From Flavobacterium hydrocarbonoxydans (GTDB taxonomy: Bacteria; Bacteroidota; Bacteroidia; Flavobacteriales; Flavobacteriaceae): a stretch of DNA of 64,000 bases. The stretch covers positions 124,001-188,000 of the forward strand of contig NZ_WSTB01000009.1 of NCBI RefSeq assembly GCF_009789235.1, in the 5' to 3' direction. The translations under genes were made by a program, and so were the position numbers. The notes under the pieces were generated by a model. The model saw nothing but the letters and a program-made list of their open reading frames with translations. It made no database searches and was not told where the DNA came from. Of this stretch, positions 1 through 64,000 are shown in pieces (the first letter of the stretch is position 1; each line of letters starts with the position of its first letter).

Positions 1-857
1 GCAATAGTTTTTCCTTCAACTTTTGTAATTACATCACCCACTTTTAAATCGTTTATTTTGGCTAATGAATCGTTTTTCAAACTAACAATAATTGCTTTTT
101 CATCAATAATTTCGACATCTGCGGGAATAAATTTATCTCCAAAATATTCAAACAATTGAGGCATGTGAGTTGACGCATGTGTATCATTTAGTTTTACAGA
201 AATCTCACGCATTGCCAAAGCAAAAACTTTATCCGATTCTGGAGCATAAAAACTTGGAAGCATCGTAATTAATACTTTGCCCCAATTTTCATCCATTTGA
301 TATTTATAGGGAAAAAAATATTCAATGTAATTCCAATATCTGAATAAAGTCAAAAGACGCATATTTTTATCTGACCATTTAAAATCTGCATATTTTACTT
401 CGTTCTTAAATTGCAAAGGCGCACTGCCTCCGCCAAACGCATAATCAACATAATATTGATTCCCCTGAGATCTGTTTTCTTCAATAAATTTTAATTTTTT
501 CGAAAGTGATTTAGAAAACAAGTCATTTTTCGAAAACCACGACAAATCGAAGTTTTTATCAAAATATTCTTTTTTTACTGTGGATTTTGAAGCATTTACT
601 TTTACTTCTCCTAAGGAAGCAATCCAGTTTTCGATTACCAGAGAATAGGCCTCAGCAGTTTGTGCTTCTTCAACTTTTGGTAAAACCTGAAACAATTGTT
701 CGTCCCAATTTTTACTTCCATCTGTCACATTTGGATGATAATATTTTAGGAAACCCCAAACTTTACAGGTTGCCGCTAATTTTTCAGTTTCAGTTATTGG
801 TTTTGAAAAAGAAAATTGAAATAAGAGAACAAAAAGAATTAAGTAGATTTTTTTCAT
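1..857 (-). CDS. S41 family peptidase with PDZ domain, N-terminal part (runs off the left edge)
   Basis: The reading frame is open from a start codon at 855-857 to the window edge, giving about 285 residues. It begins with a signal peptide (MKKIYLILFVLLFQFSFS), so the protein is exported. The following region (around LAATCKVWGFLKYYHPN and WNYIEYFFPYKY) is typical of the N-terminal part of Bacteroidota S41 (C-terminal-processing-type) peptidases. The last visible residues (DSLAKINDLKVGDVITKVEG) are a PDZ domain. The serine protease core would lie outside the window, so activity cannot be judged. It is transcribed away from the peptide locus and is probably unrelated to it. The family call is fairly sure, the substrate unknown. 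Confidence 0.8.
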   Translation of the reverse strand, partial: MKKIYLILFVLLFQFSFSKPITETEKLAATCKVWGFLKYYHPNVTDGSKNWDEQLFQVLPKVEEAQTAEAYSLVIENWIASLGEVKVNASKSTVKKEYFDKNFDLSWFSKNDLFSKSLSKKLKFIEENRSQGNQYYVDYAFGGGSAPLQFKNEVKYADFKWSDKNMRLLTLFRYWNYIEYFFPYKYQMDENWGKVLITMLPSFYAPESDKVFALAMREISVKLNDTHASTHMPQLFEYFGDKFIPADVEIIDEKAIIVSLKNDSLAKINDLKVGDVITKVEGKTI

Positions 858-980
858 ATAAATAAGTGGTATTTTAACATTACAAAAGTTAAATATAGTA
901 AAGCTTTCAATTTATACAGCAACCATATGTAATATTTAGTCTTTTTTTCAAAGAATATAGCAATGAATTAATACCTAAAA

Positions 981-1007
981 AAGAGAGAAGTTTTTTGCTT
1001 CTCTCTT
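981..1007 (-). terminator. Rho-independent terminator of the small peptide gene
   Basis: A perfect 10-bp stem (AAGAGAGAAG with CTTCTCTCTT, 7-nt loop) is followed on the minus strand by a run of T. It lies just past the stop of the peptide gene at 1030-1209. Confidence 0.75.
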
Positions 1008-1029
1008 ATATATACTTACATATTCAAAA

Positions 1030-1209
1030 TTATCTTTGACAACACCATCCTCCAGGATATTGTACGGGATATACTCCTCCGCAAGTTGGACTTGGACTAA
1101 CACAATAGCCTGTTGCATCTGAATAGCTTGAACCTTGGCCATTAATAGCTTTTTTTTCGTTTTTTGTTAATTCTTTAACACCAACTGAATTTAAAATGGT
1201 TTTCAACAT
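1030..1209 (-). CDS. GG-leader-like, Cys-containing secreted peptide precursor
   Basis: This 59-residue ORF starts MLKTILNSVGVKELTKNEKK and reaches a leader end that reads AINGQG instead of the usual GG. The core of about 35 residues holds four cysteines (C36, C43, C56, C57) and is rich in Gly, Pro and Tyr, with the run TGYCVSPSPTCGG. The leader matches that of the peptide at 5858-6016 and of Bacteroidota bacteriocin-type or RiPP precursors exported by C39-peptidase transporters, one of which is encoded nearby on the same strand. The cysteines may form disulfides made by the VKOR/thioredoxin protein at 6110-7669; this is inference. It has its own terminator. Mature product and activity are unknown. 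Confidence 0.7.
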   Translation of the reverse strand: MLKTILNSVGVKELTKNEKKAINGQGSSYSDATGYCVSPSPTCGGVYPVQYPGGWCCQR

Positions 1210-1568
1210 AATTTATAGATTTTATTGTTATTTTATAGCCCAATCAATTAAAGACATTTGGGTTTATGTCTACTCTTGCGCAAGAATATTTTTAGTGAGC
1301 TTAAATCAAATTAAACTCAAATTAAATGCTTATTAATTGTTAACGGTAAAGTAGTGAGAGACAAAATTTAGAAACATTATTCAGACCTAAAGCAAATTGA
1401 AACAGCTGTACTAACAAACCTCTTCCAAAACCAAACACTGTTTTTTAGTTAAAAACAAAAATAATACTTGTTAATTAAGTTAAATAAAATATATAAACGC
1501 AAATAAATAAGACAAATTGTGTAATTATGAAAAACAAGTGCGCTTTTATAAAACCTTAAAGATTATAT
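1210..1568. other. Intergenic stretch between peptide gene and exporter operon
   Basis: This AT-rich region has stop codons in every frame I followed. A short palindrome, CTTGCGCAAG, lies near 1274. It presumably holds the minus-strand promoter of the peptide gene at 1030-1209. I see no RNA gene or further peptide here. Confidence 0.4.
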
Positions 1569-1609
1569 AAAAAAATCTGTAAGCAAGCTGAAACTTAGTT
1601 ACAGATTTT
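1569..1609 (-). terminator. Terminator of the exporter operon
   Basis: An 11-bp stem (AAAATCTGTAA with TTACAGATTTT, 16-nt loop) is followed on the minus strand by TTTT. It lies 18 bp past the HlyD stop codon and ends the ABC / four-helix / HlyD transcription unit. Confidence 0.7.
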
Positions 1610-1626
1610 AATTTAATTAAAAGAAA

Positions 1627-2946
1627 TTAAACCTGTTCAAAAATACTTTTAAACTGGTATAAGATTCTTTCGATTAATCGTAAATCTTCGGTAACAATTT
1701 CAGCGCTGCCTTTCATTTCCTGCTGAAATATAATTTGTTTTTTATACGAAGTTTTTAAACCATTAGGCAAAGAAACATCAAGTAATAAATTTCCGTCCTT
1801 GTCCGGAACCAGAGAAATATTTTGAATTTTCCCTCTTAAAACTCCAAACTCCCGGTCTGGGAAATTTGCCAGTCGGATGTTTACTTTTTGCCCTACTTTT
1901 ATTTTTCCTGAATTGAGAGCCGGTGCTTTTACTTTTCCGATAAAACCATTTTTAGCATCCGGTATGATCGAAAAAACATTATCCCCAACATTTATAGTCT
2001 GATTTTCATTCCATACCTGAAGAAAAGTTACGACTCCGCTTATGGATGACTGTAAGGTATAATTCAATTCCCAGTCTTTGATAATTTTCTTAAGCTGATA
2101 AAACGACTGCGCCACATTTCGCCCCAGGTTTACCTCTTCCCTGGTGCTGTTTATCTGCGAATTCTGCCCTAATTTTGTATTATTAATCAATGACGACCTT
2201 AATTGTGAAATAGACGACAAAAGACTCTTATAATTCTTTTGTGCCTGCAGATAAGCCAGTTTTTTAGCTTCCATTTCCTGAGTCGAAACAATACCTTTAT
2301 TAAATAAAGTTTCGAATCTTGCGACTTCGTTTTTCTGAAGCTGCAATTCGCTTTCGTTAATTACTTTTTGTTGTTGTAAAATATCCAAACGTTCTTTAAT
2401 CTGAATGTTTTCTGAACTTTGGGCCCTGCTTTCTACTTCAAAAGGGTGCAGACTATTATTCAGTTCCTGAGCCTGATAATCTTTCTGAAAAACGGCAAAA
2501 GCACTTTCAATTTCTCCTAATTGGGTGTTTTTTAGCAAATCAAAAGGAAAAGCTTTTTTCGAGTCATTAATATTGTAATTATCGATGATGCTTTTTAACA
2601 AAAAAACATCTTTATAATTGGCTGTATTCTCAATAATGGCCAAAGTGGTATTTTTAGAAACTTCGGCTTTATTTTTAACCAAAATAACTTCGATACGTCC
2701 TGAAGATTTAGAAACTATTTTTTCAGGCGGAATATTGGTTGTAATAGTGATTTCGGAAGCCACCACATCCGGATATTTTACAAACCATGAAATAAAAAAC
2801 AGCATCAGTAATATTATGAATATCAAAACTGTTCCCCAGCGAATCATCCAATGAGGTACTTTGGTCAAGATGTCCTGAACTTCTTCGCTTCGAAGTTCGA
2901 AGCTTGAAGTGGGAAGATGGGAGTCAGAAGTTTTATCTACTGGCAT
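1627..2946 (-). CDS. HlyD family secretion adaptor (membrane fusion protein)
   Basis: This 439-residue protein has a short cytoplasmic N-terminus, one membrane span at about residues 37-56 (TVLIFIILLMLFFISWF), then a periplasmic part. That part has a biotinyl-lipoyl-like half, long coiled-coil helices (about 140-290) and a second beta-barrel half ending near the C-terminus. This is the layout of adaptors that pair with C39-peptidase ABC exporters and link the inner membrane pump to an outer-membrane channel. The partner ABC gene lies upstream at 3339-5531. The start overlaps the end of the four-helix gene by 10 nt, which suggests coupled translation. Role: export of the neighbouring GG-leader peptides (inferred). 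Confidence 0.85.
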   Translation of the reverse strand: MPVDKTSDSHLPTSSFELRSEEVQDILTKVPHWMIRWGTVLIFIILLMLFFISWFVKYPDVVASEITITTNIPPEKIVSKSSGRIEVILVKNKAEVSKNTTLAIIENTANYKDVFLLKSIIDNYNINDSKKAFPFDLLKNTQLGEIESAFAVFQKDYQAQELNNSLHPFEVESRAQSSENIQIKERLDILQQQKVINESELQLQKNEVARFETLFNKGIVSTQEMEAKKLAYLQAQKNYKSLLSSISQLRSSLINNTKLGQNSQINSTREEVNLGRNVAQSFYQLKKIIKDWELNYTLQSSISGVVTFLQVWNENQTINVGDNVFSIIPDAKNGFIGKVKAPALNSGKIKVGQKVNIRLANFPDREFGVLRGKIQNISLVPDKDGNLLLDVSLPNGLKTSYKKQIIFQQEMKGSAEIVTEDLRLIERILYQFKSIFEQV

Positions 2947-3296
2947 TTTAATTTTGTTTTAAAAGAAATCATCAAATTCATCAAATTAAACGCATCGTTA
3001 TAAAGTTTATCAAATGTATTATCATCTATATAACTTCTTCTTTTAGCTTTATACAAGCAAGTTACAACTTCTGCTAAAGACCTCACAGAATATCCTAAGA
3101 ATCTATTAAATTCAGGATTAGATTGTTCTATGGAACCTTCGGGAATATTTAACGCAACCGAATCCGCGGCCCTTAGGATTTGTGATGACAAATTATACAT
3201 TTCTCTCTTAGGAAAACCTACTGATAAAATATTTATTTCTTCACCAAAATCCATTGCTTTTTGCCAAATAATTAATTTCTCGAACTTAAAACTCAT
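2937..3296 (-). CDS. Four-helix bundle protein (23S rRNA IVS-protein family)
   Basis: This 119-residue protein has the family signature: FEKLIIWQKAMDFG at the start, LSSQILRAADSVALNIPEGS in the middle and a helical C-terminal half. The family was first noticed inside intervening sequences of 23S rRNA genes, but most members, like this one, are stand-alone genes of unknown function. It is placed between the ABC exporter (42 nt upstream) and the HlyD gene (10-nt overlap), so it is almost certainly in the same transcript. Its presence in a peptide-export operon is unusual and may be an incidental insertion or a role in the system. Confidence 0.8.
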   Translation of the reverse strand: MSFKFEKLIIWQKAMDFGEEINILSVGFPKREMYNLSSQILRAADSVALNIPEGSIEQSNPEFNRFLGYSVRSLAEVVTCLYKAKRRSYIDDNTFDKLYNDAFNLMNLMISFKTKLKCQ

Positions 3297-3338
3297 CTCT
3301 TATACTTTTTTTTCACTTACACATACATCTCCAAACTT

Positions 3339-5531
3339 CTAGTTTCCAAGCTGCAATTGATTCCGAACCAGCTCAAAATAGCTTCCTTTTTGTTCAACTA
3401 ATGTTTTATGATTTCCTATTTCGATAATTTTTCCTTTATCTAAAACTACAATTTGATCGGCATTCATCACTGTACTCAGGCGATGCGCAATTACAATAAC
3501 CGTTTTGTCTTTAAAGAAAATATCGAGTTTTTGCATAATTTCTTTTTCATTATTAGCGTCTAAGGCAGAAGTTGCTTCGTCAAAAAACAAAATCTCAGGA
3601 TCTTTGTAAACAGCCCTTGCGATTAACAATCGTTGTTTTTGCCCGGTGCTCATTCCTAATCCTTCGGCTCCAATTTTAGTATTGTATCCCAGAGGTAATT
3701 CACTAATATATTCTTTGATATTGGCAACATCGGCTGCATAAACTAATTTTTCTTTATCAACTTTATCGACACCAATAGCAATGTTGTTTGCAATTGTGTC
3801 ACTAAATACAAAACCTTCCTGCATGACCGCTCCAACACTTGATCGCCATGCTTTTTGCGAAATATTTTTAAGTTGCGAATTGCCTATATTTATTTCTCCT
3901 TTTTCAGGTTCGTAAAACTTTAGCAATAATTTCATCAAAGTTGTTTTTCCGCTTCCGCTAACGCCTACAATTGCGGTTACTTTATTGGCAGGAATTATTA
4001 AATTTAAATCCTGCAAAACCGGAATATCAGAACCTAAATAGCGATACGATAAATTCTTAATCTCAATATTCTGATTGTACGGAACATCATTGGTCTGATG
4101 TATTTCCTGTTGCGTTTCATCGTCTTTATCGTGAATTTCAGACAATCTTGCCAATGATATTTTGGCATCCTGCAGTTCTCTGACAAATTCGATCAGCTGC
4201 GTAATAGGGCCGTTTAAACTTCCTACGATAGAACTTATCGCTAACATCATCCCTAACGTAATTTCGCCATCGATAACCAGTTTGGCCGAAAGAAAAATGA
4301 TAAAGATATTTTTTAATTCATTAATCACAGATGAACCAATAGTTTGCGTCTGCTCTAAAACTAACCCTTTTATAGAAACTCTAAAAAGTCTTGCCTGAAC
4401 ATACTCCCAACCCCAGCGTTTTTGCTTTTCGGCGTTGTGAAGCTTTATTTCCTGCATACCATTGATGAGCTCCATTACTTTACTTTGCTCGCTGGAAACC
4501 TCGGCAAAACGTTTGTAATCTAATATTTCTCTTCGTTTAAGAAACAAAGTAATCCACCCGAAGTACAAAACACTTCCTGCAAAAAACACTAAAAATATCT
4601 GAACATTAAAATATAACAAAACGCCCCCCATGACCATCATATTAATCATAGAAAACAAAACATTTAACGATGATGTGGTAAGAATTCGCTCGATTCTGCG
4701 ATGATCGTTGATTCTTTGCATAATATCTCCAGTCATTCGAACATCAAAAAACGAAATGGGTAAATTCATTAATTTGATAAAGAAATCTGAAATTAAGGAG
4801 ATGTTTATCCGGGTTGAAAGATGAAGCAGAATCCAGCTTCTGATTAATTCTAAACCTGTTCTTCCTGCAAAAAGAAACAATTGTGCAAAAAGAATCAGAT
4901 AAATAAAGTGAATGTTTTGATTTTGTATCCCGACATCTACAATACTTTGGGTAAGAAACGGAAAAATTAGCTGTAGCAAACTGCTGGCTAAAAGCCCTAT
5001 GCTCAATTGTGTCAAAAATGATTTATAACGCAAAACATATTGCGCCAGCATTTTAAAACCTAGTCCTTTATGATCTTCTTTATCAAATTCTGACTGAAAA
5101 AATTTAGGCGTTGCTTCGATCAATAAAGCTATTCCTTCCGGAGTAGTCTGATCGGCGTTATTACCTATCCAGAATTTAAGGAATTCTTCTTTTTTATATT
5201 CCAGCAATCCTATCGCTGGATCGGACACATAATACGTATTTTTTTTTATTTTGTAAAGGACTATATAATGCTCATTATTCCAGTGCAAAATACAGGGTAA
5301 AGGCGCTTCCTCCAGCCTCTCAAGACTTAGTTTTACGCCGAGTGTTCTAAAACCGATTTTTTCAGCAGCTTCACTTAAAAACAATAAATTACTTCCTTCG
5401 CGAGTGGTTTCGCTAAAATCTCTCAACTCCTGGATGTTGATTGTTTTTCCGTAATGTTTTGCTATTATCTTTAAACAGGTAGGGCCACAATCTTTATGAT
5501 CTGCCTGTCTGTAATTCGTGAATTTTTTCAA
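3339..5531 (-). CDS. Peptidase C39 / ABC-type peptide exporter
   Basis: This 730-residue protein has three parts. Residues 1-140 are a C39 double-glycine peptidase with Cys15 (in KDCGPTC), His88 (NNEHYIV) and Asp104 (SDPAIG) as likely catalytic triad. A transmembrane ABC domain spans about 165-450, and a nucleotide-binding domain follows with Walker A GVSGSGKTT near 520, signature MSTGQKQR and Walker B ILFFDEATSALD. Such proteins cut leader peptides after GG and export the core. It should process the peptides at 1030 and 5858 and perhaps the four at 7930-8622. Length and motifs are complete, so the enzyme looks active. It is the first gene of the ABC / four-helix / HlyD unit. Confidence 0.92.
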   Translation of the reverse strand: MKKFTNYRQADHKDCGPTCLKIIAKHYGKTINIQELRDFSETTREGSNLLFLSEAAEKIGFRTLGVKLSLERLEEAPLPCILHWNNEHYIVLYKIKKNTYYVSDPAIGLLEYKKEEFLKFWIGNNADQTTPEGIALLIEATPKFFQSEFDKEDHKGLGFKMLAQYVLRYKSFLTQLSIGLLASSLLQLIFPFLTQSIVDVGIQNQNIHFIYLILFAQLFLFAGRTGLELIRSWILLHLSTRINISLISDFFIKLMNLPISFFDVRMTGDIMQRINDHRRIERILTTSSLNVLFSMINMMVMGGVLLYFNVQIFLVFFAGSVLYFGWITLFLKRREILDYKRFAEVSSEQSKVMELINGMQEIKLHNAEKQKRWGWEYVQARLFRVSIKGLVLEQTQTIGSSVINELKNIFIIFLSAKLVIDGEITLGMMLAISSIVGSLNGPITQLIEFVRELQDAKISLARLSEIHDKDDETQQEIHQTNDVPYNQNIEIKNLSYRYLGSDIPVLQDLNLIIPANKVTAIVGVSGSGKTTLMKLLLKFYEPEKGEINIGNSQLKNISQKAWRSSVGAVMQEGFVFSDTIANNIAIGVDKVDKEKLVYAADVANIKEYISELPLGYNTKIGAEGLGMSTGQKQRLLIARAVYKDPEILFFDEATSALDANNEKEIMQKLDIFFKDKTVIVIAHRLSTVMNADQIVVLDKGKIIEIGNHKTLVEQKGSYFELVRNQLQLGN

Positions 5532-5592
5532 TTTTAACTTTTGTTTTTACACAGCAATATAACACAATTTTTTTTACTTTTTTATCAAAAAA

Positions 5593-5623
5593 AAACAGAG
5601 AAGAATTTTATTCCTCTCTGTTT
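5593..5623 (-). terminator. Terminator after the decayed peptide gene
   Basis: The stem AAACAGAGA / TCTCTGTTT is followed on the minus strand by eight T. Its position just past the pseudogene at 5640-5788 mirrors the terminator after the intact peptide at 1030-1209. Confidence 0.6.
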
Positions 5624-5639
5624 CTAAAAGTAATTTCTT

Positions 5640-5788
5640 TTAAAATTCCCCAGGATACGGTACTGGTTAATCTTACGTCAAGATTAACACAGTAACCAGT
5701 TTCCAGAGATTCCCTTCAGTGACCACCAATGTCGGGATTTTGCTCAACTTTTTTCATTATTGAGCGCCTACAAATTCAAAAAAAACAT
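5640..5788 (-). pseudogene. Decayed Cys-peptide precursor
   Basis: No frame stays open, but pieces of a precursor peptide are recognisable in order on the minus strand. They are ATG followed by FLNL, a leader end reading KKVEQNPDIGGH in another frame, a core start ETGYCVNLDV in a third, and PVPYPGEF then a stop. The intact peptide at 1030-1209 has the matching pieces ILNS, KNEKKAINGQG, DATGYCV and PVQYPGGW. The best reading is a third paralogue broken by several small insertions or deletions and stop codons. It sits between the exporter and the intact peptide at 5858, with a terminator behind it. Confidence 0.6.
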
Positions 5789-5857
5789 GACTAAATTCTA
5801 AAATAGGCAATATCGTATGTATTCTTAAAACTTCTTTTTTAATATCCGTCAGTCAGG

Positions 5858-6016
5858 TTATGGCAAAACCTGGCAAGGCGGAGCGCATGCTATGCTGTAA
5901 TATTTACAAGCATTAGTCGAAGGGTCGATACAATCTTTTAAACCTCCTTTTATTGCTTTTTGTTCTTTTTTAGTGAGCTCTTTGGCTCCTTCCAGGTTTA
6001 AAATTTTTTCTAACAT
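5858..6016 (-). CDS. GG-leader Cys-containing secreted peptide precursor
   Basis: This 52-residue ORF has a textbook leader (MLEKILNLEGAKELTKKEQK then AIKGG) ending in the double glycine at residues 24-25. The core is 27 residues with four cysteines (C29, C37, C44, C48) and ends ACAPPCQVLP. Cleavage by the C39 exporter encoded at 3339-5531 is expected from the family. The gene starts 93 nt past the stop of the VKOR-thioredoxin gene on the same strand, in keeping with disulfide formation in the product (inference). The product may be a bacteriocin or a signalling peptide; nothing in the sequence decides this. Confidence 0.8.
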   Translation of the reverse strand: MLEKILNLEGAKELTKKEQKAIKGGLKDCIDPSTNACKYYSIACAPPCQVLP

Positions 6017-6109
6017 CTAATTAATTTTAAAAATTTGGGTTTCGGTATAATTACTAATATTAAAAACTTGATTTATTTAATATACTTTACAATTATTATC
6101 ATTAGGCCA

Positions 6110-7669
6110 TTAAGCTGTTTGCTCTAAAACCAGATTGCTTTCTTCCACAAATTCATTCAAAAAATATTTCAAATCCTGTAATTCATATTCGTTAGGATAC
6201 ACCTTGTCGTTTACAATTTTTACGGGTGTATAATTAAAATTATTAACCGAACACCAGTCGTATTGCTTTTGTATTTCCTGATTAACCATCATACTGGTAT
6301 TCTCTACCTGCCATTTATCTGACCATTCTTTCAGGTCAAACTTCTTTATATACCAATCTGATATGGCTTCGACAATTTTTCCCGGTGTTACTTTATTAAT
6401 AATCAATAATCTTTCAACAACCACTTTATATGAATTATCGTTGTTTTCAGGATTAACATTAAACAATATTTTCAGGAACACCCGCTCCGGAGATTTCAAA
6501 ACCAGCTCAAACGCATCCTGAAAAGCTTTAAAGCACAGATTGCAGCTAGGACTCAAAATCAAAGAGAGTTTTATGGGAGCATTTCTGTTTCCAAAATTCA
6601 ATCCCGATAATGACGAAAAGCCATTTGTAACAGGAACATCTCTTGATAAAAAATTCAGGACATTATAATTTCTCTTGAATTTTTTAAGCTCTTGTAACTC
6701 ATTTTCAATTTCAATTTTATGTTTAATAATCGTTTTTACCGATAACCAAACCGTCAAAACAAACAAAAAAGAAAAGAAAAATGGAAGAACATTTGTCAAT
6801 TCAAAGTTTAGTGTAAACTGATTGGTTGAAAACCAGATTACGCTTTGAACTAATATTAATGCTGAAACCATCAGGCACAACACACACCATTTTTTCAATT
6901 CAAATTTCTGTATCCAAATTGAAGATACTACTACAGGTATTGCCAATGAACTTAAAAAACCAATAAAAACTCCAGATCCGTGAGGCCAAATTAATATTGA
7001 GGAAAGAATTGTTCCAAAAAAAATCAATGGCAAATCTGCAAAATTGACTAATGTGCCTGAAAAAACCGTATCCGATTTTAAAACGTTATCACACGACATA
7101 TTAGCATTCCTATTACAAAACTGGGCAAAGAAATTATTTTTGAATCCAAATTTCTCCTGAACAATAAAAACACTGATCGTAAAACCTAGTATTGCGCTTC
7201 CCAAAAAAAAATAATCAATTATTTTATAAGGATAATAAAACATTGAGGTAAAAATCAAAATCAAAACTGGCAGAATATATCTTAGCCATTTAAAATTAAT
7301 TGCATTATCCTCTTTCACATATGTTTTATTAGGCTCAATAGCCACAATTACTCCACTCCAATCTAACAAGAACTGCTCGTATGTTATTTTTAATCTTTTT
7401 CCCTTAATCGTATCCAGTACAATTCCTTTATCATTTTTTGCTACCAGAACCAACTCATCGTTAAAATAGGCTAAAAAAGATGCTGGCAAATCCAGTATTT
7501 GTTCTTTAGGAATTTTAACCGCGGCATTTTCAATCCCCAACAAATCAAAAGAGTCCGTTATCGCAAATAAACTTGGATAATTTGGGTGCGATAAAAACAA
7601 ATCTTCAAATTCGTTTTTAAAACTTCCATATCGATTTATCTGAAGAAATTTTTGAACAACTTTTATCAT
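6110..7669 (-). CDS. C39-like / vitamin K epoxide reductase / thioredoxin-like membrane protein
   Basis: This 519-residue protein combines three modules. Residues 1-115 resemble the C39 peptidase fold but hold no cysteine at all (the first is C185), so this part cannot be a cysteine protease and may bind leader peptides. Residues 125-310 are a multi-span VKOR domain with the cysteine pairs C185/C193 and the CVLC motif C262/C265. Residues 360-519 are a thioredoxin-like domain with C376-N-L-C379 and the helix pattern of DsbA-like proteins. VKOR-Trx fusions make disulfides in secreted proteins, and the neighbouring peptides carry four cysteines each. Such fusions recur in Bacteroidota peptide-export loci. 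The role of the N-terminal module is inference. Confidence 0.85.
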   Translation of the reverse strand: MIKVVQKFLQINRYGSFKNEFEDLFLSHPNYPSLFAITDSFDLLGIENAAVKIPKEQILDLPASFLAYFNDELVLVAKNDKGIVLDTIKGKRLKITYEQFLLDWSGVIVAIEPNKTYVKEDNAINFKWLRYILPVLILIFTSMFYYPYKIIDYFFLGSAILGFTISVFIVQEKFGFKNNFFAQFCNRNANMSCDNVLKSDTVFSGTLVNFADLPLIFFGTILSSILIWPHGSGVFIGFLSSLAIPVVVSSIWIQKFELKKWCVLCLMVSALILVQSVIWFSTNQFTLNFELTNVLPFFFSFLFVLTVWLSVKTIIKHKIEIENELQELKKFKRNYNVLNFLSRDVPVTNGFSSLSGLNFGNRNAPIKLSLILSPSCNLCFKAFQDAFELVLKSPERVFLKILFNVNPENNDNSYKVVVERLLIINKVTPGKIVEAISDWYIKKFDLKEWSDKWQVENTSMMVNQEIQKQYDWCSVNNFNYTPVKIVNDKVYPNEYELQDLKYFLNEFVEESNLVLEQTA

Positions 7670-7892
7670 TTAATTTCGCTCTGGTTATCTAAACTTTGAT
7701 GCAAATATTGGTGTTTTAATTGAAAAAAAGAGCCTTGCATTACACATTTAGTAAATAATACTACATACAATTTATAAATTATAGCAGTCTTACTAAACTT
7801 CATAAATAGCTGAATTACAATATTATAAGTCTTTTTTAGTTTATACAAAAAGGCGAAAAACCCATTCTTAATCAATCGTTTATGTTTTTGTC

Positions 7893-7900
7893 TAGTTTTG
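7893..7900 (+). promoter_or_regulatory. Possible -7 box upstream of the tandem peptide genes
   Basis: TAGTTTTG fits the Bacteroidota TAnnTTTG -7 consensus and lies 29 bp upstream of the first peptide start at 7930. I do not see a convincing -33 TTTG at the right spacing, so this is tentative. Confidence 0.35.
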
Positions 7901-7929
7901 GTAAAACAATAATCTTAATTCATAAAAAC

Positions 7930-8067
7930 ATGACACGTAAACAATTAAAATTCGAAGATTTCAACGCAGAAAAATTATCAAAAAATCAACAAAAAGTAGT
8001 TCGTGGAGGTGATGCAGAACCAGATCCAATTGATCCTGGTAAAGCAACTGGAAACGGAAATGGTTAA
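7930..8067 (+). CDS. GG-leader, Cys-free secreted peptide precursor, copy 1
   Basis: This 45-residue peptide has a leader (MTRKQLKFEDFNAEKLSKNQ, then QKVVRGG) ending in GG at residues 26-27. The 18-residue core is rich in Asp, Pro, Gly and Asn (DAEPDPIDPGKATGNGNG) and has no cysteine, one threonine and no aromatic residue. The start at 7930 is chosen over an upstream in-frame ATG at 7882 because the three following copies begin at the equivalent position. The leader resembles natural-product precursors of the Bacteroidota GG family. The core's simplicity and the tandem copies suggest a released small peptide, perhaps a signal; no modifying enzyme other than the VKOR protein is encoded nearby. 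Confidence 0.75.
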   Translation: MTRKQLKFEDFNAEKLSKNQQKVVRGGDAEPDPIDPGKATGNGNG

Positions 8068-8117
8068 TAATTTATAAAGAAAAAAATCAAAAAATATCCC
8101 TCTTAAAACAGACAAAC

Positions 8118-8255
8118 ATGATAAGTAAAAAATTAAATTTCGAAGATTTCAGCGCAGAAAAATTATCAAAAAATCAACAAAAAGTAGTTCGTGGAGGTGA
8201 TGCAGAACCAGCTCCAATTGATCCGGGAAAAGCAACTGGAAACGGAAATGGTTAA
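8118..8255 (+). CDS. GG-leader, Cys-free secreted peptide precursor, copy 2
   Basis: This 45-residue peptide starts MISKKLNFEDFSAEKLSKNQ and ends its leader in VVRGG. The core differs from copy 1 by one residue (Ala for Asp after EP). It is preceded by a conserved stretch CCTCTTAAAACAGACAAAC directly before the ATG, also found before copies 3 and 4. It is too short for ordinary gene calling but clearly real from the repeat pattern. Confidence 0.75.
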   Translation: MISKKLNFEDFSAEKLSKNQQKVVRGGDAEPAPIDPGKATGNGNG

Positions 8256-8304
8256 TACTTTTAAAGAAAAAAATTAAAAAATATACCTCTTAAAACAGAC
8301 AAAC

Positions 8305-8442
8305 ATGACAAGTAAAAAATTAAATTTCGAAGATTTCAGCGCAGAAAAATTATCAAAAAATCAACAAAAAGTAGTTCGTGGAGGTGATGCCGAGACAGAT
8401 CCAATAGATCCGGGAAAAGCAACTGGAAACGGAAATGGCTAA
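8305..8442 (+). CDS. GG-leader, Cys-free secreted peptide precursor, copy 3
   Basis: This 45-residue peptide has the same leader as copy 2 apart from residue 2 (MTSKK) and the core variation DAETDPIDPGK. The differences between copies cluster in the first part of the core while the ATGNGNG tail is fixed. It has the same upstream box as copies 2 and 4. Export by the C39 transporter across the locus is inferred. Confidence 0.75.
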   Translation: MTSKKLNFEDFSAEKLSKNQQKVVRGGDAETDPIDPGKATGNGNG

Positions 8443-8490
8443 TACTTTATTAAAAAAAATCAAAAAATATACCTCTTAAAACAGACAAAC

Positions 8491-8622
8491 ATGACAAGTA
8501 AAAAATTAAATTTCGAAGATTTCAGCACAGAAAAATTATCAAAAAATCAACAATTAGTAGTTCGTGGAGGTGATGGAGAGCCTATTGATCCAGGAAAAGG
8601 TACTGGTAACGGAAATGGTTAA
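8491..8622 (+). CDS. GG-leader, Cys-free secreted peptide precursor, copy 4 (shortened core)
   Basis: This 43-residue peptide starts MTSKKLNFEDFSTEKLSKNQ with leader end QLVVRGG. The core DGEPIDPGKGTGNGNG is two residues shorter than in the other copies and is the most divergent. It is the last copy, 33 bp before the stop codon of the convergent TPR/AraC regulator. Confidence 0.72.
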   Translation: MTSKKLNFEDFSTEKLSKNQQLVVRGGDGEPIDPGKGTGNGNG

Positions 8623-8655
8623 TATTTTATAAAACCATATATAAACTGTTTTTGT

Positions 8656-10398
8656 TTAAATATTATTCGCAAACTGAGCTGGAGATACTCCAGTTCTTTT
8701 GCGAAATGATTTGGCAAAAGAAACTGCATTCTTAAATCCTACGCTTTCTGCAATAGCTTGTGTTGAGTATTTACGATACATGTGATTCGTAATCATTTCA
8801 TTGATTACATAATTGATTTTTAATTCATTAGAATACTCTCCAAAAGATTTACCAAAACGTTTATTTACTACATACGATAAGTAAGTGGTGTTTGTTTTTA
8901 TCTTTTTTGCCACATAAGGCAATGTAAAATCAGGATTGAGAAACTCTTGTTTGTTTTCAAGCGCCAAAAGTTTTTCTACAATTTTATTTTCTTTAGCTTC
9001 ATCAATACTCAGATTGGCATTTTCCTTTTTAGTTATAATCTGCCCTCCTTCGAGAAGTATTTCCTCAGGTTGCGGCTCCTCTTTCTTCTCTAAATTAGCC
9101 TTAAACTCTTCAATTAAAGCATTCATTTTTTTGTGTGCCTTATTTTTATCTCTAATATTTTTTATTAATAAAAATCCAATTCCCAAAACAAGTAAAACAT
9201 AAAATACTTTCAATGCCTTATTGATAAAAACATCATATTTGTATTTTTCCTGAATAGTAACCATCTCATCTGTCAGGTCATTAACGCCTAATTTGTAATT
9301 TACCTCAAGTGCTTCCTCTCTGAGTTTTGTTTCGAATTTCTCATAATTATCCAAATAAATTTTAGAATGTTTATAAGCTAACTCCGGCTCTTCTTTGATG
9401 TTATAAATTTTTGCCTGATAGTAATTAGACTTTAAAAAATCAATCTGATTGTGCTTTGTTATGCGTGCAATTGAGTCTGCTTTTTTAAAAAAAACTAATG
9501 CCTTGTCGTATTTTTTTGTACTATAATATACATCACCTAAATTATAGTTTGAAATACATAATTCTTCTTTTAAATTATTCTGCTCCGCAAAAAACATAAT
9601 ATCATAATAGGTTTTCTCGGCATTTTTATAATCTTTTTTCAAATTATAAATATTTCCTAAACTTAATTTAGCGACAATTTTATTATTGGCCAGACTCTGA
9701 GAATAACCAATGGTTTTTTTATAGAAATATTCAGCAGAATCAAGTAAATGTTTCTTTTTAAGATTCTTCATATAATAACTTTCGTATGAAGAACCTAAAG
9801 AAAGATTGATATTACTTTTATTGCTTAAAAACTGTTCTTTGCTGTAAACATTGCCGTTTTTATCAACAAAATTATCGAGTTCTCTTAGGTTGTTAATAGC
9901 TAATTGATAGTTCCCTACGGCTTCATTAATAGTTGCTATATTATTTTTGAACTTGACTATTTGTATAATATCTCCTAATTGTATCGAAAGCTTTATACCT
10001 CTTTGGTACTTATCCAAAGCATCACTAAAATCGCCTTTTTTTCTATCGATCAGGCCACCATAATTATATAGGTAGGATTCAAGTTGTATTTTTTCTCTGG
10101 AATCTGGTATTTTTTCTAAAGACTGAAATGCCAAAATATATTTTTCGTGAGATAACTTTGCATTTCCTTTTAATTGTAACAAATAAGACAAAGCTCCGTT
10201 TGCAAAGGTTAAATGCTTATAATTATCCGATTTTGCCATTTGATTTGCATATACAACGGCACTATCTACATTAGCATTTATATGTAGTCGGATTTTATCT
10301 TTTAAAACCAAATACTCTTGTTCAGTCAAAGTCTTCTTTTCCTGAGCAATAGTAATATTCCATATAAAAAAGAATAAAAAAGAGATGATAAGCCTCAT
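8656..10398 (-). CDS. TPR sensor fused to an AraC-type DNA-binding domain
   Basis: This 580-residue protein has a signal peptide (MRLIISFLFFFIWNITIAQ), a periplasmic stretch of tetratricopeptide repeats (about 30-370, for example NYNLGDVYYSTKKYDKALVF), and one membrane span (about 393-411, FYVLLVLGIGFLLI). A cytoplasmic linker and a C-terminal AraC helix-turn-helix domain (about 475-580, ending GFKNAVSFAKSFRKRTGVSP) follow. Proteins of this plan are common in Flavobacterium. An outside signal read by the TPR part would act directly on transcription. It is convergent with the four tandem peptides, so it is a candidate regulator or receptor for them; this rests on position alone. Confidence 0.8.
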   Translation of the reverse strand: MRLIISFLFFFIWNITIAQEKKTLTEQEYLVLKDKIRLHINANVDSAVVYANQMAKSDNYKHLTFANGALSYLLQLKGNAKLSHEKYILAFQSLEKIPDSREKIQLESYLYNYGGLIDRKKGDFSDALDKYQRGIKLSIQLGDIIQIVKFKNNIATINEAVGNYQLAINNLRELDNFVDKNGNVYSKEQFLSNKSNINLSLGSSYESYYMKNLKKKHLLDSAEYFYKKTIGYSQSLANNKIVAKLSLGNIYNLKKDYKNAEKTYYDIMFFAEQNNLKEELCISNYNLGDVYYSTKKYDKALVFFKKADSIARITKHNQIDFLKSNYYQAKIYNIKEEPELAYKHSKIYLDNYEKFETKLREEALEVNYKLGVNDLTDEMVTIQEKYKYDVFINKALKVFYVLLVLGIGFLLIKNIRDKNKAHKKMNALIEEFKANLEKKEEPQPEEILLEGGQIITKKENANLSIDEAKENKIVEKLLALENKQEFLNPDFTLPYVAKKIKTNTTYLSYVVNKRFGKSFGEYSNELKINYVINEMITNHMYRKYSTQAIAESVGFKNAVSFAKSFRKRTGVSPAQFANNI

Positions 10399-10515
10399 TT
10401 GATTTGTTTTGGAATGTCAAAATTAACCTATAAACATCAAATAACTAAACATAATTCAGCTTATTTTTAATTTATTTGTGTAATTATTTTTATAAATATA
10501 ACAATTTAACTTTGT

Positions 10516-10543
10516 TTTGTTATATTTTTATTGCGTAAATTTG
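10516..10543 (+). promoter_or_regulatory. Bacteroidota-type promoter of gcdH
   Basis: TTTG (10516-10519), a 16-nt gap, then TAAATTTG (10536-10543) match the -33/-7 pattern of Bacteroidota sigma-A promoters. The start codon is 19 bp further on. Confidence 0.6.
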
Positions 10544-10561
10544 TTTATTAAACTATAAAAA

Positions 10562-11743
10562 ATGAAACCAGACTTATTTCAAGCTCCAGATTATTATAAT
10601 CTTGACGATCTTTTAACAGACGAACACAAATTAGTTCGAGAATCAGCCCGTGCATGGGTAAAAAGAGAAGTGTCTCCTATTATTGAGGAATACGCTCAAA
10701 AAGCCGAATTTCCCAAACAAATTATAAAAGGACTTGGAGAAATAGGTGGTTTTGGTCCGTATATCCCAGTAGAATATGGCGGTGCCGGTTTAGACCAGAT
10801 CTCGTACGGATTGATCATGCAGGAAATCGAGCGTGGTGATTCTGGCGTTCGTTCGACCTCATCTGTACAATCTTCTTTAGTAATGTATCCGATTTGGAAA
10901 TATGGAAATGAAGAACAAAGAATGAAATATTTGCCAAAATTAGCAACAGGAGAATTTATGGGCTGTTTTGGTTTAACAGAACCTGACCATGGTTCTGATC
11001 CGGGAAGCATGATTACCAATTTTAAAGATATGGGCGATCATTATCTTTTGAATGGTGCCAAAATGTGGATTTCGAACGCACCGTTTGCCGATATTGCTGT
11101 AGTTTGGGCAAAAGATGAAACCGGAAGAATTCACGGATTGATTGTAGAACGTGGTATGGAAGGATTTTCGACTCCTGAAACTCATAATAAATGGTCGCTT
11201 CGTGCCTCATCGACCGGAGAATTAATTTTTGATAATGTAAAAGTTCCTAAAGAAAACCTATTACCTAATAAATCTGGATTAGGAGCACCACTTGGCTGCT
11301 TAGATTCAGCTCGATACGGAATTGCCTGGGGCGCAATTGGAGCCGCAATGGATTGTTATGATACGGCTTTACGCTACGCAAAAGAAAGAATCCAGTTTGG
11401 GAAACCTATTGCAGGAACCCAATTGCAACAAAAAAAATTAGCCGAAATGATTACCGAAATCACCAAAGCACAATTACTTACCTGGCGTTTAGGCGTTTTA
11501 AGAAACGAAGGAAAAGCAACTACTGCTCAAATTTCGATGGCCAAAAGAAACAATGTGGACATGGCAATTCATATCGCCCGCGAAGCCAGACAAATGTTAG
11601 GCGGAATGGGAATTACCGGCGAATACTCTATCATGCGACACATGATGAATCTGGAAAGTGTTATTACGTATGAAGGTACACACGACATTCATTTACTCAT
11701 TACCGGAATGGATGTTACTGGCATTCCAGCATTTAAATCATAG
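10562..11743 (+). CDS. gcdH: Acyl-CoA dehydrogenase, glutaryl-CoA dehydrogenase type
   Basis: This 393-residue protein has the acyl-CoA dehydrogenase fold: an N-terminal helical domain (1-130), a beta domain with GCFGLTEPDHGSDPGSM (about 135-155), and a C-terminal helical domain with RIQFGKPIAGTQ. The catalytic glutamate is Glu371 in the YEGT motif (VITYEGTHDIHLLITG), placed as in glutaryl-CoA dehydrogenases. The enzyme converts glutaryl-CoA to crotonyl-CoA in lysine and tryptophan breakdown, with FAD. It is a single-gene unit with its own promoter and terminator. Confidence 0.88.
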   Translation: MKPDLFQAPDYYNLDDLLTDEHKLVRESARAWVKREVSPIIEEYAQKAEFPKQIIKGLGEIGGFGPYIPVEYGGAGLDQISYGLIMQEIERGDSGVRSTSSVQSSLVMYPIWKYGNEEQRMKYLPKLATGEFMGCFGLTEPDHGSDPGSMITNFKDMGDHYLLNGAKMWISNAPFADIAVVWAKDETGRIHGLIVERGMEGFSTPETHNKWSLRASSTGELIFDNVKVPKENLLPNKSGLGAPLGCLDSARYGIAWGAIGAAMDCYDTALRYAKERIQFGKPIAGTQLQQKKLAEMITEITKAQLLTWRLGVLRNEGKATTAQISMAKRNNVDMAIHIAREARQMLGGMGITGEYSIMRHMMNLESVITYEGTHDIHLLITGMDVTGIPAFKS

Positions 11744-11775
11744 TTGTTTATTAAAATATCAATAAAATCAATACT

Positions 11776-11804
11776 AAAAGCTTCTTGTTATCAAGAAGCT
11801 TTTT
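11776..11804 (+). terminator. Terminator after gcdH
   Basis: The stem AAAAGCTTCTTG / CAAGAAGCTTTT (12 bp, 4-nt loop) is followed by a T-rich tail. It also shows that the DUF3050 gene begins at 11827 and not at the upstream ATG at 11785, which lies inside this hairpin. Confidence 0.8.
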
Positions 11805-11826
11805 ATCTTTACAAAAAATTCCAAAC

Positions 11827-12609
11827 ATGAATATTGAAACTATCCACCATAGCATTCAAGCCCAGAAAGAACAACTTTTACAGCATTCTTTATACAATAA
11901 AATTCAAAATTTAGACGATTTACATCAGTTTTTAGAAAGTCATGTTTTTGCCGTTTGGGATTTTATGTCTTTACTGAAAGCGTTACAGGCCAAACTTACC
12001 TGTACTACTACACCCTGGTTTGCTACAAAAAATCCGGAAACTAGATACTTAATCAATGAGATTGTCTTGGCCGAAGAAACTGATCTGAGCATTGACGGAA
12101 GAAGACAAAGCCATTACGAAATGTACCTTGAAGCGATGGAAGACTGCGGTGCCGATACAACCAAAATCAATACCTTTTTAGATCAGGTAACTTCACTTCA
12201 CAATATTTTTGTCGCTATCAAACAAAGCAATCTGCATCCGGATACAAAAGCTTTTTTAGATTTCACTTTTAGAGTTATCGAACAGGGAAAACCGCATGAA
12301 ATAGCAGCAGCTTTTACTTTTGGAAGAGAAGATTTGATTCCGAGTATGTTTACGGCCATTTTGAAAAATTTCCAGAAAAATTTACCCGAAGTAGATTTGA
12401 GCAAATTGCTTTATTATTTTGAAAGACATATCGAATTAGATGCTGACGAACACGGTCCAATGGCGATGCAAATGATTACGGATCTATGCGAAGATGACGC
12501 CCAAAAATGGAAAGAAGTTGAAGAAATTTCGATTCTAGCTTTAGAAAAAAGAATTGGTCTCTGGAATGCTATCGAAGAAGAAATTGCAATGAAAACAGAG
12601 ATGGTTTAA
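11827..12609 (+). CDS. DUF3050 family protein (haem-oxygenase-like fold)
   Basis: This protein has 260 residues from the ATG at 11827 (MNIETIHHSI). It is wholly helical, with family landmarks HVFAVWDFMSLLKALQ near residue 43, RYLINEIVLAEETD near residue 75 and a second His/Asp/Glu-rich part (HIELDADEHGPMAM) near residue 205. The scattered His, Asp and Glu residues fit a metal-binding haem-oxygenase-like fold, as reported for several such families. The reaction is unknown. Confidence 0.8.
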   Translation: MNIETIHHSIQAQKEQLLQHSLYNKIQNLDDLHQFLESHVFAVWDFMSLLKALQAKLTCTTTPWFATKNPETRYLINEIVLAEETDLSIDGRRQSHYEMYLEAMEDCGADTTKINTFLDQVTSLHNIFVAIKQSNLHPDTKAFLDFTFRVIEQGKPHEIAAAFTFGREDLIPSMFTAILKNFQKNLPEVDLSKLLYYFERHIELDADEHGPMAMQMITDLCEDDAQKWKEVEEISILALEKRIGLWNAIEEEIAMKTEMV

Positions 12610-12675
12610 AACCAAATCTTCTTATTTAACGTAACTATTTGTTTAGAACGACCCAAAACTTAATTTATACAAATT

Positions 12676-13443
12676 ATGACACCGTATTTCAGACAAATAG
12701 TTACGCTTTTACTTTCAGTATTCCTTTTCAGCTGCAGTTCTGATGAGCCAATAACTAAAAAAACAACTACTCCACCGGTTGTAACGCCGCCTACTACACC
12801 CACTGTTCCCACTCTTCCTATTGCCGGAACTGTAAATTATCTCGCTCTTGGAGATAGTTATACCATTGGGCAAAGTGTTTGCGAAACGTGTCGCTATCCT
12901 GCACAGTTAGTAAAAAAATTGAATTCAACTTATTCAAACACTACTTTTCCTCTAAAAATAATCGCTACCACGGGCTGGACTACGACCAATTTATTATCGG
13001 CAATAAACAGTCAAAAATTAGAACCCAATTATGATTTGGTTACACTTTTAATTGGTGTAAACAATCAGTATCAGGGCAGAGAATTTTCATTGTATGAAAA
13101 AGAATTCCCTGAATTGGTGCTCAAAGCAATTGCTTTGGCCAGAGGAAACAAAAAAAAGGTAGTGGTCATTTCGATTCCGGATTATGCTTATACGCCTTAT
13201 GGTGCTAAAGTAGCTACTGATCAAAGCATGACGATTACCAATGAAATCAATAAATACAACGCTTTTGCCGAAAATTATTGCAATAACAACGGCATTGCAT
13301 TTGTACCTATCACAGACATTACCCGCCAGGGCCTCAACAATCCAAGTTTAGTGGCCACAGATGGTTTACATCCTTCAGAGTTGGCCTATACCTTATTTGT
13401 TGACCGTATGCTGCCACAAATAAAAGCGGCCTTGCAGGATTAG
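12676..13443 (+). CDS. SGNH/GDSL hydrolase, predicted lipoprotein
   Basis: This 255-residue protein has a lipoprotein signal with the lipobox cysteine at position 20 (SVFLFSC), a Thr/Pro-rich tether (about 28-50), then an SGNH esterase domain. Block I is GDSYTIG with nucleophile Ser61, block III is in GVNNQYQG, and block V is DGLHPSELAY with the Asp-His pair. It is probably anchored at the cell surface or in the periplasm and acts on ester bonds of lipids or acetylated sugars. The substrate is not readable from sequence. Confidence 0.85.
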   Translation: MTPYFRQIVTLLLSVFLFSCSSDEPITKKTTTPPVVTPPTTPTVPTLPIAGTVNYLALGDSYTIGQSVCETCRYPAQLVKKLNSTYSNTTFPLKIIATTGWTTTNLLSAINSQKLEPNYDLVTLLIGVNNQYQGREFSLYEKEFPELVLKAIALARGNKKKVVVISIPDYAYTPYGAKVATDQSMTITNEINKYNAFAENYCNNNGIAFVPITDITRQGLNNPSLVATDGLHPSELAYTLFVDRMLPQIKAALQD

Positions 13444-13676
13444 TTGTTTTTGGATTTCTTTCCTTCAAACTTAATCACTCCAAAACAGCAATACACTTAA
13501 AAATAATTGCTACAAATTTTTTAATTTTTCAAAAACAAAAAATAAGAAAAAACTTAAAGATAAAAACTGATATTTTGAGTAATACTACGAATTTTGCAAT
13601 ATAAATTCAGTTATTAACTTTAAAACAAAGTCATTAGATTTAGTTAGGTTATATTTGACTAAATGTGTGAGAAAAC

Positions 13677-14966
13677 ATGAGTGAAAAAAAAGATATTCCG
13701 CCTGATGCTACTACCTTACCCGAACGTACAAAAGCAAATCATAATGATGAATTGCTGCTTGTAAACAAAAGACTTGCCCAGCAAATAAAAAACCGGAACA
13801 AACGTGCTGCTGAACTAATTATCGCAAATGCCGAACTGGCTTATCAAAATGAAGAGAAAGAAAAACGGGCTGCAGAATTAGTTATAGCCAATACCGAACT
13901 TGCCTATCAGAACGAAGAGAAAGAGAAACGTGCAGCCGAACTGGTCATCGCTAATAATGAACTTCTTTTTCAAAACAAAGAAAAAGAAAAACGGGCAGCG
14001 GAACTGGTTATAGCCAATACCGAACTGGCTTATCAAAATAAAGAAAAAGAAGACCGAGCTGCGGAACTTGTTATTGCCAATGAAGAACTGACTTCCCTGA
14101 ATATAGAAAAAGAAAAACGGGCTGCGGAACTTGTAATTGCCAACAAAGAACTGGCTTATCAAAATAAGGAAAAAGAAAAACTTGCAGCAGAACTTCTTAT
14201 AGCCAATGCCGAACTGGTTTTTCAGAACAATGAAAAAGAAAAACGGGCTGCCGAATTAATCTTAGCCAACAATGAGCTGGAAGCTTTTACCTATATATCC
14301 AGTCATCATTTACAGGAACCTTTACGAAAAATACAGGTTTTTTCGAACCGAATTGTTACTGATGAAAGTCAAAATTTAACCGAAAAAGGAAGATTTTATT
14401 TTGACCGTATGAAAGTTTCGGCTTCGCACATGCAGGCGCTTATAAATGATTTACTGACCTATTCCCGAACCAGTGTAACGGAAAAGAAATTTGAAAACAC
14501 AAATCTTAATGATATTATAAATACAGTCATTAAAGATCTGGAAGAAGAAATCACAGCAAAAAAAGCGATTATCGAAATATCCGGAAATTGTCGTGCTTAT
14601 ATAATTCCAACACAGTTTCACCAGTTAATCTGCAATCTGGTAAGCAATTCTCTTAAATTTTCGACTGAAGATAAAGCACCGCATATACGTATAGAAAGTC
14701 TTTATACGAAACCAAAAGCAATCAAAAAATCATCCTCTGATTATTGCCACATAACCATTAGCGATAACGGCATTGGATTTGAACCTCAGTTCGAAAGTCG
14801 TGTTTTCGAAATGTTTCAGCAACTTAATAGTAAATCCGATTATAAAGGAACCGGAATTGGCCTTGCGATCGTAAAAAAAATTGTAGAAAACCATAACGGA
14901 GTCATTACAGCTACAGGAAAACTACACCATGGAGCTAAATTTGACATTTATATTCCAACAGCATAA
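13677..14966 (+). CDS. Sensor-less histidine kinase with eight 21-residue coiled-coil repeats
   Basis: This 429-residue protein has no signal peptide or membrane span, so it is cytoplasmic. Residues ~43-205 consist of eight near-identical 21-residue units of the type EKEKRAAELVIANTELAYQN, predicted to form one long coiled coil. A HisKA domain follows with the phospho-accepting His in SSHHLQEPL near 210. The HATPase domain carries the N box NLVSNSLKF, G1 DNGIGFEP and G2 GTGIGLAIVKK. There is no PAS, GAF or other sensor domain and no response regulator gene beside it. The coiled coil may couple it to a partner or set its dimer register. Confidence 0.85.
   Translation: MSEKKDIPPDATTLPERTKANHNDELLLVNKRLAQQIKNRNKRAAELIIANAELAYQNEEKEKRAAELVIANTELAYQNEEKEKRAAELVIANNELLFQNKEKEKRAAELVIANTELAYQNKEKEDRAAELVIANEELTSLNIEKEKRAAELVIANKELAYQNKEKEKLAAELLIANAELVFQNNEKEKRAAELILANNELEAFTYISSHHLQEPLRKIQVFSNRIVTDESQNLTEKGRFYFDRMKVSASHMQALINDLLTYSRTSVTEKKFENTNLNDIINTVIKDLEEEITAKKAIIEISGNCRAYIIPTQFHQLICNLVSNSLKFSTEDKAPHIRIESLYTKPKAIKKSSSDYCHITISDNGIGFEPQFESRVFEMFQQLNSKSDYKGTGIGLAIVKKIVENHNGVITATGKLHHGAKFDIYIPTA
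13803..14282 (+). repeat. 63-bp tandem repeats within the histidine kinase gene
   Basis: Eight units of about 63 bp encode variants of RAAELVIANTELAYQNEEKEK. The units differ mainly at third codon positions and in the residues after IAN. The array can expand or contract in whole units without shifting the frame. Confidence 0.85.
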
Positions 14967-14970
14967 TAAA

Positions 14971-15001
14971 AAAGCCTTTTGTGTGATTCACAAAAGGCTT
15001 T
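14971..15001. terminator. Bidirectional terminator after the histidine kinase
   Basis: The stem AAAGCCTTTTGTG / CACAAAAGGCTTT (13 bp) lies right after the kinase stop codon. It stands 5 bp before the tRNA-end copy at 15006, so before the islet inserted it was probably also the terminator of tRNA-Ser. Confidence 0.7.
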
Positions 15002-15100
15002 CAGAAGAGAGGAAGGGATTTTCTTTGCCATCCAATTACTTTATAAAACATTGGTTTTCAACCTTATTTTAACTGGAAATTTAGCTATTTTTCATCATTT

Positions 15101-15120
15101 TTGACACAAATATGACACAG
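15101..15120 (+). repeat. Border repeat of the islet, left copy
   Basis: TTGACACAAATATGACACAG contains TGACACA-like half sites 10 bp apart and matches the right copy at 18 of 20 positions in the same orientation. It may be an integrase arm-type site. Confidence 0.5.
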
Positions 15121-15155
15121 GTCAAAAGCTAAATAATAAACTTATTTATGCTATT

Positions 15156-17129
15156 TTAAATAAATAAATCATCTCCGTAGTGTTCTTTCTGAAATTCTTG
15201 AACGCCATCTACATCATTCAAATATTCCATTAACTCCTTAAGTACAATAACATGAAATTTAGTATTTCCTGAAGTTAGCAAATGCGTAATTCCATGAAAA
15301 TCTCTCTGATGTAGATTATCAAGATCTAAATAGGAGATAGCTTCATAATTTTTCTTCCATTCTGTACCCATTTCCCATGTTATTGCCAAATGAATATCTT
15401 TTTCGGACTTATATTCACTTTCAAATTCACGAATCAATGCATCTAAATTATATTTGTACTCTAACACTTTTGGAGGACTCGTAAACTCACTTGAATGATG
15501 TAGTTCTTCTACACCTAATGGATTATTTTCCTTATTATAGACATGATTTTTCAAAGGATTTTTAACAACAAATTTAAAAATTCCATCGTACTGCTTGACT
15601 TGACTTGTTGCAAGAAGATTAATTCCCCTGATAACACCCCCTGCAATCAATTGATTGAATAAAACTACTGTATCCTGTTCTGACTGTGGCTCAGATGTTA
15701 TAGAAATTTCATTTATAGGCGCAAAAAAATTTTTATTTGTTAGTTTAAGTGGAAACTTTGTTTCATGTTCAACTTGTGCTACTATCCACTGATGAAGATT
15801 AATTTCTTTAGCTATATCAGGTTTGGCACCAGTATCAGATTTTAAAAGTATTTTCCAACTCTTAAACCTATTTACAATTGCTACTGAAAGTTTTTCTGCT
15901 TGATCTTTTAATTCAGGTTGAAATCCCTTTCTACCTAGATCTGGGTCAGCGTCTTTAAAATGTACGATAATGTGACACTGATTTTGATATCCAATATTAG
16001 ATGTAAGTGGTATTGCAATTAGTTCACCTTGGATCATTTTATTATTGGCTAATTGCAATCCTCCTCGTAAAACTCTATAACCTTTTCGAAGATTCGCTAT
16101 TGAATCATTAAATTGGTCCCAAACGGCAGTTGAATAAGTAAAATATCCATACGCTTCAACTTTATACAATTTAATTATTTCATTAAATTCTTCATCATTT
16201 TTTCGGAATTTAAGTATCTCATCAGTCGTGAAAAATTCATATATCCCGTTTGCCCTTTTAAATCTACTCGGTATCGCAGATGAATCCCTTCCGGCTTCAA
16301 TTGCTTTTGTTTGGTACATTAAAACTTCTTTAAGACTGTTACTTGCTTTAATTGCGTTATGCGGGAAAATATACGCTGCATTAATGTCTTTTAAAGTATT
16401 TAAAGTTCCATCTTTTTTCACAACATTTAAATCAAATACTATTGGCGTCGTATCGTCGTTATCAATATATTTTATAGAACCTAGAGGAGTCTTAAGTAAA
16501 AGCAAATGAAACCACTGCTCAGGAGTTTTTGCTGTATACCATGATAAATCCTTCGGTCTTATATTATCACCTTCAAATATAATTTTAAATGTGGCTCCTC
16601 TTTTTATCTGATCAAAATATGGATTTCTATCAATACATTCTGTTACTACTGGTCTAGTTTTAATACCTTTAAAATCTTCTACCCAATCTCTTCCACCTAC
16701 TAATTTCCCTTTGAATTCATGCCCATTTCCTTTAGTTCCAAATTCTAAATAATTAAATCCATAACCAATATATGTAGAACCTACACCCTTATTTCCTCGT
16801 GTTTTTTCTCCGTCTTTGTATGAGATATTCGGCGCAAGAAATGATTTAAACTCTTTTTCATTAAATCCGATACCATTATCAGCGATCGTAAACGAGTTTT
16901 CGGCTAAATTTATTTCAATCCAAATCTTTTTAATATAATCCTTTTCTTTTAAATCCTTCTCTCTTTTATCAACTGCATCCATTGAATTTTGGATAAGTTC
17001 TGAGAATGAATCATATTTACCTACATATGATTTAAGAATGTTTTTAATCTCTCTTTTTTGCGCTGCTGAAACAACTTCCGTATCAGTTACTTTACTAGTA
17101 ACAAGAGGATCCCAAGAATTATTTTCCAT
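15156..17129 (-). CDS. Large GHKL-fold ATPase (HSP90/MORC-like N-terminus), candidate defence protein
   Basis: This 657-residue protein has an N-terminal Bergerat ATP-binding fold: Glu44 and Asn48 in FSELIQNSMDAVD, the DNGIG loop at Asp84-Gly88 (TIADNGIGFN), and the lid glycines in GNKGVGSTYIGYG (about 112-124). The region after about 230 has no motif I can name. It lacks the phospho-acceptor domain of histidine kinases and the topoisomerase parts of gyrase. GHKL ATPases of this size stand in several bacterial defence systems, and this one is the only gene of a tRNA-Ser islet. The defence role is inference from fold and place; ATP binding is well supported. Confidence 0.7.
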   Translation of the reverse strand: MENNSWDPLVTSKVTDTEVVSAAQKREIKNILKSYVGKYDSFSELIQNSMDAVDKREKDLKEKDYIKKIWIEINLAENSFTIADNGIGFNEKEFKSFLAPNISYKDGEKTRGNKGVGSTYIGYGFNYLEFGTKGNGHEFKGKLVGGRDWVEDFKGIKTRPVVTECIDRNPYFDQIKRGATFKIIFEGDNIRPKDLSWYTAKTPEQWFHLLLLKTPLGSIKYIDNDDTTPIVFDLNVVKKDGTLNTLKDINAAYIFPHNAIKASNSLKEVLMYQTKAIEAGRDSSAIPSRFKRANGIYEFFTTDEILKFRKNDEEFNEIIKLYKVEAYGYFTYSTAVWDQFNDSIANLRKGYRVLRGGLQLANNKMIQGELIAIPLTSNIGYQNQCHIIVHFKDADPDLGRKGFQPELKDQAEKLSVAIVNRFKSWKILLKSDTGAKPDIAKEINLHQWIVAQVEHETKFPLKLTNKNFFAPINEISITSEPQSEQDTVVLFNQLIAGGVIRGINLLATSQVKQYDGIFKFVVKNPLKNHVYNKENNPLGVEELHHSSEFTSPPKVLEYKYNLDALIREFESEYKSEKDIHLAITWEMGTEWKKNYEAISYLDLDNLHQRDFHGITHLLTSGNTKFHVIVLKELMEYLNDVDGVQEFQKEHYGDDLFI

Positions 17130-17379
17130 AATATATTTTTAATTAATTTTTGATTCTACTTATACCCCCTTCTAATCAGTTTTACGTATTTGTAATGGTA
17201 ATTAAATAATTTCAGTCGTAGTAAAACTACAATAATAAAGTTAATTTAAAGTAGCAATTATTTATGATTAAAATAACGAAAGAAAACAAAAGTATTTAAG
17301 AAGTCAGCCGAATAAGAGCGGGAACTCGCAGCCTTTCTATAAAAAAAGTTGACACAGATTTGACACAGCATTTTTATAA
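17130..17379. other. Intergenic part of the islet
   Basis: About 250 bp lie between the ATPase start and the tRNA terminator. They hold no ORF of note. The right border repeat lies within, and a small GC-richer patch near 17318-17333 (GAGCGGGAACTCGC) can form a short hairpin. The ATPase promoter should be here but I do not see a clear TAnnTTTG. Confidence 0.4.
17349..17368 (+). repeat. Border repeat of the islet, right copy
   Basis: TTGACACAGATTTGACACAG is the partner of the copy at 15101-15120 and lies 58 bp from the tRNA-end sequence. Confidence 0.5.
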
Positions 17380-17423
17380 AAAATCTCGCTAACTTAAATG
17401 TTTTAAAGGGTTAGCGAGATTTT
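17380..17423 (-). terminator. Terminator of tRNA-Ser
   Basis: A perfect 14-bp stem (AAAATCTCGCTAAC / GTTAGCGAGATTTT) starts 3 nt past the tRNA 3' end, with T residues following on the minus strand. It is probably brought in by the islet to replace the terminator it displaced. Confidence 0.8.
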
Positions 17424-17425
17424 TG

Positions 17426-17512
17426 CAGAGAGGAAGGGATTCGAACCCTCGATACAGTTACCCATATACTAGCTTTCCAGGCTAGCTCCTTCAACCACTC
17501 GGACACCTCTCT
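17426..17512 (-). tRNA. tRNA-Ser (anticodon GGA)
   Basis: This 87-nt gene folds as a class II tRNA. The acceptor AGAGAGG pairs with CCTCTCT, the anticodon stem CTAGC/GCTAG encloses a loop CTGGAAA with anticodon GGA, a long variable arm is present, and the T arm contains GGTTCGAATCC. The discriminator is G and CCA is not encoded. It serves as the integration site of the islet at 15006-17441. Confidence 0.93.
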
Positions 17513-17570
17513 AAATTGGTCTGCAAAGAACACAAAAAAAAGTGACTTTCGAAAACAAAATCGAAATAAC

Positions 17571-18443
17571 TTACATACTTTTTCTAAATTCTTCTATAAA
17601 TAAATTTACTGCCTTTTTTTGATACGTTCCATCGATCGTAAGTATAAACGAATCACGCTTGGTATCGACGCCAACAATCTGAATGGCTTTCAGGTTATTC
17701 CAGTCTCTCAGGGCTTTTTCAGTTACAATTGTAGCCCAGTCACTAGCTTCTACCAATCGCAAAAGTGCATGAACCGCATTTAATTCTATCGAAACTTTGG
17801 GCTTCATATTGTTTTTTAAAAACAACTCATCTAAAAATTCCCGTGAGTTAAATCCTTTTACGGGCAAAATAAGCGGAATATTTTCTATTTTTTTAAATTC
17901 GATTTTATCCAAAACCGCCAATTCATGTGTTTTTGAAACGGCCATTACCAATTTTGAAGTAAACAGTGGAATTTTTTGAAAAGGAAGTTCAATTTCATTT
18001 GACGAAATAACCAAAACCAAATCAAGTTCGTTGTTTAATAATTTTTTTTCCAAAGGCTCTGTGGTTCCATATTCAACCACAATTTTTAAATTCGGATAGG
18101 TTTTAGCGAATGAATTCACAATGGGCAAAACCAAAAGTCCAAAAATATACGTAACGCCAATTCGTAATTCTCCTCCAATCATTTGGTTCAAATCATCAAT
18201 AGCCTGTTTCCCGCTTTGTACATTTTCGATAATCTGCCTGGCATGAATCAGGAAAACAGATCCTGCTTCGGTCAGTTTTACTTTTTTACCAATCCTAACA
18301 AACAAAGGCATTCCGAGTTCTTCTTCGAGTTTTTTTATTTGCTGAGACAATCCGGATTGGGTTACAAAACACAATTCGGCTGCTCTTGTAAAATGAAGCA
18401 CCTCAGCTGTTTTTATAAAATACTGCAATTGATAGATTTCCAT
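17571..18443 (-). CDS. LysR-type transcriptional regulator
   Basis: This 290-residue protein has an N-terminal winged helix-turn-helix (1-60: LQYFIKTAEVLHFTRAAELC, SGLSQQIKKLEEELG) and a substrate-binding domain from about 90 on (IGGELRIGVTYIFG). It is divergent from the MFS transporter at 18534 with 90 bp between starts, the usual layout of a LysR protein controlling its neighbour. The ligand is unknown. Confidence 0.9.
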   Translation of the reverse strand: MEIYQLQYFIKTAEVLHFTRAAELCFVTQSGLSQQIKKLEEELGMPLFVRIGKKVKLTEAGSVFLIHARQIIENVQSGKQAIDDLNQMIGGELRIGVTYIFGLLVLPIVNSFAKTYPNLKIVVEYGTTEPLEKKLLNNELDLVLVISSNEIELPFQKIPLFTSKLVMAVSKTHELAVLDKIEFKKIENIPLILPVKGFNSREFLDELFLKNNMKPKVSIELNAVHALLRLVEASDWATIVTEKALRDWNNLKAIQIVGVDTKRDSFILTIDGTYQKKAVNLFIEEFRKSM

Positions 18444-18533
18444 ATTGATAAGTTTTACTACTCATTTTAAGTAAAATTATTAATTTTTCTAATGAAATAC
18501 TAATTCCGACCTTTGTAAAAAATAAGTAGCATT

Positions 18534-19763
18534 ATGTTTAAAGCGTTAAAATCAAGAAACTTCAAATTGTTCTTTTACGGCCAATCGGTTTCCGTAATTG
18601 GAACCTGGCTGCAAAAAACTGCTGTAAGCTGGATGGTATATAGCATTACAGGTTCTGTATTTTTATTAGGATTAGCCACTTTTTTAAGCATGATTCCGTC
18701 TTTGTTTTTAGCCCCTTTAGCCGGAAGTATCATTGGACGTTACGACAGACATAAAAGTATGATTATCCTGCAATCGATGGCAATGTTACAAGCCGGAGCT
18801 TTGGCTTTACTGATTTATCTAAAAATATACAACATCAATTATATATTGGCTTTAAGCCTTATTCAGGGAATCATCAATGCTTTTGATATGACGTGTCGTC
18901 AGACCATGATGGTGGATATTGTCGATAGTAAAGATGATTTACCCAATGCAGTGGCGCTAAATTCTACCTTGACCAATTTTGCGAGAATTGCCGGCCCTGC
19001 TCTGGCTGGAATTATCCTGCACAATTATGGAGAAGACTTTTGCTTTATTGGAAATTTCTTAAGTTATATTCCGGTTTTAATTTCTTTATTAATGATGAAA
19101 ATTACGCCGCACATTAAAGCAACTGACAAAATGAAAATGTTAGATGATTTTATTGAAGGACTGGATTATGTGAAAAAAGAAAGCGAAATGGCTAAAATGC
19201 TTTTGATGTTAATGTGCAGTAGTTTATTTGTAATTTCTTTTAATACACTGATGCCTGTTTTTGCCAAAGATATTTTTAGCGGTAACGCACAAACTTTTAG
19301 TTGGTTCGAAAGTGCGGCCGGGATTGGTTCTATCCTTTCAGCCATTTATCTGGCGAATCTGAAAACCTCACAAAACATCAATAAAATTATGATTGCGGCA
19401 AGTTTATTATTGGGATTCAGTATTATTATTCTGGCCTATTCCAATAATTTGACCATCGCCCTTATTTGTATGGCGTTGAGCGGTGTGGGAATGATGGCTC
19501 AAACCTCTTCTATAAATATTTATATTCAGACTCAAAGCAGTGCACGCATGCGTTCGCGAAGCATCAGTTATTATATGATGGCGTATCAGGGTATGATTCC
19601 GGTTGGAAGTTTATTGGTTGGATATATTTCTAACAACATCGGAACCAGAAATACCGTTGCCGTTCAGGGAATAATTTGTATTCTTTCGGTGCTAGTTTAT
19701 GTATATTACAAAAATCAAAAAGTTCAAGAATTGGAGACTTGTCCGGTTAGGTACAAGAATTAA
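18534..19763 (+). CDS. MFS transporter (EntS/DUF894-like)
   Basis: This 409-residue membrane protein has about 12 spans. The opening FRNFKLFFYGQSVSVIGTWL and the loop GRYDRHKSM are typical of the enterobactin-exporter-like branch of the major facilitator family in Bacteroidota. The substrate could be a siderophore, drug or metabolite. It is likely controlled by the divergent LysR regulator. Confidence 0.85.
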   Translation: MFKALKSRNFKLFFYGQSVSVIGTWLQKTAVSWMVYSITGSVFLLGLATFLSMIPSLFLAPLAGSIIGRYDRHKSMIILQSMAMLQAGALALLIYLKIYNINYILALSLIQGIINAFDMTCRQTMMVDIVDSKDDLPNAVALNSTLTNFARIAGPALAGIILHNYGEDFCFIGNFLSYIPVLISLLMMKITPHIKATDKMKMLDDFIEGLDYVKKESEMAKMLLMLMCSSLFVISFNTLMPVFAKDIFSGNAQTFSWFESAAGIGSILSAIYLANLKTSQNINKIMIAASLLLGFSIIILAYSNNLTIALICMALSGVGMMAQTSSINIYIQTQSSARMRSRSISYYMMAYQGMIPVGSLLVGYISNNIGTRNTVAVQGIICILSVLVYVYYKNQKVQELETCPVRYKN

Positions 19764-19838
19764 ATTTTAAATTCCAAATTCCAATTGTGTAAACTTGTCA
19801 TTTCAATTTCTATAATAAACCAACTATTTTTTTTCAGG

Positions 19839-19923
19839 AGCTAATCCCGCTATCCGTTGCAATCTTTTGTTTTTTAAAGAAAAAAACAAAAGGATTTCCA
19901 CTCCTATCGGGGCTAGGGCATTC
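19839..19923 (+). repeat. Dispersed hairpin element, copy A
   Basis: This copy starts AGCTAATCCCGCTATCCGTT and ends TATCGGGGCTAGGGCATTCG, with a variable hairpin (AATCTTTTGTTTTTT... AAAAAACAAAAGGATT) between. The same end blocks, around a different hairpin, occur at 55441-55510. It lies between two convergent genes. The stretch after it (to 20016) holds more GC-rich filler (CCCGGGCGATAGCGAACAGG) but no gene. Confidence 0.7.
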
Positions 19924-20016
19924 GTTTTCAAAAAGAATATTTTCGTTTTTTTTGGAATTTGGACCCGGGCGATAGCGAACAGGCGAAGCAATTTTTTAAA
20001 AATATTGGAATTTTAT

Positions 20017-21048
20017 TTACAAAGATATTTCCCCACGCAAAGCAGTTTCGAAAATATCTTTGAAGTCTTTTGGTGCAATATTATGTCCCAGCAAATACAT
20101 CAATTTGGTAATAGCAGCTTCAGTAGTGATATCTTTTCCGGAAATCACGCCAAGGGATTTCAGCACCGTACTGGTCTCGTATTGACCCATATTCACGCTT
20201 CCGCCTGAACATTGTGTAACATTGACAATGTGCAAACCGGATTGAATGGCTTTTTTAATCAAATCTAAAAACCAGTCTTCGGTTGGGGCATTTCCGGCGC
20301 CGTAGGTTTCCAGTACAATTCCTTTTAAATCTTTGATGTCCAAAATCGAAGCCAAAACCGTTTCGCTCATTCCGGGAAACATTTTGATGATTGCTACGTG
20401 ATTGTCCAGATTTTTATGTACAATGAGTTTTGCATCTTTATTTATTGGAAGAAATAAATGTGTGTTTAATTTAAGATGAACTCCAGACTCCACCAATTCA
20501 GGGTAATTGGGTGCTGTAAAGGCTCTAAAATGCTCTGCATTTACTTTTGAAGTTCGGTTTCCGCGATATAATTTGTATTCAAAATACAAACAAACCTCTG
20601 TAATTACAGGTTTGCCATTTTCCTGCAGCGAAGCAATCTGGATGGCTGTAATCAGGTTTTCTTTGGCATCGGTACGCAAATCACCAATAGGCAATTGCGA
20701 GCCAGTAAACACCACTGGTTTAGCCAAATTCTCTAGCATAAAACTCAAAGCTGAAGCGGAATACGACATGGTATCGGAACCGTGTAAAACTACAAATCCG
20801 TCAAAAGTATTATAATTACTTTCGATAATTTCGGCAATCTTTGTCCACATCGCCGGATTCATGTTCGAGGAGTCAATCGGATCTTCAAAAGATACCGTTT
20901 CGATTTCGCAATCCAGTTGTTTGATTTCAGGAATATTTTTTAATAATTTTCCGAAATCAAAAGCCTTGAGTGCGCCCGTTTCAAAATCCTTGCTCATACC
21001 AATGGTTCCACCGGTATAAATCAGCAATATTTTAGCTTTAGATGACAT
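20017..21048 (-). CDS. ansA: Type I asparaginase
   Basis: This 343-residue protein has the two threonine motifs of L-asparaginases: IYTGGTIGM at residues 10-18 and VLHGSDTMSYSASALSFML around residue 90. Its length and the absence of a signal peptide fit the cytoplasmic type I enzyme, which hydrolyses asparagine to aspartate and ammonia. The start overlaps the end of the acyltransferase gene by 11 nt, so the two are cotranscribed. Confidence 0.9.
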   Translation of the reverse strand: MSSKAKILLIYTGGTIGMSKDFETGALKAFDFGKLLKNIPEIKQLDCEIETVSFEDPIDSSNMNPAMWTKIAEIIESNYNTFDGFVVLHGSDTMSYSASALSFMLENLAKPVVFTGSQLPIGDLRTDAKENLITAIQIASLQENGKPVITEVCLYFEYKLYRGNRTSKVNAEHFRAFTAPNYPELVESGVHLKLNTHLFLPINKDAKLIVHKNLDNHVAIIKMFPGMSETVLASILDIKDLKGIVLETYGAGNAPTEDWFLDLIKKAIQSGLHIVNVTQCSGGSVNMGQYETSTVLKSLGVISGKDITTEAAITKLMYLLGHNIAPKDFKDIFETALRGEISL

Positions 21049-22174
21049 CCTGGTATTTTAATTTATTGACAACCGGATTAGCATACATCGATAAAAACCC
21101 TTGTCTTGTAACAGGATTATCACTGCCAATACGCATTTCTAAACGACGCTCAAAAAGCATTTTTTCGTTTTCTTTGTACAAATGCGAAAATTTATCCGTT
21201 TGATTTACAATATCGTACGCAATAAAATTCGTTGGCCATAACTGATAATTTTTCAGAATTGCATCATCAATAACTTGCGCCAAAGCCTGAATCTGCTTGT
21301 TTGCATTGTCGTTTTCTGCAACAATTTGGTCAATTTCAGTGTCTAAAACATCACCAACTGAAATATGTATTCTTTTTTTAGTTCCCATGATACCACTCAA
21401 AATGGTCATGAAATCCTCGTTTTTTTCTTTGATGTAAATTTCGTTGTTTGCTTCTGCCATTAATTGCGGCATTTTCAAAACATCTGTTGGGTCGTATTCG
21501 TACGAAATAGCAACCGGAACAATTTTAATTTTCTTAAAATAATCCATCAGATTAGCTTCATCAGAACCCATTCCGATCATTTTAAGAACACCTGGATTGG
21601 TTTCATCGTTTCCGTCTTTGGTACGTCCTTCTCTTTGTGCAATCCAAACCGAACGGTTTTCACGAAGCAATAACTGCCCCATATATTCTGAAAGTAATTT
21701 AGAACTTTGCAGCATTTCTCTTGGCGTTAAACCTCTTAAAACCAAAAAGTTTCTATTCAGTTTTGCCAGTGTGCTCAAAAATGCTTTTTTAACCAAATTA
21801 TCTCCAATAGCCGATGCCGTCATAACCAAACCATGATCAAATAAGGAAACATTAAGCAACGTCGTGTCTAATAAAATATCACGGTGGTTAGAAACAAATA
21901 AGTAAGAGGTGTTTTTTTCCAGTTTCTCGAAACCTGAAGTTGTTAATCCTTCAGAACTTCTTTCGAGAACTTTTTGAATGGTTTCGTAGATAAAATTGCA
22001 CTGAAAATCACGAATCGAATGTGTTTTCTTCAATTGATCTTTCCAAACCTGGTCTTCTAATTCCGGAAAAGTAAAATTCATCATGGCTTTCATCATCGGA
22101 TGATTGACAACACCATGAAGTGCTTCATTTATTTCAGAATCATAAAAAGGTCGAATGGCATCAAATTTTTGCAT
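21038..22174 (-). CDS. Glycerol-phosphate acyltransferase family protein
   Basis: This 378-residue protein has acyltransferase block I in SNHRDILLDTTLL (His97), block II around NRNFLVLRG and block III in IAQREGRTKDG. These are the marks of PlsB/PlsC-type enzymes that acylate glycerol phosphates for membrane lipids. Bacteroidota homologues are usually labelled 1-acyl-glycerol-3-phosphate acyltransferase, but the exact acceptor cannot be told from sequence. It stands upstream of ansA with an 11-nt overlap and downstream of the tatD-like gene. Confidence 0.8.
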   Translation of the reverse strand: MQKFDAIRPFYDSEINEALHGVVNHPMMKAMMNFTFPELEDQVWKDQLKKTHSIRDFQCNFIYETIQKVLERSSEGLTTSGFEKLEKNTSYLFVSNHRDILLDTTLLNVSLFDHGLVMTASAIGDNLVKKAFLSTLAKLNRNFLVLRGLTPREMLQSSKLLSEYMGQLLLRENRSVWIAQREGRTKDGNDETNPGVLKMIGMGSDEANLMDYFKKIKIVPVAISYEYDPTDVLKMPQLMAEANNEIYIKEKNEDFMTILSGIMGTKKRIHISVGDVLDTEIDQIVAENDNANKQIQALAQVIDDAILKNYQLWPTNFIAYDIVNQTDKFSHLYKENEKMLFERRLEMRIGSDNPVTRQGFLSMYANPVVNKLKYQDVI

Positions 22175-22237
22175 TATAAATATCTATTTTAGTGGGCAAA
22201 AGAACAAAAAAAAAATTAAACAATTGTTACTTGTCGA

Positions 22238-23023
22238 TTAAATCCCAAAAACATCGATGGAATTTTGCGTAGTAACTGTGGCTATTTCAGCTTCTGTTAC
22301 CTGATAAATTTGAGCTAATTTAGTAATTACATTCACCAAATAGCTGCTCTCATTTCTTTTTCCTCTAAAAGGAATTGGAGCTAAATAAGGAGAATCGGTT
22401 TCGAGAACAATATGTTTCAAATCTATTTGATCTAAAAACTGGTCAATTTTTCCGTTTTTAAAAGTTACTACTCCTCCTATTCCTAATTTCATATTATACG
22501 AAATTGCCTGAAGTGCCTGTTCGTAAGTCCCGGTAAAACAATGAAAAATACCAAATAAGTCTGCTGACTTTTCTTCTTCTAAAATTTCAAAAATTTCATC
22601 AAAAGCTTCACGGCAATGAATTACAATGGGCAATTTGTATTTTTTAGCTAATTGAATTTGGGTTCTGAAAGCGATTTGCTGCTCTTTCAGATGCGTTTTA
22701 TCCCAATACAAATCAATTCCGATTTCGCCCACGGCATAAAACTTTCTTTTTGCCAGTTCTGCTTCTACATGTTTCAATTCGTCCAGATAATTATCTTTCA
22801 CGTAAGTGGGATGCAACCCCATCATCAGGAAAACATAATCTGGATAATTTTGCTCTAAATCATACATAGATTGCGTTGCAGCAGCATCGATGGCAGGAAT
22901 AAAAAAGCGTTTTACTCCGGCATTTATAGCTCGCTGTATCATTTCGTCACGATCCTGATCAAATTCTTCAGAATATAAGTGCGTGTGTGTATCGGTGATT
23001 ATTGTTTGGGTTTCCAAATTCAA
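22238..23023 (-). CDS. TatD family metal-dependent hydrolase
   Basis: This 261-residue TIM-barrel hydrolase has all metal motifs: TDTHTHLY near the start, GEIGIDLYW (about 95), VIHCREA, FHCFTG and LETDSPYLAP. TatD proteins are Mg-dependent DNases or proofreading nucleases. It is the first gene of the tatD / acyltransferase / ansA run, 63 bp upstream of the acyltransferase gene. Confidence 0.92.
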   Translation of the reverse strand: MNLETQTIITDTHTHLYSEEFDQDRDEMIQRAINAGVKRFFIPAIDAAATQSMYDLEQNYPDYVFLMMGLHPTYVKDNYLDELKHVEAELAKRKFYAVGEIGIDLYWDKTHLKEQQIAFRTQIQLAKKYKLPIVIHCREAFDEIFEILEEEKSADLFGIFHCFTGTYEQALQAISYNMKLGIGGVVTFKNGKIDQFLDQIDLKHIVLETDSPYLAPIPFRGKRNESSYLVNVITKLAQIYQVTEAEIATVTTQNSIDVFGI

Positions 23024-23547
23024 AGTTTAAGAGTACAAAGTTGCGAAGTTTTTCGGCAAAGTAGCAAACAGATTTAAGTTAAATTTACTTTATGTGTTTT
23101 GCGTTTATTTTTTTTAGCCACAGATTTAAAGGATTAATTACGGTGAAACTTCTACAAACTCTTTTATTAAAGCAGTATCCATCGCATTTTTTTCTCCCGC
23201 AGATTTTGCAGATTTTTTTTTAATCCTTTTAATCCTTTAAATCTGTGGCTTTAAAACTTAGAGCCTTTGTGCCTTTGCCGCAGGACCACCGCTCCTAAAA
23301 GACGCACTGCTGTGTGCCTCTGCGGTCAATTGGAATGGAAAATGGAAACAAAAAAATTTGAATCTAACAGAAACGGTTTTTTTCCCCCGCAGATTTTGCA
23401 GATTGAGCAGATTTTTTTAAAATCCTTTTAATCTGTGGCTTAAAAAACTTAGAGCTCTTGTGTATTTTGTGTTTAATTTTTTAGCCAAAGATGAAAAAGC
23501 AAGCAAAAATAGCGTTCCTACATATGCTTTGGTACCTTACAAATCAC
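23024..23547. repeat. Repeat-filled intergenic region
   Basis: About 520 bp between divergent genes are filled with degenerate repeats. A 21-bp perfect inverted pair lies at 23116-23136 and 23230-23250 (one arm reads AGCCACAGATTTAAAGGATT). Two direct copies of a block beginning CCCGCAGATTTTGCAGATT and ending AATCTGTGGCTT lie at about 23196-23265 and 23385-23457. A patch CTTTGTGCCTTTGCCGCAGG lies near 23267. No coding region is seen. Such blocks recur between Flavobacterium genes. Confidence 0.75.
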
Positions 23548-23555
23548 TAAATTTG
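23528..23555 (+). promoter_or_regulatory. Promoter of hflX
   Basis: TTTG (23528-23531), a 16-nt gap and TAAATTTG (23548-23555) have the same spacing as the gcdH promoter. The start codon follows 16 bp later. Confidence 0.6.
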
Positions 23556-23571
23556 TAGCTTATTCAATATT

Positions 23572-24810
23572 ATGTTAGAAAAAGAAGTTATAAATTTTGA
23601 GAGAACCGCCATTGTTGGTATTGTAACTCAAAATCAAAGTGAAGAAAAACTTAACGAATATCTTGACGAATTAGAGTTTTTGACTTTTACCGCTGGCGGT
23701 GAAGTTATTAAGCGCTTTTGGCAAAAAATGGAACGTCCGAATCCTAAAACTTTTATGGGGACAGGGAAAATAGACGAAATCAATCTTTATGTAAAAGAGA
23801 ATAATATTTCGACCTTGATTTTTGATGATGAATTATCGCCATCGCAACAAAAAAACATTTCAAAAATTATAGATTGTAAAATCTTAGACAGAACCAATTT
23901 GATTCTGGATATTTTTGCGCAAAGAGCCGAAAGTTCTTATGCAAGAACGCAGGTTGAGCTAGCGCAATGTATTTATTTACTCCCAAGACTTTCCGGTTTA
24001 TGGACCCACCTTGAACGTCAAAAAGGGGGTATTGGTATGCGTGGACCCGGAGAAACCGAGATTGAAACGGACAGACGTATTGTTCGTGACAGAATTTCGT
24101 TGCTGAAAGAAAAAATCAAGACGATTGACAAACAAATGGGCGTTCAGCGTAGTAATCGTGGTGCGATGGTACGTGTCGCCCTGGTAGGTTATACCAATGT
24201 GGGAAAATCGACTTTGATGAATGCTGTTGGGAAAAGTGATGTTTTTGTTGAGAATAAATTATTCGCAACTCTGGATACGACAGTTCGAAAAGTGGTGATT
24301 AAAAACCTTCCTTTTTTGCTTTCGGATACCGTTGGGTTCATTCGTAAATTACCAACACAATTGGTAGATTCTTTCAAAAGCACACTGGATGAAGTTCGTG
24401 AAGCCGATTTGTTATTACACATTGTTGATATCTCTCATCCTGATTTTGAAGATCATATAGCATCTGTCAATCAGACTTTGCAGGATATTAAAGCGCATGA
24501 GAAACCGGTTATTATGGTTTTTAATAAAATTGATGCGTACAAACATCTTACGATTGACGAGGATGATTTAATGACCGAGAAAACACCAAGGCATTATACA
24601 CTTGATGAGTGGAAAGCAACCTGGATGCACCGTTTGGGTGAAGAGAATGCGTTGTTTATTTCGGCAACTAATAAGGAAAACTTTGAGGAATTTAGAGAAA
24701 GAGTCTATGAAGCAGTTCGCCAGATTCATATCACGAGATTTCCCTATAATAAGTTTTTGTATCCTGATTATAAGGATGCTATTGAAAAAGAAGAGAAAGA
24801 AGATGAATAA
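23572..24810 (+). CDS. hflX: GTPase HflX
   Basis: This 412-residue protein has the HflX N-terminal domain (1-190, with RPNPKTFMGTGKIDEI and the glycine-rich GGIGMRGPGETEIETDRR). The GTPase domain follows with G1 GYTNVGKST near residue 206, G3 DTVGFIRKLPTQLV and G4 NKID. HflX binds the large ribosomal subunit and splits stalled ribosomes after stress. The length is standard, with a short acidic tail. It is a single-gene unit with promoter and terminator. Confidence 0.95.
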   Translation: MLEKEVINFERTAIVGIVTQNQSEEKLNEYLDELEFLTFTAGGEVIKRFWQKMERPNPKTFMGTGKIDEINLYVKENNISTLIFDDELSPSQQKNISKIIDCKILDRTNLILDIFAQRAESSYARTQVELAQCIYLLPRLSGLWTHLERQKGGIGMRGPGETEIETDRRIVRDRISLLKEKIKTIDKQMGVQRSNRGAMVRVALVGYTNVGKSTLMNAVGKSDVFVENKLFATLDTTVRKVVIKNLPFLLSDTVGFIRKLPTQLVDSFKSTLDEVREADLLLHIVDISHPDFEDHIASVNQTLQDIKAHEKPVIMVFNKIDAYKHLTIDEDDLMTEKTPRHYTLDEWKATWMHRLGEENALFISATNKENFEEFRERVYEAVRQIHITRFPYNKFLYPDYKDAIEKEEKEDE

Positions 24811-24813
24811 TAA

Positions 24814-24847
24814 AAAACGGCTTTTGATTAATTTCAAAAGCCGTTTT
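24814..24847. terminator. Bidirectional terminator between hflX and the M1 peptidase gene
   Basis: The stem AAAACGGCTTTTGA / TCAAAAGCCGTTTT has A-rich and T-rich flanks and serves both convergent genes. Confidence 0.85.
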
Positions 24848-24865
24848 TTTTATGTTCTAATTGTT

Positions 24866-26746
24866 TTATTTTATTTCTAAAACATTATTAGTTTGCTTCA
24901 CATCAGCCATTAAGCCACTTGGATCAATAGTGATTTTCTTGATGGAAGTTTTACTTTTATCAATGGTAAAACTATAGTTTGACATAGCCCACGCCCAGTC
25001 TTCTAAAACCGTTCTTTTTACGTTTGGATTAGGATTAGGTTTGATAAAATTCATCATTCGTAATGGAATGTAAAAACTTTCAGTAGTACCGTCAGTGTAT
25101 TCAACGGTCAAATCGATTGGCATTGGCATTCTGCCAATTCTTTCTAAGGTAACGATTGTTTTTCCGGCATTATCTGCGACATCTTTAATTCCGTAATCAA
25201 TTGTATTACCCGTTTGTGCCCAATCAGTTAAATACCAGTCTAATTCTGCTCCCGAAACTCTCTCAGCTGATCTTTTGATATCATTAGGAGTTGGGTGTTT
25301 GAATTTAAAATCAGTATAATATCTTTTCAGCGTAGCATCTAAATTCTCCTGCCCGATTACATAAACTAATTGCGACAAAAAGATACTGCCTTTTACATAA
25401 GCTGCAATACTATAAGGTCTGTTCTCATCGTAACGATCTCCGTGTGTTGTTAGAGGCTGCTCTTTCCCAGAATTTACCAAACTGTAATAAGCATTGTAAT
25501 TTCCTTTAAATGGATTTACTTCTTTTTTATCTCCTTTTAATTCATTTTCGGCCAAATCCTGAATATAAGTTGTAAATCCTTCATCCATCCAAGGATGTTT
25601 TGATTCGTTAGAAGCTAAAATATGCTGAAACCAGGAATGTCCTAATTCGTGAGCACCCGTTCCGGTTAGTCCTTCCAGAGTTCCGTTTCCTAACATCAAA
25701 GTACACATGGCATACTCCATTCCGCCATCACCACCCTGAATAAACGAATATTGTTTGTACGGATAAGCTCCAACTGTTTTGTTATAATAATCCATTACTT
25801 TTACCATTAAAGGTTCAAATTGTTTCCAATTTTCGGTAACTTTTGGATTGTTTTTGTAAAAGAAATGTACATCAACATCATTTGGTCCTTTTACGATATC
25901 GTGTGTATATTCCGTATCAGCTGCCCAGGTAAAATCATGAACATTTGGCGCTACAAAATGCCAGGTTAATGTTTTGGTTTTTTTAGGATAAACAACCGTA
26001 ACGCCTGAATCCTGATATCCGTGACCAATTTCATTTTTGTTTTGTAAATATCCGGAACCTCCAATTGTATATTCTTTGTCGATAGTAATTTTTACATCAA
26101 AATTACCCCAAACCCCATGAAATTCTCTTGCAATATAAGGATCTGCGTGCCAGCCTTCAAAATCAAATTCGGCTAATTTAGGATACCATTGCGACATAGA
26201 CAATGCTACTCCTTCCGAATTGTTTCTTCCAGCACGACGAATTTGAACCGGAACCTGTCCGTCAAAATCTAAAGTAAAAGTAGTTTTAGAATTGGGTAAA
26301 ATGGGCTTAGCCAAAGTAACTTCTAAGATTGTTCCTGAAGTTCTGGTTTGAGCCGTAACACCATCTTGTTTGAAATTGGTTATTTTTAAAAACCCAATTT
26401 CGTTAGGTTTCAGGGTTTCGATTCGGCTTTGTTTAACGTCTTTTCCATCAGCGCCTTTTACTTTAGTGACCATTCTTCCGTCAGGATCTTTTATCGAATG
26501 CAGGCGCGCATCCATTTCGCTTCCTGGCTGAAAAGCATTAAAAAACAAATGGTAGTACACTTTTTTCAAAGTGTCGGATGAATTATTAGTATAGACTAAC
26601 TCTTGTTTCCCTTTGTACTGATAGTTTTTTACGTCCATCGACACCTCCATTTTATAGTCAACATGTTGTTGCCAATACGGAGCGTTTTGGGCAAAAGCTG
26701 AGTTTAAACCAAAACTCAAAAAGGATAATAAAATAATTTTTCGCAT
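24866..26746 (-). CDS. Secreted M1 family metallopeptidase
   Basis: The chosen start at 26746 gives 626 residues and a clean signal peptide (MRKIILLSFLSFGLNSAFAQ); an upstream ATG at 26779 would add 11 residues before it and spoil the signal. The zinc site is HELGHSWFQH followed by ESKHPWMDEGFTTY, and the substrate motif GMEYAM lies before it, so the enzyme looks complete. M1 enzymes trim N-terminal residues from peptides; this one acts in the periplasm or outside. It lies downstream of the S8 protease gene on the same strand (61 bp gap), so the two may be cotranscribed. Confidence 0.88.
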   Translation of the reverse strand: MRKIILLSFLSFGLNSAFAQNAPYWQQHVDYKMEVSMDVKNYQYKGKQELVYTNNSSDTLKKVYYHLFFNAFQPGSEMDARLHSIKDPDGRMVTKVKGADGKDVKQSRIETLKPNEIGFLKITNFKQDGVTAQTRTSGTILEVTLAKPILPNSKTTFTLDFDGQVPVQIRRAGRNNSEGVALSMSQWYPKLAEFDFEGWHADPYIAREFHGVWGNFDVKITIDKEYTIGGSGYLQNKNEIGHGYQDSGVTVVYPKKTKTLTWHFVAPNVHDFTWAADTEYTHDIVKGPNDVDVHFFYKNNPKVTENWKQFEPLMVKVMDYYNKTVGAYPYKQYSFIQGGDGGMEYAMCTLMLGNGTLEGLTGTGAHELGHSWFQHILASNESKHPWMDEGFTTYIQDLAENELKGDKKEVNPFKGNYNAYYSLVNSGKEQPLTTHGDRYDENRPYSIAAYVKGSIFLSQLVYVIGQENLDATLKRYYTDFKFKHPTPNDIKRSAERVSGAELDWYLTDWAQTGNTIDYGIKDVADNAGKTIVTLERIGRMPMPIDLTVEYTDGTTESFYIPLRMMNFIKPNPNPNVKRTVLEDWAWAMSNYSFTIDKSKTSIKKITIDPSGLMADVKQTNNVLEIK

Positions 26747-26807
26747 GATTAATATAATAAAAAATGGAAGAGTTGCCACCCTTCCATTGGATTAGTATTT
26801 TTTCTAG

Positions 26808-28442
26808 TTATTTCTTTTTAGAAATTTTTTCTGCCATAAGCAAAGCGTTATAAGCATTGACCATTTTTGCAGTTTTTGATGACTCTGCAGAAGAAATTGC
26901 CACTGGTTTTTCGTCTGGATTTTCGCTTTCGCCAAGAACCACTTTTTCAGGAAGCGCAACTCCGGAATCCATTAAAATTTGTTTTACCTGTTTTGCCTTT
27001 AATTTTGGATAATACGAACGGATTAAAACGGCAACTCCGGCAGCATTTGGTGAAGCCATTGAAGTTCCTTGTAAGTATTTGTATTTGTTATTAGGAACTG
27101 TAGCGTAAATCTCTTCTCCAGGAGCAAAAACATCAACATTTATTTTTCCGAAATTTGAAAATCCAGCAACAACAGTTTCTCCGTATTGTTTATTAATTGC
27201 ACCAATTGTGATTACGTTATCAGCAAATTCTTTGATGTTATCTTCAGAATCATTTGGGTAATTGATGTTTTTAGTTTCATCAATATTATAACCGTCATTA
27301 CCCGCTGCATGAACAATTAAAACATCTTTTTTAGCAGCATATTTTATGGCATCATACACCCATTTTTTGTGTGGTGAAAAGCTTTTTCCAAAACTTCCGT
27401 TGATTACTTTTGCGCCATTATCAACAGCATAACGAATGGCTAATGCGATGTCTTTATCGTATTCATCTCCGTCGGGAACAGCTCTTACCGTAAGAATCTC
27501 GACATTTGTAGCTACGCCGTCTCCACCTAAATTATTACCACGAACCTGAGCAATAATTCCGGCTACGTGCGTACCGTGAAGGGCCTCTTCTTTATCCGGA
27601 CCAAAAACAACATTATTTCCGTATTTTTTGTCTTTGATATCATCAGGATTATCGCCTAAAATTTTACGACTGTCTAATTCTTTATTTAAGTTGTAATTTA
27701 ACTGGTCGTAAACTTGTTTTCTATATTCTTCAAGTTCAGCTTCCGGATCAAAAGTAGGTCCCGCATTAGTGAAAATTTGGGTCATGATCATTTTGCTTTG
27801 CGTAACTTTAGGATCTGTGGAAGTGATGGTGCTTAAATCTTCAACTTTATAGGTTGTTTTATTAAGTTCTTTTTTAATCACGTTATGAACTTCCAATAAA
27901 AAATCTACCTGCTCTTTATCTTTTAAGGCTTCTTCGTATTTTTTATCATACTGAGCCAAAGCATTTTTGTATTCAGCAGATCCATCATCGGCTTTTTTAA
28001 TGATACGGGTCATTTCAAGGTTTTCATGAATAACATCTCCAAGGAAGTTCCATCCGTGAATATCATCTATAAAACCATTTTTATCATCATCAATATTGTT
28101 GTTTGGAATTTCTTTTGGATTGGTCCAAATCATTCCTTTTAAATCTTCGTGTTCGATATCAACACCAGAATCTACAATACCTACGATTACTTTGGCTCCA
28201 GTTTTCCCCTGTAGTAATTCGGCGTAAGCCTTGTCAACACTCATACCTGGAATACTGTCTTTTACAAGATCCAGATGACTCCATCTTTTCAAATCATTTT
28301 CAGAGATGGGTGCTTTTTTTACAATAGCTAAAGGCGCTACAATGGGTTCTTTAGGAGTTGAAACTTGTGCCTGCAGTGTACCACTGCCTGCTAAAGCAAG
28401 TAAAATCCAGGCCGATAAAGTAAAAGGTTTTATATGATTCAT
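26808..28442 (-). CDS. Secreted S8 (subtilisin-like) serine protease
   Basis: This 544-residue protein has a signal peptide (SAWILLALAGSGTLQAQ) and a subtilase domain with the triad Asp91 (VGIVDSGVD), His near 289 (LHGTHVAGI) and Ser near 460 (GTSMASPNAAG), plus the oxyanion Asn in HAAGNDG. A long insert of about 150 charged residues lies between the Asp and His blocks, as in other Bacteroidota periplasmic subtilases. There is no C-terminal sorting domain, so it is probably periplasmic or anchored by other means. Confidence 0.9.
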   Translation of the reverse strand: MNHIKPFTLSAWILLALAGSGTLQAQVSTPKEPIVAPLAIVKKAPISENDLKRWSHLDLVKDSIPGMSVDKAYAELLQGKTGAKVIVGIVDSGVDIEHEDLKGMIWTNPKEIPNNNIDDDKNGFIDDIHGWNFLGDVIHENLEMTRIIKKADDGSAEYKNALAQYDKKYEEALKDKEQVDFLLEVHNVIKKELNKTTYKVEDLSTITSTDPKVTQSKMIMTQIFTNAGPTFDPEAELEEYRKQVYDQLNYNLNKELDSRKILGDNPDDIKDKKYGNNVVFGPDKEEALHGTHVAGIIAQVRGNNLGGDGVATNVEILTVRAVPDGDEYDKDIALAIRYAVDNGAKVINGSFGKSFSPHKKWVYDAIKYAAKKDVLIVHAAGNDGYNIDETKNINYPNDSEDNIKEFADNVITIGAINKQYGETVVAGFSNFGKINVDVFAPGEEIYATVPNNKYKYLQGTSMASPNAAGVAVLIRSYYPKLKAKQVKQILMDSGVALPEKVVLGESENPDEKPVAISSAESSKTAKMVNAYNALLMAEKISKKK

Positions 28443-28743
28443 ATTGTTAAATTTATTTTGTCTTTATATATGGGTCTAAATTATGATTTTTTGTTACAAA
28501 TATATAGAGATTAACACCTAATTATGATTTTTTTGCTTTCTAAAAGGCGATTTTTTTTCCATTCAAAGCTTTCTACTAAATCTTATTTTCTTGCAGTATA
28601 ACAAGGAAATAGCATAAAAATGTAATTTGTTACATAAAAATGCAGCATAATTTTAAAAAATAATAACAAATTAACAACAATACTGAAGTAAGAAAATGAT
28701 TTATAATTTGTATAATTGCACTTCCGAATCTTAAACTTAATCT
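28443..28743. other. Intergenic region between the S8 protease and LRR genes
   Basis: About 300 bp of very AT-rich DNA lie between divergent genes. It must hold both promoters, but I cannot assign boxes with confidence, and I see no RNA gene or repeat. Confidence 0.4.
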
Positions 28744-31700
28744 ATGAGAACAAAATTACTTTTGTTGCTATTAGTAGCAAATTTTTCTATTTATGCCCAA
28801 AACACTGCGATTCCAGATGTAAATTTTGAAAATAAATTAATTGCTTTAGGGCTTGATTCGGGAGCAACAGATGGCCAGGTTCTTACTGCCAATATTGCTG
28901 GTGTTAAAACTTTAGACGTTTCCAATAGTTCTATTCTTGATTTATCCGGTATCCAGGATTTCGTAGCTCTGCAAAGTTTAATTTGCTATAATAATAAATT
29001 AAGCACCTTAGATGTTACTAAAAACATAGCTTTAACCAGCTTGTCATGTAACCGAAATGTTTTGACCAGCCTGGATGTTTCGCAAAATACTTTATTAAAT
29101 AATTTAGACTGTAGTAACAATCTGTTAAATACTCTTGATATTTCAAAAAACACAAAACTAATGATCTTATCTTGTGTTGATAATAAACTTGCAAGTCTGG
29201 ACGTTTCAAACAATAATTTGCTGATTAATATAGGGTGTGACCGCAATGCATTAACATCATTAGATGTTACGGCAAATACTAAATTAACCACCTTAGGATG
29301 TCAGGTAAATAAACTTACAGACTTAGACTTATCAAAAAATGCGAATTTAAAAAGTTTAGATTGTAACTTCAATTTACTGACTTCTTTAAATGTTTCTTCA
29401 AATACACTTTTAACAGAATTACGTTGTTATTCAAACAAAATAACCAGTTTAGATCTTTCTGCTAATACAGTACTGACTAAATTAATTTGTCCAGCTAACA
29501 GTTTGACCACTTTAGATGTTTCAAAAAATATTTCTTTGAACTATTTGGATTGTGCAGTAAACATGCTAACAACTTTGGATGTTTCATTGAATAAAAATTT
29601 AGACCAGCTGGATTGTGCATCAAATAAACTGACAAGTTTAGATGTTTCGGCAAATACTGCTTTATCTATATTGAACTTTAGCTCCAATCAAATTACGACT
29701 ATCAATCTTTCGAACCATTTAAATTTAGCTACTTTAAACAGTTCATATAATCCTCTGTCGGCTTTAGATCTTTCGAAAAACAGCTCTTTGGCCAAACTTA
29801 CTTGTGATTCAAATCAATTAACAAGTTTGAATGTTTCTAAAAACCTTAAATTAAATTATCTGTCTTGTGTTTCAAACGCAATAACCAGTTTGGATTTTTC
29901 AAATAATTCACTTTTAAGCACTTTATATTGTTCATCAAATGCTCTTTTGAGTCTGAATTTAAAAAACGGAAAGAATAAGTTGATGACTTCTGGATCTTTA
30001 TTCTTGAAAACGAACCCAACTTTAAGCTGTATTCAGGTAGATGATGCAGCCTATTCTGATTTAAATTGGGCTTCAAGTAAAGATGCTGGTGCTACTTTTA
30101 ATTCAGATTGTAATTTATACACTTTTATTCCGGATCCAAAATTTGAACAAAAATTAATTGATTTAGGAATTGATACCGATGGTAAAAACGGATTGGTTTT
30201 AAGTGGTAATATTGCAACTGTAACGACTCTGGATGTTGCTAATAGTGCCATTACAGATTTGAAAGGAATTGAAGGTTTTGTGGCTTTGACTGAACTAAAT
30301 TGTTCAGGGAACACGCTTACAAAATTAAATCTTTCTAAAAACGCAGCTTTAAATTCATTAAACGCATCAAATAACGCGTCGTTAACTTGTATTCAGGTAG
30401 CAGATGTTGATGCAGCAGCAAATTGGACAACCATTAAAGATCCAATTGCTGGTTTTAGTCTTGATTGTGAAATTTACACTCTTATTCCAGATTCTAAATT
30501 CGAAGAAAAATTAATCGCACTTGGTCTTGATGCCGATGGAATTAATGGAAAAGTTATTACCAGTAATATTGCTTCAATAACTTCATTGGATGTTTCCGGC
30601 AGCTTGATTACCAGCTTGACTGGTATCGAAGATTTCGTAGCCCTAAGCACCTTAAACGCGTCAAACAATCCTATTACCTCTTTAGATCTTTCTAAAAATA
30701 CAGCGTTGACAAATTTATATTGCAATGGATATAACGGAAGTCCAACTAACGGAGGGAATGGAAAATTAACTTCTTTAGACCTTTCTAAAAACAATAATTT
30801 AAAAGTTTTAAATTGCTCTTACAATCAGCTAAATACACTAATCATTTCGGCAACTGCTGAATTGGTAAGTTTGAACTGTAATATCAATAAACTAACAAAG
30901 CTAAATTTTAATGGCTCAAAGCTTCAAGCTATTGACTTAACAGGAAATCAAATAAAAACGCTTGATGTTTCAAAATGTGCAGTTCTGCAAACATTAAATT
31001 GTTCTTTTAATTATTTGGAAACAATTGATGTTTCTAAAAATAGTAACCTGACTATTTTCAATTGTTCAAACAATAAGCTGTTGAATCTTAATTTAAAAAA
31101 TGGCAACAATAATAATCTGATAACGTACTACAATAACAGCGATTTCAAAAACAATCCAAACTTAACCTGTATTCAGGTAGATGATGTTGCTTATGCAAAT
31201 TCTGATTGGACTTCTTTAAAAGATGTTACTGCAAACTTTTCTGGAACTTGTACTTTTATTGAAACGTACACTCTTATTCCAGATGCAAATTTTGAAGATA
31301 AGTTAATTGCTTTAAATATTGATAAAGATGGTAAAAACGGAAAAGTAGTAACGAACAGCATCAATACTATTACCAGTTTAAATATTGCAAATAGTAGCAT
31401 CAAAGACTTAACGGGTATTCAGGATTTTACAGAGTTAACTTCTTTAGTGTGTAATAACAACGAGTTTACGACTATCGATTTGACTAAAAATTTATTTTTG
31501 ACCAGTTTAAATTGCAGCAACAACCAGCTTGGTACTTTAGTACTGGATAATAATCTTGCATTAAGCGAATTAAACGCAAGTTTTAACCAGATTGCAAAAG
31601 TTGATCTTTCTAAAAACACTAATCTTACCATCCTGAACATTGGTTTTAACAAACTGTCAAATCTGGATGTTTCTAAAAATACGATACTGAAAGAATTAGA

Positions 31701-34515
31701 ATGTTCTAATAATAACATCTATAATCTTAATATCAAAAATGGTAATAATGCCAATATGCAGCGAATGATTTTTGGTAATTTTACTAATAATCCAAATTTA
31801 AGCTGTATCCAGGTTGACAATGCTGTTTATGCTACAGACAATTGGAATGCAACAGATGCCACATCCAGTTATGCTGAAATTTGTGCCGAAAATATTGCTT
31901 ATACTTTGATTCCGGATTCGAATTTTGAAGATAAATTGATTGCTTTAAATATTGATAAAGACGGTAAAAACGGAAAAGTTAGAACCGAAAGCATAGCGAG
32001 TATAACAAATTTAAACGTGAATAATTCTGTAATTGCAGATTTAACAGGGATTCAGGATTTTACTGCCCTGACAGTTTTATATTGTTATGGTAATCAATTG
32101 ACTTCATTAGATGTTTCTAAAAATTTGGCACTAACGAGGCTGGAGTGTGATTCTAATAAGTTAACTTCTTTGGATCTTTCTAAAAACTTAAATTTAAGTC
32201 ATTTAGAATGCCAGTCCAATACGATAACATCATTAGATTTATCACAACATAAGGCGTTGACAAGAGTATTTTGCCATTCTAACAATCTTACCAGTTTAAA
32301 TCTTAAAAACGGTACTAATACCTTATTGACGAATACGAATGTCTTTTTTTCAAACAATCCAAATCTAAAATGTATTAGGGTTGATGATGTTGCTTATGCT
32401 GATGCCAACTGGTTCGATAAGAAAGATTCCGGAGCATCTTATAATGTAGATTGTTCAGCTTACACATTAATTCCGGATTCGAATTTTGAAGATAAATTAA
32501 TTGCTTTAGAAATTGATAAAGATGGTAAAAACGGAAAGGTTAAAACCGAAAGTATTGCTTCAGTTACAGAATTAAATGTTTCAGATAGTGCTATTGCAGA
32601 CTTAACAGGAATTCAGGATTTTGTTTCTTTAACTTTTTTAAACTGTTCTAAAAATGCTTTAACCGCGATCGACCTGTCGCAAAACACTCAATTAGAAAGC
32701 CTAAGTATTGTTGCTAATAAATTAACACAATTAAATCTTGACAACAATATAGCATTGACGAATTTGAATTGTGGAAACAATATGCTGACAAGTCTGAATG
32801 TGTCGAAAAATACACTTTTGACTTCATTAGCATGTCACTACAACCAAATTACCAGCCTGAATGTTTCGAAAAACATTTTACTTGAAGTATTGATGTGTCA
32901 TTACAACGAAATAACCTCTTTGGATGTATCGCAAAATCCGGAATTGTATATGTTAGATTGTCTTTTTAATAAAATAACAGGACTTGATATTTCTAACAAC
33001 CCTAAAATTACGGAGCTAGCCTGCGAAAACAATAACTTGACATATCTGAATTTAAAAAACGGAAACAACGTAAATTTAGATTTAACCTACTCTAATTTTG
33101 TAAACAATCCAAATTTAAAATGTATCGAGGTTGATGATATTGCTTATGCTGATGCTAATTGGTCAGCGATAAAAGATGTTACGGCAACTTACAATGTAGA
33201 TTGTGCGCAATACACGACGATTCCGGATGTTAATTTTGAAAATAAATTAATCGCTTTAGGAATTGATAAAGATGGTCCAAACGGAAAAGTTAAAACTAGT
33301 AGTATTGCTTCTGTTACAACTTTAGATGTTTCATCAAGTGCCATTAAAGATTTAACAGGAATTGAAGATTTCACGGCTCTTACTATTTTAAATTGCAACA
33401 CAAACGAACTAACTTCTTTAACTCCTTCAAAAAACCCATTGTTAGCAGAGTTAAACTGTTCCTATAACGCTATTACAGTAATTGACGTAACAAAGAACCC
33501 GGCTTTAATTGCAATTAATATTTCTAATAACAGTTTGACTTCTTTAAACCTGAAAAATGGTTTTAATACCAATCTGGGCTGGTTTAGTGTGAATTTCACC
33601 AAAAACCCTTCATTAAGCTGTATTCAGGTTGATGATGTTACGTATTCTAATGATAACTGGAATGGTAAATTGGACAAAACCTCCTTTTTTGCAGAGGATT
33701 GTAGCAACTTTACCTTGATTCCGGATCCAAATTTTGAACAAAAATTAATTGATTTAGGAATTGATAAAGATGGTAAAAACGGAAAAGTATTAACGACATC
33801 TATTGCAGTTGTTACAGACTTAAACGTTCAGTTGAGCGAAATTAATGATCTAACAGGAATTGAAGGTTTCGCTTCATTGCAATACTTAAACTGTCAGTTT
33901 AATAATTTGACAACTTTAGATTTATCAGGAAATTTAAATCTGATAGAATTGTATTGCCACGGAAATCTTATGACAAGTTTAAATGTTTCAGCAAATACAG
34001 AGCTTACCACATTACAGACGAATAAAAACCAATTGACAGATTTAGATGTTTCTAAAAACACGAAGTTAGTTTACATCAATGCTTCAGAGAATGCCTTAAA
34101 AATATTAAATCTGAAAAACGGAAATAACATCAATTTTGAAGGCGCATTGGTATTCAAAAACCCGGCTTTAACCTGTATCATGGTTGATAATCCAACTTTT
34201 GCAGCTTCTAGTGACGTATTTTTTAAAGATGATACGGCATCGTATTCAGCAAATTGTACATTAGGTCTTGAAGAGTCTGTTTTTGATCTAGTAGCCGTGT
34301 ATCCAAACCCTACAAAAGGTGTGGTACATGTTGATAATATTGCTTTAGAAAAAGCAACAGTTTACAACACTTTGGGTCAATTGGTAAAAACAGTAACCCT
34401 TGATTCTGGAGACACCAGCAATACAATTGATTTGTCTGGTCTTTCAAAAGGTGTTTATTATATCTATTTAATTAGCGGAGATGCTGCTTCGGCTAAGAAA
34501 ATTATAGTAGAGTAA
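28744..34515 (+). CDS. Giant modular leucine-rich-repeat protein secreted by the type IX system
   Basis: This 1923-residue protein has a signal peptide (MRTKLLLLLLVANFSIYAQ) and a C-terminal type IX sorting domain (about 1850-1923, VYPNPTKGVVHV to AKKIIVE). Between them stand eight modules. Each opens with a block like IPDSNFEDKLIALNIDKDGK, a turn DLTGIQDF, then a variable number of ~21-residue LRRs (LTSLDVSKNTLLTSLxCxxN). Each closes with LKNGNN, a NNPNLxCIQVDD block and a final cysteine. The first module is the longest. It is probably a surface adhesin or binding protein. No enzyme domain is seen. The gene is intact despite heavy internal repetition. Confidence 0.9.
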   Translation: MRTKLLLLLLVANFSIYAQNTAIPDVNFENKLIALGLDSGATDGQVLTANIAGVKTLDVSNSSILDLSGIQDFVALQSLICYNNKLSTLDVTKNIALTSLSCNRNVLTSLDVSQNTLLNNLDCSNNLLNTLDISKNTKLMILSCVDNKLASLDVSNNNLLINIGCDRNALTSLDVTANTKLTTLGCQVNKLTDLDLSKNANLKSLDCNFNLLTSLNVSSNTLLTELRCYSNKITSLDLSANTVLTKLICPANSLTTLDVSKNISLNYLDCAVNMLTTLDVSLNKNLDQLDCASNKLTSLDVSANTALSILNFSSNQITTINLSNHLNLATLNSSYNPLSALDLSKNSSLAKLTCDSNQLTSLNVSKNLKLNYLSCVSNAITSLDFSNNSLLSTLYCSSNALLSLNLKNGKNKLMTSGSLFLKTNPTLSCIQVDDAAYSDLNWASSKDAGATFNSDCNLYTFIPDPKFEQKLIDLGIDTDGKNGLVLSGNIATVTTLDVANSAITDLKGIEGFVALTELNCSGNTLTKLNLSKNAALNSLNASNNASLTCIQVADVDAAANWTTIKDPIAGFSLDCEIYTLIPDSKFEEKLIALGLDADGINGKVITSNIASITSLDVSGSLITSLTGIEDFVALSTLNASNNPITSLDLSKNTALTNLYCNGYNGSPTNGGNGKLTSLDLSKNNNLKVLNCSYNQLNTLIISATAELVSLNCNINKLTKLNFNGSKLQAIDLTGNQIKTLDVSKCAVLQTLNCSFNYLETIDVSKNSNLTIFNCSNNKLLNLNLKNGNNNNLITYYNNSDFKNNPNLTCIQVDDVAYANSDWTSLKDVTANFSGTCTFIETYTLIPDANFEDKLIALNIDKDGKNGKVVTNSINTITSLNIANSSIKDLTGIQDFTELTSLVCNNNEFTTIDLTKNLFLTSLNCSNNQLGTLVLDNNLALSELNASFNQIAKVDLSKNTNLTILNIGFNKLSNLDVSKNTILKELECSNNNIYNLNIKNGNNANMQRMIFGNFTNNPNLSCIQVDNAVYATDNWNATDATSSYAEICAENIAYTLIPDSNFEDKLIALNIDKDGKNGKVRTESIASITNLNVNNSVIADLTGIQDFTALTVLYCYGNQLTSLDVSKNLALTRLECDSNKLTSLDLSKNLNLSHLECQSNTITSLDLSQHKALTRVFCHSNNLTSLNLKNGTNTLLTNTNVFFSNNPNLKCIRVDDVAYADANWFDKKDSGASYNVDCSAYTLIPDSNFEDKLIALEIDKDGKNGKVKTESIASVTELNVSDSAIADLTGIQDFVSLTFLNCSKNALTAIDLSQNTQLESLSIVANKLTQLNLDNNIALTNLNCGNNMLTSLNVSKNTLLTSLACHYNQITSLNVSKNILLEVLMCHYNEITSLDVSQNPELYMLDCLFNKITGLDISNNPKITELACENNNLTYLNLKNGNNVNLDLTYSNFVNNPNLKCIEVDDIAYADANWSAIKDVTATYNVDCAQYTTIPDVNFENKLIALGIDKDGPNGKVKTSSIASVTTLDVSSSAIKDLTGIEDFTALTILNCNTNELTSLTPSKNPLLAELNCSYNAITVIDVTKNPALIAINISNNSLTSLNLKNGFNTNLGWFSVNFTKNPSLSCIQVDDVTYSNDNWNGKLDKTSFFAEDCSNFTLIPDPNFEQKLIDLGIDKDGKNGKVLTTSIAVVTDLNVQLSEINDLTGIEGFASLQYLNCQFNNLTTLDLSGNLNLIELYCHGNLMTSLNVSANTELTTLQTNKNQLTDLDVSKNTKLVYINASENALKILNLKNGNNINFEGALVFKNPALTCIMVDNPTFAASSDVFFKDDTASYSANCTLGLEESVFDLVAVYPNPTKGVVHVDNIALEKATVYNTLGQLVKTVTLDSGDTSNTIDLSGLSKGVYYIYLISGDAASAKKIIVE

Positions 34516-34531
34516 TCGATAATCCTAAATT

Positions 34532-34569
34532 AAAAGTCCCATTTTCATCTCTTTGAAAATGGGACTTTT
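34532..34569. terminator. Bidirectional terminator after the LRR gene
   Basis: The stem AAAAGTCCCATTTTCA / TGAAAATGGGACTTTT (16 bp) has a T run behind it and lies between convergent genes. Confidence 0.85.
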
Positions 34570-34589
34570 TTTTATGTATAAAAGTTTTT

Positions 34590-35447
34590 TTAAAGGATTT
34601 CTTCACACGTAAAAACTTCTTTCAGACGAACTCCTTTTTCAGTATGTTCAACCGTTATAATCTGGTTATGAGCATCATGTTCCAGAAACAAATAATAATT
34701 CTGATCTGCTGCAGCGTTCAGTAGTTTTGCTTTTTCAGGCATAGTCAGTAATGGGCGCGTATCGTAACCCATCACATAAGATAAAGGAATATGTCCTGCT
34801 GTAGCCAGTAAATCAGCACAAAAAACAATCGTTTTGTCCTGGTACTGAATGTGCGGAATCATTTGTTTTTCGGTATGACCATCGACGTAGTAAATTCCAA
34901 AATTCATTTCGCTAGAAAAGCCAAAATCAGACTCAGGTTTTTGAATGAAATTAAGTTGCCCGCTTTCCTGCATGGGTAAAATATTTTCAGACAAAAACGA
35001 AGCTTTCTCACGCGCATTGGGCTGCGTTGCCCATTGCCAATGGTTTTCGTTGGTCCAGAATTTAGCGTTTTTAAAAGCCGGTTCGTAACCGGTTTTAGCA
35101 TCATTCCATTGAACACTACCACCGCAATGGTCAAAGTGAAGGTGCGTCATAAAAACATCGGTAATATCGGCACGATGAAAACCATATTTTGCCAAAGAAG
35201 TATCTAAAGAATGTGAACCCCAAAGCGAATAATAACCAAAAAACTTTTCAGATTGTTTGTTGCCCATTCCGGTATCAATCAAAATCAGGCGATTTCCATC
35301 TTCAATCAGCAGGCAGCGCGCCGCAATATCAATAAGGTTATTCGCGTCTGCTGGATTGGTTTTGTTCCAGATGGTTTTAGGCACGACTCCAAACATGGCG
35401 CCACCGTCTAATTTAAAATTTCCGGATTCTATAGGGTAAAGTTTCAT
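34590..35447 (-). CDS. MBL-fold metallo-hydrolase
   Basis: This 285-residue protein has the metal motif HLHFDH at residues 102-107, an upstream LIDTGMGN strand-loop and further His/Asp ligands (VDGHTEKQM, FCADLLATAGH). The fold covers lactonases, arylesterases and other hydrolases. The N-terminal pattern (GAMFGVVPKTIW) is seen in quorum-quenching lactonase-like members, but substrate assignment would be a guess. There is no signal peptide. Confidence 0.85.
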   Translation of the reverse strand: MKLYPIESGNFKLDGGAMFGVVPKTIWNKTNPADANNLIDIAARCLLIEDGNRLILIDTGMGNKQSEKFFGYYSLWGSHSLDTSLAKYGFHRADITDVFMTHLHFDHCGGSVQWNDAKTGYEPAFKNAKFWTNENHWQWATQPNAREKASFLSENILPMQESGQLNFIQKPESDFGFSSEMNFGIYYVDGHTEKQMIPHIQYQDKTIVFCADLLATAGHIPLSYVMGYDTRPLLTMPEKAKLLNAAADQNYYLFLEHDAHNQIITVEHTEKGVRLKEVFTCEEIL

Positions 35448-35530
35448 GTGTGTAATTTCTAAGATGAAAACAAAGCTAGGGAATCCAAATTCCTTTTGCT
35501 AAAAATTCAATTTAAAAATTAATGAAAAGC

Positions 35531-36457
35531 CTATTCTAAAGTAATCGACGTGCTGCCCAGGATTTCTTGTTTATCAAAGAAATTTACAAAATAAGTTCCT
35601 TTTTGAAATGGGTTTTCGTCTGCATTCAGAATTCCATAAACGTTAGCGGCTTTTCCCTGAAAATCGACTGCGGCAATAAAACTGTACACCAAAGCCTTGT
35701 CGTAGTCGAATTCAATTAATTTATCTTCACCTAAAACTTTATTTTTTTGATCTAAAACCTGAATATAAAATATTTTTTTACCCGTTTTTGCAATTGCATT
35801 GGCAAGAACCGAAAAGCTTACTTTAAGTTTTTTGGTGTGTTTTGCTTTTTTCGTTTCAGATTCTTTTCCGGAACTGCTTTCTTTCAGCGCGACTACTTTA
35901 AAATTATTCAAAGACAATCGGGCAGCTGCTTTTATAGTAGATTCCAGTTGTTTTTGTTTCGAAACTAATGTATCATTTTGAGTTTTTTGTTTATACATTA
36001 CTACGTTTTGAGTTTCTATCTCCGTCAATAATTTTTTATTTTGAGATTTAAGCTGATTTATTTCTAAAACCTTGGCGTCTAATGTTGTTTTTAGTTCCGA
36101 AAGCTGCCTCCTGTAAACATCAATTTCCGAAAGAGACGGTTCTTTTGAAGCTTTGATAATTTCCATCAAATTCTCAACATTTCTTTTTTGAAATTCCAGC
36201 TCTTCCGATAAAGATGTTTTTTCCAGCAAAGCGACATCATACGCAAGTTTCAATAAATTTAACGAATCTAATATGTTTCTTTTACCTAGAGATTCCTTAG
36301 TATCTGGAGCTTCTTTAGGTATATTGATTTCTGTTTTTGATTGTAATTCTCCTTCATTTAGTTCTTTACTAAAAAGAAAAAATGAAGCGCCTATTCCTAA
36401 AACCAATAATGTGGCAAAAGCTCCTTTTAACCATTTGTTCTTGTAGTGTTTTTTCAT
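35531..36457 (-). CDS. Membrane-anchored coiled-coil protein of unknown function
   Basis: The gene gives 308 residues from the ATG at 36457 (an in-frame ATG four codons earlier is also possible). One membrane span lies at about 8-25 (GAFATLLVLGIGASFFLF), followed by a coiled coil at about 50-170. A compact C-terminal domain has strands such as KLKVSFSVLANAIAKTGKK and ends IFQKGTY-like. Similar proteins are common in Flavobacterium with no assigned role. I do not recognise a function. Confidence 0.6.
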   Translation of the reverse strand: MKKHYKNKWLKGAFATLLVLGIGASFFLFSKELNEGELQSKTEINIPKEAPDTKESLGKRNILDSLNLLKLAYDVALLEKTSLSEELEFQKRNVENLMEIIKASKEPSLSEIDVYRRQLSELKTTLDAKVLEINQLKSQNKKLLTEIETQNVVMYKQKTQNDTLVSKQKQLESTIKAAARLSLNNFKVVALKESSSGKESETKKAKHTKKLKVSFSVLANAIAKTGKKIFYIQVLDQKNKVLGEDKLIEFDYDKALVYSFIAAVDFQGKAANVYGILNADENPFQKGTYFVNFFDKQEILGSTSITLE

Positions 36458-36716
36458 AATTACTCCCAATTTTGTGCAAAAATACTATTATAATAGCATG
36501 TGAGATGCGTATTTATACGTGTTTTTAACTTAATCTTTGAGTTTTTCTGTATTGATTCTTACATATTTTCTTAAATTCTTCGCTTTTTTACAAAAAATAT
36601 ATGATTTTTCTTTAATAAATAGAATTATTTATAATTTGCCGTTTACAAATAAATATTATCTATTTTAACATTTGTTATAATAATGTATTGAATTATGGAA
36701 AAAGGTTTTTAAGTCG

Positions 36717-36724
36717 TATCTTTG
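36717..36724 (+). promoter_or_regulatory. -7 box of the suf operon
   Basis: TATCTTTG fits TAnnTTTG exactly and lies 28 bp upstream of the sufA start. No clear -33 TTTG is seen at standard spacing. Confidence 0.5.
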
Positions 36725-36752
36725 CGGATAATTTAGACATAATCTATACACA

Positions 36753-37082
36753 ATGATAAAGGTTTCTGATACTGCCAAAAAGAAAATCATCGACTTGATG
36801 AAAGATGATGGTTTTGACGCTGCACATGACTACGTAAGAGTAGGCGTGAAAAGTGGCGGATGCTCTGGTTTGTCTTATGATTTAAAATTTGACAATACCA
36901 AAGGTGACGACGATAAAATATTTATAGACAACGATATAACGATTGCAGTTGAAAAAAAATCATTTCTGTATCTTGCCGGAACAACTTTAGAGTTTTCAGG
37001 AGGATTAAACGGAAAAGGATTTGTATTTAATAACCCAAATGCAAGCAGAACTTGTGGTTGTGGTGAATCTTTTTCGCTATAA
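36753..37082 (+). CDS. sufA: A-type iron-sulfur carrier
   Basis: This 109-residue protein has the three conserved cysteines of A-type carriers: Cys37 (SGGCSG) and Cys101/Cys103 in the C-terminal CGCGESF. It receives Fe-S clusters from the SufBCD scaffold and passes them to target proteins. It is the first gene of the suf run, 72 bp before sufB. The symbol could equally be iscA-like. Confidence 0.9.
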   Translation: MIKVSDTAKKKIIDLMKDDGFDAAHDYVRVGVKSGGCSGLSYDLKFDNTKGDDDKIFIDNDITIAVEKKSFLYLAGTTLEFSGGLNGKGFVFNNPNASRTCGCGESFSL

Positions 37083-37154
37083 ATAAAGAATCAAAAAAAA
37101 TTAAACACATCAGGAAGGAAAGCTAATTTCTAATGCGTTTTAAAAAACAAAAAA

Positions 37155-38603
37155 ATGTCAAAATACACTGAAGACGATTTAAAAATCGAACTCGAAACTA
37201 AAGAATACGAATACGGATTTTACACTGATATCGAATCGGAGACGTTTCCTATTGGCCTAAACGAAGACATCGTGAGAGCTATTTCTCTTAAAAAAGATGA
37301 GCCTCAATGGATGACCGACTGGCGTATTGAAGCTTTTCGTGCCTGGAAAGATATGATCGAACCAGAATGGGCAAATGTGCATTATACAAAACCTGATTTT
37401 CAGGCTATTTCGTATTATTCGGCTCCCAAACAAGTAGATCCAAACAAAACTTTGGATGATGTAGATCCGGAACTTCTTGAAATGTACAAAAAGTTAGGAA
37501 TCTCTGTCGATGAACAAAAAATGATGAACAATGTCGCTATGGATATTGTGGTCGATTCTGTTTCGGTGGCTACTACTTTCAAGAAAACATTGGCCGAAAA
37601 AGGAATTATTTTCTGTCCGATTTCTGAAGCTATCAAAGAACATCCTGAATTAGTAAAAAAATATTTAGGAACTGTTGTACCTCAAAAAGACAACTTTTAC
37701 GCAGCATTAAACTCAGCAGTTTTCTCTGACGGAAGTTTCTGCTATATTCCAAAAGGCGTTCGTTGCCCAATGGAACTTTCAACTTATTTCAGAATCAACC
37801 AGGCAGGAACAGGACAATTCGAAAGAACTCTTGTAATTGCTGATGCCGGAAGTTACGTTTCATACCTTGAAGGTTGTACCGCACCAAGTCGTGACGAAAA
37901 TCAATTGCACGCCGCTGTGGTTGAATTGATCGCTTTGGATGATGCCGAAATTAAATATTCTACTGTTCAAAACTGGTTCCCTGGAAACAAAGAAGGAAAA
38001 GGTGGGGTTTATAACTTTGTAACCAAAAGAGGTTTATGCGAAACAAACGCTAAAATTTCCTGGACTCAGGTAGAAACCGGTTCAGCTGTAACCTGGAAAT
38101 ATCCTTCTTGTGTATTAAAAGGAGATAATTCGGTAGGAGAATTTTATTCTATCGCTGTTACCAATAATTACCAACAGGCCGATACGGGAACAAAAATGAT
38201 CCATTTAGGAAAAAACACTAAATCGACTATTATTTCTAAAGGTATCTCGGCTGGTAAATCACAAAATAGTTACCGTGGATTGGTGCAAATTTCAGCAAGA
38301 GCTGAAAACGCCAGAAACTTTTCGCAATGTGATTCTCTTTTGATGGGGAACAATTGTGGAGCACATACTTTTCCTTATATCGAAAGTAAAAATCCATCGG
38401 CTAAAATAGAACACGAAGCTACGACAAGTAAAATTGGAGAAGATCAGGTTTTTTATTGCAACCAAAGAGGTATCCCAACTGAAAAAGCGATTGCCTTAAT
38501 TGTAAACGGTTTCAGTAAAGATGTATTGAACAAATTGCCAATGGAATTTGCTGTTGAAGCGCAAAAATTATTAGAGATTTCCTTGGAAGGATCTGTTGGA
38601 TAA
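37155..38603 (+). CDS. sufB: Fe-S cluster assembly scaffold SufB
   Basis: This 482-residue protein has standard SufB length, with the N-terminal [18 protein letters not shown] and the C-terminal beta-helix core ([40 protein letters not shown]). Conserved cysteines in EGCTAP and near NNCGAHTFP support cluster building. It works with SufC and SufD, whose genes follow after an insertion of three small genes. Confidence 0.96.
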
Positions 38604-38618
38604 TAAAATTCAAAAATT

Positions 38619-38816
38619 ATGGATATCATCTTAAAAAATGTAAAGAAAAAAGATTTTCCAGTTTTTCAATCACTGGCAAAATCCCTTGGTTTTGAAATTA
38701 TAGAAGATAAAGAAAAACCATATAATCCAGAATTTGTAAAAGAGATTTTAGATGCTGAACAAAGTATCAAAGATGGAAAAGGAGTTAAAATAAAATTAGA
38801 AGATTTGTGGAAGTAA
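38619..38816 (+). CDS. Antitoxin-like small protein of a YoeB-type pair
   Basis: This 65-residue protein starts MDIILKNVKKKDFPVFQSLA and ends KLEDLWK. The pattern (a short N-terminal domain, then EEIxxAEQSIKDGKGVKIKLEDLW) is that of DUF2683/RelB-like antitoxins of Bacteroidota, which lie just before a YoeB-like toxin. The stop overlaps the start of the toxin remnant by 10 nt, as usual for such pairs. It is still intact although its toxin is broken. It stands 15 bp after sufB, inside the suf operon. Confidence 0.75.
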   Translation: MDIILKNVKKKDFPVFQSLAKSLGFEIIEDKEKPYNPEFVKEILDAEQSIKDGKGVKIKLEDLWK

Positions 38817-39061
38817 TTTATTCTGAAAAGGCACAGAAAGACAGAGAATTTTGGAAAAAATCTGAAAATAAAGCAATTATGAATAAAATTACCGCCTTGA
38901 TTGAAGATATACAACTTCATCCTTTTGAAGGCATCGGAAAACCGGAACCTTTGAAATATGAATTGTCTGGAAAATAGTCTAGAAGAATAAATCAAGAACA
39001 TCGAATAATTTATAAAGTTACTGAAGAAAATACAATCGAGATATTAGATATACTTCATTAA
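38807..39061 (+). pseudogene. YoeB-type mRNA interferase with an in-frame amber stop
   Basis: From a GTG at 38807 the frame reads VEVIYSEKAQKDREFWKK and continues to LKYELSGK. It then meets TAG at 38975-38977 (codon 57) and continues SRRINQEHRIIYKVTEEN to ILDILH and a normal stop, 84 residues in all. In YoeB-type toxins the position after SGK is usually a tryptophan (SGxWSRRIxxEHR), so a single TGG-to-TAG change explains the stop. The part lost carries residues needed for RNA cleavage. A sequencing error is the main alternative. Confidence 0.75.
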
Positions 39062-39085
39062 AAGGACATTACGAATAAGTATTGA

Positions 39086-39574
39086 ATGGAAAATAAAAAA
39101 GTCATCATTTTGGGTTCATCCAGGAAAAATGGAAACACAACAAAAATTGTGGATGAAATTTCTAAAGAACATGAAATAGATGTAATTAATTTAAGTGATT
39201 ATACGATTTCGTATTATGATTACGAAAGCAAAAACATAGATGACGATTTTCTACCTTTAATAAAAGGAATCATCGAAAAGTACGATACTTTAATTTTTGC
39301 TACTCCTATATATTGGTATAATATGAGTGGAATTATGAAGGTTTTCTTTGATAGAATTTCAGATTTAATCCGAATTGAAAAAGAAACCGGACGAAAACTT
39401 AGAGGAAAGAAAATTGGCGTGATATCAAATTCTCACGACAACGAAATTGAAGAAAGTTTTTACATACCGTTCAAAAAAACAGCCGATTATTTAGGCATGG
39501 AATATTTAGGACACGCGCATTTTAATGCCAACATCCTAAACCAAACAACAAAAATAGAATTGACATTTATATAA
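39086..39574 (+). CDS. NAD(P)H-dependent FMN reductase / flavodoxin-like protein
   Basis: This 162-residue protein has a flavodoxin fold with the phosphate-binding loop GSSRKNGNTTK at residues 10-20 and the flavin-side motif FATPIYWYNMSGIMKVFFDR near 75. Such proteins reduce quinones or nitro-compounds with FMN. It lies between the toxin remnant and sufC, 13 bp before the latter, so it is transcribed with suf. A link to redox stress or to Fe-S work is possible but not shown. Confidence 0.82.
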   Translation: MENKKVIILGSSRKNGNTTKIVDEISKEHEIDVINLSDYTISYYDYESKNIDDDFLPLIKGIIEKYDTLIFATPIYWYNMSGIMKVFFDRISDLIRIEKETGRKLRGKKIGVISNSHDNEIEESFYIPFKKTADYLGMEYLGHAHFNANILNQTTKIELTFI

Positions 39575-39587
39575 AATAAAAAAAACA

Positions 39588-40334
39588 ATGTTATCAATAA
39601 AAAACCTTCACGCCTCAATAGGTGATAAAGAAATCCTTAAAGGAATTAATATAGAAGTTAAAGCTGGCGAAGTACACGCTATCATGGGACCAAACGGTTC
39701 TGGAAAAAGTACACTTTCGGCTGTAATTGCCGGAAACGAAAACTACGAAGTTACTGATGGAGAAGTTTTTCTTGACGGAGAAGATCTTGCAGATTTAGCT
39801 CCTGAAGAAAGAGCACACAAAGGAGTTTTCCTTTCGTTTCAATATCCTGTAGAAATTCCTGGAGTTAGCGTTACCAACTTCATGAAAACAGCGATCAACG
39901 AAACTCGTAAAGCAAACGGTCAGGATGAAATGCCGGCCAACGAAATGTTGAAAGTAATTCGTGAGAAATCTGAATTATTAGAAATCGATCGTAAATTTTT
40001 ATCTCGTTCTTTAAACGAAGGTTTTTCAGGAGGAGAGAAAAAAAGAAACGAAATTTTCCAGATGGCAATGTTAGAGCCAAAATTAGCCATCCTTGACGAA
40101 ACGGATTCTGGTCTTGACATCGATGCGTTAAGAATTGTGGCTAACGGAGTTAACAAATTAAAAAGCGAGAAAAACGCCATTATCGTTATCACGCACTACC
40201 AACGTTTATTAGATTATATCGTTCCGGATTTTGTTCACGTTCTATACAACGGAAGAATCGTAAAATCAGGAGGAAAAGAGCTGGCTTACGAATTGGAAGA
40301 AAAAGGATACGACTGGATTAAAGCAGAAAACTAG
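39588..40334 (+). CDS. sufC: Fe-S assembly ATPase SufC
   Basis: This 248-residue ABC-type ATPase has Walker A GPNGSGKST (34-42), signature GFSGGEKKRNE and Walker B LAILDETDSGLD, the last two in the SufC-specific form. It forms the SufBC2D scaffold complex. It is separated from sufB by the toxin-antitoxin remnant and the flavodoxin-like gene. Confidence 0.97.
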   Translation: MLSIKNLHASIGDKEILKGINIEVKAGEVHAIMGPNGSGKSTLSAVIAGNENYEVTDGEVFLDGEDLADLAPEERAHKGVFLSFQYPVEIPGVSVTNFMKTAINETRKANGQDEMPANEMLKVIREKSELLEIDRKFLSRSLNEGFSGGEKKRNEIFQMAMLEPKLAILDETDSGLDIDALRIVANGVNKLKSEKNAIIVITHYQRLLDYIVPDFVHVLYNGRIVKSGGKELAYELEEKGYDWIKAEN

Positions 40335-40400
40335 TTTACAGTTACAGTTTACAGTTTGCAAAAACTCATAACTCATAACTCATAACTTACAACTACAAAA

Positions 40401-41717
40401 ATGGATTTAAAAGAAAAATTAGTATCGTCTTTTATGGCTTTTGAAGAGCGTGTTGATGTGCATTCAGATTTGCATGACATTCGTACAACTGCCTTAAAAA
40501 ACTTCGAAAATAAAGGTTTCCCAACCAAAAAAGAAGAAGCTTGGAAATATACATCGCTAAACGCCATCTTAAAAAATGACTTTACCGTTTTTCCAAAGCA
40601 AGAAAATGCAATCGAATTTAGCCACGTAAAAAAATACTTTTTACACGAAATCGACACCTATAAATTGGTGTTTATCGATGGCGTTTTCAGTTCGCATTTG
40701 TCTTCAACAACGCATGACGGAATCGACGTTTGCTTGATGTCATCGGCATTGACCAAACCAAAATATAAAATGGTTATTGACAAGTACTTCAACCAAATTG
40801 CCAGCAAAGACGAAAGTTTGACTTCGTTGAATACAGCTTTTGCAAGCGAAGGAGCTTTTATCAATATTCCGCAAAAGAAAGTAGCCGATAAACCTATCGA
40901 AATCATGTATTTCTCGACAGGAAACGAAGCTGCATTAATGGTTCAGCCAAGAAATTTGATTATTGTGGGTGAAAATTCACATGTTCAAATTATCGAACGT
41001 CACCAAAGTTTGAACGAAAATCCAGTTTTAACCAATTCGGTTACGGAGATCTTTGCTCAAAAACGCGCCATTGTTGATCATTATAAAATTCAAAACGACA
41101 ATAACGAAGCCAATTTAATTGATAATACATACGTTTCGCAACAACAAGAAAGTCATGTTTATGTACATACTTTTTCGTTTGGAGGAAATCTTACGCGTAA
41201 CAACTTAAACTTTTATCACTTTGGTGAAAGATTGACCAGTACGCTAAACGGAATTACAATTATTGGAGAAAAACAACACGTTGATCATTATACTTTGGTA
41301 AACCACGCAACACCAAACTGCGAAAGTTTCCAGGATTATAAAGGAATTTTCTCTGATCGCTCAACAGGCGTTTTCAACGGAAAAGTTTTGGTTGAAAAAG
41401 AAGCTCAAAAAACAAATGCTTTCCAAAAAAGCAACAATATTTTATTGAGCGATAAAGCAACTATCAATGCAAAACCACAATTAGAGATTTTTGCTGATGA
41501 CGTAAAATGTTCTCACGGTTGTACTGTTGGACAATTAGACGAAACGGCTATGTTCTACATGCAATCTCGTGGAATTCCTAAAAAAGAAGCAAAAGCTTTA
41601 TTGATGTACGCATTCTCAAATGCTGTTATCGAAAGTATCAAAATACCGGAATTAAAACAAAGAATTACTAAAATCATTGCCATGAAACTGGGTGTGAATT
41701 TAGGATTTGATTTGTAG
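40401..41717 (+). CDS. sufD: Fe-S assembly protein SufD
   Basis: This 438-residue protein has the SufD beta-helix and C-terminal block (VKCSHGCTVGQLDETAMFYMQ, GIPKKEAKALLMYAF). The N-terminal part has the typical PTKKEEAWKYTSL motif. It is the partner of SufB in the scaffold. The 66-bp gap before it contains short repeats (three CTCATAA units near 40366-40389) but no gene. Confidence 0.95.
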   Translation: MDLKEKLVSSFMAFEERVDVHSDLHDIRTTALKNFENKGFPTKKEEAWKYTSLNAILKNDFTVFPKQENAIEFSHVKKYFLHEIDTYKLVFIDGVFSSHLSSTTHDGIDVCLMSSALTKPKYKMVIDKYFNQIASKDESLTSLNTAFASEGAFINIPQKKVADKPIEIMYFSTGNEAALMVQPRNLIIVGENSHVQIIERHQSLNENPVLTNSVTEIFAQKRAIVDHYKIQNDNNEANLIDNTYVSQQQESHVYVHTFSFGGNLTRNNLNFYHFGERLTSTLNGITIIGEKQHVDHYTLVNHATPNCESFQDYKGIFSDRSTGVFNGKVLVEKEAQKTNAFQKSNNILLSDKATINAKPQLEIFADDVKCSHGCTVGQLDETAMFYMQSRGIPKKEAKALLMYAFSNAVIESIKIPELKQRITKIIAMKLGVNLGFDL

Positions 41718-41740
41718 AAAATTCAATTCTTTACAAAATA

Positions 41741-41774
41741 AAAACCGATAAGCTTTTATAAAGTTTATCGGTTT
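41741..41774 (+). terminator. Terminator after sufD
   Basis: The stem AAAACCGATAA / TTATCGGTTTT (inner stretch partly paired) is followed by a T run. It ends the first suf unit. Confidence 0.8.
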
Positions 41775-41784
41775 TTTTATGCTC

Positions 41785-41861
41785 TCCTGCAAGGTTTCCA
41801 AAACCTTGTAGGTATTATGCTCAAGTTTCGATACCTACAAGGTTTTGGAAACCTTGCAGGA
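41785..41861. repeat. 31-bp perfect inverted repeat, REP/BIME-like
   Basis: The left arm (41785-41815) and right arm (41831-41861) are exact reverse complements with a 15-nt loop. Each arm contains CCTGCAAGGTTT-CCA-AAACCTTGTAGG, itself almost palindromic, so the element looks like two inverted REP units. It lies between the sufD terminator and the stop of the convergent hydrolase gene. Confidence 0.85.
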
Positions 41862-41871
41862 ATAAAACAAT

Positions 41872-43221
41872 CTACTGCTTCACACTATCAATCACCTCTT
41901 TCAAAAACCCATTAAAATCAAAGCTTTTATCACCTTCTCTAACACCCATTCTCACAATTACCATATCCAGAGACGGAATAATTGCTACCATTTGTCCTTG
42001 GTAGCCGCTGCAATAAAACATATCGCGAGGCACATCTGGGAATTTTCCTCCTGCGTTAAGCCAAAATTGCGCTCCATATTTTCCTTCGGAAGTATTGGTT
42101 GGTGTGGCAGTATATTTTACCCAGCTTTCATCCAGAATCTGTTCTCCGTTCCAGTTGCCTTTTCTTAAATATAATAATCCAAATTTAGACCAGTCACGTG
42201 GTGTTGCCCATCCATAAGACGAACCTACGAAAGTTCCAGTCATATCCTGCTCGACAATCATCGAGTTCATTCCGATTTTATCGATTACGGCGCTGTACCA
42301 AAAATCAAGATATTCTTGTTGTGTTTTAAACTGGCTTCTTAAAATTCTAGACAATAAATTGGTCGTTCCGGAAGAGTAATTCCAATGTGTGTTGGGTTTG
42401 AATTGTGCTGGTTTATCCATTTGTACTTTCCCCATATCTTCAGACTGAAAAAGCATTATGGTCGCATCACAAATCGTACTGTAATTTTCTTCCCATTCCA
42501 AACCGGAATTCATGTGCAGCAAATCATTTATGGTGATGTTTTTGCGCTCATCATTTTGCCATTCCTTAATAGGAGCTGGTTTGTAAATATCAATTTTTCC
42601 TTGTTTGGCTAAAACCCCAAAAGCCGAACTGGTGATACTTTTTGTCATCGACCATCCCAAAATTTTACTTTCTTTATTGAAGTTCTTGTCGTATTGCTCC
42701 GCAATCAATTTGTCTTTATACAAAACTACCACAGCACGAGTTCTTTTGGCTTTGCCTCCACTTTTATCAAAAGCATTGTCAACAGCTTTTTTTAATTTAG
42801 CATAATCAACATTCGAAAAAGTAGTGTCTTTCGGTTCATTATTTCCGTAAGGAAAAGGTAAATTACTCGCCAATTTGGTTCTTTTTGGCAACAAATAGGG
42901 TTTCGAAACATCAAAATCATCGTTGATTAGAGTAGCGCCCAAACCTTCACGATAAATTGCTTTTCTTTCTTTCAAACCGTAAACAGCCGATGTGGCAAAT
43001 TTCCCTGCATCATCAATAGAGTTGGTTGCTAAATCGAGTAGCGGAATATCATTATCGGTTTTTTCGATTAAATCTTTTGAGCGATTATCGATAAAATGAC
43101 CCGAGGCGATACTTTTGGCCGAAAAGCCGGAAATCAATTCAAGCTTAGGATAGGTGGTAAATCCATAATAAAAAACGATAAGAAGTAATGCAAGACCAAG
43201 TAGTTTCAGGATTTTTTTCAT
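41872..43221 (-). CDS. Serine hydrolase of the beta-lactamase / class C PBP family
   Basis: This 449-residue protein has an N-terminal membrane anchor (about 5-22) and a beta-lactamase-like domain with the SxxK motif Ser191-Lys194 (GWSMTKSITSS), a YSSG motif in place of YxN near 281, and a conserved SGYQGQ region near 405. It is probably a periplasmic peptidase or esterase, not a resistance enzyme. It runs opposite to the suf genes and separates sufD from sufS. Confidence 0.85.
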   Translation of the reverse strand: MKKILKLLGLALLLIVFYYGFTTYPKLELISGFSAKSIASGHFIDNRSKDLIEKTDNDIPLLDLATNSIDDAGKFATSAVYGLKERKAIYREGLGATLINDDFDVSKPYLLPKRTKLASNLPFPYGNNEPKDTTFSNVDYAKLKKAVDNAFDKSGGKAKRTRAVVVLYKDKLIAEQYDKNFNKESKILGWSMTKSITSSAFGVLAKQGKIDIYKPAPIKEWQNDERKNITINDLLHMNSGLEWEENYSTICDATIMLFQSEDMGKVQMDKPAQFKPNTHWNYSSGTTNLLSRILRSQFKTQQEYLDFWYSAVIDKIGMNSMIVEQDMTGTFVGSSYGWATPRDWSKFGLLYLRKGNWNGEQILDESWVKYTATPTNTSEGKYGAQFWLNAGGKFPDVPRDMFYCSGYQGQMVAIIPSLDMVIVRMGVREGDKSFDFNGFLKEVIDSVKQ

Positions 43222-43410
43222 AAAATGTGAGTGCTATTTTTAATGCAATATAAATAATTTATGTTCACGTTTTTAATGTCTTTTTCAGAATTAAATTTCA
43301 CATATCACATAAAAAAGATTCAAACCTTATAAAATTATTATTTCAACAGTCAATTGATGCTACTATAAAAGGAAATTATCGAATTGCCGTAGAAACAAAT
43401 TTAGTTTTAG

Positions 43411-43418
43411 TACTTTTG
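43411..43418 (+). promoter_or_regulatory. -7 box of the sufS unit
   Basis: TACTTTTG fits TAnnTTTG and lies 25 bp upstream of the sufS start. It shows that sufS-E is transcribed apart from sufA-D. The -33 element is not clear. Confidence 0.5.
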
Positions 43419-43443
43419 TAATTAGAATTTTTCTAAATAAATT

Positions 43444-44658
43444 ATGCTAGATATTCAAAAAATAAGAGCTGATTTTCCGATACTTTCACAAAAAGTAAAC
43501 GGAAAACCTTTGGTATATTTTGACAACGGAGCGACTTCGCAAAAACCACAAGTTGTGATTGATGCTGACGCGAAATATTACCAGGAAATAAACGCCAACA
43601 TTCACCGTGGTGTACATACTTTAAGTCAATTAGCCACTGATGCTTACGAGATTTCACGTGGCAAAGTGCAGGAACATATCAATGCGAAATTTGCCCACGA
43701 AGTACTTTTTACTTCAGGAACAACGCACGGAATCAATTTAGTGACTAATGGTTTTGCTTCGATTTTAAAACCGGGTGACGAAGTAATTGTTTCGTCGTTA
43801 GAACATCATAGTAATATTGTGCCCTGGCAAATGTTATGCGAGAAAACGGGAGCAACTTTAAAAGTGATTCCGATGAACGAAGAGGGCGAGCTGATTATGG
43901 AAGCGTATGATGCTTTGCTTTCAGAAAAAACAAAAGTTGTGACCGTAAATCATATTTCGAATGCTTTAGGAATCATCAATCCTATAAAATATATGATTGA
44001 CAAAGCACACGCTGTTGGCGCTGCTGTTTTGATCGATGGTGCGCAGGCTGTTCCGCATCTTAAACCAGATGTTCAGGCATTAGACTGCGATTTTTATGCT
44101 TTTTCAGGACATAAAATGTGTGGCCCAACCGGAACCGGAATTTTATACGGAAAAGAAGAGTGGCTGAACAAGCTTCCTCCTTATCAGGGTGGTGGTGAAA
44201 TGATTAAAGAAGTAACTTTCGAAAAAACCACCTACGCCGATTTGCCTCATAAATTTGAAGCAGGAACGCCTAATATCGCTGGAGGAATTGTTTTGGGAAC
44301 TGCTATTGATTATTTAAACGAAATTGGTTTCGATAATATTCAGAAGCAGGAAGAAGAACTTTTGGCGCACGCCACCAAACGTTTGTTAGAAATTGAAGGT
44401 TTGAAAATCTACGGAACCGGAAAAAATAAAGCTTCGGTAGTTTCGTTTAATATTGATGGAATTCATCCGTACGACATTGGTTCTATTATTGATAAATTAG
44501 GAATTGCGGTTCGTACAGGACATCACTGTGCACAGCCCATCATGAATTTCTTTTGTATTCCCGGAACCATTCGTGCTTCATTTTCTTTTTATAATACTAA
44601 AGAAGAAATTAATCTAATGGTCGAAGCCGTAAAAACAGCAAAAACAATGTTAAGCTAA
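43444..44658 (+). CDS. sufS: Cysteine desulfurase SufS
   Basis: This 404-residue PLP enzyme has the cofactor lysine Lys224 (FYAFSGHKMCGPTG) and the active-site cysteine Cys362 in the short RTGHHCAQP loop, which marks the SufS type as opposed to IscS. It takes sulfur from cysteine and hands it to SufE, encoded at 45097. Confidence 0.97.
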   Translation: MLDIQKIRADFPILSQKVNGKPLVYFDNGATSQKPQVVIDADAKYYQEINANIHRGVHTLSQLATDAYEISRGKVQEHINAKFAHEVLFTSGTTHGINLVTNGFASILKPGDEVIVSSLEHHSNIVPWQMLCEKTGATLKVIPMNEEGELIMEAYDALLSEKTKVVTVNHISNALGIINPIKYMIDKAHAVGAAVLIDGAQAVPHLKPDVQALDCDFYAFSGHKMCGPTGTGILYGKEEWLNKLPPYQGGGEMIKEVTFEKTTYADLPHKFEAGTPNIAGGIVLGTAIDYLNEIGFDNIQKQEEELLAHATKRLLEIEGLKIYGTGKNKASVVSFNIDGIHPYDIGSIIDKLGIAVRTGHHCAQPIMNFFCIPGTIRASFSFYNTKEEINLMVEAVKTAKTMLS

Positions 44659-44668
44659 ATAATACTTT

Positions 44669-45094
44669 ATGAGAATAGTATCTTTTTTACTTTTGATAAT
44701 GGTTATCGGAACAGGATGTTCCAGTCAGAAAAAAACAGACATGGCCAACACTACAATCGAATATTCGGCAATGTCCAGAGGTTTTCATAAAAAAATCACT
44801 GTTCAAAATCAAAGTGTTTGGGTTGAAAGCGAAAGAGGCCAAGATGCTGTTGAAAGCAAAATCGACGCCGGAAAATGGAATCAGATTGTAGCTGAGTTTG
44901 AAAAAGTGAATTTAGAAACCATCTCAACCTTAAAAGCACCAACCGAAAAACGTTTTTATGATGGTGCTGCTATCGCAAATTTAAAAATAATTCAAAATCA
45001 GAAAACATACGAAACTACCAGTTTTGACAATGGTTTCCCTCCAAAGGAAATAGAAAAATTGGTAAATTTGCTGACTGGTTTTATCGAAGAATAA
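44669..45094 (+). CDS. Small lipoprotein of unknown function
   Basis: This 141-residue protein has a lipoprotein signal (FLLLIMVIGTGC, Cys17). The mature part has the pattern MSRGFHKKITV, WNQIVAEFEKVNLETIS and FDNGFPPKEIEKLVNLL, seen in uncharacterised Flavobacterium lipoproteins. It sits between sufS (10 bp) and sufE (2 bp), so it is cotranscribed, but a role in Fe-S assembly is not evident. Confidence 0.7.
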   Translation: MRIVSFLLLIMVIGTGCSSQKKTDMANTTIEYSAMSRGFHKKITVQNQSVWVESERGQDAVESKIDAGKWNQIVAEFEKVNLETISTLKAPTEKRFYDGAAIANLKIIQNQKTYETTSFDNGFPPKEIEKLVNLLTGFIEE

Positions 45095-45096
45095 TT

Positions 45097-45516
45097 ATGA
45101 CTATAAAAGAAATACAAAACGAAATAATAGAAGAATTTTCGATGTTTGATGACTGGATGCAACGCTACGAGTACATCATCGAATTAGGAAAAACCCTTCC
45201 TTTAATCAAGGAAGAATACAAAACCGAAGAAAATTTAATAAAAGGCTGCCAGTCTAAAGTCTGGTTGCAGGGCGAAGAAAATGACGATAAAATCGTTTTT
45301 ACTGCTGATAGCGATGCGATTTTGACAAAAGGAATTATCGCAATCTTAATCCGTACTTTTTCTAACCAAAAAGCTTCGGATATTTTAGCAGCCGATACTG
45401 ATTTTATTGACGAAATAGGTTTAAAAGAACATTTATCGGCAACAAGAGCAAACGGATTGGTTTCGATGATAAAAAACATCAAAATGTACGCTTTGGCATT
45501 CAATTCAAAGAATTAA
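45097..45516 (+). CDS. sufE: Sulfur acceptor SufE
   Basis: This 139-residue protein has the acceptor Cys51 in LIKGCQSKVWL and the typical N-terminal FDDWMQRYEYIIELG. It takes persulfide from SufS and activates it. The gene begins 2 bp after the lipoprotein gene. Confidence 0.95.
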   Translation: MTIKEIQNEIIEEFSMFDDWMQRYEYIIELGKTLPLIKEEYKTEENLIKGCQSKVWLQGEENDDKIVFTADSDAILTKGIIAILIRTFSNQKASDILAADTDFIDEIGLKEHLSATRANGLVSMIKNIKMYALAFNSKN

Positions 45517-45517
45517 A

Positions 45518-46240
45518 ATGAATATTAAAAGGAAAATTTTCTTAGTACTATTTGTAATCGGAAACTTTGTTTTTTCTCAAAACAAAGAGAAAACCACATC
45601 TTCAAAAATTAATTTTACATACGAAAGAAGAGCAAACTGCATACTTGATAAAGAGGGTTTGTATGCGGATACATTATCATTAAAAGCTAATTTTCCTGAT
45701 CATAAATATAAGATTGTCAGCAATAAAAAAGAACAATCAAATATTCTCGGATTTATTGCTTTAGAAGAATTTTCAGCAAAAGATTTAAAGAAAATTTACA
45801 GTATTCTGAGTCATTCAACTGAAATCATTAAAGGGACATATGATCCGTTAAAAAATAGTACAAAAATAGAAGTTTCCAAAGATGTAGATTATTTAAATGC
45901 TTCTTTTAGAGACATATTAAAAATGAAATTTAAGAAGTTTAATTACACTGTAAAAATAGATTATAATAAGAAAAAAGTCTATTTAAAATATCAATCAGTA
46001 AGTTACAATCAAACATTTGAGGAGAATTTAAAAAAAATCAATTTTGTAACTAGCGATTCTTTAAAAGGAAATTACACTTATAAAGTACACGACAGAATTT
46101 ACAAAAACCTCGTAGAATTAAATAAGGATTACAGCGACAAAGTAACGCCTTATGTTTTATTCTCAAATACGGAATATGGAGTTCAAAAAATAATCAGTGT
46201 TGAAGAAACATTTGATTTAAAATCATTTAGTAAAGAATAA
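45518..46240 (+). CDS. Exported protein of unknown function
   Basis: This 240-residue protein has a signal peptide (MNIKRKIFLVLFVIGNFVFSQ) and a Lys/Tyr/Asn-rich mature part with no motif I recognise. It is very AT-rich compared with its suf neighbours. It stands 1 bp after sufE and 2 bp before the DUF59 gene, so it is surely in the operon, possibly as a late insertion. Confidence 0.6.
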   Translation: MNIKRKIFLVLFVIGNFVFSQNKEKTTSSKINFTYERRANCILDKEGLYADTLSLKANFPDHKYKIVSNKKEQSNILGFIALEEFSAKDLKKIYSILSHSTEIIKGTYDPLKNSTKIEVSKDVDYLNASFRDILKMKFKKFNYTVKIDYNKKKVYLKYQSVSYNQTFEENLKKINFVTSDSLKGNYTYKVHDRIYKNLVELNKDYSDKVTPYVLFSNTEYGVQKIISVEETFDLKSFSKE

Positions 46241-46242
46241 TT

Positions 46243-46566
46243 ATGGAACAAGAAATAGACACAAACGAATTAGGAGAATCAATTGTAAAGATTTTAAAAA
46301 CGATTTACGATCCGGAGATACCTGTAGATATTTACGAATTAGGATTGATTTATGACGTAATGGTAAACACAGATTACGAAGTAAAAATCCTGATGACGCT
46401 TACCTCGCCAAACTGCCCTGTTGCAGAAAGTCTGCCTAGAGAAGTTGAAGAAAAAGTAAAAACAATCGAAAACATCAAAGATGTTGATGTAGAAATTACT
46501 TTCGATCCGCCCTGGAGCAAAGATTTAATGAGCGAAGAAGCAAAATTAGAATTAGGAATGCTTTAA
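46243..46566 (+). CDS. DUF59/MIP18-type Fe-S assembly factor (SufT/PaaD-like)
   Basis: This 107-residue DUF59 domain protein has IYDPEIPVDIYELGLIYDV, the conserved cysteine in LTSPNCPVAE and the C-terminal DPPWSKDLMSEEAK. Such proteins help deliver Fe-S clusters and are regular members of Bacteroidota suf operons. Confidence 0.88.
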   Translation: MEQEIDTNELGESIVKILKTIYDPEIPVDIYELGLIYDVMVNTDYEVKILMTLTSPNCPVAESLPREVEEKVKTIENIKDVDVEITFDPPWSKDLMSEEAKLELGML

Positions 46567-46640
46567 AAATATTTGTTTCAGATTTTTAGGTTTCACGTTC
46601 CAACAACTTGAAACCTGAAACCTGAAACTAACTTTTTCAT

Positions 46641-47150
46641 ATGGAAGAAATTATCAATAAAGTTGCCAATAGTGTTTTAGAAGTTTTTGATCTGGAGGAT
46701 TATTATCCAAAAGGAACACGCGTTAAAATTGACATTTCTCAATGGCTTTTAGAAGGATTTTTATTGAAAGAAAAAGACTTTAGAGAGCACTTAAAAAATC
46801 ATGATTGGTCACAATACCAAGACCAGTATGTAGCCATCAATTGCAGTACAGATGCCATAGTTCCTGCTTGGGCGTCGATTTTGGTTGCGGTACAATTGGC
46901 ACCTTATGCCAAAAAAGTAGTCAACGGAAATATCGAAGATCTTGAAGCCAGTTTATACGAAGAAATCCTAAATAAAATAGATTATTCGGTTTATCAAAAC
47001 AAACCTGTTATCGTAAAAGGTTGTTCAAGAAAACCGGTACCCATGCGCGCTTACATTCTGGCTACTACCTATTTACAGCCTTTTGCCAGAAGTATTATGT
47101 ACGGAGAAGCCTGCTCAGCGGTACCTCTTTACAAAGAAGCTAAGAAATAA
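46641..47150 (+). CDS. DUF2480 family protein
   Basis: This 169-residue protein has the family pattern DISQWLLEGFLLKEKDFREH, INCSTDAIVPAWA and VKGCSRKPVPMRAYI. DUF2480 proteins are found in Bacteroidota next to suf genes; no function is known. The 74-bp gap before it carries repeated AACCTGAAACCTGAAAC filler. Confidence 0.85.
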   Translation: MEEIINKVANSVLEVFDLEDYYPKGTRVKIDISQWLLEGFLLKEKDFREHLKNHDWSQYQDQYVAINCSTDAIVPAWASILVAVQLAPYAKKVVNGNIEDLEASLYEEILNKIDYSVYQNKPVIVKGCSRKPVPMRAYILATTYLQPFARSIMYGEACSAVPLYKEAKK

Positions 47151-47196
47151 TTTACATTTACAATTAAGTAATTTTTAACGTTTTGCAGGTTTTTAG

Positions 47197-47204
47197 TATA
47201 TTTG
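47197..47204 (+). promoter_or_regulatory. -7 box of the DUF3078 gene
   Basis: TATATTTG matches the Bacteroidota -7 consensus and lies 25 bp upstream of the start at 47230. Confidence 0.5.
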
Positions 47205-47229
47205 TTCCTACAATTTAAACTTCACAACC

Positions 47230-48177
47230 ATGAGAAACTTAGCACTATCCATTTTTTTACTCGCTAGCTTTACTTTTGTTCAGGCACAAAATTCTGAAAA
47301 AGAATTAATCAAAAACACCGAAAATGCGGTAAAAAAGATAAAAGACACCATTGGAAATGGCTGGAGAACGAAAGGAAACTTTTCTTTTTTACTGAATCAA
47401 TCAAGCTTTAATAATTGGATTGCCGGAGGTGAAGATAGTTTCTCAGGAACATTAGGCATCAATTACGACTTCAATTACAAAAAAGATGATATCACTTGGG
47501 ACAATAAAGTTTTGGCTTCATATGGTATTTTACAAACAAAAAATGCCGATTTCGAAAAGAAAACCGATGACCGTTTCGAGTTCAACTCTGTTCTCGGAAA
47601 AAGAGCTTTTGGGGAATGGTATTACTCATTTTTTGTAAACTTCAGAACTCAATTTACAACTGGTTATGTGTACGGACAAGATGAAAACGGAAAAGAAATC
47701 AGAACCGAAAACACTTCGTTTTTATCTCCAGGATACTTAACTTTTGGACCGGGTATTTACTGGACCAAAGATGATAACCTAAAAATAAACTTTGCGCCAC
47801 TTACCTCAAAATTTACTTTTGTTGACAGTGCTTATACAACTGGTATCGATTCAGGAACAGGATTACCGTATGTAGATGGCGATTATTTTGGGGTTGATGC
47901 CAACAAAAGCACACGTTATGAGTTAGGTTTTTATGCTTCTGCTTATTACAAACTTACAATAATGACGAATGTTACAGCCGAAAATACGTTGAACATGTAT
48001 TCTAATTATTTAGAAAAACCTAAAAACGTTGACATTGATTATTCGTTAAATATTGTAATGAAAGTCAATAAATACCTGTCAACAAATTTTTCTTTCCAGG
48101 CCATTTACGATGATAATGCTTTTCAGGGCTTTCAAACCAGACAAGTACTTGGAGTGGGTATCAATTTCGGATTTTAA
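47230..48177 (+). CDS. DUF3078 family outer-membrane protein
   Basis: This 315-residue protein has a signal peptide (MRNLALSIFLLASFTFVQAQ) and alternating beta strands of an outer-membrane barrel: FSFLLNQSSFNNWIAGGEDS, DFNYKKDDITWDNKVLASYG and a final strand ending in GINFGF with C-terminal Phe. This is the DUF3078 family of Bacteroidota, role unknown. It has its own promoter and terminator. Confidence 0.85.
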   Translation: MRNLALSIFLLASFTFVQAQNSEKELIKNTENAVKKIKDTIGNGWRTKGNFSFLLNQSSFNNWIAGGEDSFSGTLGINYDFNYKKDDITWDNKVLASYGILQTKNADFEKKTDDRFEFNSVLGKRAFGEWYYSFFVNFRTQFTTGYVYGQDENGKEIRTENTSFLSPGYLTFGPGIYWTKDDNLKINFAPLTSKFTFVDSAYTTGIDSGTGLPYVDGDYFGVDANKSTRYELGFYASAYYKLTIMTNVTAENTLNMYSNYLEKPKNVDIDYSLNIVMKVNKYLSTNFSFQAIYDDNAFQGFQTRQVLGVGINFGF

Positions 48178-48189
48178 ATACTTCAAACA

Positions 48190-48226
48190 AAAAAGCCTTT
48201 TTGAAAAATTCAAAAAGGCTTTTTTG
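48190..48226. terminator. Bidirectional terminator
   Basis: The stem AAAAAGCCTTTTTGA / TCAAAAAGGCTTTTT lies between the convergent DUF3078 and BI-1 genes. Confidence 0.85.
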
Positions 48227-48241
48227 TATATAAATCCAGAA

Positions 48242-49015
48242 TTAATCTTTACTGGATAATTTTGATAATAATCTTATAAATTCAATATACAACCAAACTA
48301 ATGTGATGATTAACCCCATTGCACCGTACCACTCCATGAATTTTGGCATTCTTTCCTGTACCCCTTTTTCGATCTGATCAAAATCTAAGAATAAGTTTAA
48401 AGCTGCAATAATAATTACAAAAACACTAATTCCGATACTCATCAAAGAGTTTCCGTGATGAACGGGTGTCCAACTGCTAAACATAGAAATAACCCACGAA
48501 ATCAGGTAATAAGTTGCAATTGCTAAAGTAGCTGCAATTACTACTGATTTGAATTGTTCCGTAACTTTCACTATTCTAAATTTGTACAAACCTAAACATA
48601 CCAAAAAGGTAACAAGGGTTGCTCCTACTGCGTTAACTACGATTCCCGGATATTTAATTTCAAATATAGCCGAAATTCCACCGATAAATAAACCTTCAAA
48701 GATAGCGTATCCTGGAGCTAAATAAGGAGAATATTGAGGTTTGAAAGCAGAAATTACTACTAAAATCAAACCAATAATAGCACCACCAATAGCAATAGGT
48801 AATGGGTTCATTTGATTATCAGCCATCCACCATGTTACCATAGCGGCACCACATAATAATAAAAACAAAATAGCTGTTTTATTGATAGTACCTGACAAAG
48901 TCATTTCTTGATTATAATCAATAATTTGTGCCTGGTGTACTTCTTCAGCCTTAGAAACTGCGTTCGATGAAAAACGTTTGTTACTTAAAAATGGATTTTT
49001 TGAATTGAAGTTCAT
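48242..49015 (-). CDS. Bax inhibitor-1/YccA family membrane protein
   Basis: This 257-residue protein has about seven membrane spans after a soluble N-terminus of roughly 45 residues. It shows the family landmarks YAIFEGLFIGGISAIFE and the C-terminal LDFDQIEKGVQERMPKFMEWY. Members act as pH-gated calcium leak channels or stress modulators. It is a single gene near the nuo operon end. Confidence 0.9.
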   Translation of the reverse strand: MNFNSKNPFLSNKRFSSNAVSKAEEVHQAQIIDYNQEMTLSGTINKTAILFLLLCGAAMVTWWMADNQMNPLPIAIGGAIIGLILVVISAFKPQYSPYLAPGYAIFEGLFIGGISAIFEIKYPGIVVNAVGATLVTFLVCLGLYKFRIVKVTEQFKSVVIAATLAIATYYLISWVISMFSSWTPVHHGNSLMSIGISVFVIIIAALNLFLDFDQIEKGVQERMPKFMEWYGAMGLIITLVWLYIEFIRLLSKLSSKD

Positions 49016-49125
49016 AATTGAATTACATTAAATTGTACTCAAATATAGTTAGTTTTTTTGATGTGTAATTATTTAGATAAAATTTTTAACATGAATTTTT
49101 CTTTCGAATTATTTGTATAAAAAAA

Positions 49126-49153
49126 ATCCATCAAAAGAAACTCTTGATGGATT
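49126..49153 (-). terminator. Terminator of the nuo operon
   Basis: The stem AATCCATCAAAAG / CTTGATGGATT is followed on the minus strand by a T run, 20 bp past the nuoN stop. Confidence 0.75.
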
Positions 49154-49173
49154 GTATGTGTTTGGATTGAAAT

Positions 49174-50565
49174 TTAATTCAATAAATCTAAAACTAAAGA
49201 AGGGAATAAACCTAATACAATGTTTAATGTCATTGAAATGATTGCTACACCATAAATAAGGAATGGTTTTCCAGTACGTTCCTGGTTTGGTTCTTTCGAA
49301 TACATTGCCAGAATTAATTTAAAATAATAACCAACACTAATAATCGAATTGATTACAGCAACAATTACTAAAATTAAAAATCCTGCTTCAATGGTTTGAT
49401 TGAACAAGAATAATTTAGCAAAAAATCCTGAAAATATTGGAATACCGGCCATTGATAAAAGTGAACCCGTAAGAATTGCAGCCAATAACGGATTTGTTTT
49501 TCCTAAACCATGAAAATTGGTAATATCTTCGTTGTCCTGATTTTTGCAAACATATAATACAACACTAAAAGCAGCAATACCTGCTAAAGCATAAGCGCTT
49601 GTATAATATAATAAAACACCAGCTGAAGTTGAAATACTCAACAAAGTCATCAACATAAATCCTGCGTGTGAGATTCCTGAGAATGCCAACATACGTTTTA
49701 CATTTACCTGACGTAAAGCCATGATGTTTCCAACTGTCATAGAAGCAATTGAAATAATCACAATAATATTCTCAAAAGTTGCTAAATGGTCTTGGTTTTC
49801 TAAAGATGGAATAAAATTTAAAGCTGAAATTAATTTGTAAAGCGTTGCTATAGCTACCACCTTTGCCAAAGTACTCATCAAAGCTGTTGTCAATGCAGGT
49901 GAACCTTCGTAAACGTCCGGAGCCCAAAAGTGGAAAGGAACTGCTGCTACTTTAAACAACATTCCGATAACCACTAAAATCATTCCGATTGGGAACCAGA
50001 TTGGCAATTCGGCAGAAAGAGAATATTCGCTGATTTCAACAATATCAAAGCTTCCCATTGCACCATAAATCAAACAAATTCCGAATAAGATAATTCCTGA
50101 TGCGAATGAACCCATCAAAAAGTATTTCATACCTGCTTCGTTACTTTTTAGATTCAAACGTTCACTTGCGGCTAAAACATAAAGTGAAATAGATAGAATT
50201 TCGATTCCTAAGAAGAACATCGCAAAGTTCCCAAAAGAAACCATGGCCACTCCTCCAGCCAATAAAAATATTTTTATAGCCACAAAATCAGAAATTTTGG
50301 TTGGATGATTTTCGTAGAAATTATGACTTAATGCTACCAGGAAAATAGTTAAAACAATAAACAATGATGAAAACGTAGTTGAGAATTTGCTCACCGCAAT
50401 CATATTATTATAGTAACTTTCTGTAGAACCAAATTCTGAAAAATTAAGTGCCAGGACGCCTAATAATCCTAAAATGGTAAATGGGATAATGCCTTTTCTT
50501 AAATTAAGAATTTCAAACAATAGGCAGAAAATACCCAATCCTGTTATAGCTATTAATGTATTCAT
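49174..50565 (-). CDS. nuoN: NADH-quinone oxidoreductase subunit N
   Basis: This 463-residue antiporter-like membrane subunit has about 13-14 spans. The proton-channel lysine region lies in MLFKVAAVPFHFWAPDVYEGSP, and HAGFMLMTLLS lies in the second half of the channel. It is the last gene of the operon, followed by a terminator. Confidence 0.95.
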   Translation of the reverse strand: MNTLIAITGLGIFCLLFEILNLRKGIIPFTILGLLGVLALNFSEFGSTESYYNNMIAVSKFSTTFSSLFIVLTIFLVALSHNFYENHPTKISDFVAIKIFLLAGGVAMVSFGNFAMFFLGIEILSISLYVLAASERLNLKSNEAGMKYFLMGSFASGIILFGICLIYGAMGSFDIVEISEYSLSAELPIWFPIGMILVVIGMLFKVAAVPFHFWAPDVYEGSPALTTALMSTLAKVVAIATLYKLISALNFIPSLENQDHLATFENIIVIISIASMTVGNIMALRQVNVKRMLAFSGISHAGFMLMTLLSISTSAGVLLYYTSAYALAGIAAFSVVLYVCKNQDNEDITNFHGLGKTNPLLAAILTGSLLSMAGIPIFSGFFAKLFLFNQTIEAGFLILVIVAVINSIISVGYYFKLILAMYSKEPNQERTGKPFLIYGVAIISMTLNIVLGLFPSLVLDLLN

Positions 50566-50629
50566 TTTTGTTTTTTTGATTTAGGAAATCTAAAACTAAT
50601 GACGCCCTAATTTATTTTTATTTAAAATA

Positions 50630-52069
50630 TTAATTCTTGTTGATAACGTTTAAAATAGTTTCTAAACTTGGTGTAATCAAATCGGTAATTGGTTTTGGAT
50701 AAAATCCGAAAAAGATTAAAACCGCAATAATTACCACTAATGAAATTCCTTCGTTGATCGTTACATCAGCAAAAGTTTTAGCATTTTTGTCGCCTAACAT
50801 TACATGTTGAAACATTTTAAGCATATAGTAAGCTCCTAAAATAATCGTTGTTCCGCCTAAAACAGCAAACCAAACATTAATTTGAGAAAGACTATACAAA
50901 ACGGTAAACTCTCCAACGAAGTTAAAAGTTGATGGTAGCGCAACCGAAGCCAAAACTAAAATTAAAAACATCGAAGTAAATTTTGGAGATTGAATACGGA
51001 TACCGCCCATTTCTGAGATATTTCTTGTTTCGAATCTTCTAAAAATAACTTCTGCAGCAAAGAATAATCCCACTACTACAAAACCGTGCGCAATCATTTG
51101 TAAAACCGCTCCGCGTAAACCATCAATAGTCAACGTATAAGTTCCTGCAGCGATTAATCCAACGTGTGCAAGAGAAGAATAAGCTAATAATTTCTTTAAA
51201 TCTTTTTGTCTTAAAGCTACTATTGAACCGTAGATAACACCAGCAATTCCAAGTGCAATAAAAATATTCATGTATTCTTTTGCAGCAAGAGGCGCAAGTG
51301 GTAATTGCCAACGAATAACGCTGTACAATCCCATTTTTAGCATGATACCAGACAAAAGCATAGTTCCAACAGTTGGTGCTTTTTGATATACATTTGCTTG
51401 CCAAGTGTGAAAAGGAATGATTGGTATTTTAATAGCGTACGCTAAAAAGAAAGCCAGGAATATCCAAAGTTGCTCACAAGCAGATAAATTTAATTTGTAT
51501 AAATCCTCAATTAGGAAACTTCCTGCTTTTTGATATAAATAGATAAACGCAACCAACATAAATAACGAACCAGCAAGGGTATAAATAAAGAATTTAACCA
51601 CCGCTTTTCTGCGTTCTTCACTATCTCCATTACCCCAAATTAACGCAATAAAGTAAATCGGAATCAAAGCCAACTCCCAGAAAATATAATATAAAAGACC
51701 ATCTGCTGCAAGGAAAGTCCCTGTCATAGCAAAAGCCATAAATAATATTAAAGCATAAAAACCTTTAGCATTTTTATATTCGTTCCCGAAAGAAGAAAAT
51801 ATAATAATTGGAGTCAAGGCTACAGTTAAAAGCAACATAGCGATAGCCAATCCATCAGCATTTAATGCGAAGGAAATTTTAGGTTGTGTAATCCAGGCAT
51901 TGATTAAACTGATGCTCTCACCAGCCAAAAAATGATTGGTCAATACAACCGAACAGCCCAATGCTGCCAAACTAAAGAACAAAGCTACTTTTGAAGCTAG
52001 TTTGTCACCAACCAAATAAGTGGCAAATGCACCAATTAAAAGAATAATTAATATAAGAGAAACGTTCAT
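50630..52069 (-). CDS. nuoM: NADH-quinone oxidoreductase subunit M
   Basis: This 479-residue antiporter-like subunit carries the channel motif AYAIKIPIIPFHTWQANVYQ and YSSLAHVGLIAAGTY. It lies between nuoL and nuoN with short gaps. Confidence 0.96.
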   Translation of the reverse strand: MNVSLILIILLIGAFATYLVGDKLASKVALFFSLAALGCSVVLTNHFLAGESISLINAWITQPKISFALNADGLAIAMLLLTVALTPIIIFSSFGNEYKNAKGFYALILFMAFAMTGTFLAADGLLYYIFWELALIPIYFIALIWGNGDSEERRKAVVKFFIYTLAGSLFMLVAFIYLYQKAGSFLIEDLYKLNLSACEQLWIFLAFFLAYAIKIPIIPFHTWQANVYQKAPTVGTMLLSGIMLKMGLYSVIRWQLPLAPLAAKEYMNIFIALGIAGVIYGSIVALRQKDLKKLLAYSSLAHVGLIAAGTYTLTIDGLRGAVLQMIAHGFVVVGLFFAAEVIFRRFETRNISEMGGIRIQSPKFTSMFLILVLASVALPSTFNFVGEFTVLYSLSQINVWFAVLGGTTIILGAYYMLKMFQHVMLGDKNAKTFADVTINEGISLVVIIAVLIFFGFYPKPITDLITPSLETILNVINKN

Positions 52070-52079
52070 AGTTATAAAA

Positions 52080-53969
52080 TTATTGAGCTAAAAATATATA
52101 GGAAACAATGGCGCAAAGACCCAAAACAAATGCAAAAAGATATAATCCGATGCTTCCGCTTTGTAATTTTTTACCCTGAAAACCTAATTCGTTGGTTACT
52201 TTTCCTAATCCAAAAACAAGTGCTGACAAACCTGTTTCGATATAATCTCTAAAGAATTTAGACAAAGCATTTACAGGAGCTACGAAAATAACATCGTAAG
52301 CTTCATCTACATAATATTTGTTATATAAAACTTTCGCTAAACCTGTGATGTTTTCATCAGATTCAGGAACATTGTCTTGTTTGAAATATTTGATGTAAGC
52401 AATTAAAATTCCTAATAACCCACCCAGAACCGCAACTCCCATCAGGATATATTCAGTGGTCCCTAAGTGGTGTTCTTCTCCTGCCACTTTCGTGAAAAGA
52501 GGAGCCAAATATTCATTAAGCCAGCTGTTTCCAGGCAAGCTAATTACTCCGCCAAAAGTAGCCAAAAGCGCTAAAATCATTAAAGGAAAAGTAATTAAAC
52601 CGTCACTTTCATGTAAATGATGTTTTTGTTCTTCAGTTCCTCTGAAATCTTTAAAGAAAGTCAGGAACATCAATCTAAACATATAAAAAGCCGTCATGAT
52701 TGAAGCGATTGAACCAATAACATACAATGCTTTATTGTGATGAAAAGCAGTCAATAAAATTTCGTCTTTAGAGAAAAACCCTGAAAAGAATGGAACTCCG
52801 GAAATCGCTAATGAAGATACTAACATAGTCCAGAAAGTAATAGGCATGGCGCTTCGCAAACCACCCATTTTACGCATATCCTGTTCTCCGTGCAATCCGT
52901 GTATTACAGAACCTGAACCTAAGAACAGACAAGCCTTGAAGAAAGCATGTGTGATTACGTGAAAAACAGCTACTTCGTAAGCACCGAATCCTAATGCTAA
53001 AAACATTAATCCTAATTGTGAAACCGTAGAGTAAGCCAATACTTTTTTGATATCGGTTTGAACCAAACCAATTGTTGCCGCAACTAACGAAGTTATACCA
53101 CCAACAATTGCTATTATAGTCTGAACATCTGGTGCCAGGTCAAAAACAAAGTTTAATCTTGTTACCATAAAAATACCCGCCGTAACCATCGTTGCCGCGT
53201 GAATCAATGCCGAAACCGGAGTTGGTCCAGCCATCGCATCAGGCAACCAGGTGTATAACGGAATCTGTGCCGATTTACCACAAGCTCCAATAAATAAACA
53301 CAAAGCTGCTAATGAAAGCAACGGAATATTCAAATTTGCAGCTCCGGCAATTGCAGTTTTTAAAGTCGCATAATCTAAAGTCGAGAACATCGAACCCAGA
53401 ATAAACATTCCGATTAAAAGACCTAAATCTCCTATTCTGTTCATGATGAAAGCTTTTTTCGCAGCATCATTGTAATCCTGGTTTTTGTACCAGAATCCAA
53501 TTAATAAATACGAACAAAGTCCAACGCCTTCCCAACCGATAAATAAAACTAATAAGTTACTTCCTATTACAAGTGTAATCATAAAGAACACGAACAAATT
53601 CAAATAAGAAAAGAACTTGTGCATATTCTCGTCATCGTGCATGTAACTGATAGAATATAAGTGAATCAATGAACCAATACCGGTTACAAAAAGCAACCAA
53701 AGTAATGACAATTGATCTAATAAAAATCCTAAATTGATTTTAAGATTACTTATCTGAATCCAGTCAAATAAAGTAATCTGAATGGCTTTTCCAGTTAATG
53801 TAATTTGATTAAAAAAGAAAATTGTAACCAGGAAAGAAACCACTACTGCAGCAGTTCCGATAATTCCGGAAACTGTTCTGCCAAGGCTTTTTCCAAAAAA
53901 AACATTGATTAAAAATCCTAAAAAAGGAGCTAATACTAATACTAAAGCTAAATTGGTATCCATTTCCAT
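52080..53969 (-). CDS. nuoL: NADH-quinone oxidoreductase subunit L
   Basis: This 629-residue subunit has the most distal antiporter-like domain (GACGKSAQIPLYTWLPDAMA, TVSQLGLMFLALG). Its C-terminal extension contains the long lateral helix that ties NuoL, M and N together. The start abuts the nuoK stop. Confidence 0.97.
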   Translation of the reverse strand: MEMDTNLALVLVLAPFLGFLINVFFGKSLGRTVSGIIGTAAVVVSFLVTIFFFNQITLTGKAIQITLFDWIQISNLKINLGFLLDQLSLLWLLFVTGIGSLIHLYSISYMHDDENMHKFFSYLNLFVFFMITLVIGSNLLVLFIGWEGVGLCSYLLIGFWYKNQDYNDAAKKAFIMNRIGDLGLLIGMFILGSMFSTLDYATLKTAIAGAANLNIPLLSLAALCLFIGACGKSAQIPLYTWLPDAMAGPTPVSALIHAATMVTAGIFMVTRLNFVFDLAPDVQTIIAIVGGITSLVAATIGLVQTDIKKVLAYSTVSQLGLMFLALGFGAYEVAVFHVITHAFFKACLFLGSGSVIHGLHGEQDMRKMGGLRSAMPITFWTMLVSSLAISGVPFFSGFFSKDEILLTAFHHNKALYVIGSIASIMTAFYMFRLMFLTFFKDFRGTEEQKHHLHESDGLITFPLMILALLATFGGVISLPGNSWLNEYLAPLFTKVAGEEHHLGTTEYILMGVAVLGGLLGILIAYIKYFKQDNVPESDENITGLAKVLYNKYYVDEAYDVIFVAPVNALSKFFRDYIETGLSALVFGLGKVTNELGFQGKKLQSGSIGLYLFAFVLGLCAIVSYIFLAQ

Positions 53970-54290
53970 TTATCCTTTTAAGTTTTTTAAATTATCGATA
54001 CTAATTGACCCTAAATTTCTAAAAATAGAAACCAAAATCGCCAATCCTACCGCAACTTCTGCCGCAGCAACTGCCATCGAAAAGAACACAAAAACCTGTC
54101 CTTGTGCATCCTGATGATAAGTCGAAAAAGCAACAAATAAAAGGTTAACCGCATTCAACATGATTTCGATAGACATAAAAACGATAATCGCATTTCGTCT
54201 GTACAATACACCAAAAATACCAATACAGAAAAGTACAACACACAAAAAGATGTAGTTTTCGATACCTATTTGATTTAATATATTACCCAT
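53970..54290 (-). CDS. nuoK: NADH-quinone oxidoreductase subunit K
   Basis: This 106-residue, three-span protein has the two conserved membrane glutamates, in [17 protein letters not shown] and [13 protein letters not shown]. The start shares one base with the nuoJ stop. Confidence 0.96.
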
Positions 54291-54829
54291 TATTTATTTA
54301 ATTTTTCTTTTTTAGACAATAATACAGTTCCAATCATCGCTACCAAAAGTAAGATCGATGCAAATTCAAACGGAACCATATATTCGTTCAGTAATATTTT
54401 ACCTAAAACTTTGATAGATTGGAAATCTTCACCCGTTGAGTCATATTCACCAACAATTGGTTTCGAATTGATGAAAATGGCAATCAATACAATACAAATC
54501 AAACAAAAAGAAACTATAGCTCCCAAGCGTGTAATTCTAGGGCGATGAACATCTCGCTGTTCATTCAGATTCATCAACATGATCGTAAACAGAAACAGGA
54601 TCATAATTGCTCCCGAGTAAACAATAATATGTACGACAGCCAAAAACTGAGCATTTAAAAGTAAATAATGACCCGCAATAGAGAAAAAACAAATCACTAA
54701 ATAAATAGCACTATGAATTGGGTTTCTGCTAAAAATAGTCAAAAAAGCGGTAGCAACCGTGATAAACGCCAAGAAACAAAATATAATTTGTACCGTAGTT
54801 GCGTGTGCAAAATCAGGAATATGTATCAT
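54290..54829 (-). CDS. nuoJ: NADH-quinone oxidoreductase subunit J
   Basis: This 179-residue, five-span subunit has the family motif [17 protein letters not shown]. It abuts nuoI and nuoK. Confidence 0.95.
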
Positions 54830-55375
54830 TTAGTTAGCGTTATTTAGTTGAGTATTTTTCAAAGCCATCTCCAAAGGCATCACCAATCTGTCTTTTCCAA
54901 AAATGAAATCTTCTCTTTCATAACTAGAAGGAACCAAAACTTTCGAAGTCGTCAGGTAAATTGCGTCTTTCGGGCAAGCTTCTTCACAAAGTCCACAAAA
55001 AATACAACGCAACATATTGATTTCGTAAATCGAAGCATATTTTTCTTCTCTGTACAAATGTTTTTCATCAGCAGTACGTTCCGCAGCTTTCATTGTGATC
55101 GCTTCTGCAGGACAAGACAAAGCACACAATCCACAAGCAGTACAGTTTTCGCGACCTTGCTCATCACGTTTCAACATGTGCTGACCACGATAAACCGGAC
55201 TCATTTCACGCACTTGTTCTGGATAATGAATAGTAGCTTTCTTCTTAAAAAAGTGTTTGATCGTAATAAACAAACCTTTTACAATCGCCACAAGATACAA
55301 TCGCTCCAAAAAAGTCATCTCCTTGTTAGAGACCAACTTTTTTCTACCCGATAATGATATAGTTTCTATTGACAT
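54830..55375 (-). CDS. nuoI: NADH-quinone oxidoreductase subunit I
   Basis: This 181-residue protein binds two 4Fe-4S clusters through CTACGLCALSCP and CIFCGLCEEACP, which carry electrons toward the quinone site. It is preceded by a 137-bp gap after nuoH that contains a dispersed hairpin element. Confidence 0.96.
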   Translation of the reverse strand: MSIETISLSGRKKLVSNKEMTFLERLYLVAIVKGLFITIKHFFKKKATIHYPEQVREMSPVYRGQHMLKRDEQGRENCTACGLCALSCPAEAITMKAAERTADEKHLYREEKYASIYEINMLRCIFCGLCEEACPKDAIYLTTSKVLVPSSYEREDFIFGKDRLVMPLEMALKNTQLNNAN

Positions 55376-55440
55376 TTTTAATGTATAATTTATGATTTGA
55401 AGTCAAAATCAATTTCAAATCTATTTTATTTTTTATTTGT

Positions 55441-55510
55441 AGCTAATCCTGCTATCCGTTTCTCCCGATGAAAAATCGGGATCCACTACTATCAGGGCTA
55501 GGGCACTCGT
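55441..55510 (+). repeat. Dispersed hairpin element, copy B, inside the nuo operon
   Basis: This copy starts AGCTAATCCTGCTATCCGTT and ends TATCAGGGCTAGGGCACTCG, with the hairpin TCCCGAT-GAAAA-ATCGGGA between. The end blocks match copy A at 19839-19923 with few changes while the hairpin is unrelated in sequence. It lies in the nuoH-nuoI gap and will be transcribed in reverse orientation. Confidence 0.7.
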
Positions 55511-55512
55511 TG

Positions 55513-56568
55513 TTAAAATCCGAAATAAACTGCGATATCGTGTCTCAAAATAACAATTCCGGTAACGATAATATTAGCAATAGAAAGCGGAATCAAAATT
55601 CTCCATCCTAAGTGCATCAATTGGTCATATCTAAATCTCGGAATTGTCCAACGAACCCACATATAAAAGAATATGAAGAAACATATTTTTACAAATAAAA
55701 CTCCAATTCCTAATAAGTTAGCCGTATTTACACCCACATTTTCTACCATCCATTGCATTCCAGGATAATTATATCCTCCAAAAAACAATACCGATATTAT
55801 AGTTGCCGAAATAAACATATTTGCATATTCAGCAAATAAATAGAATCCCATTTTCATTGACGAATATTCTGTGTGGTAACCACCAATCAACTCCGACTCA
55901 CATTCTGCTAAGTCAAAAGGCGTTCGGTTAGTTTCCGCGAAAGCGCAAATCAGGAAAATCAAGAATGATAAAGGTTGGTATAAAATATTCCAATGCCATT
56001 CAGCTTGTTGCTCAGAGATTTCTTTTAAACTCAAAGTACCTGTCATCATCAACAATGCAATCATCGATAATCCCATGGCAACTTCATAAGAAACCATTTG
56101 CGAAGCCGCACGAACCGCTCCCATCAAAGAGAACTTATTATTCGAAGCCCATCCACCAATCATGATTCCGTAAACTCCAACAGAAACCACTCCGAAGAAA
56201 TATAGTAAACCAATATTGATATCGGTGGCTTGTAATAAAATGTCTCTTCCAAATAAATGCAATCTGTCTCCCCACGGAATTACAGCACTCGTCATCAAAG
56301 CGGTACTCATGGCAATTGCGGGACCTACAACAAATAAAAATTTGTTAGGCGTATTCGGAAAAAATTCTTCTTTCGAAAATAATTTCAAACCATCAGCAAG
56401 CGGTTGTAATAAACCACCCCAACCTGCACGGTTTGGACCCACACGGTCTTGTAGAAAAGCAGCTACTTTACGTTCTGCCCAGGTAGAGTACATCGCCATA
56501 ATCATCGTTACAGCAAAAACCACTACAATTACAACGCTTTTCTCTATAATAAATGCACCATCTACCAT
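55513..56568 (-). CDS. nuoH: NADH-quinone oxidoreductase subunit H
   Basis: This 351-residue, eight-span subunit forms part of the quinone chamber: WAERKVAAFLQDRVGPNRAG near 30, CAFAETNRTPFDLAECESEL near 210 and the Arg-rich WVRWTIPRFRYDQLM near the end. Confidence 0.97.
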   Translation of the reverse strand: MVDGAFIIEKSVVIVVVFAVTMIMAMYSTWAERKVAAFLQDRVGPNRAGWGGLLQPLADGLKLFSKEEFFPNTPNKFLFVVGPAIAMSTALMTSAVIPWGDRLHLFGRDILLQATDINIGLLYFFGVVSVGVYGIMIGGWASNNKFSLMGAVRAASQMVSYEVAMGLSMIALLMMTGTLSLKEISEQQAEWHWNILYQPLSFLIFLICAFAETNRTPFDLAECESELIGGYHTEYSSMKMGFYLFAEYANMFISATIISVLFFGGYNYPGMQWMVENVGVNTANLLGIGVLFVKICFFIFFYMWVRWTIPRFRYDQLMHLGWRILIPLSIANIIVTGIVILRHDIAVYFGF

Positions 56569-56570
56569 CG

Positions 56571-57602
56571 TTAAGAATTTTTGTTGTTAGTGTTTAATGG
56601 AATTTCAGCCATACTAATTTTTTTACGGTCAGCATCTCTACCCAAAAGAATGTTCTTTTCAGTATCGATTTGTACTTTCTCTAATTTTTGAGTGTAGTTA
56701 TTTTGGTTGATAACAGAATCTTTTTCAAATTCTCTTGGTCCTTCAATAGTCCAGTCTTCAACATTTTTGTGATCAAAACGACAAGAATTACAGATGAATT
56801 CTTCTACTTCATGGTACTCATCTTTACGACCCGTAACACGTTGAATTTCTCCTCCAAACATCCAAACCGTAGTTTTTCCGCAACATCCTGGAGTTGTACA
56901 TTCTCTGTGTGCATTGTAAGGTTTGTTGAACCAAACTCTCGATTTGAAACGGAAAGTTTTATCCGTCAACGCACCAACTGGGCAAACGTCAATCATATTT
57001 CCTGAAAACTCGTTGTCGATAGCTTTTGAGATTCCTGTAGAAATATTAGCGTGGTCACCACGGTCTAATACTCCGTGAACTCTATTGTCTGTCAATTGAT
57101 CTGCGACTTGTACACATCTCTGACATAAGATACAACGGTTCATGTGTAGTTGAATATTTGGACCAATATTTTCTGGTTCAAATGTTCTTTTTTCTTCAAT
57201 AAAACGGGATTTTGGATTTCCGTGTTCGAAACTTAAATTTTGCAAATCACACTCACCAGCCTGATCACAAACCGGACAATCTAGTGGATGATTGATCAAT
57301 AAAAATTCGGTTACAGATTTACGGGCTTCCGTAACTCTATCCGACGATTTACTGTTTACTTCCATTCCGTCCATACATCCTGTTACGCAAGATGCCATCA
57401 ATTTTGGCATTGGTCTTGGGTCAGCTTCACTTCCTTTAGAAACTTCAACTAAACAACAACGACATTTTCCGCCGCTCCCTTTTAATTTTGAGTAATAGCA
57501 CATGGCTGGCGGAACTAGGTCTCCCCCAATCATACGTGCAGCCTGCAGGATTGTTGTTCCTGGCTCTACGTCTATACTTTGACCGTCTATGGTTACTTTC
57601 AT
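56571..57602 (-). CDS. nuoG: NuoG-like 2Fe-2S/4Fe-4S subunit, short form without the molybdopterin domain
   Basis: This 343-residue protein has an N-terminal 2Fe-2S ferredoxin domain (KVTIDGQSIDVEPGTTILQA; cysteines in PPAMCYYSKLKGSGGKCRCC), the His-Cys4 cluster site (HPLDCPVCDQAGECDLQ) and a 4Fe-4S site (CILCQRCVQV). A further cysteine cluster (CTTPGCCGKT, CNSC) follows. It ends where the large molybdopterin-like domain of E. coli NuoG would begin. Short NuoG forms occur in Bacteroidota, so this is probably natural. The 170-bp gap to nuoF carries repeats of CTTGAAACTTGAAAC. Confidence 0.88.
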   Translation of the reverse strand: MKVTIDGQSIDVEPGTTILQAARMIGGDLVPPAMCYYSKLKGSGGKCRCCLVEVSKGSEADPRPMPKLMASCVTGCMDGMEVNSKSSDRVTEARKSVTEFLLINHPLDCPVCDQAGECDLQNLSFEHGNPKSRFIEEKRTFEPENIGPNIQLHMNRCILCQRCVQVADQLTDNRVHGVLDRGDHANISTGISKAIDNEFSGNMIDVCPVGALTDKTFRFKSRVWFNKPYNAHRECTTPGCCGKTTVWMFGGEIQRVTGRKDEYHEVEEFICNSCRFDHKNVEDWTIEGPREFEKDSVINQNNYTQKLEKVQIDTEKNILLGRDADRKKISMAEIPLNTNNKNS

Positions 57603-57772
57603 CTTTGTTTTTGTTTTTTAAGTTTCCCGTTTAAAGTTTCAGGTTGTTGTACTTGAAACTAAAAAAGCTTGAAACTTGAAACTATTTTAAACTTCTTTGT
57701 TGAAAGTTGAAATATTCAAAAGAGTTGCTGTCCTTTTAAATGATTAACTTTTTAACTTTCTGCTTTTATGTT

Positions 57773-59143
57773 TTATACGATTACTTTACCGCCTACTAAA
57801 TGTTTCACTTGCGAGAAAGGTTCAGCGACAAAATGCTCTCTGTTTTTTATTTTTTCCGGGAAACGAACGTGATATTCAAACTCATCTCTAAAGTGGCGAA
57901 TCGCTGCTGCTACTGGCCATGAAGCGGCATCACCAAGAGGACAAATTGTATTACCCTCAATTTTTGATTGAATACTCCATAATAATTCGATATCCTCTTC
58001 ACGGCCCTGACCGTTTTCAATTCTCCATAATATTTTTTCTAACCAACCTGTTCCTTCGCGACAAGGTGTACATTGCCCGCAAGATTCGTGGTGATAGAAA
58101 CGAGCAAAATTCCAAGTGTTTCTAACGATACATGCCGTGTCGTTGTACACTATAAATCCTCCAGAACCTAACATAGATCCGGTAGCAAAACCACCGTCAC
58201 TTAGAGATTCGTAAGTCATTAATCGATCTTCGCCGTTTGCTGTTTTGAAAATCAATTCAGCTGGTAAAATTGGCACTGAAGAACCTCCAGGAACAAATGC
58301 TTTCAAAGGTCTGCTAGAAGACATTCCGCCTAAATATTCATCAGAATTCATGAATTCATCAACACTTAAACCTAATTCAATTTCATAAACTCCAGGATTT
58401 TTGATGTGTCCGGAAGCCGAAATTAATTTTGTCCCAGTAGAACGACCAACACCAATTTTCGCATAATCATCACCAGAATTATTGATAATCCATGGCACTG
58501 CTGCAATAGTTTCAACATTGTTTACCACTGTTGGATTTGCCCAAAGTCCTGAAACTGCCGGGAAAGGTGGCTTGATACGAGGATTTCCCCTTTTTCCTTC
58601 TAATGATTCAATAAGTGCAGTTTCTTCTCCACAGATATAAGCACCAGCACCACAATGAACGTGAAGTTCTAAGTCGTAACCTGTACCTAATATATTTTTT
58701 CCTAACCAACCGGCAGCTTTTGCTTCGGCGATAGCTCTTTCTAATATTTTGAAAACCCACATATATTCTCCACGAATGTAGATGTATGAAAGGTTAGCTC
58801 CCAAGGCAAAACTTGAGGTAATCATTCCTTCGATCAATAAGTGAGGAATAAATTCCATCAAATATCTGTCTTTGAAAGTTCCTGGCTCAGACTCATCAGC
58901 GTTGCAAACTAAATGTCTTGGTTTTCCTGATTTTTTATCAATAAAACTCCATTTCATTCCTGCTGGGAAACCTGCTCCACCACGACCACGAAGACCTGAT
59001 TTTTTAACTTCTTCAACCACTTCGTCTGGCGTAAGTGTTTTCAAAGCTTTTTCTACAGAAGCATAACCCCCATTTTGGCGATATACTTCGTAGGTTTTGA
59101 TTCCTGGAACATTGATTTTATCTAATAATATTTTCTGTGACAT
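57773..59143 (-). CDS. nuoF: NADH-quinone oxidoreductase subunit F
   Basis: This 456-residue subunit has the NADH site (GLRGRGGAGFPAGMKW), the FMN site (CNADESEPGTFKDR, GAYICGEETALIESLEG) and the 4Fe-4S site (CGQCTPCREGTGW plus a later Cys). It starts only 6 bp after the stop of the TOPRIM-like gene. Confidence 0.97.
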   Translation of the reverse strand: MSQKILLDKINVPGIKTYEVYRQNGGYASVEKALKTLTPDEVVEEVKKSGLRGRGGAGFPAGMKWSFIDKKSGKPRHLVCNADESEPGTFKDRYLMEFIPHLLIEGMITSSFALGANLSYIYIRGEYMWVFKILERAIAEAKAAGWLGKNILGTGYDLELHVHCGAGAYICGEETALIESLEGKRGNPRIKPPFPAVSGLWANPTVVNNVETIAAVPWIINNSGDDYAKIGVGRSTGTKLISASGHIKNPGVYEIELGLSVDEFMNSDEYLGGMSSSRPLKAFVPGGSSVPILPAELIFKTANGEDRLMTYESLSDGGFATGSMLGSGGFIVYNDTACIVRNTWNFARFYHHESCGQCTPCREGTGWLEKILWRIENGQGREEDIELLWSIQSKIEGNTICPLGDAASWPVAAAIRHFRDEFEYHVRFPEKIKNREHFVAEPFSQVKHLVGGKVIV

Positions 59144-59149
59144 ATTTAT

Positions 59150-59779
59150 TTAATCATTAAATAGATTATCATTTATGAAATCTAGTAATTTTTTTATTTC
59201 ATTATTTTTATTAGGGTCAATTTCCCATATTGCACTATCTGCATAATTATAAGTAGTTGCACCTTTGTAATCCCATTTAATGCTTCTCTGATTTTTAAAT
59301 AAATCAATTTTAGAATATATAAATGCTTTTTGAGCAGGGATGTTTAAATTTTCTTTGTTTGATTTTTTAATACAATCAATCATCCCATCCCAACAAAGAT
59401 CAAAAAAATTAAAATTACTATTTATACAACTATCAAGTAAATTTTCTAAAATCCCCTCATTTTCATCATTAAAAGGAAGTAAATATATTTCGAATTTTGT
59501 CTCTAAACCTTTTTGAATATTATCTAACTCTTTCAATCTATTTATTCTTCCTCCATTAATTTTTGCAGAATCTGTATCAAAAACAATTAAATTTTTAGCT
59601 CCTTCATCTTTTCTTCTCGCATCCGTTAATAAAGGTTGATCAATTAATTTATCTTTCCCTTTTACATCTACAACTAAACCTTTGTCATCAATTCCAAAAA
59701 ATGATTTTAAAAGAAAATCAAGAAATAACTTATCACTATTCCCTTCTACAAATATTTTATTTAAACCGTACTCTTTCAT
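59150..59779 (-). CDS. TOPRIM-like protein (DUF3226/DUF4435-type), partner of the OLD-like ATPase
   Basis: This 209-residue protein shows the TOPRIM pattern: Glu12 in the first strand motif (KIFVEGNSDKLF) and Asp68/Asp70 in LIVFDTDSAK, followed by a helical C-terminal half. TOPRIM domains with this layout act as Mg-dependent nucleases in OLD proteins and as the effector AriB in PARIS. The start codon shares one base with the ATPase stop (TAATG), so the two are translationally coupled. It is very AT-rich and Lys/Asn-rich next to the nuo genes. DUF assignment is from memory of the pattern, and nuclease activity is inference. Confidence 0.72.
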   Translation of the reverse strand: MKEYGLNKIFVEGNSDKLFLDFLLKSFFGIDDKGLVVDVKGKDKLIDQPLLTDARRKDEGAKNLIVFDTDSAKINGGRINRLKELDNIQKGLETKFEIYLLPFNDENEGILENLLDSCINSNFNFFDLCWDGMIDCIKKSNKENLNIPAQKAFIYSKIDLFKNQRSIKWDYKGATTYNYADSAIWEIDPNKNNEIKKLLDFINDNLFND

Positions 59780-60930
59780 TAACCTCTTAATTCAACATTA
59801 GAATCTAATCCTGCACTAATTTGGTTATGTGTAAAAGTTGAAGCATAGATTTTTTCTTTATTACTACTTTCTTCAAGTTTTATTAATCTAATGTCACTTG
59901 TTATATTTAAAGTAGCTGAAGCATTTACATAAGCTTCTGTACATTCTTGACTATGAGTTGTAGCGAATAATTGAACTTCTAACTCTCTACATATCTTAAA
60001 AATATTTATCCAAAAATTCTCCATTTTAGAGTAATGAACTCCCGTTGCAATTTCATCAATCATAATTGGATTATTTTTACATTTATATATTTCTAAAATA
60101 TAACGAATATATTGATTTACTCCATCTCCAAAATATGTTATAGGAAGATAATCTTCATTTCTTTTTAATTTTAAAGAGAGAATATCCCTATTGAAATAAC
60201 TTTTCAACATTACATTTTCTATATCTTCAAAAAAAATTGACAATGTCTTTATAAAATCTTGTTGGTCGTTGTAACTTAAAGATTTTATTTTAAAATTAAT
60301 AAAATCATCATCTAAATCAGAACTAATACTTTCATTTTCTCCTAAACCAATTTCTTCAGCATAATAACGATTGACATCAACATTAAAACCAGCATCTTTA
60401 CTTATAAAAGGCTGATAACCATGACTGAATTTAGTTCTAAAATCATCCAAATACATAAATTGAAGATTATTAAATTCATCATTTATATATGTTTTAATCC
60501 ATAAATTCGGCCTACCAATATCATAGTTGTTTTTAACTTCTTTTTCAAAATCTAGTTCAGTCAGCTCTTCAATTTTTTTATCCTCAAATTTAAAATTAAA
60601 AGAAGAATTGTCATTTTTCCAGTTAATTGTAATAAATTTATTTGAGACATTATTTTTAAGATAATCGAAATAATTTTTATCTGGAAAAATTGGATTTTTA
60701 GAATTAATTCTCTTTGGGTGAAGATGTAAATTTCTTTTACATAAAGTATTATGTAGATTTTCAATGCACTTATCAATATCTTCATCTATCAATAAAGCCT
60801 CCAATAAACAAGTTTTCCCAACATTATTATCCCCAACAATCAAATTAAATTGCCCAATATCGTTTACTTCAAGAGAGTCAAACTTCTTGAAATTTTCGAT
60901 TTTGAAATATGTTAAATGATTGTTTTCCAC
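59779..60930 (-). CDS. OLD-like AAA/ABC ATPase
   Basis: This 383-residue protein starts at a GTG 3 bp after the nuoE stop. It has Walker A GDNNVGKT at residues 33-40, a signature-like YFGDGVNQYIRYI, Walker B PIMIDEIATGVH and the switch histidine in LFATTHSQE. The middle (about 60-230) is a variable Lys/Asn-rich insert. This is the SMC/RecF-like class found in OLD, PARIS AriA and Gabija-type proteins. Unlike full OLD it has no TOPRIM of its own; that sits in the next gene. Base usage differs clearly from the flanking nuo genes, a sign of transfer. Confidence 0.82.
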   Translation of the reverse strand: MENNHLTYFKIENFKKFDSLEVNDIGQFNLIVGDNNVGKTCLLEALLIDEDIDKCIENLHNTLCKRNLHLHPKRINSKNPIFPDKNYFDYLKNNVSNKFITINWKNDNSSFNFKFEDKKIEELTELDFEKEVKNNYDIGRPNLWIKTYINDEFNNLQFMYLDDFRTKFSHGYQPFISKDAGFNVDVNRYYAEEIGLGENESISSDLDDDFINFKIKSLSYNDQQDFIKTLSIFFEDIENVMLKSYFNRDILSLKLKRNEDYLPITYFGDGVNQYIRYILEIYKCKNNPIMIDEIATGVHYSKMENFWINIFKICRELEVQLFATTHSQECTEAYVNASATLNITSDIRLIKLEESSNKEKIYASTFTHNQISAGLDSNVELRG

Positions 60931-60933
60931 TTT

Positions 60934-61464
60934 TTATTTATCGTGTAATATTATTTTATCATCTCTACAATCAGCGATTAACTGATCGATTTTTTCTTCT
61001 GTCAATTTTTCTTTGTAAAAATCTCCCAACTGCATCATCGGAGCGTAGCCGCAAGCACCAAGACATTCTACACCAGCAATGGTAAACATTCCGTCTGGAG
61101 TGGTTTCGCCCATTTTGATGCCTAATTTTTCAGAAGTATAATCCATTAAATTCTCAGCACCATTTAAACAACAACAAGAAGTCTGGCAGAATTCGAACAT
61201 GTATTTTCCAATTGGTTTTTGGTTGTACATGGTATAAAACGTAACCACTTCGTAAACCTCAATTGGTTTGATGTGCAAAATTTCGGCAACTTTATCCTGC
61301 AGTTCAATACTCAGCCAGTTGCCATGAGCATCCTGCACTTCGTGCAAAACAGGCAACAAAGCTGATTTTCTTTTGTCTTCCGGATAATGACTGATTAATT
61401 CATTGATGCGGGTCATCAATGCTTCAGTCATATTTATTTCTTGTTTGTAATGTTTTCTTTCCAT
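60934..61464 (-). CDS. nuoE: NADH-quinone oxidoreductase subunit E
   Basis: This 176-residue thioredoxin-like 2Fe-2S subunit has cysteines in FCQTSCCCLNG and VECLGACGYAP. It would normally stand directly before nuoF, but here the two-gene cassette at 59150-60930 lies between them. Confidence 0.95.
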   Translation of the reverse strand: MERKHYKQEINMTEALMTRINELISHYPEDKRKSALLPVLHEVQDAHGNWLSIELQDKVAEILHIKPIEVYEVVTFYTMYNQKPIGKYMFEFCQTSCCCLNGAENLMDYTSEKLGIKMGETTPDGMFTIAGVECLGACGYAPMMQLGDFYKEKLTEEKIDQLIADCRDDKIILHDK

Positions 61465-61534
61465 TTTATTCTTTTTTTGCCACTAAGGCGCAAAGTCACA
61501 AATTTTTTAATTTAAATTCTAAAATCTAAATTTT

Positions 61535-62773
61535 TTAGGCATCAAGTTCTCCTGCTATTACATTTAAACTTGACAAAATAACAATTGCATCAGATAACAA
61601 AGCACCTTTAATCATTTCTGGATAGGCCTGATAGTAAATAAAGCACGGTCTTCTGAAATGCAATCTATAGGGAGTTCTACTTCCGTCTGTAACCAAATAA
61701 AATCCGATTTCTCCGTTTCCACCTTCAACTGGATGATAAATTTCTGCAACTGGTACAGGAACTTCTCCCATTACAATCTTAAAGTGATAAATTAAAGATT
61801 CCATCGAAGTGTAAACATCTTCTTTTGGAGGAAGGTAGTAATCAGGAACTTCAGCATGGTATTCGTTTCCGGCTGGCATTTTTTCCAACGCCTGACGAAT
61901 AATGCTCAAACTTTCCCAAACTTCGGCGTTACGAACACAGAAACGATCGTAAGTGTCACCTGATTTTCCAATAGGAACAATAAAATCGAAATCTTCGTAC
62001 GATGAGTAAGGTTGCGCTACACGAACGTCGTAATCAACTCCCGCAGCACGTAAATTTGGACCTGTAAATCCATAAGCCATTGCTTTCTCTGCTGAGATTG
62101 CCCCTACGTTTACAGTTCTATCAATAAAAATTCTGTTTCTTTCGAATAGGTTTTCGAATTCTTTCCAGGCAACTGGAAATTCTTCAAGGAATTTATCAAG
62201 TTTTCTGAAAGCTTCTGGAGACCAGTCTCTTTCAAATCCACCAATTCTTCCCATATTAGTAGTCAAACGAGCACCACAAATTTCTTCGTAGATTTCGTAG
62301 ATTTTTTCTCTAAATTGAAAAACGTACAAGAAACCAGTATAAGCACCAGTATCTACACCTAGAATCGAGTTACAAATCAAGTGATCGGTAATACGAGCCA
62401 ACTCCATTACGATAACTCTTAAATATTGCGCTCTTTTAGGAACTTCAACACCTAACAATTTCTCCAAAGTCATCCACCATCCCATGTTGTTGATAGGAGA
62501 CGAACAATAATTCATACGATCCGTAAGTGGTGTAATTTGGTAAAAAGGACGGTTTTCGGCGATTTTTTCGAAAGCTCTGTGAATGTAACCAATAGTAGGT
62601 TCAGCCTCCAGAATTCTTTCTCCATCCATCAACAGGATATTTTGGAAAATACCGTGCGTAGCTGGGTGAGTTGGACCTAAATTCAGAACCGAAAGCTCGC
62701 TTCCGTCTTCGTTTAGTTTCTCCTTAATTATTTTAGCATAGCGATGCTCTGGTGATAATAATAGTTCTGACAT
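61535..62773 (-). CDS. nuoD: NADH-quinone oxidoreductase subunit D
   Basis: This 412-residue 49-kDa-type subunit is part of the quinone site, with NLGPTHPATHGIFQ near 30, the IGYIHRAFEK region and the C-terminal REGGNGEIGFYLV-like block (PVEGGNGEIGFYLVTDG). Confidence 0.97.
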   Translation of the reverse strand: MSELLLSPEHRYAKIIKEKLNEDGSELSVLNLGPTHPATHGIFQNILLMDGERILEAEPTIGYIHRAFEKIAENRPFYQITPLTDRMNYCSSPINNMGWWMTLEKLLGVEVPKRAQYLRVIVMELARITDHLICNSILGVDTGAYTGFLYVFQFREKIYEIYEEICGARLTTNMGRIGGFERDWSPEAFRKLDKFLEEFPVAWKEFENLFERNRIFIDRTVNVGAISAEKAMAYGFTGPNLRAAGVDYDVRVAQPYSSYEDFDFIVPIGKSGDTYDRFCVRNAEVWESLSIIRQALEKMPAGNEYHAEVPDYYLPPKEDVYTSMESLIYHFKIVMGEVPVPVAEIYHPVEGGNGEIGFYLVTDGSRTPYRLHFRRPCFIYYQAYPEMIKGALLSDAIVILSSLNVIAGELDA

Positions 62774-62797
62774 TTTATAATGTTGAATTATTTATTT

Positions 62798-63319
62798 TTA
62801 GCAATTTGTTGTTGTTCTTCCAAAGAATCTGTCGTCTTTATCTGTTCTTCCGCTGTCTTCCATCGGGAATTCTTTGCGCATTGGGAACGATACCATTTCA
62901 TCCATATTCAAAATACGTTTCAATTGAGGGTGACCAATAAAGTTCACACCATAAAAATCGTACGTTTCTCTTTCCATCCAGTTAGAACTTAAGAAAATAT
63001 TCGAAATAGTTTTAATCTCTGGTTTTTCTCCGTTAAGATATACTTTGATTTTAATACGTTTGTTTTCGTACCAATTGTGCAAATGATATACAATCGCAAA
63101 CTGACGCTCAGACTCATTATCCGGATAATGAATTCCGCATAAATCAGTTAAAAAGTGAAAACGTAAATCAGCGTCATTTTTCAAGAAAAGAATCAATGCT
63201 GTGATTTTGTCAGCAGATGTTTCTAATGAAAAAATATCTCTTTCCTGTTGAAAGTTGAAAACATTTTCGCCAAATGTTTCTATAAGTTTATCCTGAATCA
63301 GGGTGTTTTCTAATGCCAT
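62798..63319 (-). CDS. nuoC: NADH-quinone oxidoreductase subunit C
   Basis: This 173-residue 30-kDa-type subunit has LTDLCGIHYPDN and the signature WMERETYDFYGVNFIGHPQL. It is a separate gene, not fused to nuoD. Confidence 0.95.
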   Translation of the reverse strand: MALENTLIQDKLIETFGENVFNFQQERDIFSLETSADKITALILFLKNDADLRFHFLTDLCGIHYPDNESERQFAIVYHLHNWYENKRIKIKVYLNGEKPEIKTISNIFLSSNWMERETYDFYGVNFIGHPQLKRILNMDEMVSFPMRKEFPMEDSGRTDKDDRFFGRTTTNC

Positions 63320-63320
63320 C

Positions 63321-63869
63321 TTATGAAATATTATATGAAGCCAATAATTCTTGGTATTCTGGAGAGCTTCTGCGTCTCACAGATTCGCTTCGTACTAATT
63401 CTTGCAGTTTCATTACACCATCAACAATTTGTTCTGGTCTGGGTGGGCATCCAGGAACGTAAACATCAACTGGAATTACTTTGTCAATACCTTGTAAAAC
63501 AGAGTATGTATCAAAAATTCCACCTGAAGAAGCACAAGCTCCAACAGCAATTACCCAACGAGGCTCTGCCATTTGCTCGTAAACCTGACGTAAAATTGGC
63601 GCCATTTTTTTAGAAATAGTTCCCATTACCATTAACATATCCGCCTGACGGGGAGAAAAACTCACACGCTCAGAACCAAATCGTGCTAAATCGTAATGTG
63701 ATGCCATTGTAGCCATAAACTCGATTCCGCAACAAGAAGTTGCAAACGGTAAAGGCCAAAGAGAATTCGCGCGTGCCATACCTACAACGTCATTTAGTTT
63801 GGTAGCAAAAAAGCCTTCACCAACTACGCCTTCCGGAGGGGCAACCATATTTACATTTGAATCGCTCAT
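63321..63869 (-). CDS. nuoB: NADH-quinone oxidoreductase subunit B
   Basis: This 182-residue subunit binds the last cluster (N2) before quinone: adjacent cysteines in FATSCCGIEFMA, then GACASSGGIFDTYS and VPGCPPRPEQIVDG. The stop abuts the nuoC start. nuoA should lie to the right but the remaining 131 bp (63870-64000) show only AT-rich filler with repeated TTTTAGATT and no gene. Confidence 0.97.
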   Translation of the reverse strand: MSDSNVNMVAPPEGVVGEGFFATKLNDVVGMARANSLWPLPFATSCCGIEFMATMASHYDLARFGSERVSFSPRQADMLMVMGTISKKMAPILRQVYEQMAEPRWVIAVGACASSGGIFDTYSVLQGIDKVIPVDVYVPGCPPRPEQIVDGVMKLQELVRSESVRRRSSPEYQELLASYNIS

Positions 63870-64000
63870 TTTTATTTTAGATTTCTGATTTTAGATTTTA
63901 GATTTTTTTTGGAAATCGTAAAAAGAAAATCAAGTTTTTTAAATCACGTTTTGTTTATTGAGATTAAATTTCAAATCCTAATTCCAGACATTTAAATCTA

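Follow-up and report, generated by a model that had tools for sequence, protein, structure and literature searches.

The window, a 64,000-nt stretch of the Flavobacterium hydrocarbonoxydans genome, carries a 2.4-kb insert at tRNA-Ser(GGA), bounded by the tRNA 3' end and an exact 15-bp copy of it (Table 1). One intact ORF, encoding a 657-residue protein, fills this islet, and no integrase gene is present. The preliminary description had reported the 15-bp copy 2.4 kb from the tRNA, the terminator of the kinase-like gene outside it, a further terminator just inside the tRNA side and the 657-residue gene as sole cargo; all of these were confirmed. A strict Bacteroidota-type promoter was absent upstream of the gene, with two loose matches only.

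Table 1. Features of the islet and its flanks (positions in the window)
Feature	Position	Strand	Basis or detail
Kinase-like gene, chromosomal flank of the insertion	13677-14966	+	ORF list; kinase by eye
Terminator-like hairpin 3' of kinase-like gene, just outside islet	14971-15001		Perfect 13-bp inverted repeat
Distal attachment core, exact duplicate of tRNA-Ser 3' end	15006-15020	+	Repeat search
Distal arm-type site TGACACAAATATGACACA	15102-15119	+	81 bp from core
Sole cargo gene, 657 aa	15156-17129	minus	GHKL ATPase, putative S5-like middle, probable PD-(D/E)xK nuclease
C-terminal part, residues ~460-657	15159-15752	minus	E484, D515, E557-x-K559
GHKL (Bergerat) part, residues ~1-230	16440-17129	minus	E44/N48/D51, D84-x-G86-x-G88, G112-G117
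tRNA-proximal arm-type site TGACACAGATTTGACACA	17350-17367	+	57 bp from tRNA 3' end
Terminator-like hairpin, islet-supplied, downstream of tRNA, just inside tRNA side	17379-17424		Perfect 15-bp inverted repeat
tRNA-Ser(GGA), integration target left intact	17425-17512	minus	ARAGORN; Rfam RF00005
Attachment core, tRNA side	17427-17441	+	Repeat search
LysR-type regulator, tRNA neighbour	17571-18443	minus	ORF list; by eye

Islet ends and empty target sites

The core AGAGAGGAAGGGATT was matched exactly at its two positions, with no third match in the window. Allowing ≤2 mismatches, 2 copies were found where 0.07 would be expected, a count reached in 0 of 100 shuffles; the chance expectation for a 15-mer within 5 kb was about 3e-6 copies. 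As a control, near copies (≤2 mismatches) of the 17-nt tRNA end were sought elsewhere in 40 genus loci and found in 3 (G240, G042 and G255), so the F. hydrocarbonoxydans genome is not alone in having a distal copy. The tRNA with its LysR-type gene, used as a query, was matched in 242/249 genus genomes, many over the tRNA end only.

Empty sites, which the preliminary description had proposed to look for in relatives, were surveyed in 40 genus loci of 12-19 kb each, read on the islet side of the tRNA. A kinase homologue was present in 8/40 loci, and in two of these its alignment stopped 47 nt (G142) and 45 nt (G147) from the tRNA 3' end. The target site is empty in these two relatives. G142 aligned throughout with the joined window flanks, with a single 1-nt gap, and a hairpin resembling that of the kinase-like gene adjoins its tRNA.

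Arm-type sites shared with phage and integrase-bearing islands

A tandem TTGACACA-type repeat lies inside each islet end. The 18-bp pattern TGACACANNTNTGACACA has 2 copies in the whole 5.05-Mb genome, both at the islet ends, where ~0.011 would be expected per genome. With 1 mismatch allowed, arms were matched in 28/329 genus genomes, and pairs on the same contig and strand <50 kb apart in 5/329 (the genome itself, G304, G258, G222 and G160), all at tRNA-Ser(GGA). A single arm remains beside the tRNA in G108, where the element is gone, showing that TTGACACA-arm elements do decay. At family level, an exact scan with a pattern one base longer at each end matched the F. hydrocarbonoxydans genome alone (1/397; 394 of the 397 genomes were from other genera). 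The paired arm repeats had been overlooked in the preliminary description.

Elsewhere, TTGACACA-type repeats at similar distances from tRNA-Ser(GGA) flank a prophage and integrase-bearing islands. The integrase adjoins the tRNA-side arm in each of G304, G258, G222 and G160, those of the latter three being 50-52% identical to that of G304. An uncut attP (arm-core-arm within 202 bp) lies beside the integrase of viral contig L148 (42 kb), which also has a tape-measure gene; this integrase and that of G304 share 51.6% identity. The attP core is identical to the initial 21 nt of the islet (15006-15026). Arm matches on viral contigs comprised 16 stretches, of which L148 and L151 had a related integrase in the stretch examined and the other 14 were left out.

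The islet conforms to the plan of paired tandem arms (55-57 bp from one core, 80-90 bp from the other). Its distal spacing of 81 bp falls within the 80-90 bp measured in one phage attP and three integrase-bearing elements, and its tRNA-side spacing of 57 bp within the 55-57 bp of the L148 attP and four such elements. The tRNA 3' end is directly repeated at both ends of the islet, as in the compared elements (L148, G258, G304, G222 and G160, the last compared apart from its distal end, which was unread). Judged by sequence, the islet ends together make up a temperate-phage-type attP, one half each, with a tRNA-Ser(GGA) 3'-end core and one TTGACACA arm on each side. Site-specific integration, as proposed earlier, is thus upheld by the empty site, the arm sites and the phage attP, with the correction that the integrase is of temperate-phage type and that the islet is without its own. 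The proposal to look for other cargo at the tRNA-Ser site was also borne out, by DpnII-type R-M, ArdC-like genes, VgrG/baseplate-like genes and a prophage.

No tyrosine integrase gene was found inside the tRNA-proximal arm of the islet (ORF list and searches), and no integrase remnant was detected in the islet below E 0.05 using four integrases of the G304/L148-type family as queries. Searching the islet's own genome with the G304 integrase gave one match, 26% identical, and no close cognate. As the integrase is absent, the islet was classed as a non-autonomous derivative, short of a full TTGACACA-arm element.

The islet is like CIMEs (cis-mobilizable elements; PMC5704250), CALINs and MITEs (PMC11389934) in its sites: such elements keep their recombination sites, have lost the recombinase and need a helper. 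It keeps both attachment sites, as CIME-like or 'hitcher' elements do, and lacks a recombinase that it may once have had. It differs in that its sites are those of a temperate-phage or island integrase, not established as ICE, integron or transposon sites, in having one gene, and in that its mobilisation is presumed. Riemerella phage RAP44, a flavobacterial temperate phage, likewise inserts downstream of a tRNA and has a short repeat, its integrase lying just inside (PMC9745183); unlike the islet it is a complete element (record of 49,329 bp). The RAP44 integrase is 24.7% identical to that of L148. Searches of the open-licence PMC literature listed no paper on integrase-less islets with phage arm sites, an absence that proves little.

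The cargo protein and its homologues

The Bergerat ATP-binding fold assigned earlier was confirmed by a HATPase_c_3 profile match just over threshold (26.3 bits, cut-off 25) and by the N box, G1 and G2 motifs of the GHKL superfamily. HtpG/Hsp90 was rejected, since the match covered residues 44-99 alone and scored 26-27 bits where the cut-offs are 371-455. By eye, the middle region has GLQLANNKMIQ as the stretch nearest to the MORC motif GhXhhpXXRhl, with an invariant M365 where MORC has Arg; the middle domain may be S5-like. Structure prediction of residues 230-657 had been proposed earlier. The model of the C-terminal part reached pLDDT 77.3 and pTM 0.78; the full-length AlphaFold model was poor (pLDDT 47.9) and left uninterpreted.

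The C-terminal part, earlier called unassignable, can be assigned tentatively. E484, D515, E557 and K559 are invariant in 7/7 aligned family members, down to 36% identity (motif assigned by eye). They are likewise kept in a Rhizobium protein; a Halobacterium protein (25% identity) keeps E..D..ExK, its gene copy having an in-frame stop, and in that of G1071 D..ExK is retained while the first Glu is shifted by one position. The predicted order of elements, helix-strand-strand-strand-helix-strand, fits the PD-(D/E)xK fold; structural matches were weak and Pfam gave no nuclease match. The best structural match by VIA was EndoMS (Z 4.2, low; rmsd 3.2 over 90 residues), and the 8 VIA rows comprised EndoMS, a chain of the LmuAB-DNA complex, Ecl18kI, a McrBC chain and 4 unrelated folds. 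EndoMS and Ecl18kI are PD-(D/E)xK enzymes, and LmuAB and McrBC contain such an enzyme. Foldseek returned 0 matches at E≤0.001 for the C-terminal model against PDB and BFVD, and Pfam matched this part significantly in no family member, Exo_endo_phos2 coming closest at E 0.045. Given the invariant E484-D515-E557xK559 and the fitting predicted topology, the C-terminal domain is probably a PD-(D/E)xK nuclease.

The family spans a flavobacterium-like host, Psychrosphaera, plasmids of Rhizobium and of a haloarchaeon, and P2-like phages. Universality of the gene in the genus, which the preliminary description had named as grounds against its reading, was not observed: 0/99 relatives (60 of the same genus) matched. 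In the phylum scan, 44/395 genomes matched, the stretches falling within residues ~19-173 (ATPase part) apart from the genome itself and G1071; in G1170 and G611, the only two others retrieved, similarity was confined to the ATPase domain. No copy of the 657-aa GHKL gene was found in 50,697 phage records (named phages), and a nucleotide search of E. coli genomes with the phage homologue L139 gave none. Of 5 homologues on viral contigs, those of L138, L139 and L140 are within or close to phage structural genes, and that of L137 lies in a prophage between a repressor gene and the integrase end.

Neighbours were recorded in ~9 loci, not independently sampled (L142 uncharacterised). Some homologues stand alone in P2-like tail operons, between the S and W genes. 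Others lie beside a SIR2-like gene, in a DISARM-like/methyltransferase island, in a prophage with NsnA-, NsnB- and NsnC-matching genes, a methyltransferase and an integrase, and in a tRNA-Arg island with a type II methyltransferase. PHROGs matches were weak and conflicting, including anti-restriction (E 0.008) and topoisomerase. Because homologues lie beside Nsn-type, SIR2-like, methyltransferase and DISARM-like genes or alone in P2-like tail operons, a defence role is likely for the 657-aa gene, and these neighbourhoods support the earlier view of a compact defence gene. A gene found in relatives at unrelated positions lacking the 15-bp copy had also been named as an objection. Homologues do sit elsewhere; this shows that the gene rides many vehicles and leaves both the islet and the defence idea unrefuted.

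The earlier suggestion of a 'new single-protein system' is too strong, since single-gene defence by a GHKL-nuclease protein is already published: VcSduA, a GHKL-type Shedu (type I-D), is a tested single-gene defence protein that loses defence by E27A or K557A (PMC12137116). Iyer et al. (2008) predicted further GHKL-nuclease relatives, paraMORC3, with standalone genes described in proteobacteria and Bacteroidetes (PMC2292703). Common to both and to the islet protein are a single protein, an N-terminal GHKL ATPase, a C-terminal PD-(D/E)xK-type nuclease (probable here) and a patchy distribution; a possible kinship to paraMORC3 was judged by domain plan and E-D-ExK motif. Searches of the open-licence PMC literature listed no paper on the 657-aa family beyond general GHKL/paraMORC ones, which proves little. 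Shedu was rejected on Pfam, with no SduA_C/DUF4263 match in the protein; when 9 Flavobacterium SduA proteins were compared by HHalign with the C-terminal alignment (7 rows), the probability was 0.2%, few and similar sequences making this a weak test of remote kinship. PADLOC TmtA, which we take to be Tiamat, would be alike as a lone GHKL ATPase serving as a defence gene. It was rejected (residues 44-117, 22 bits, 70/1782 profile positions), and the TmtA matches of homologues were short too.

Origin and role of the islet

We consider it rather probable that the islet is a non-autonomous phage-site integrative element with a one-gene GHKL ATPase-nuclease defence candidate. It may have been inserted by the tyrosine integrase of a phage or island with the same arms, acting in trans, or may derive from an autonomous element whose integrase was later lost; a same-arm integrase could still mobilise it. 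In a working model drawn from MutL/MORC and VcSduA, the GHKL part would bind ATP, dimerise and clamp DNA or a partner, thereby allowing the C-terminal nuclease to cleave incoming phage DNA; the protein would act alone, with no fixed partner. Anti-phage activity of the gene and mobilisation of the islet in trans are thus what we infer. A stronger version, in which the islet is a minimal live hitchhiker inserted and excised by an L148/G258-type integrase, and its gene a new stand-alone GHKL ATPase-nuclease family active against phages, possibly including those supplying the integrase, is put forward tentatively, as possible rather than probable.

A decayed prophage or island was given a little less than an even chance. 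The gene would then be a moron near attP, left behind and domesticated after deletion of the integrase and the rest, and the islet immobile. The missing integrase, with only a distant match in the genome, the integrase-bearing elements of the same type at the tRNA-Ser site, the position of the L137 homologue and the one-arm scar of G108 all favour this; the search turned up no second integrase-less islet with paired arms, so decay of an autonomous element accounts for the data as well as active hitchhiking does. However, both arms, both cores, their spacing and the ORF are intact, a deletion would have had to take away all but the two complete attachment halves and the gene with its leader, and the islet holds neither a further gene-sized phage-like ORF nor an integrase remnant.

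That the gene instead serves phage or plasmid fitness outside defence (e.g., host takeover, anti-restriction or DNA repair), its defence neighbours reflecting coincidental accessory clustering, was judged unlikely. The viral-contig homologues near structural genes or a prophage repressor and the conflicting PHROGs matches would suit such a role, but SIR2-like, Nsn-type, methyltransferase and DISARM-like neighbours recur in distant hosts, the ATPase and putative nuclease motifs are both conserved, and the domain plan equals that of the tested defence protein VcSduA (PMC12137116). An accidental repeat and arms around an ordinary chromosomal gene could appeal to the shortness of the 15-bp repeat and to the 3/40 control loci; against the expected numbers of core and arm copies, the empty sites in G142 and G147 and the same architecture in phage and islands, its probability is negligible, and the chance reading is refuted.

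If hitchhiking is true, a defence gene would spread with phage attachment sites alone, as the equivalent, for phage integrases, of MITEs and CALINs, and this would explain why single genes are found stranded at tRNA sites with no integrase. If the nuclease reading is true, the protein would represent a further family of stand-alone, GHKL-gated nucleases. Candidate catalytic residues are named here for both its ATPase and its nuclease parts (Table 1).

Islet boundaries and vacant sites

The positions given in the preliminary description were confirmed for the tRNA-Ser(GGA), for the exact 15-bp repeat of its 3' end, for both hairpins and for the single open reading frame (ORF) of 657 aa, and the 15-bp repeat pair was far above chance expectation. 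The tRNA-Ser site was surveyed at 40 loci of the genus, read on the islet's side of the tRNA. A homologue of the flanking kinase-like gene was present in 8 of the 40, and an empty tRNA-Ser site was found in two of these 8 (genomes G142 and G147), with 47 nt and 45 nt, respectively, between the end of the kinase alignment and the tRNA. The G142 junction was aligned against the window flanks. From the two empty sites, the insert therefore spans about 15006 to 17426, and the islet is real and well bounded. At 3/40 loci (G240, G042, G255) a further near copy of the tRNA end enclosed different cargo.

In two of these loci, G240 (L115:397-1401) and G255 (L126:354-1343), a RhuM-family gene (PF13310) stood alone in a 1.2-kb stretch at this tRNA-Ser, and the 3' part of the tRNA was partially repeated at the distal side. 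TGACAC arms were absent from both stretches, as was any integrase-like ORF by reading, and they are possibly another kind of one-gene islet. In G042 (L125:362-1180), a KilA-N gene adjoined this tRNA-Ser, and a partial repeat of the tRNA 3' part lay 4.5 kb away. The window also held two Flavo-1 RNAs (RF01705; 19839-19918 and 55441-55503), one of them 2.3 kb past the tRNA.

Arm sites, attP and the missing integrase

Arm sites of the islet and other occupants of the tRNA-Ser(GGA) site
Feature	Position or extent	Remarks
Arm sites, tandem direct repeat TGACACANNTNTGACACA	15102-15119 and 17350-17367	One inside each islet end
G258 occupant, prophage	42 kb	Tape measure, weak portal match, integrase
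G304 occupant, island	8 kb	DpnII-type restriction-modification genes
G222 occupant, island	16.5 kb	One VgrG/baseplate-like gene and one ArdC-like gene
G160 occupant, element	25.8 kb	Read: integrase and about 9 kb on tRNA side

No third copy of TGACACANNTNTGACACA was found in the 5.05-Mb genome (about 0.01 expected). When 398 genus genomes were scanned for exact copies, 9 matched, two copies being present in 4 (this genome, G304, G258 and G222). Allowing one mismatch, 28 of 329 genomes matched, and 5/28 (the same four plus G160) carried an arm pair on one contig and strand <50 kb apart, in every case at tRNA-Ser(GGA). Different cargo at the same site, which the preliminary description had proposed as a check, was thus present in the G258 prophage and the G304 and G222 islands. 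Single arms lay at this tRNA in G290, G354 and G108; the other single matches of the one-mismatch scan were examined for tRNA genes and related integrases only. A related integrase adjoined the arm in 6 of the 8 genomes with an arm at tRNA-Ser(GGA), the exceptions being the islet and G108, where the tRNA-Ser had one arm 56 bp downstream and no element behind (L195:1359-1519), probably the scar of an arm-to-arm deletion.

In viral contig L148 (10 kb of its 42 kb were read), arm, core (the tRNA 3'-end sequence) and arm were packed into 202 bp, adjoined by an integrase with 51.6% identity to that of G304; a tape-measure gene was also encoded. The arm-core-arm segment is an uncut temperate-phage attP, and its core was identical to the islet's first 21 nt. 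The arm-to-tRNA distance was 57 bp in the islet, 57, 56, 55 and 56 bp in the elements and 57 bp in the L148 attP, and the core-to-distal-arm distance was 81 bp in the islet vs. 82, 90, 80 and 90 bp in three of the elements (all but G160) and the L148 attP. Given the matching arms, core and spacings, the islet therefore shows every attachment feature of this integrase family. In the L148 attP (L148:9200-9560), the core and the distal arm are separated by a segment with a conserved TTGnTTnTCAA-like stretch, partly common to the islet and three elements, which is a possible accessory-factor site. On viral contig L151 (9492-9643), a related integrase (40%) had the same arm motif with tRNA-Met as target, which shows that the motif persists when the target changes.

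The integrase gene itself was absent from the islet, four family integrases as queries gave no remnant there below E 0.05, and with the G304 integrase as query the whole genome yielded one match, 26% identical. We infer that the islet would have been inserted by a phage-type integrase encoded elsewhere, the vehicle being a hitchhiker element that has phage sites but no integrase, a variant of an already known kind. An almost equal rival is that the vehicle is the decayed remnant of a former phage or island; against this, the attachment anatomy is complete and the ORF intact, and in its favour, the same site is occupied by a prophage and islands in relatives.

The GHKL protein and its predicted C-terminal domain

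The GHKL motifs of the 657-aa protein were intact. In the C-terminal part, E484, D515, E557 and K559 were invariant in 7/7 aligned family sequences and in the Rhizobium protein; the Halobacterium protein kept E..D..ExK, and the G1071 protein (from the phylum sample) kept D and ExK, with the first Glu shifted one position in the alignment. In the structure predicted for this part (pLDDT 77.3, pTM 0.78), E484 starts a helix, D515 starts a strand and E557-K559 lie in the strand after it, with a helix and one more strand beyond; this modelled order is the one that a PD-(D/E)xK core should show. EndoMS was the top structural match (Z 4.2, which is low; rmsd 3.2 over 90 residues), and Foldseek with the model gave no significant match. 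The C-terminal part is probably a PD-(D/E)xK nuclease and the protein a GHKL-nuclease, a variant of an already known kind, which by the tests run falls outside both Shedu and Tiamat.

By analogy with VcSduA, GHKL-gated DNA cleavage may be proposed for the 657-aa protein; VcSduA defence was abolished by E27A and by K557A, each alone (PMC12137116). The islet held no methyltransferase, which may speak against a classical restriction-modification pair and in favour of a sensor independent of host marking, although several homologues lay near methyltransferases.

Distribution and contexts of homologues

The GHKL gene had no match among 99 relatives, and of 395 genomes sampled across the phylum only its own gave a strong full-length match, G1071 holding a distant homologue. 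Full-length homologues were found in Psychrosphaera saromensis (70%), two Rhizobium rhizogenes plasmids (54%) and five viral contigs (67, 53, 54, 54 and 36%); that of a Halobacterium plasmid (25%) had an in-frame stop.

Homologues occurred in defence-rich and phage-borne contexts. In Psychrosphaera a SIR2-like gene followed (PADLOC 30 bits; Pfam SIR2 under cut-off). The Rhizobium homologue lay in divergent orientation to an island that included a cytosine methyltransferase, Vsr, a UvrD-type helicase, a DrmA match and DUF1998, and the Halobacterium homologue adjoined an apparent cytosine methyltransferase gene (by eye). Among the viral contigs, the L137 homologue lay in a prophage, flanked on one side by a CI repressor and by NsnC, NsnB and NsnA matches, a cytosine methyltransferase and an integrase on the other. 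Those of L138 and L139 each stood alone and antiparallel in a P2-like tail operon, flanked by gpS/gpR and gpW (families by Pfam check for L138, ORF reading for L139). According to Rousset et al. (PMC9122126), the P2 defence hotspot lies between gpA and gpQ, so the tail-operon position is distinct from it. The L140 homologue lay at a contig edge, some 2 kb away from a gpD-like gene, and L142 also carried a homologue. The G1071 homologue lay beside tRNA-Arg, together with a type II methyltransferase match and what by eye reads as an integrase gene; GGGGGTCACTTT tandem repeats between the tRNA-Arg and that integrase gene (L094:4300-4700) are probably the arm sites of another integrase.
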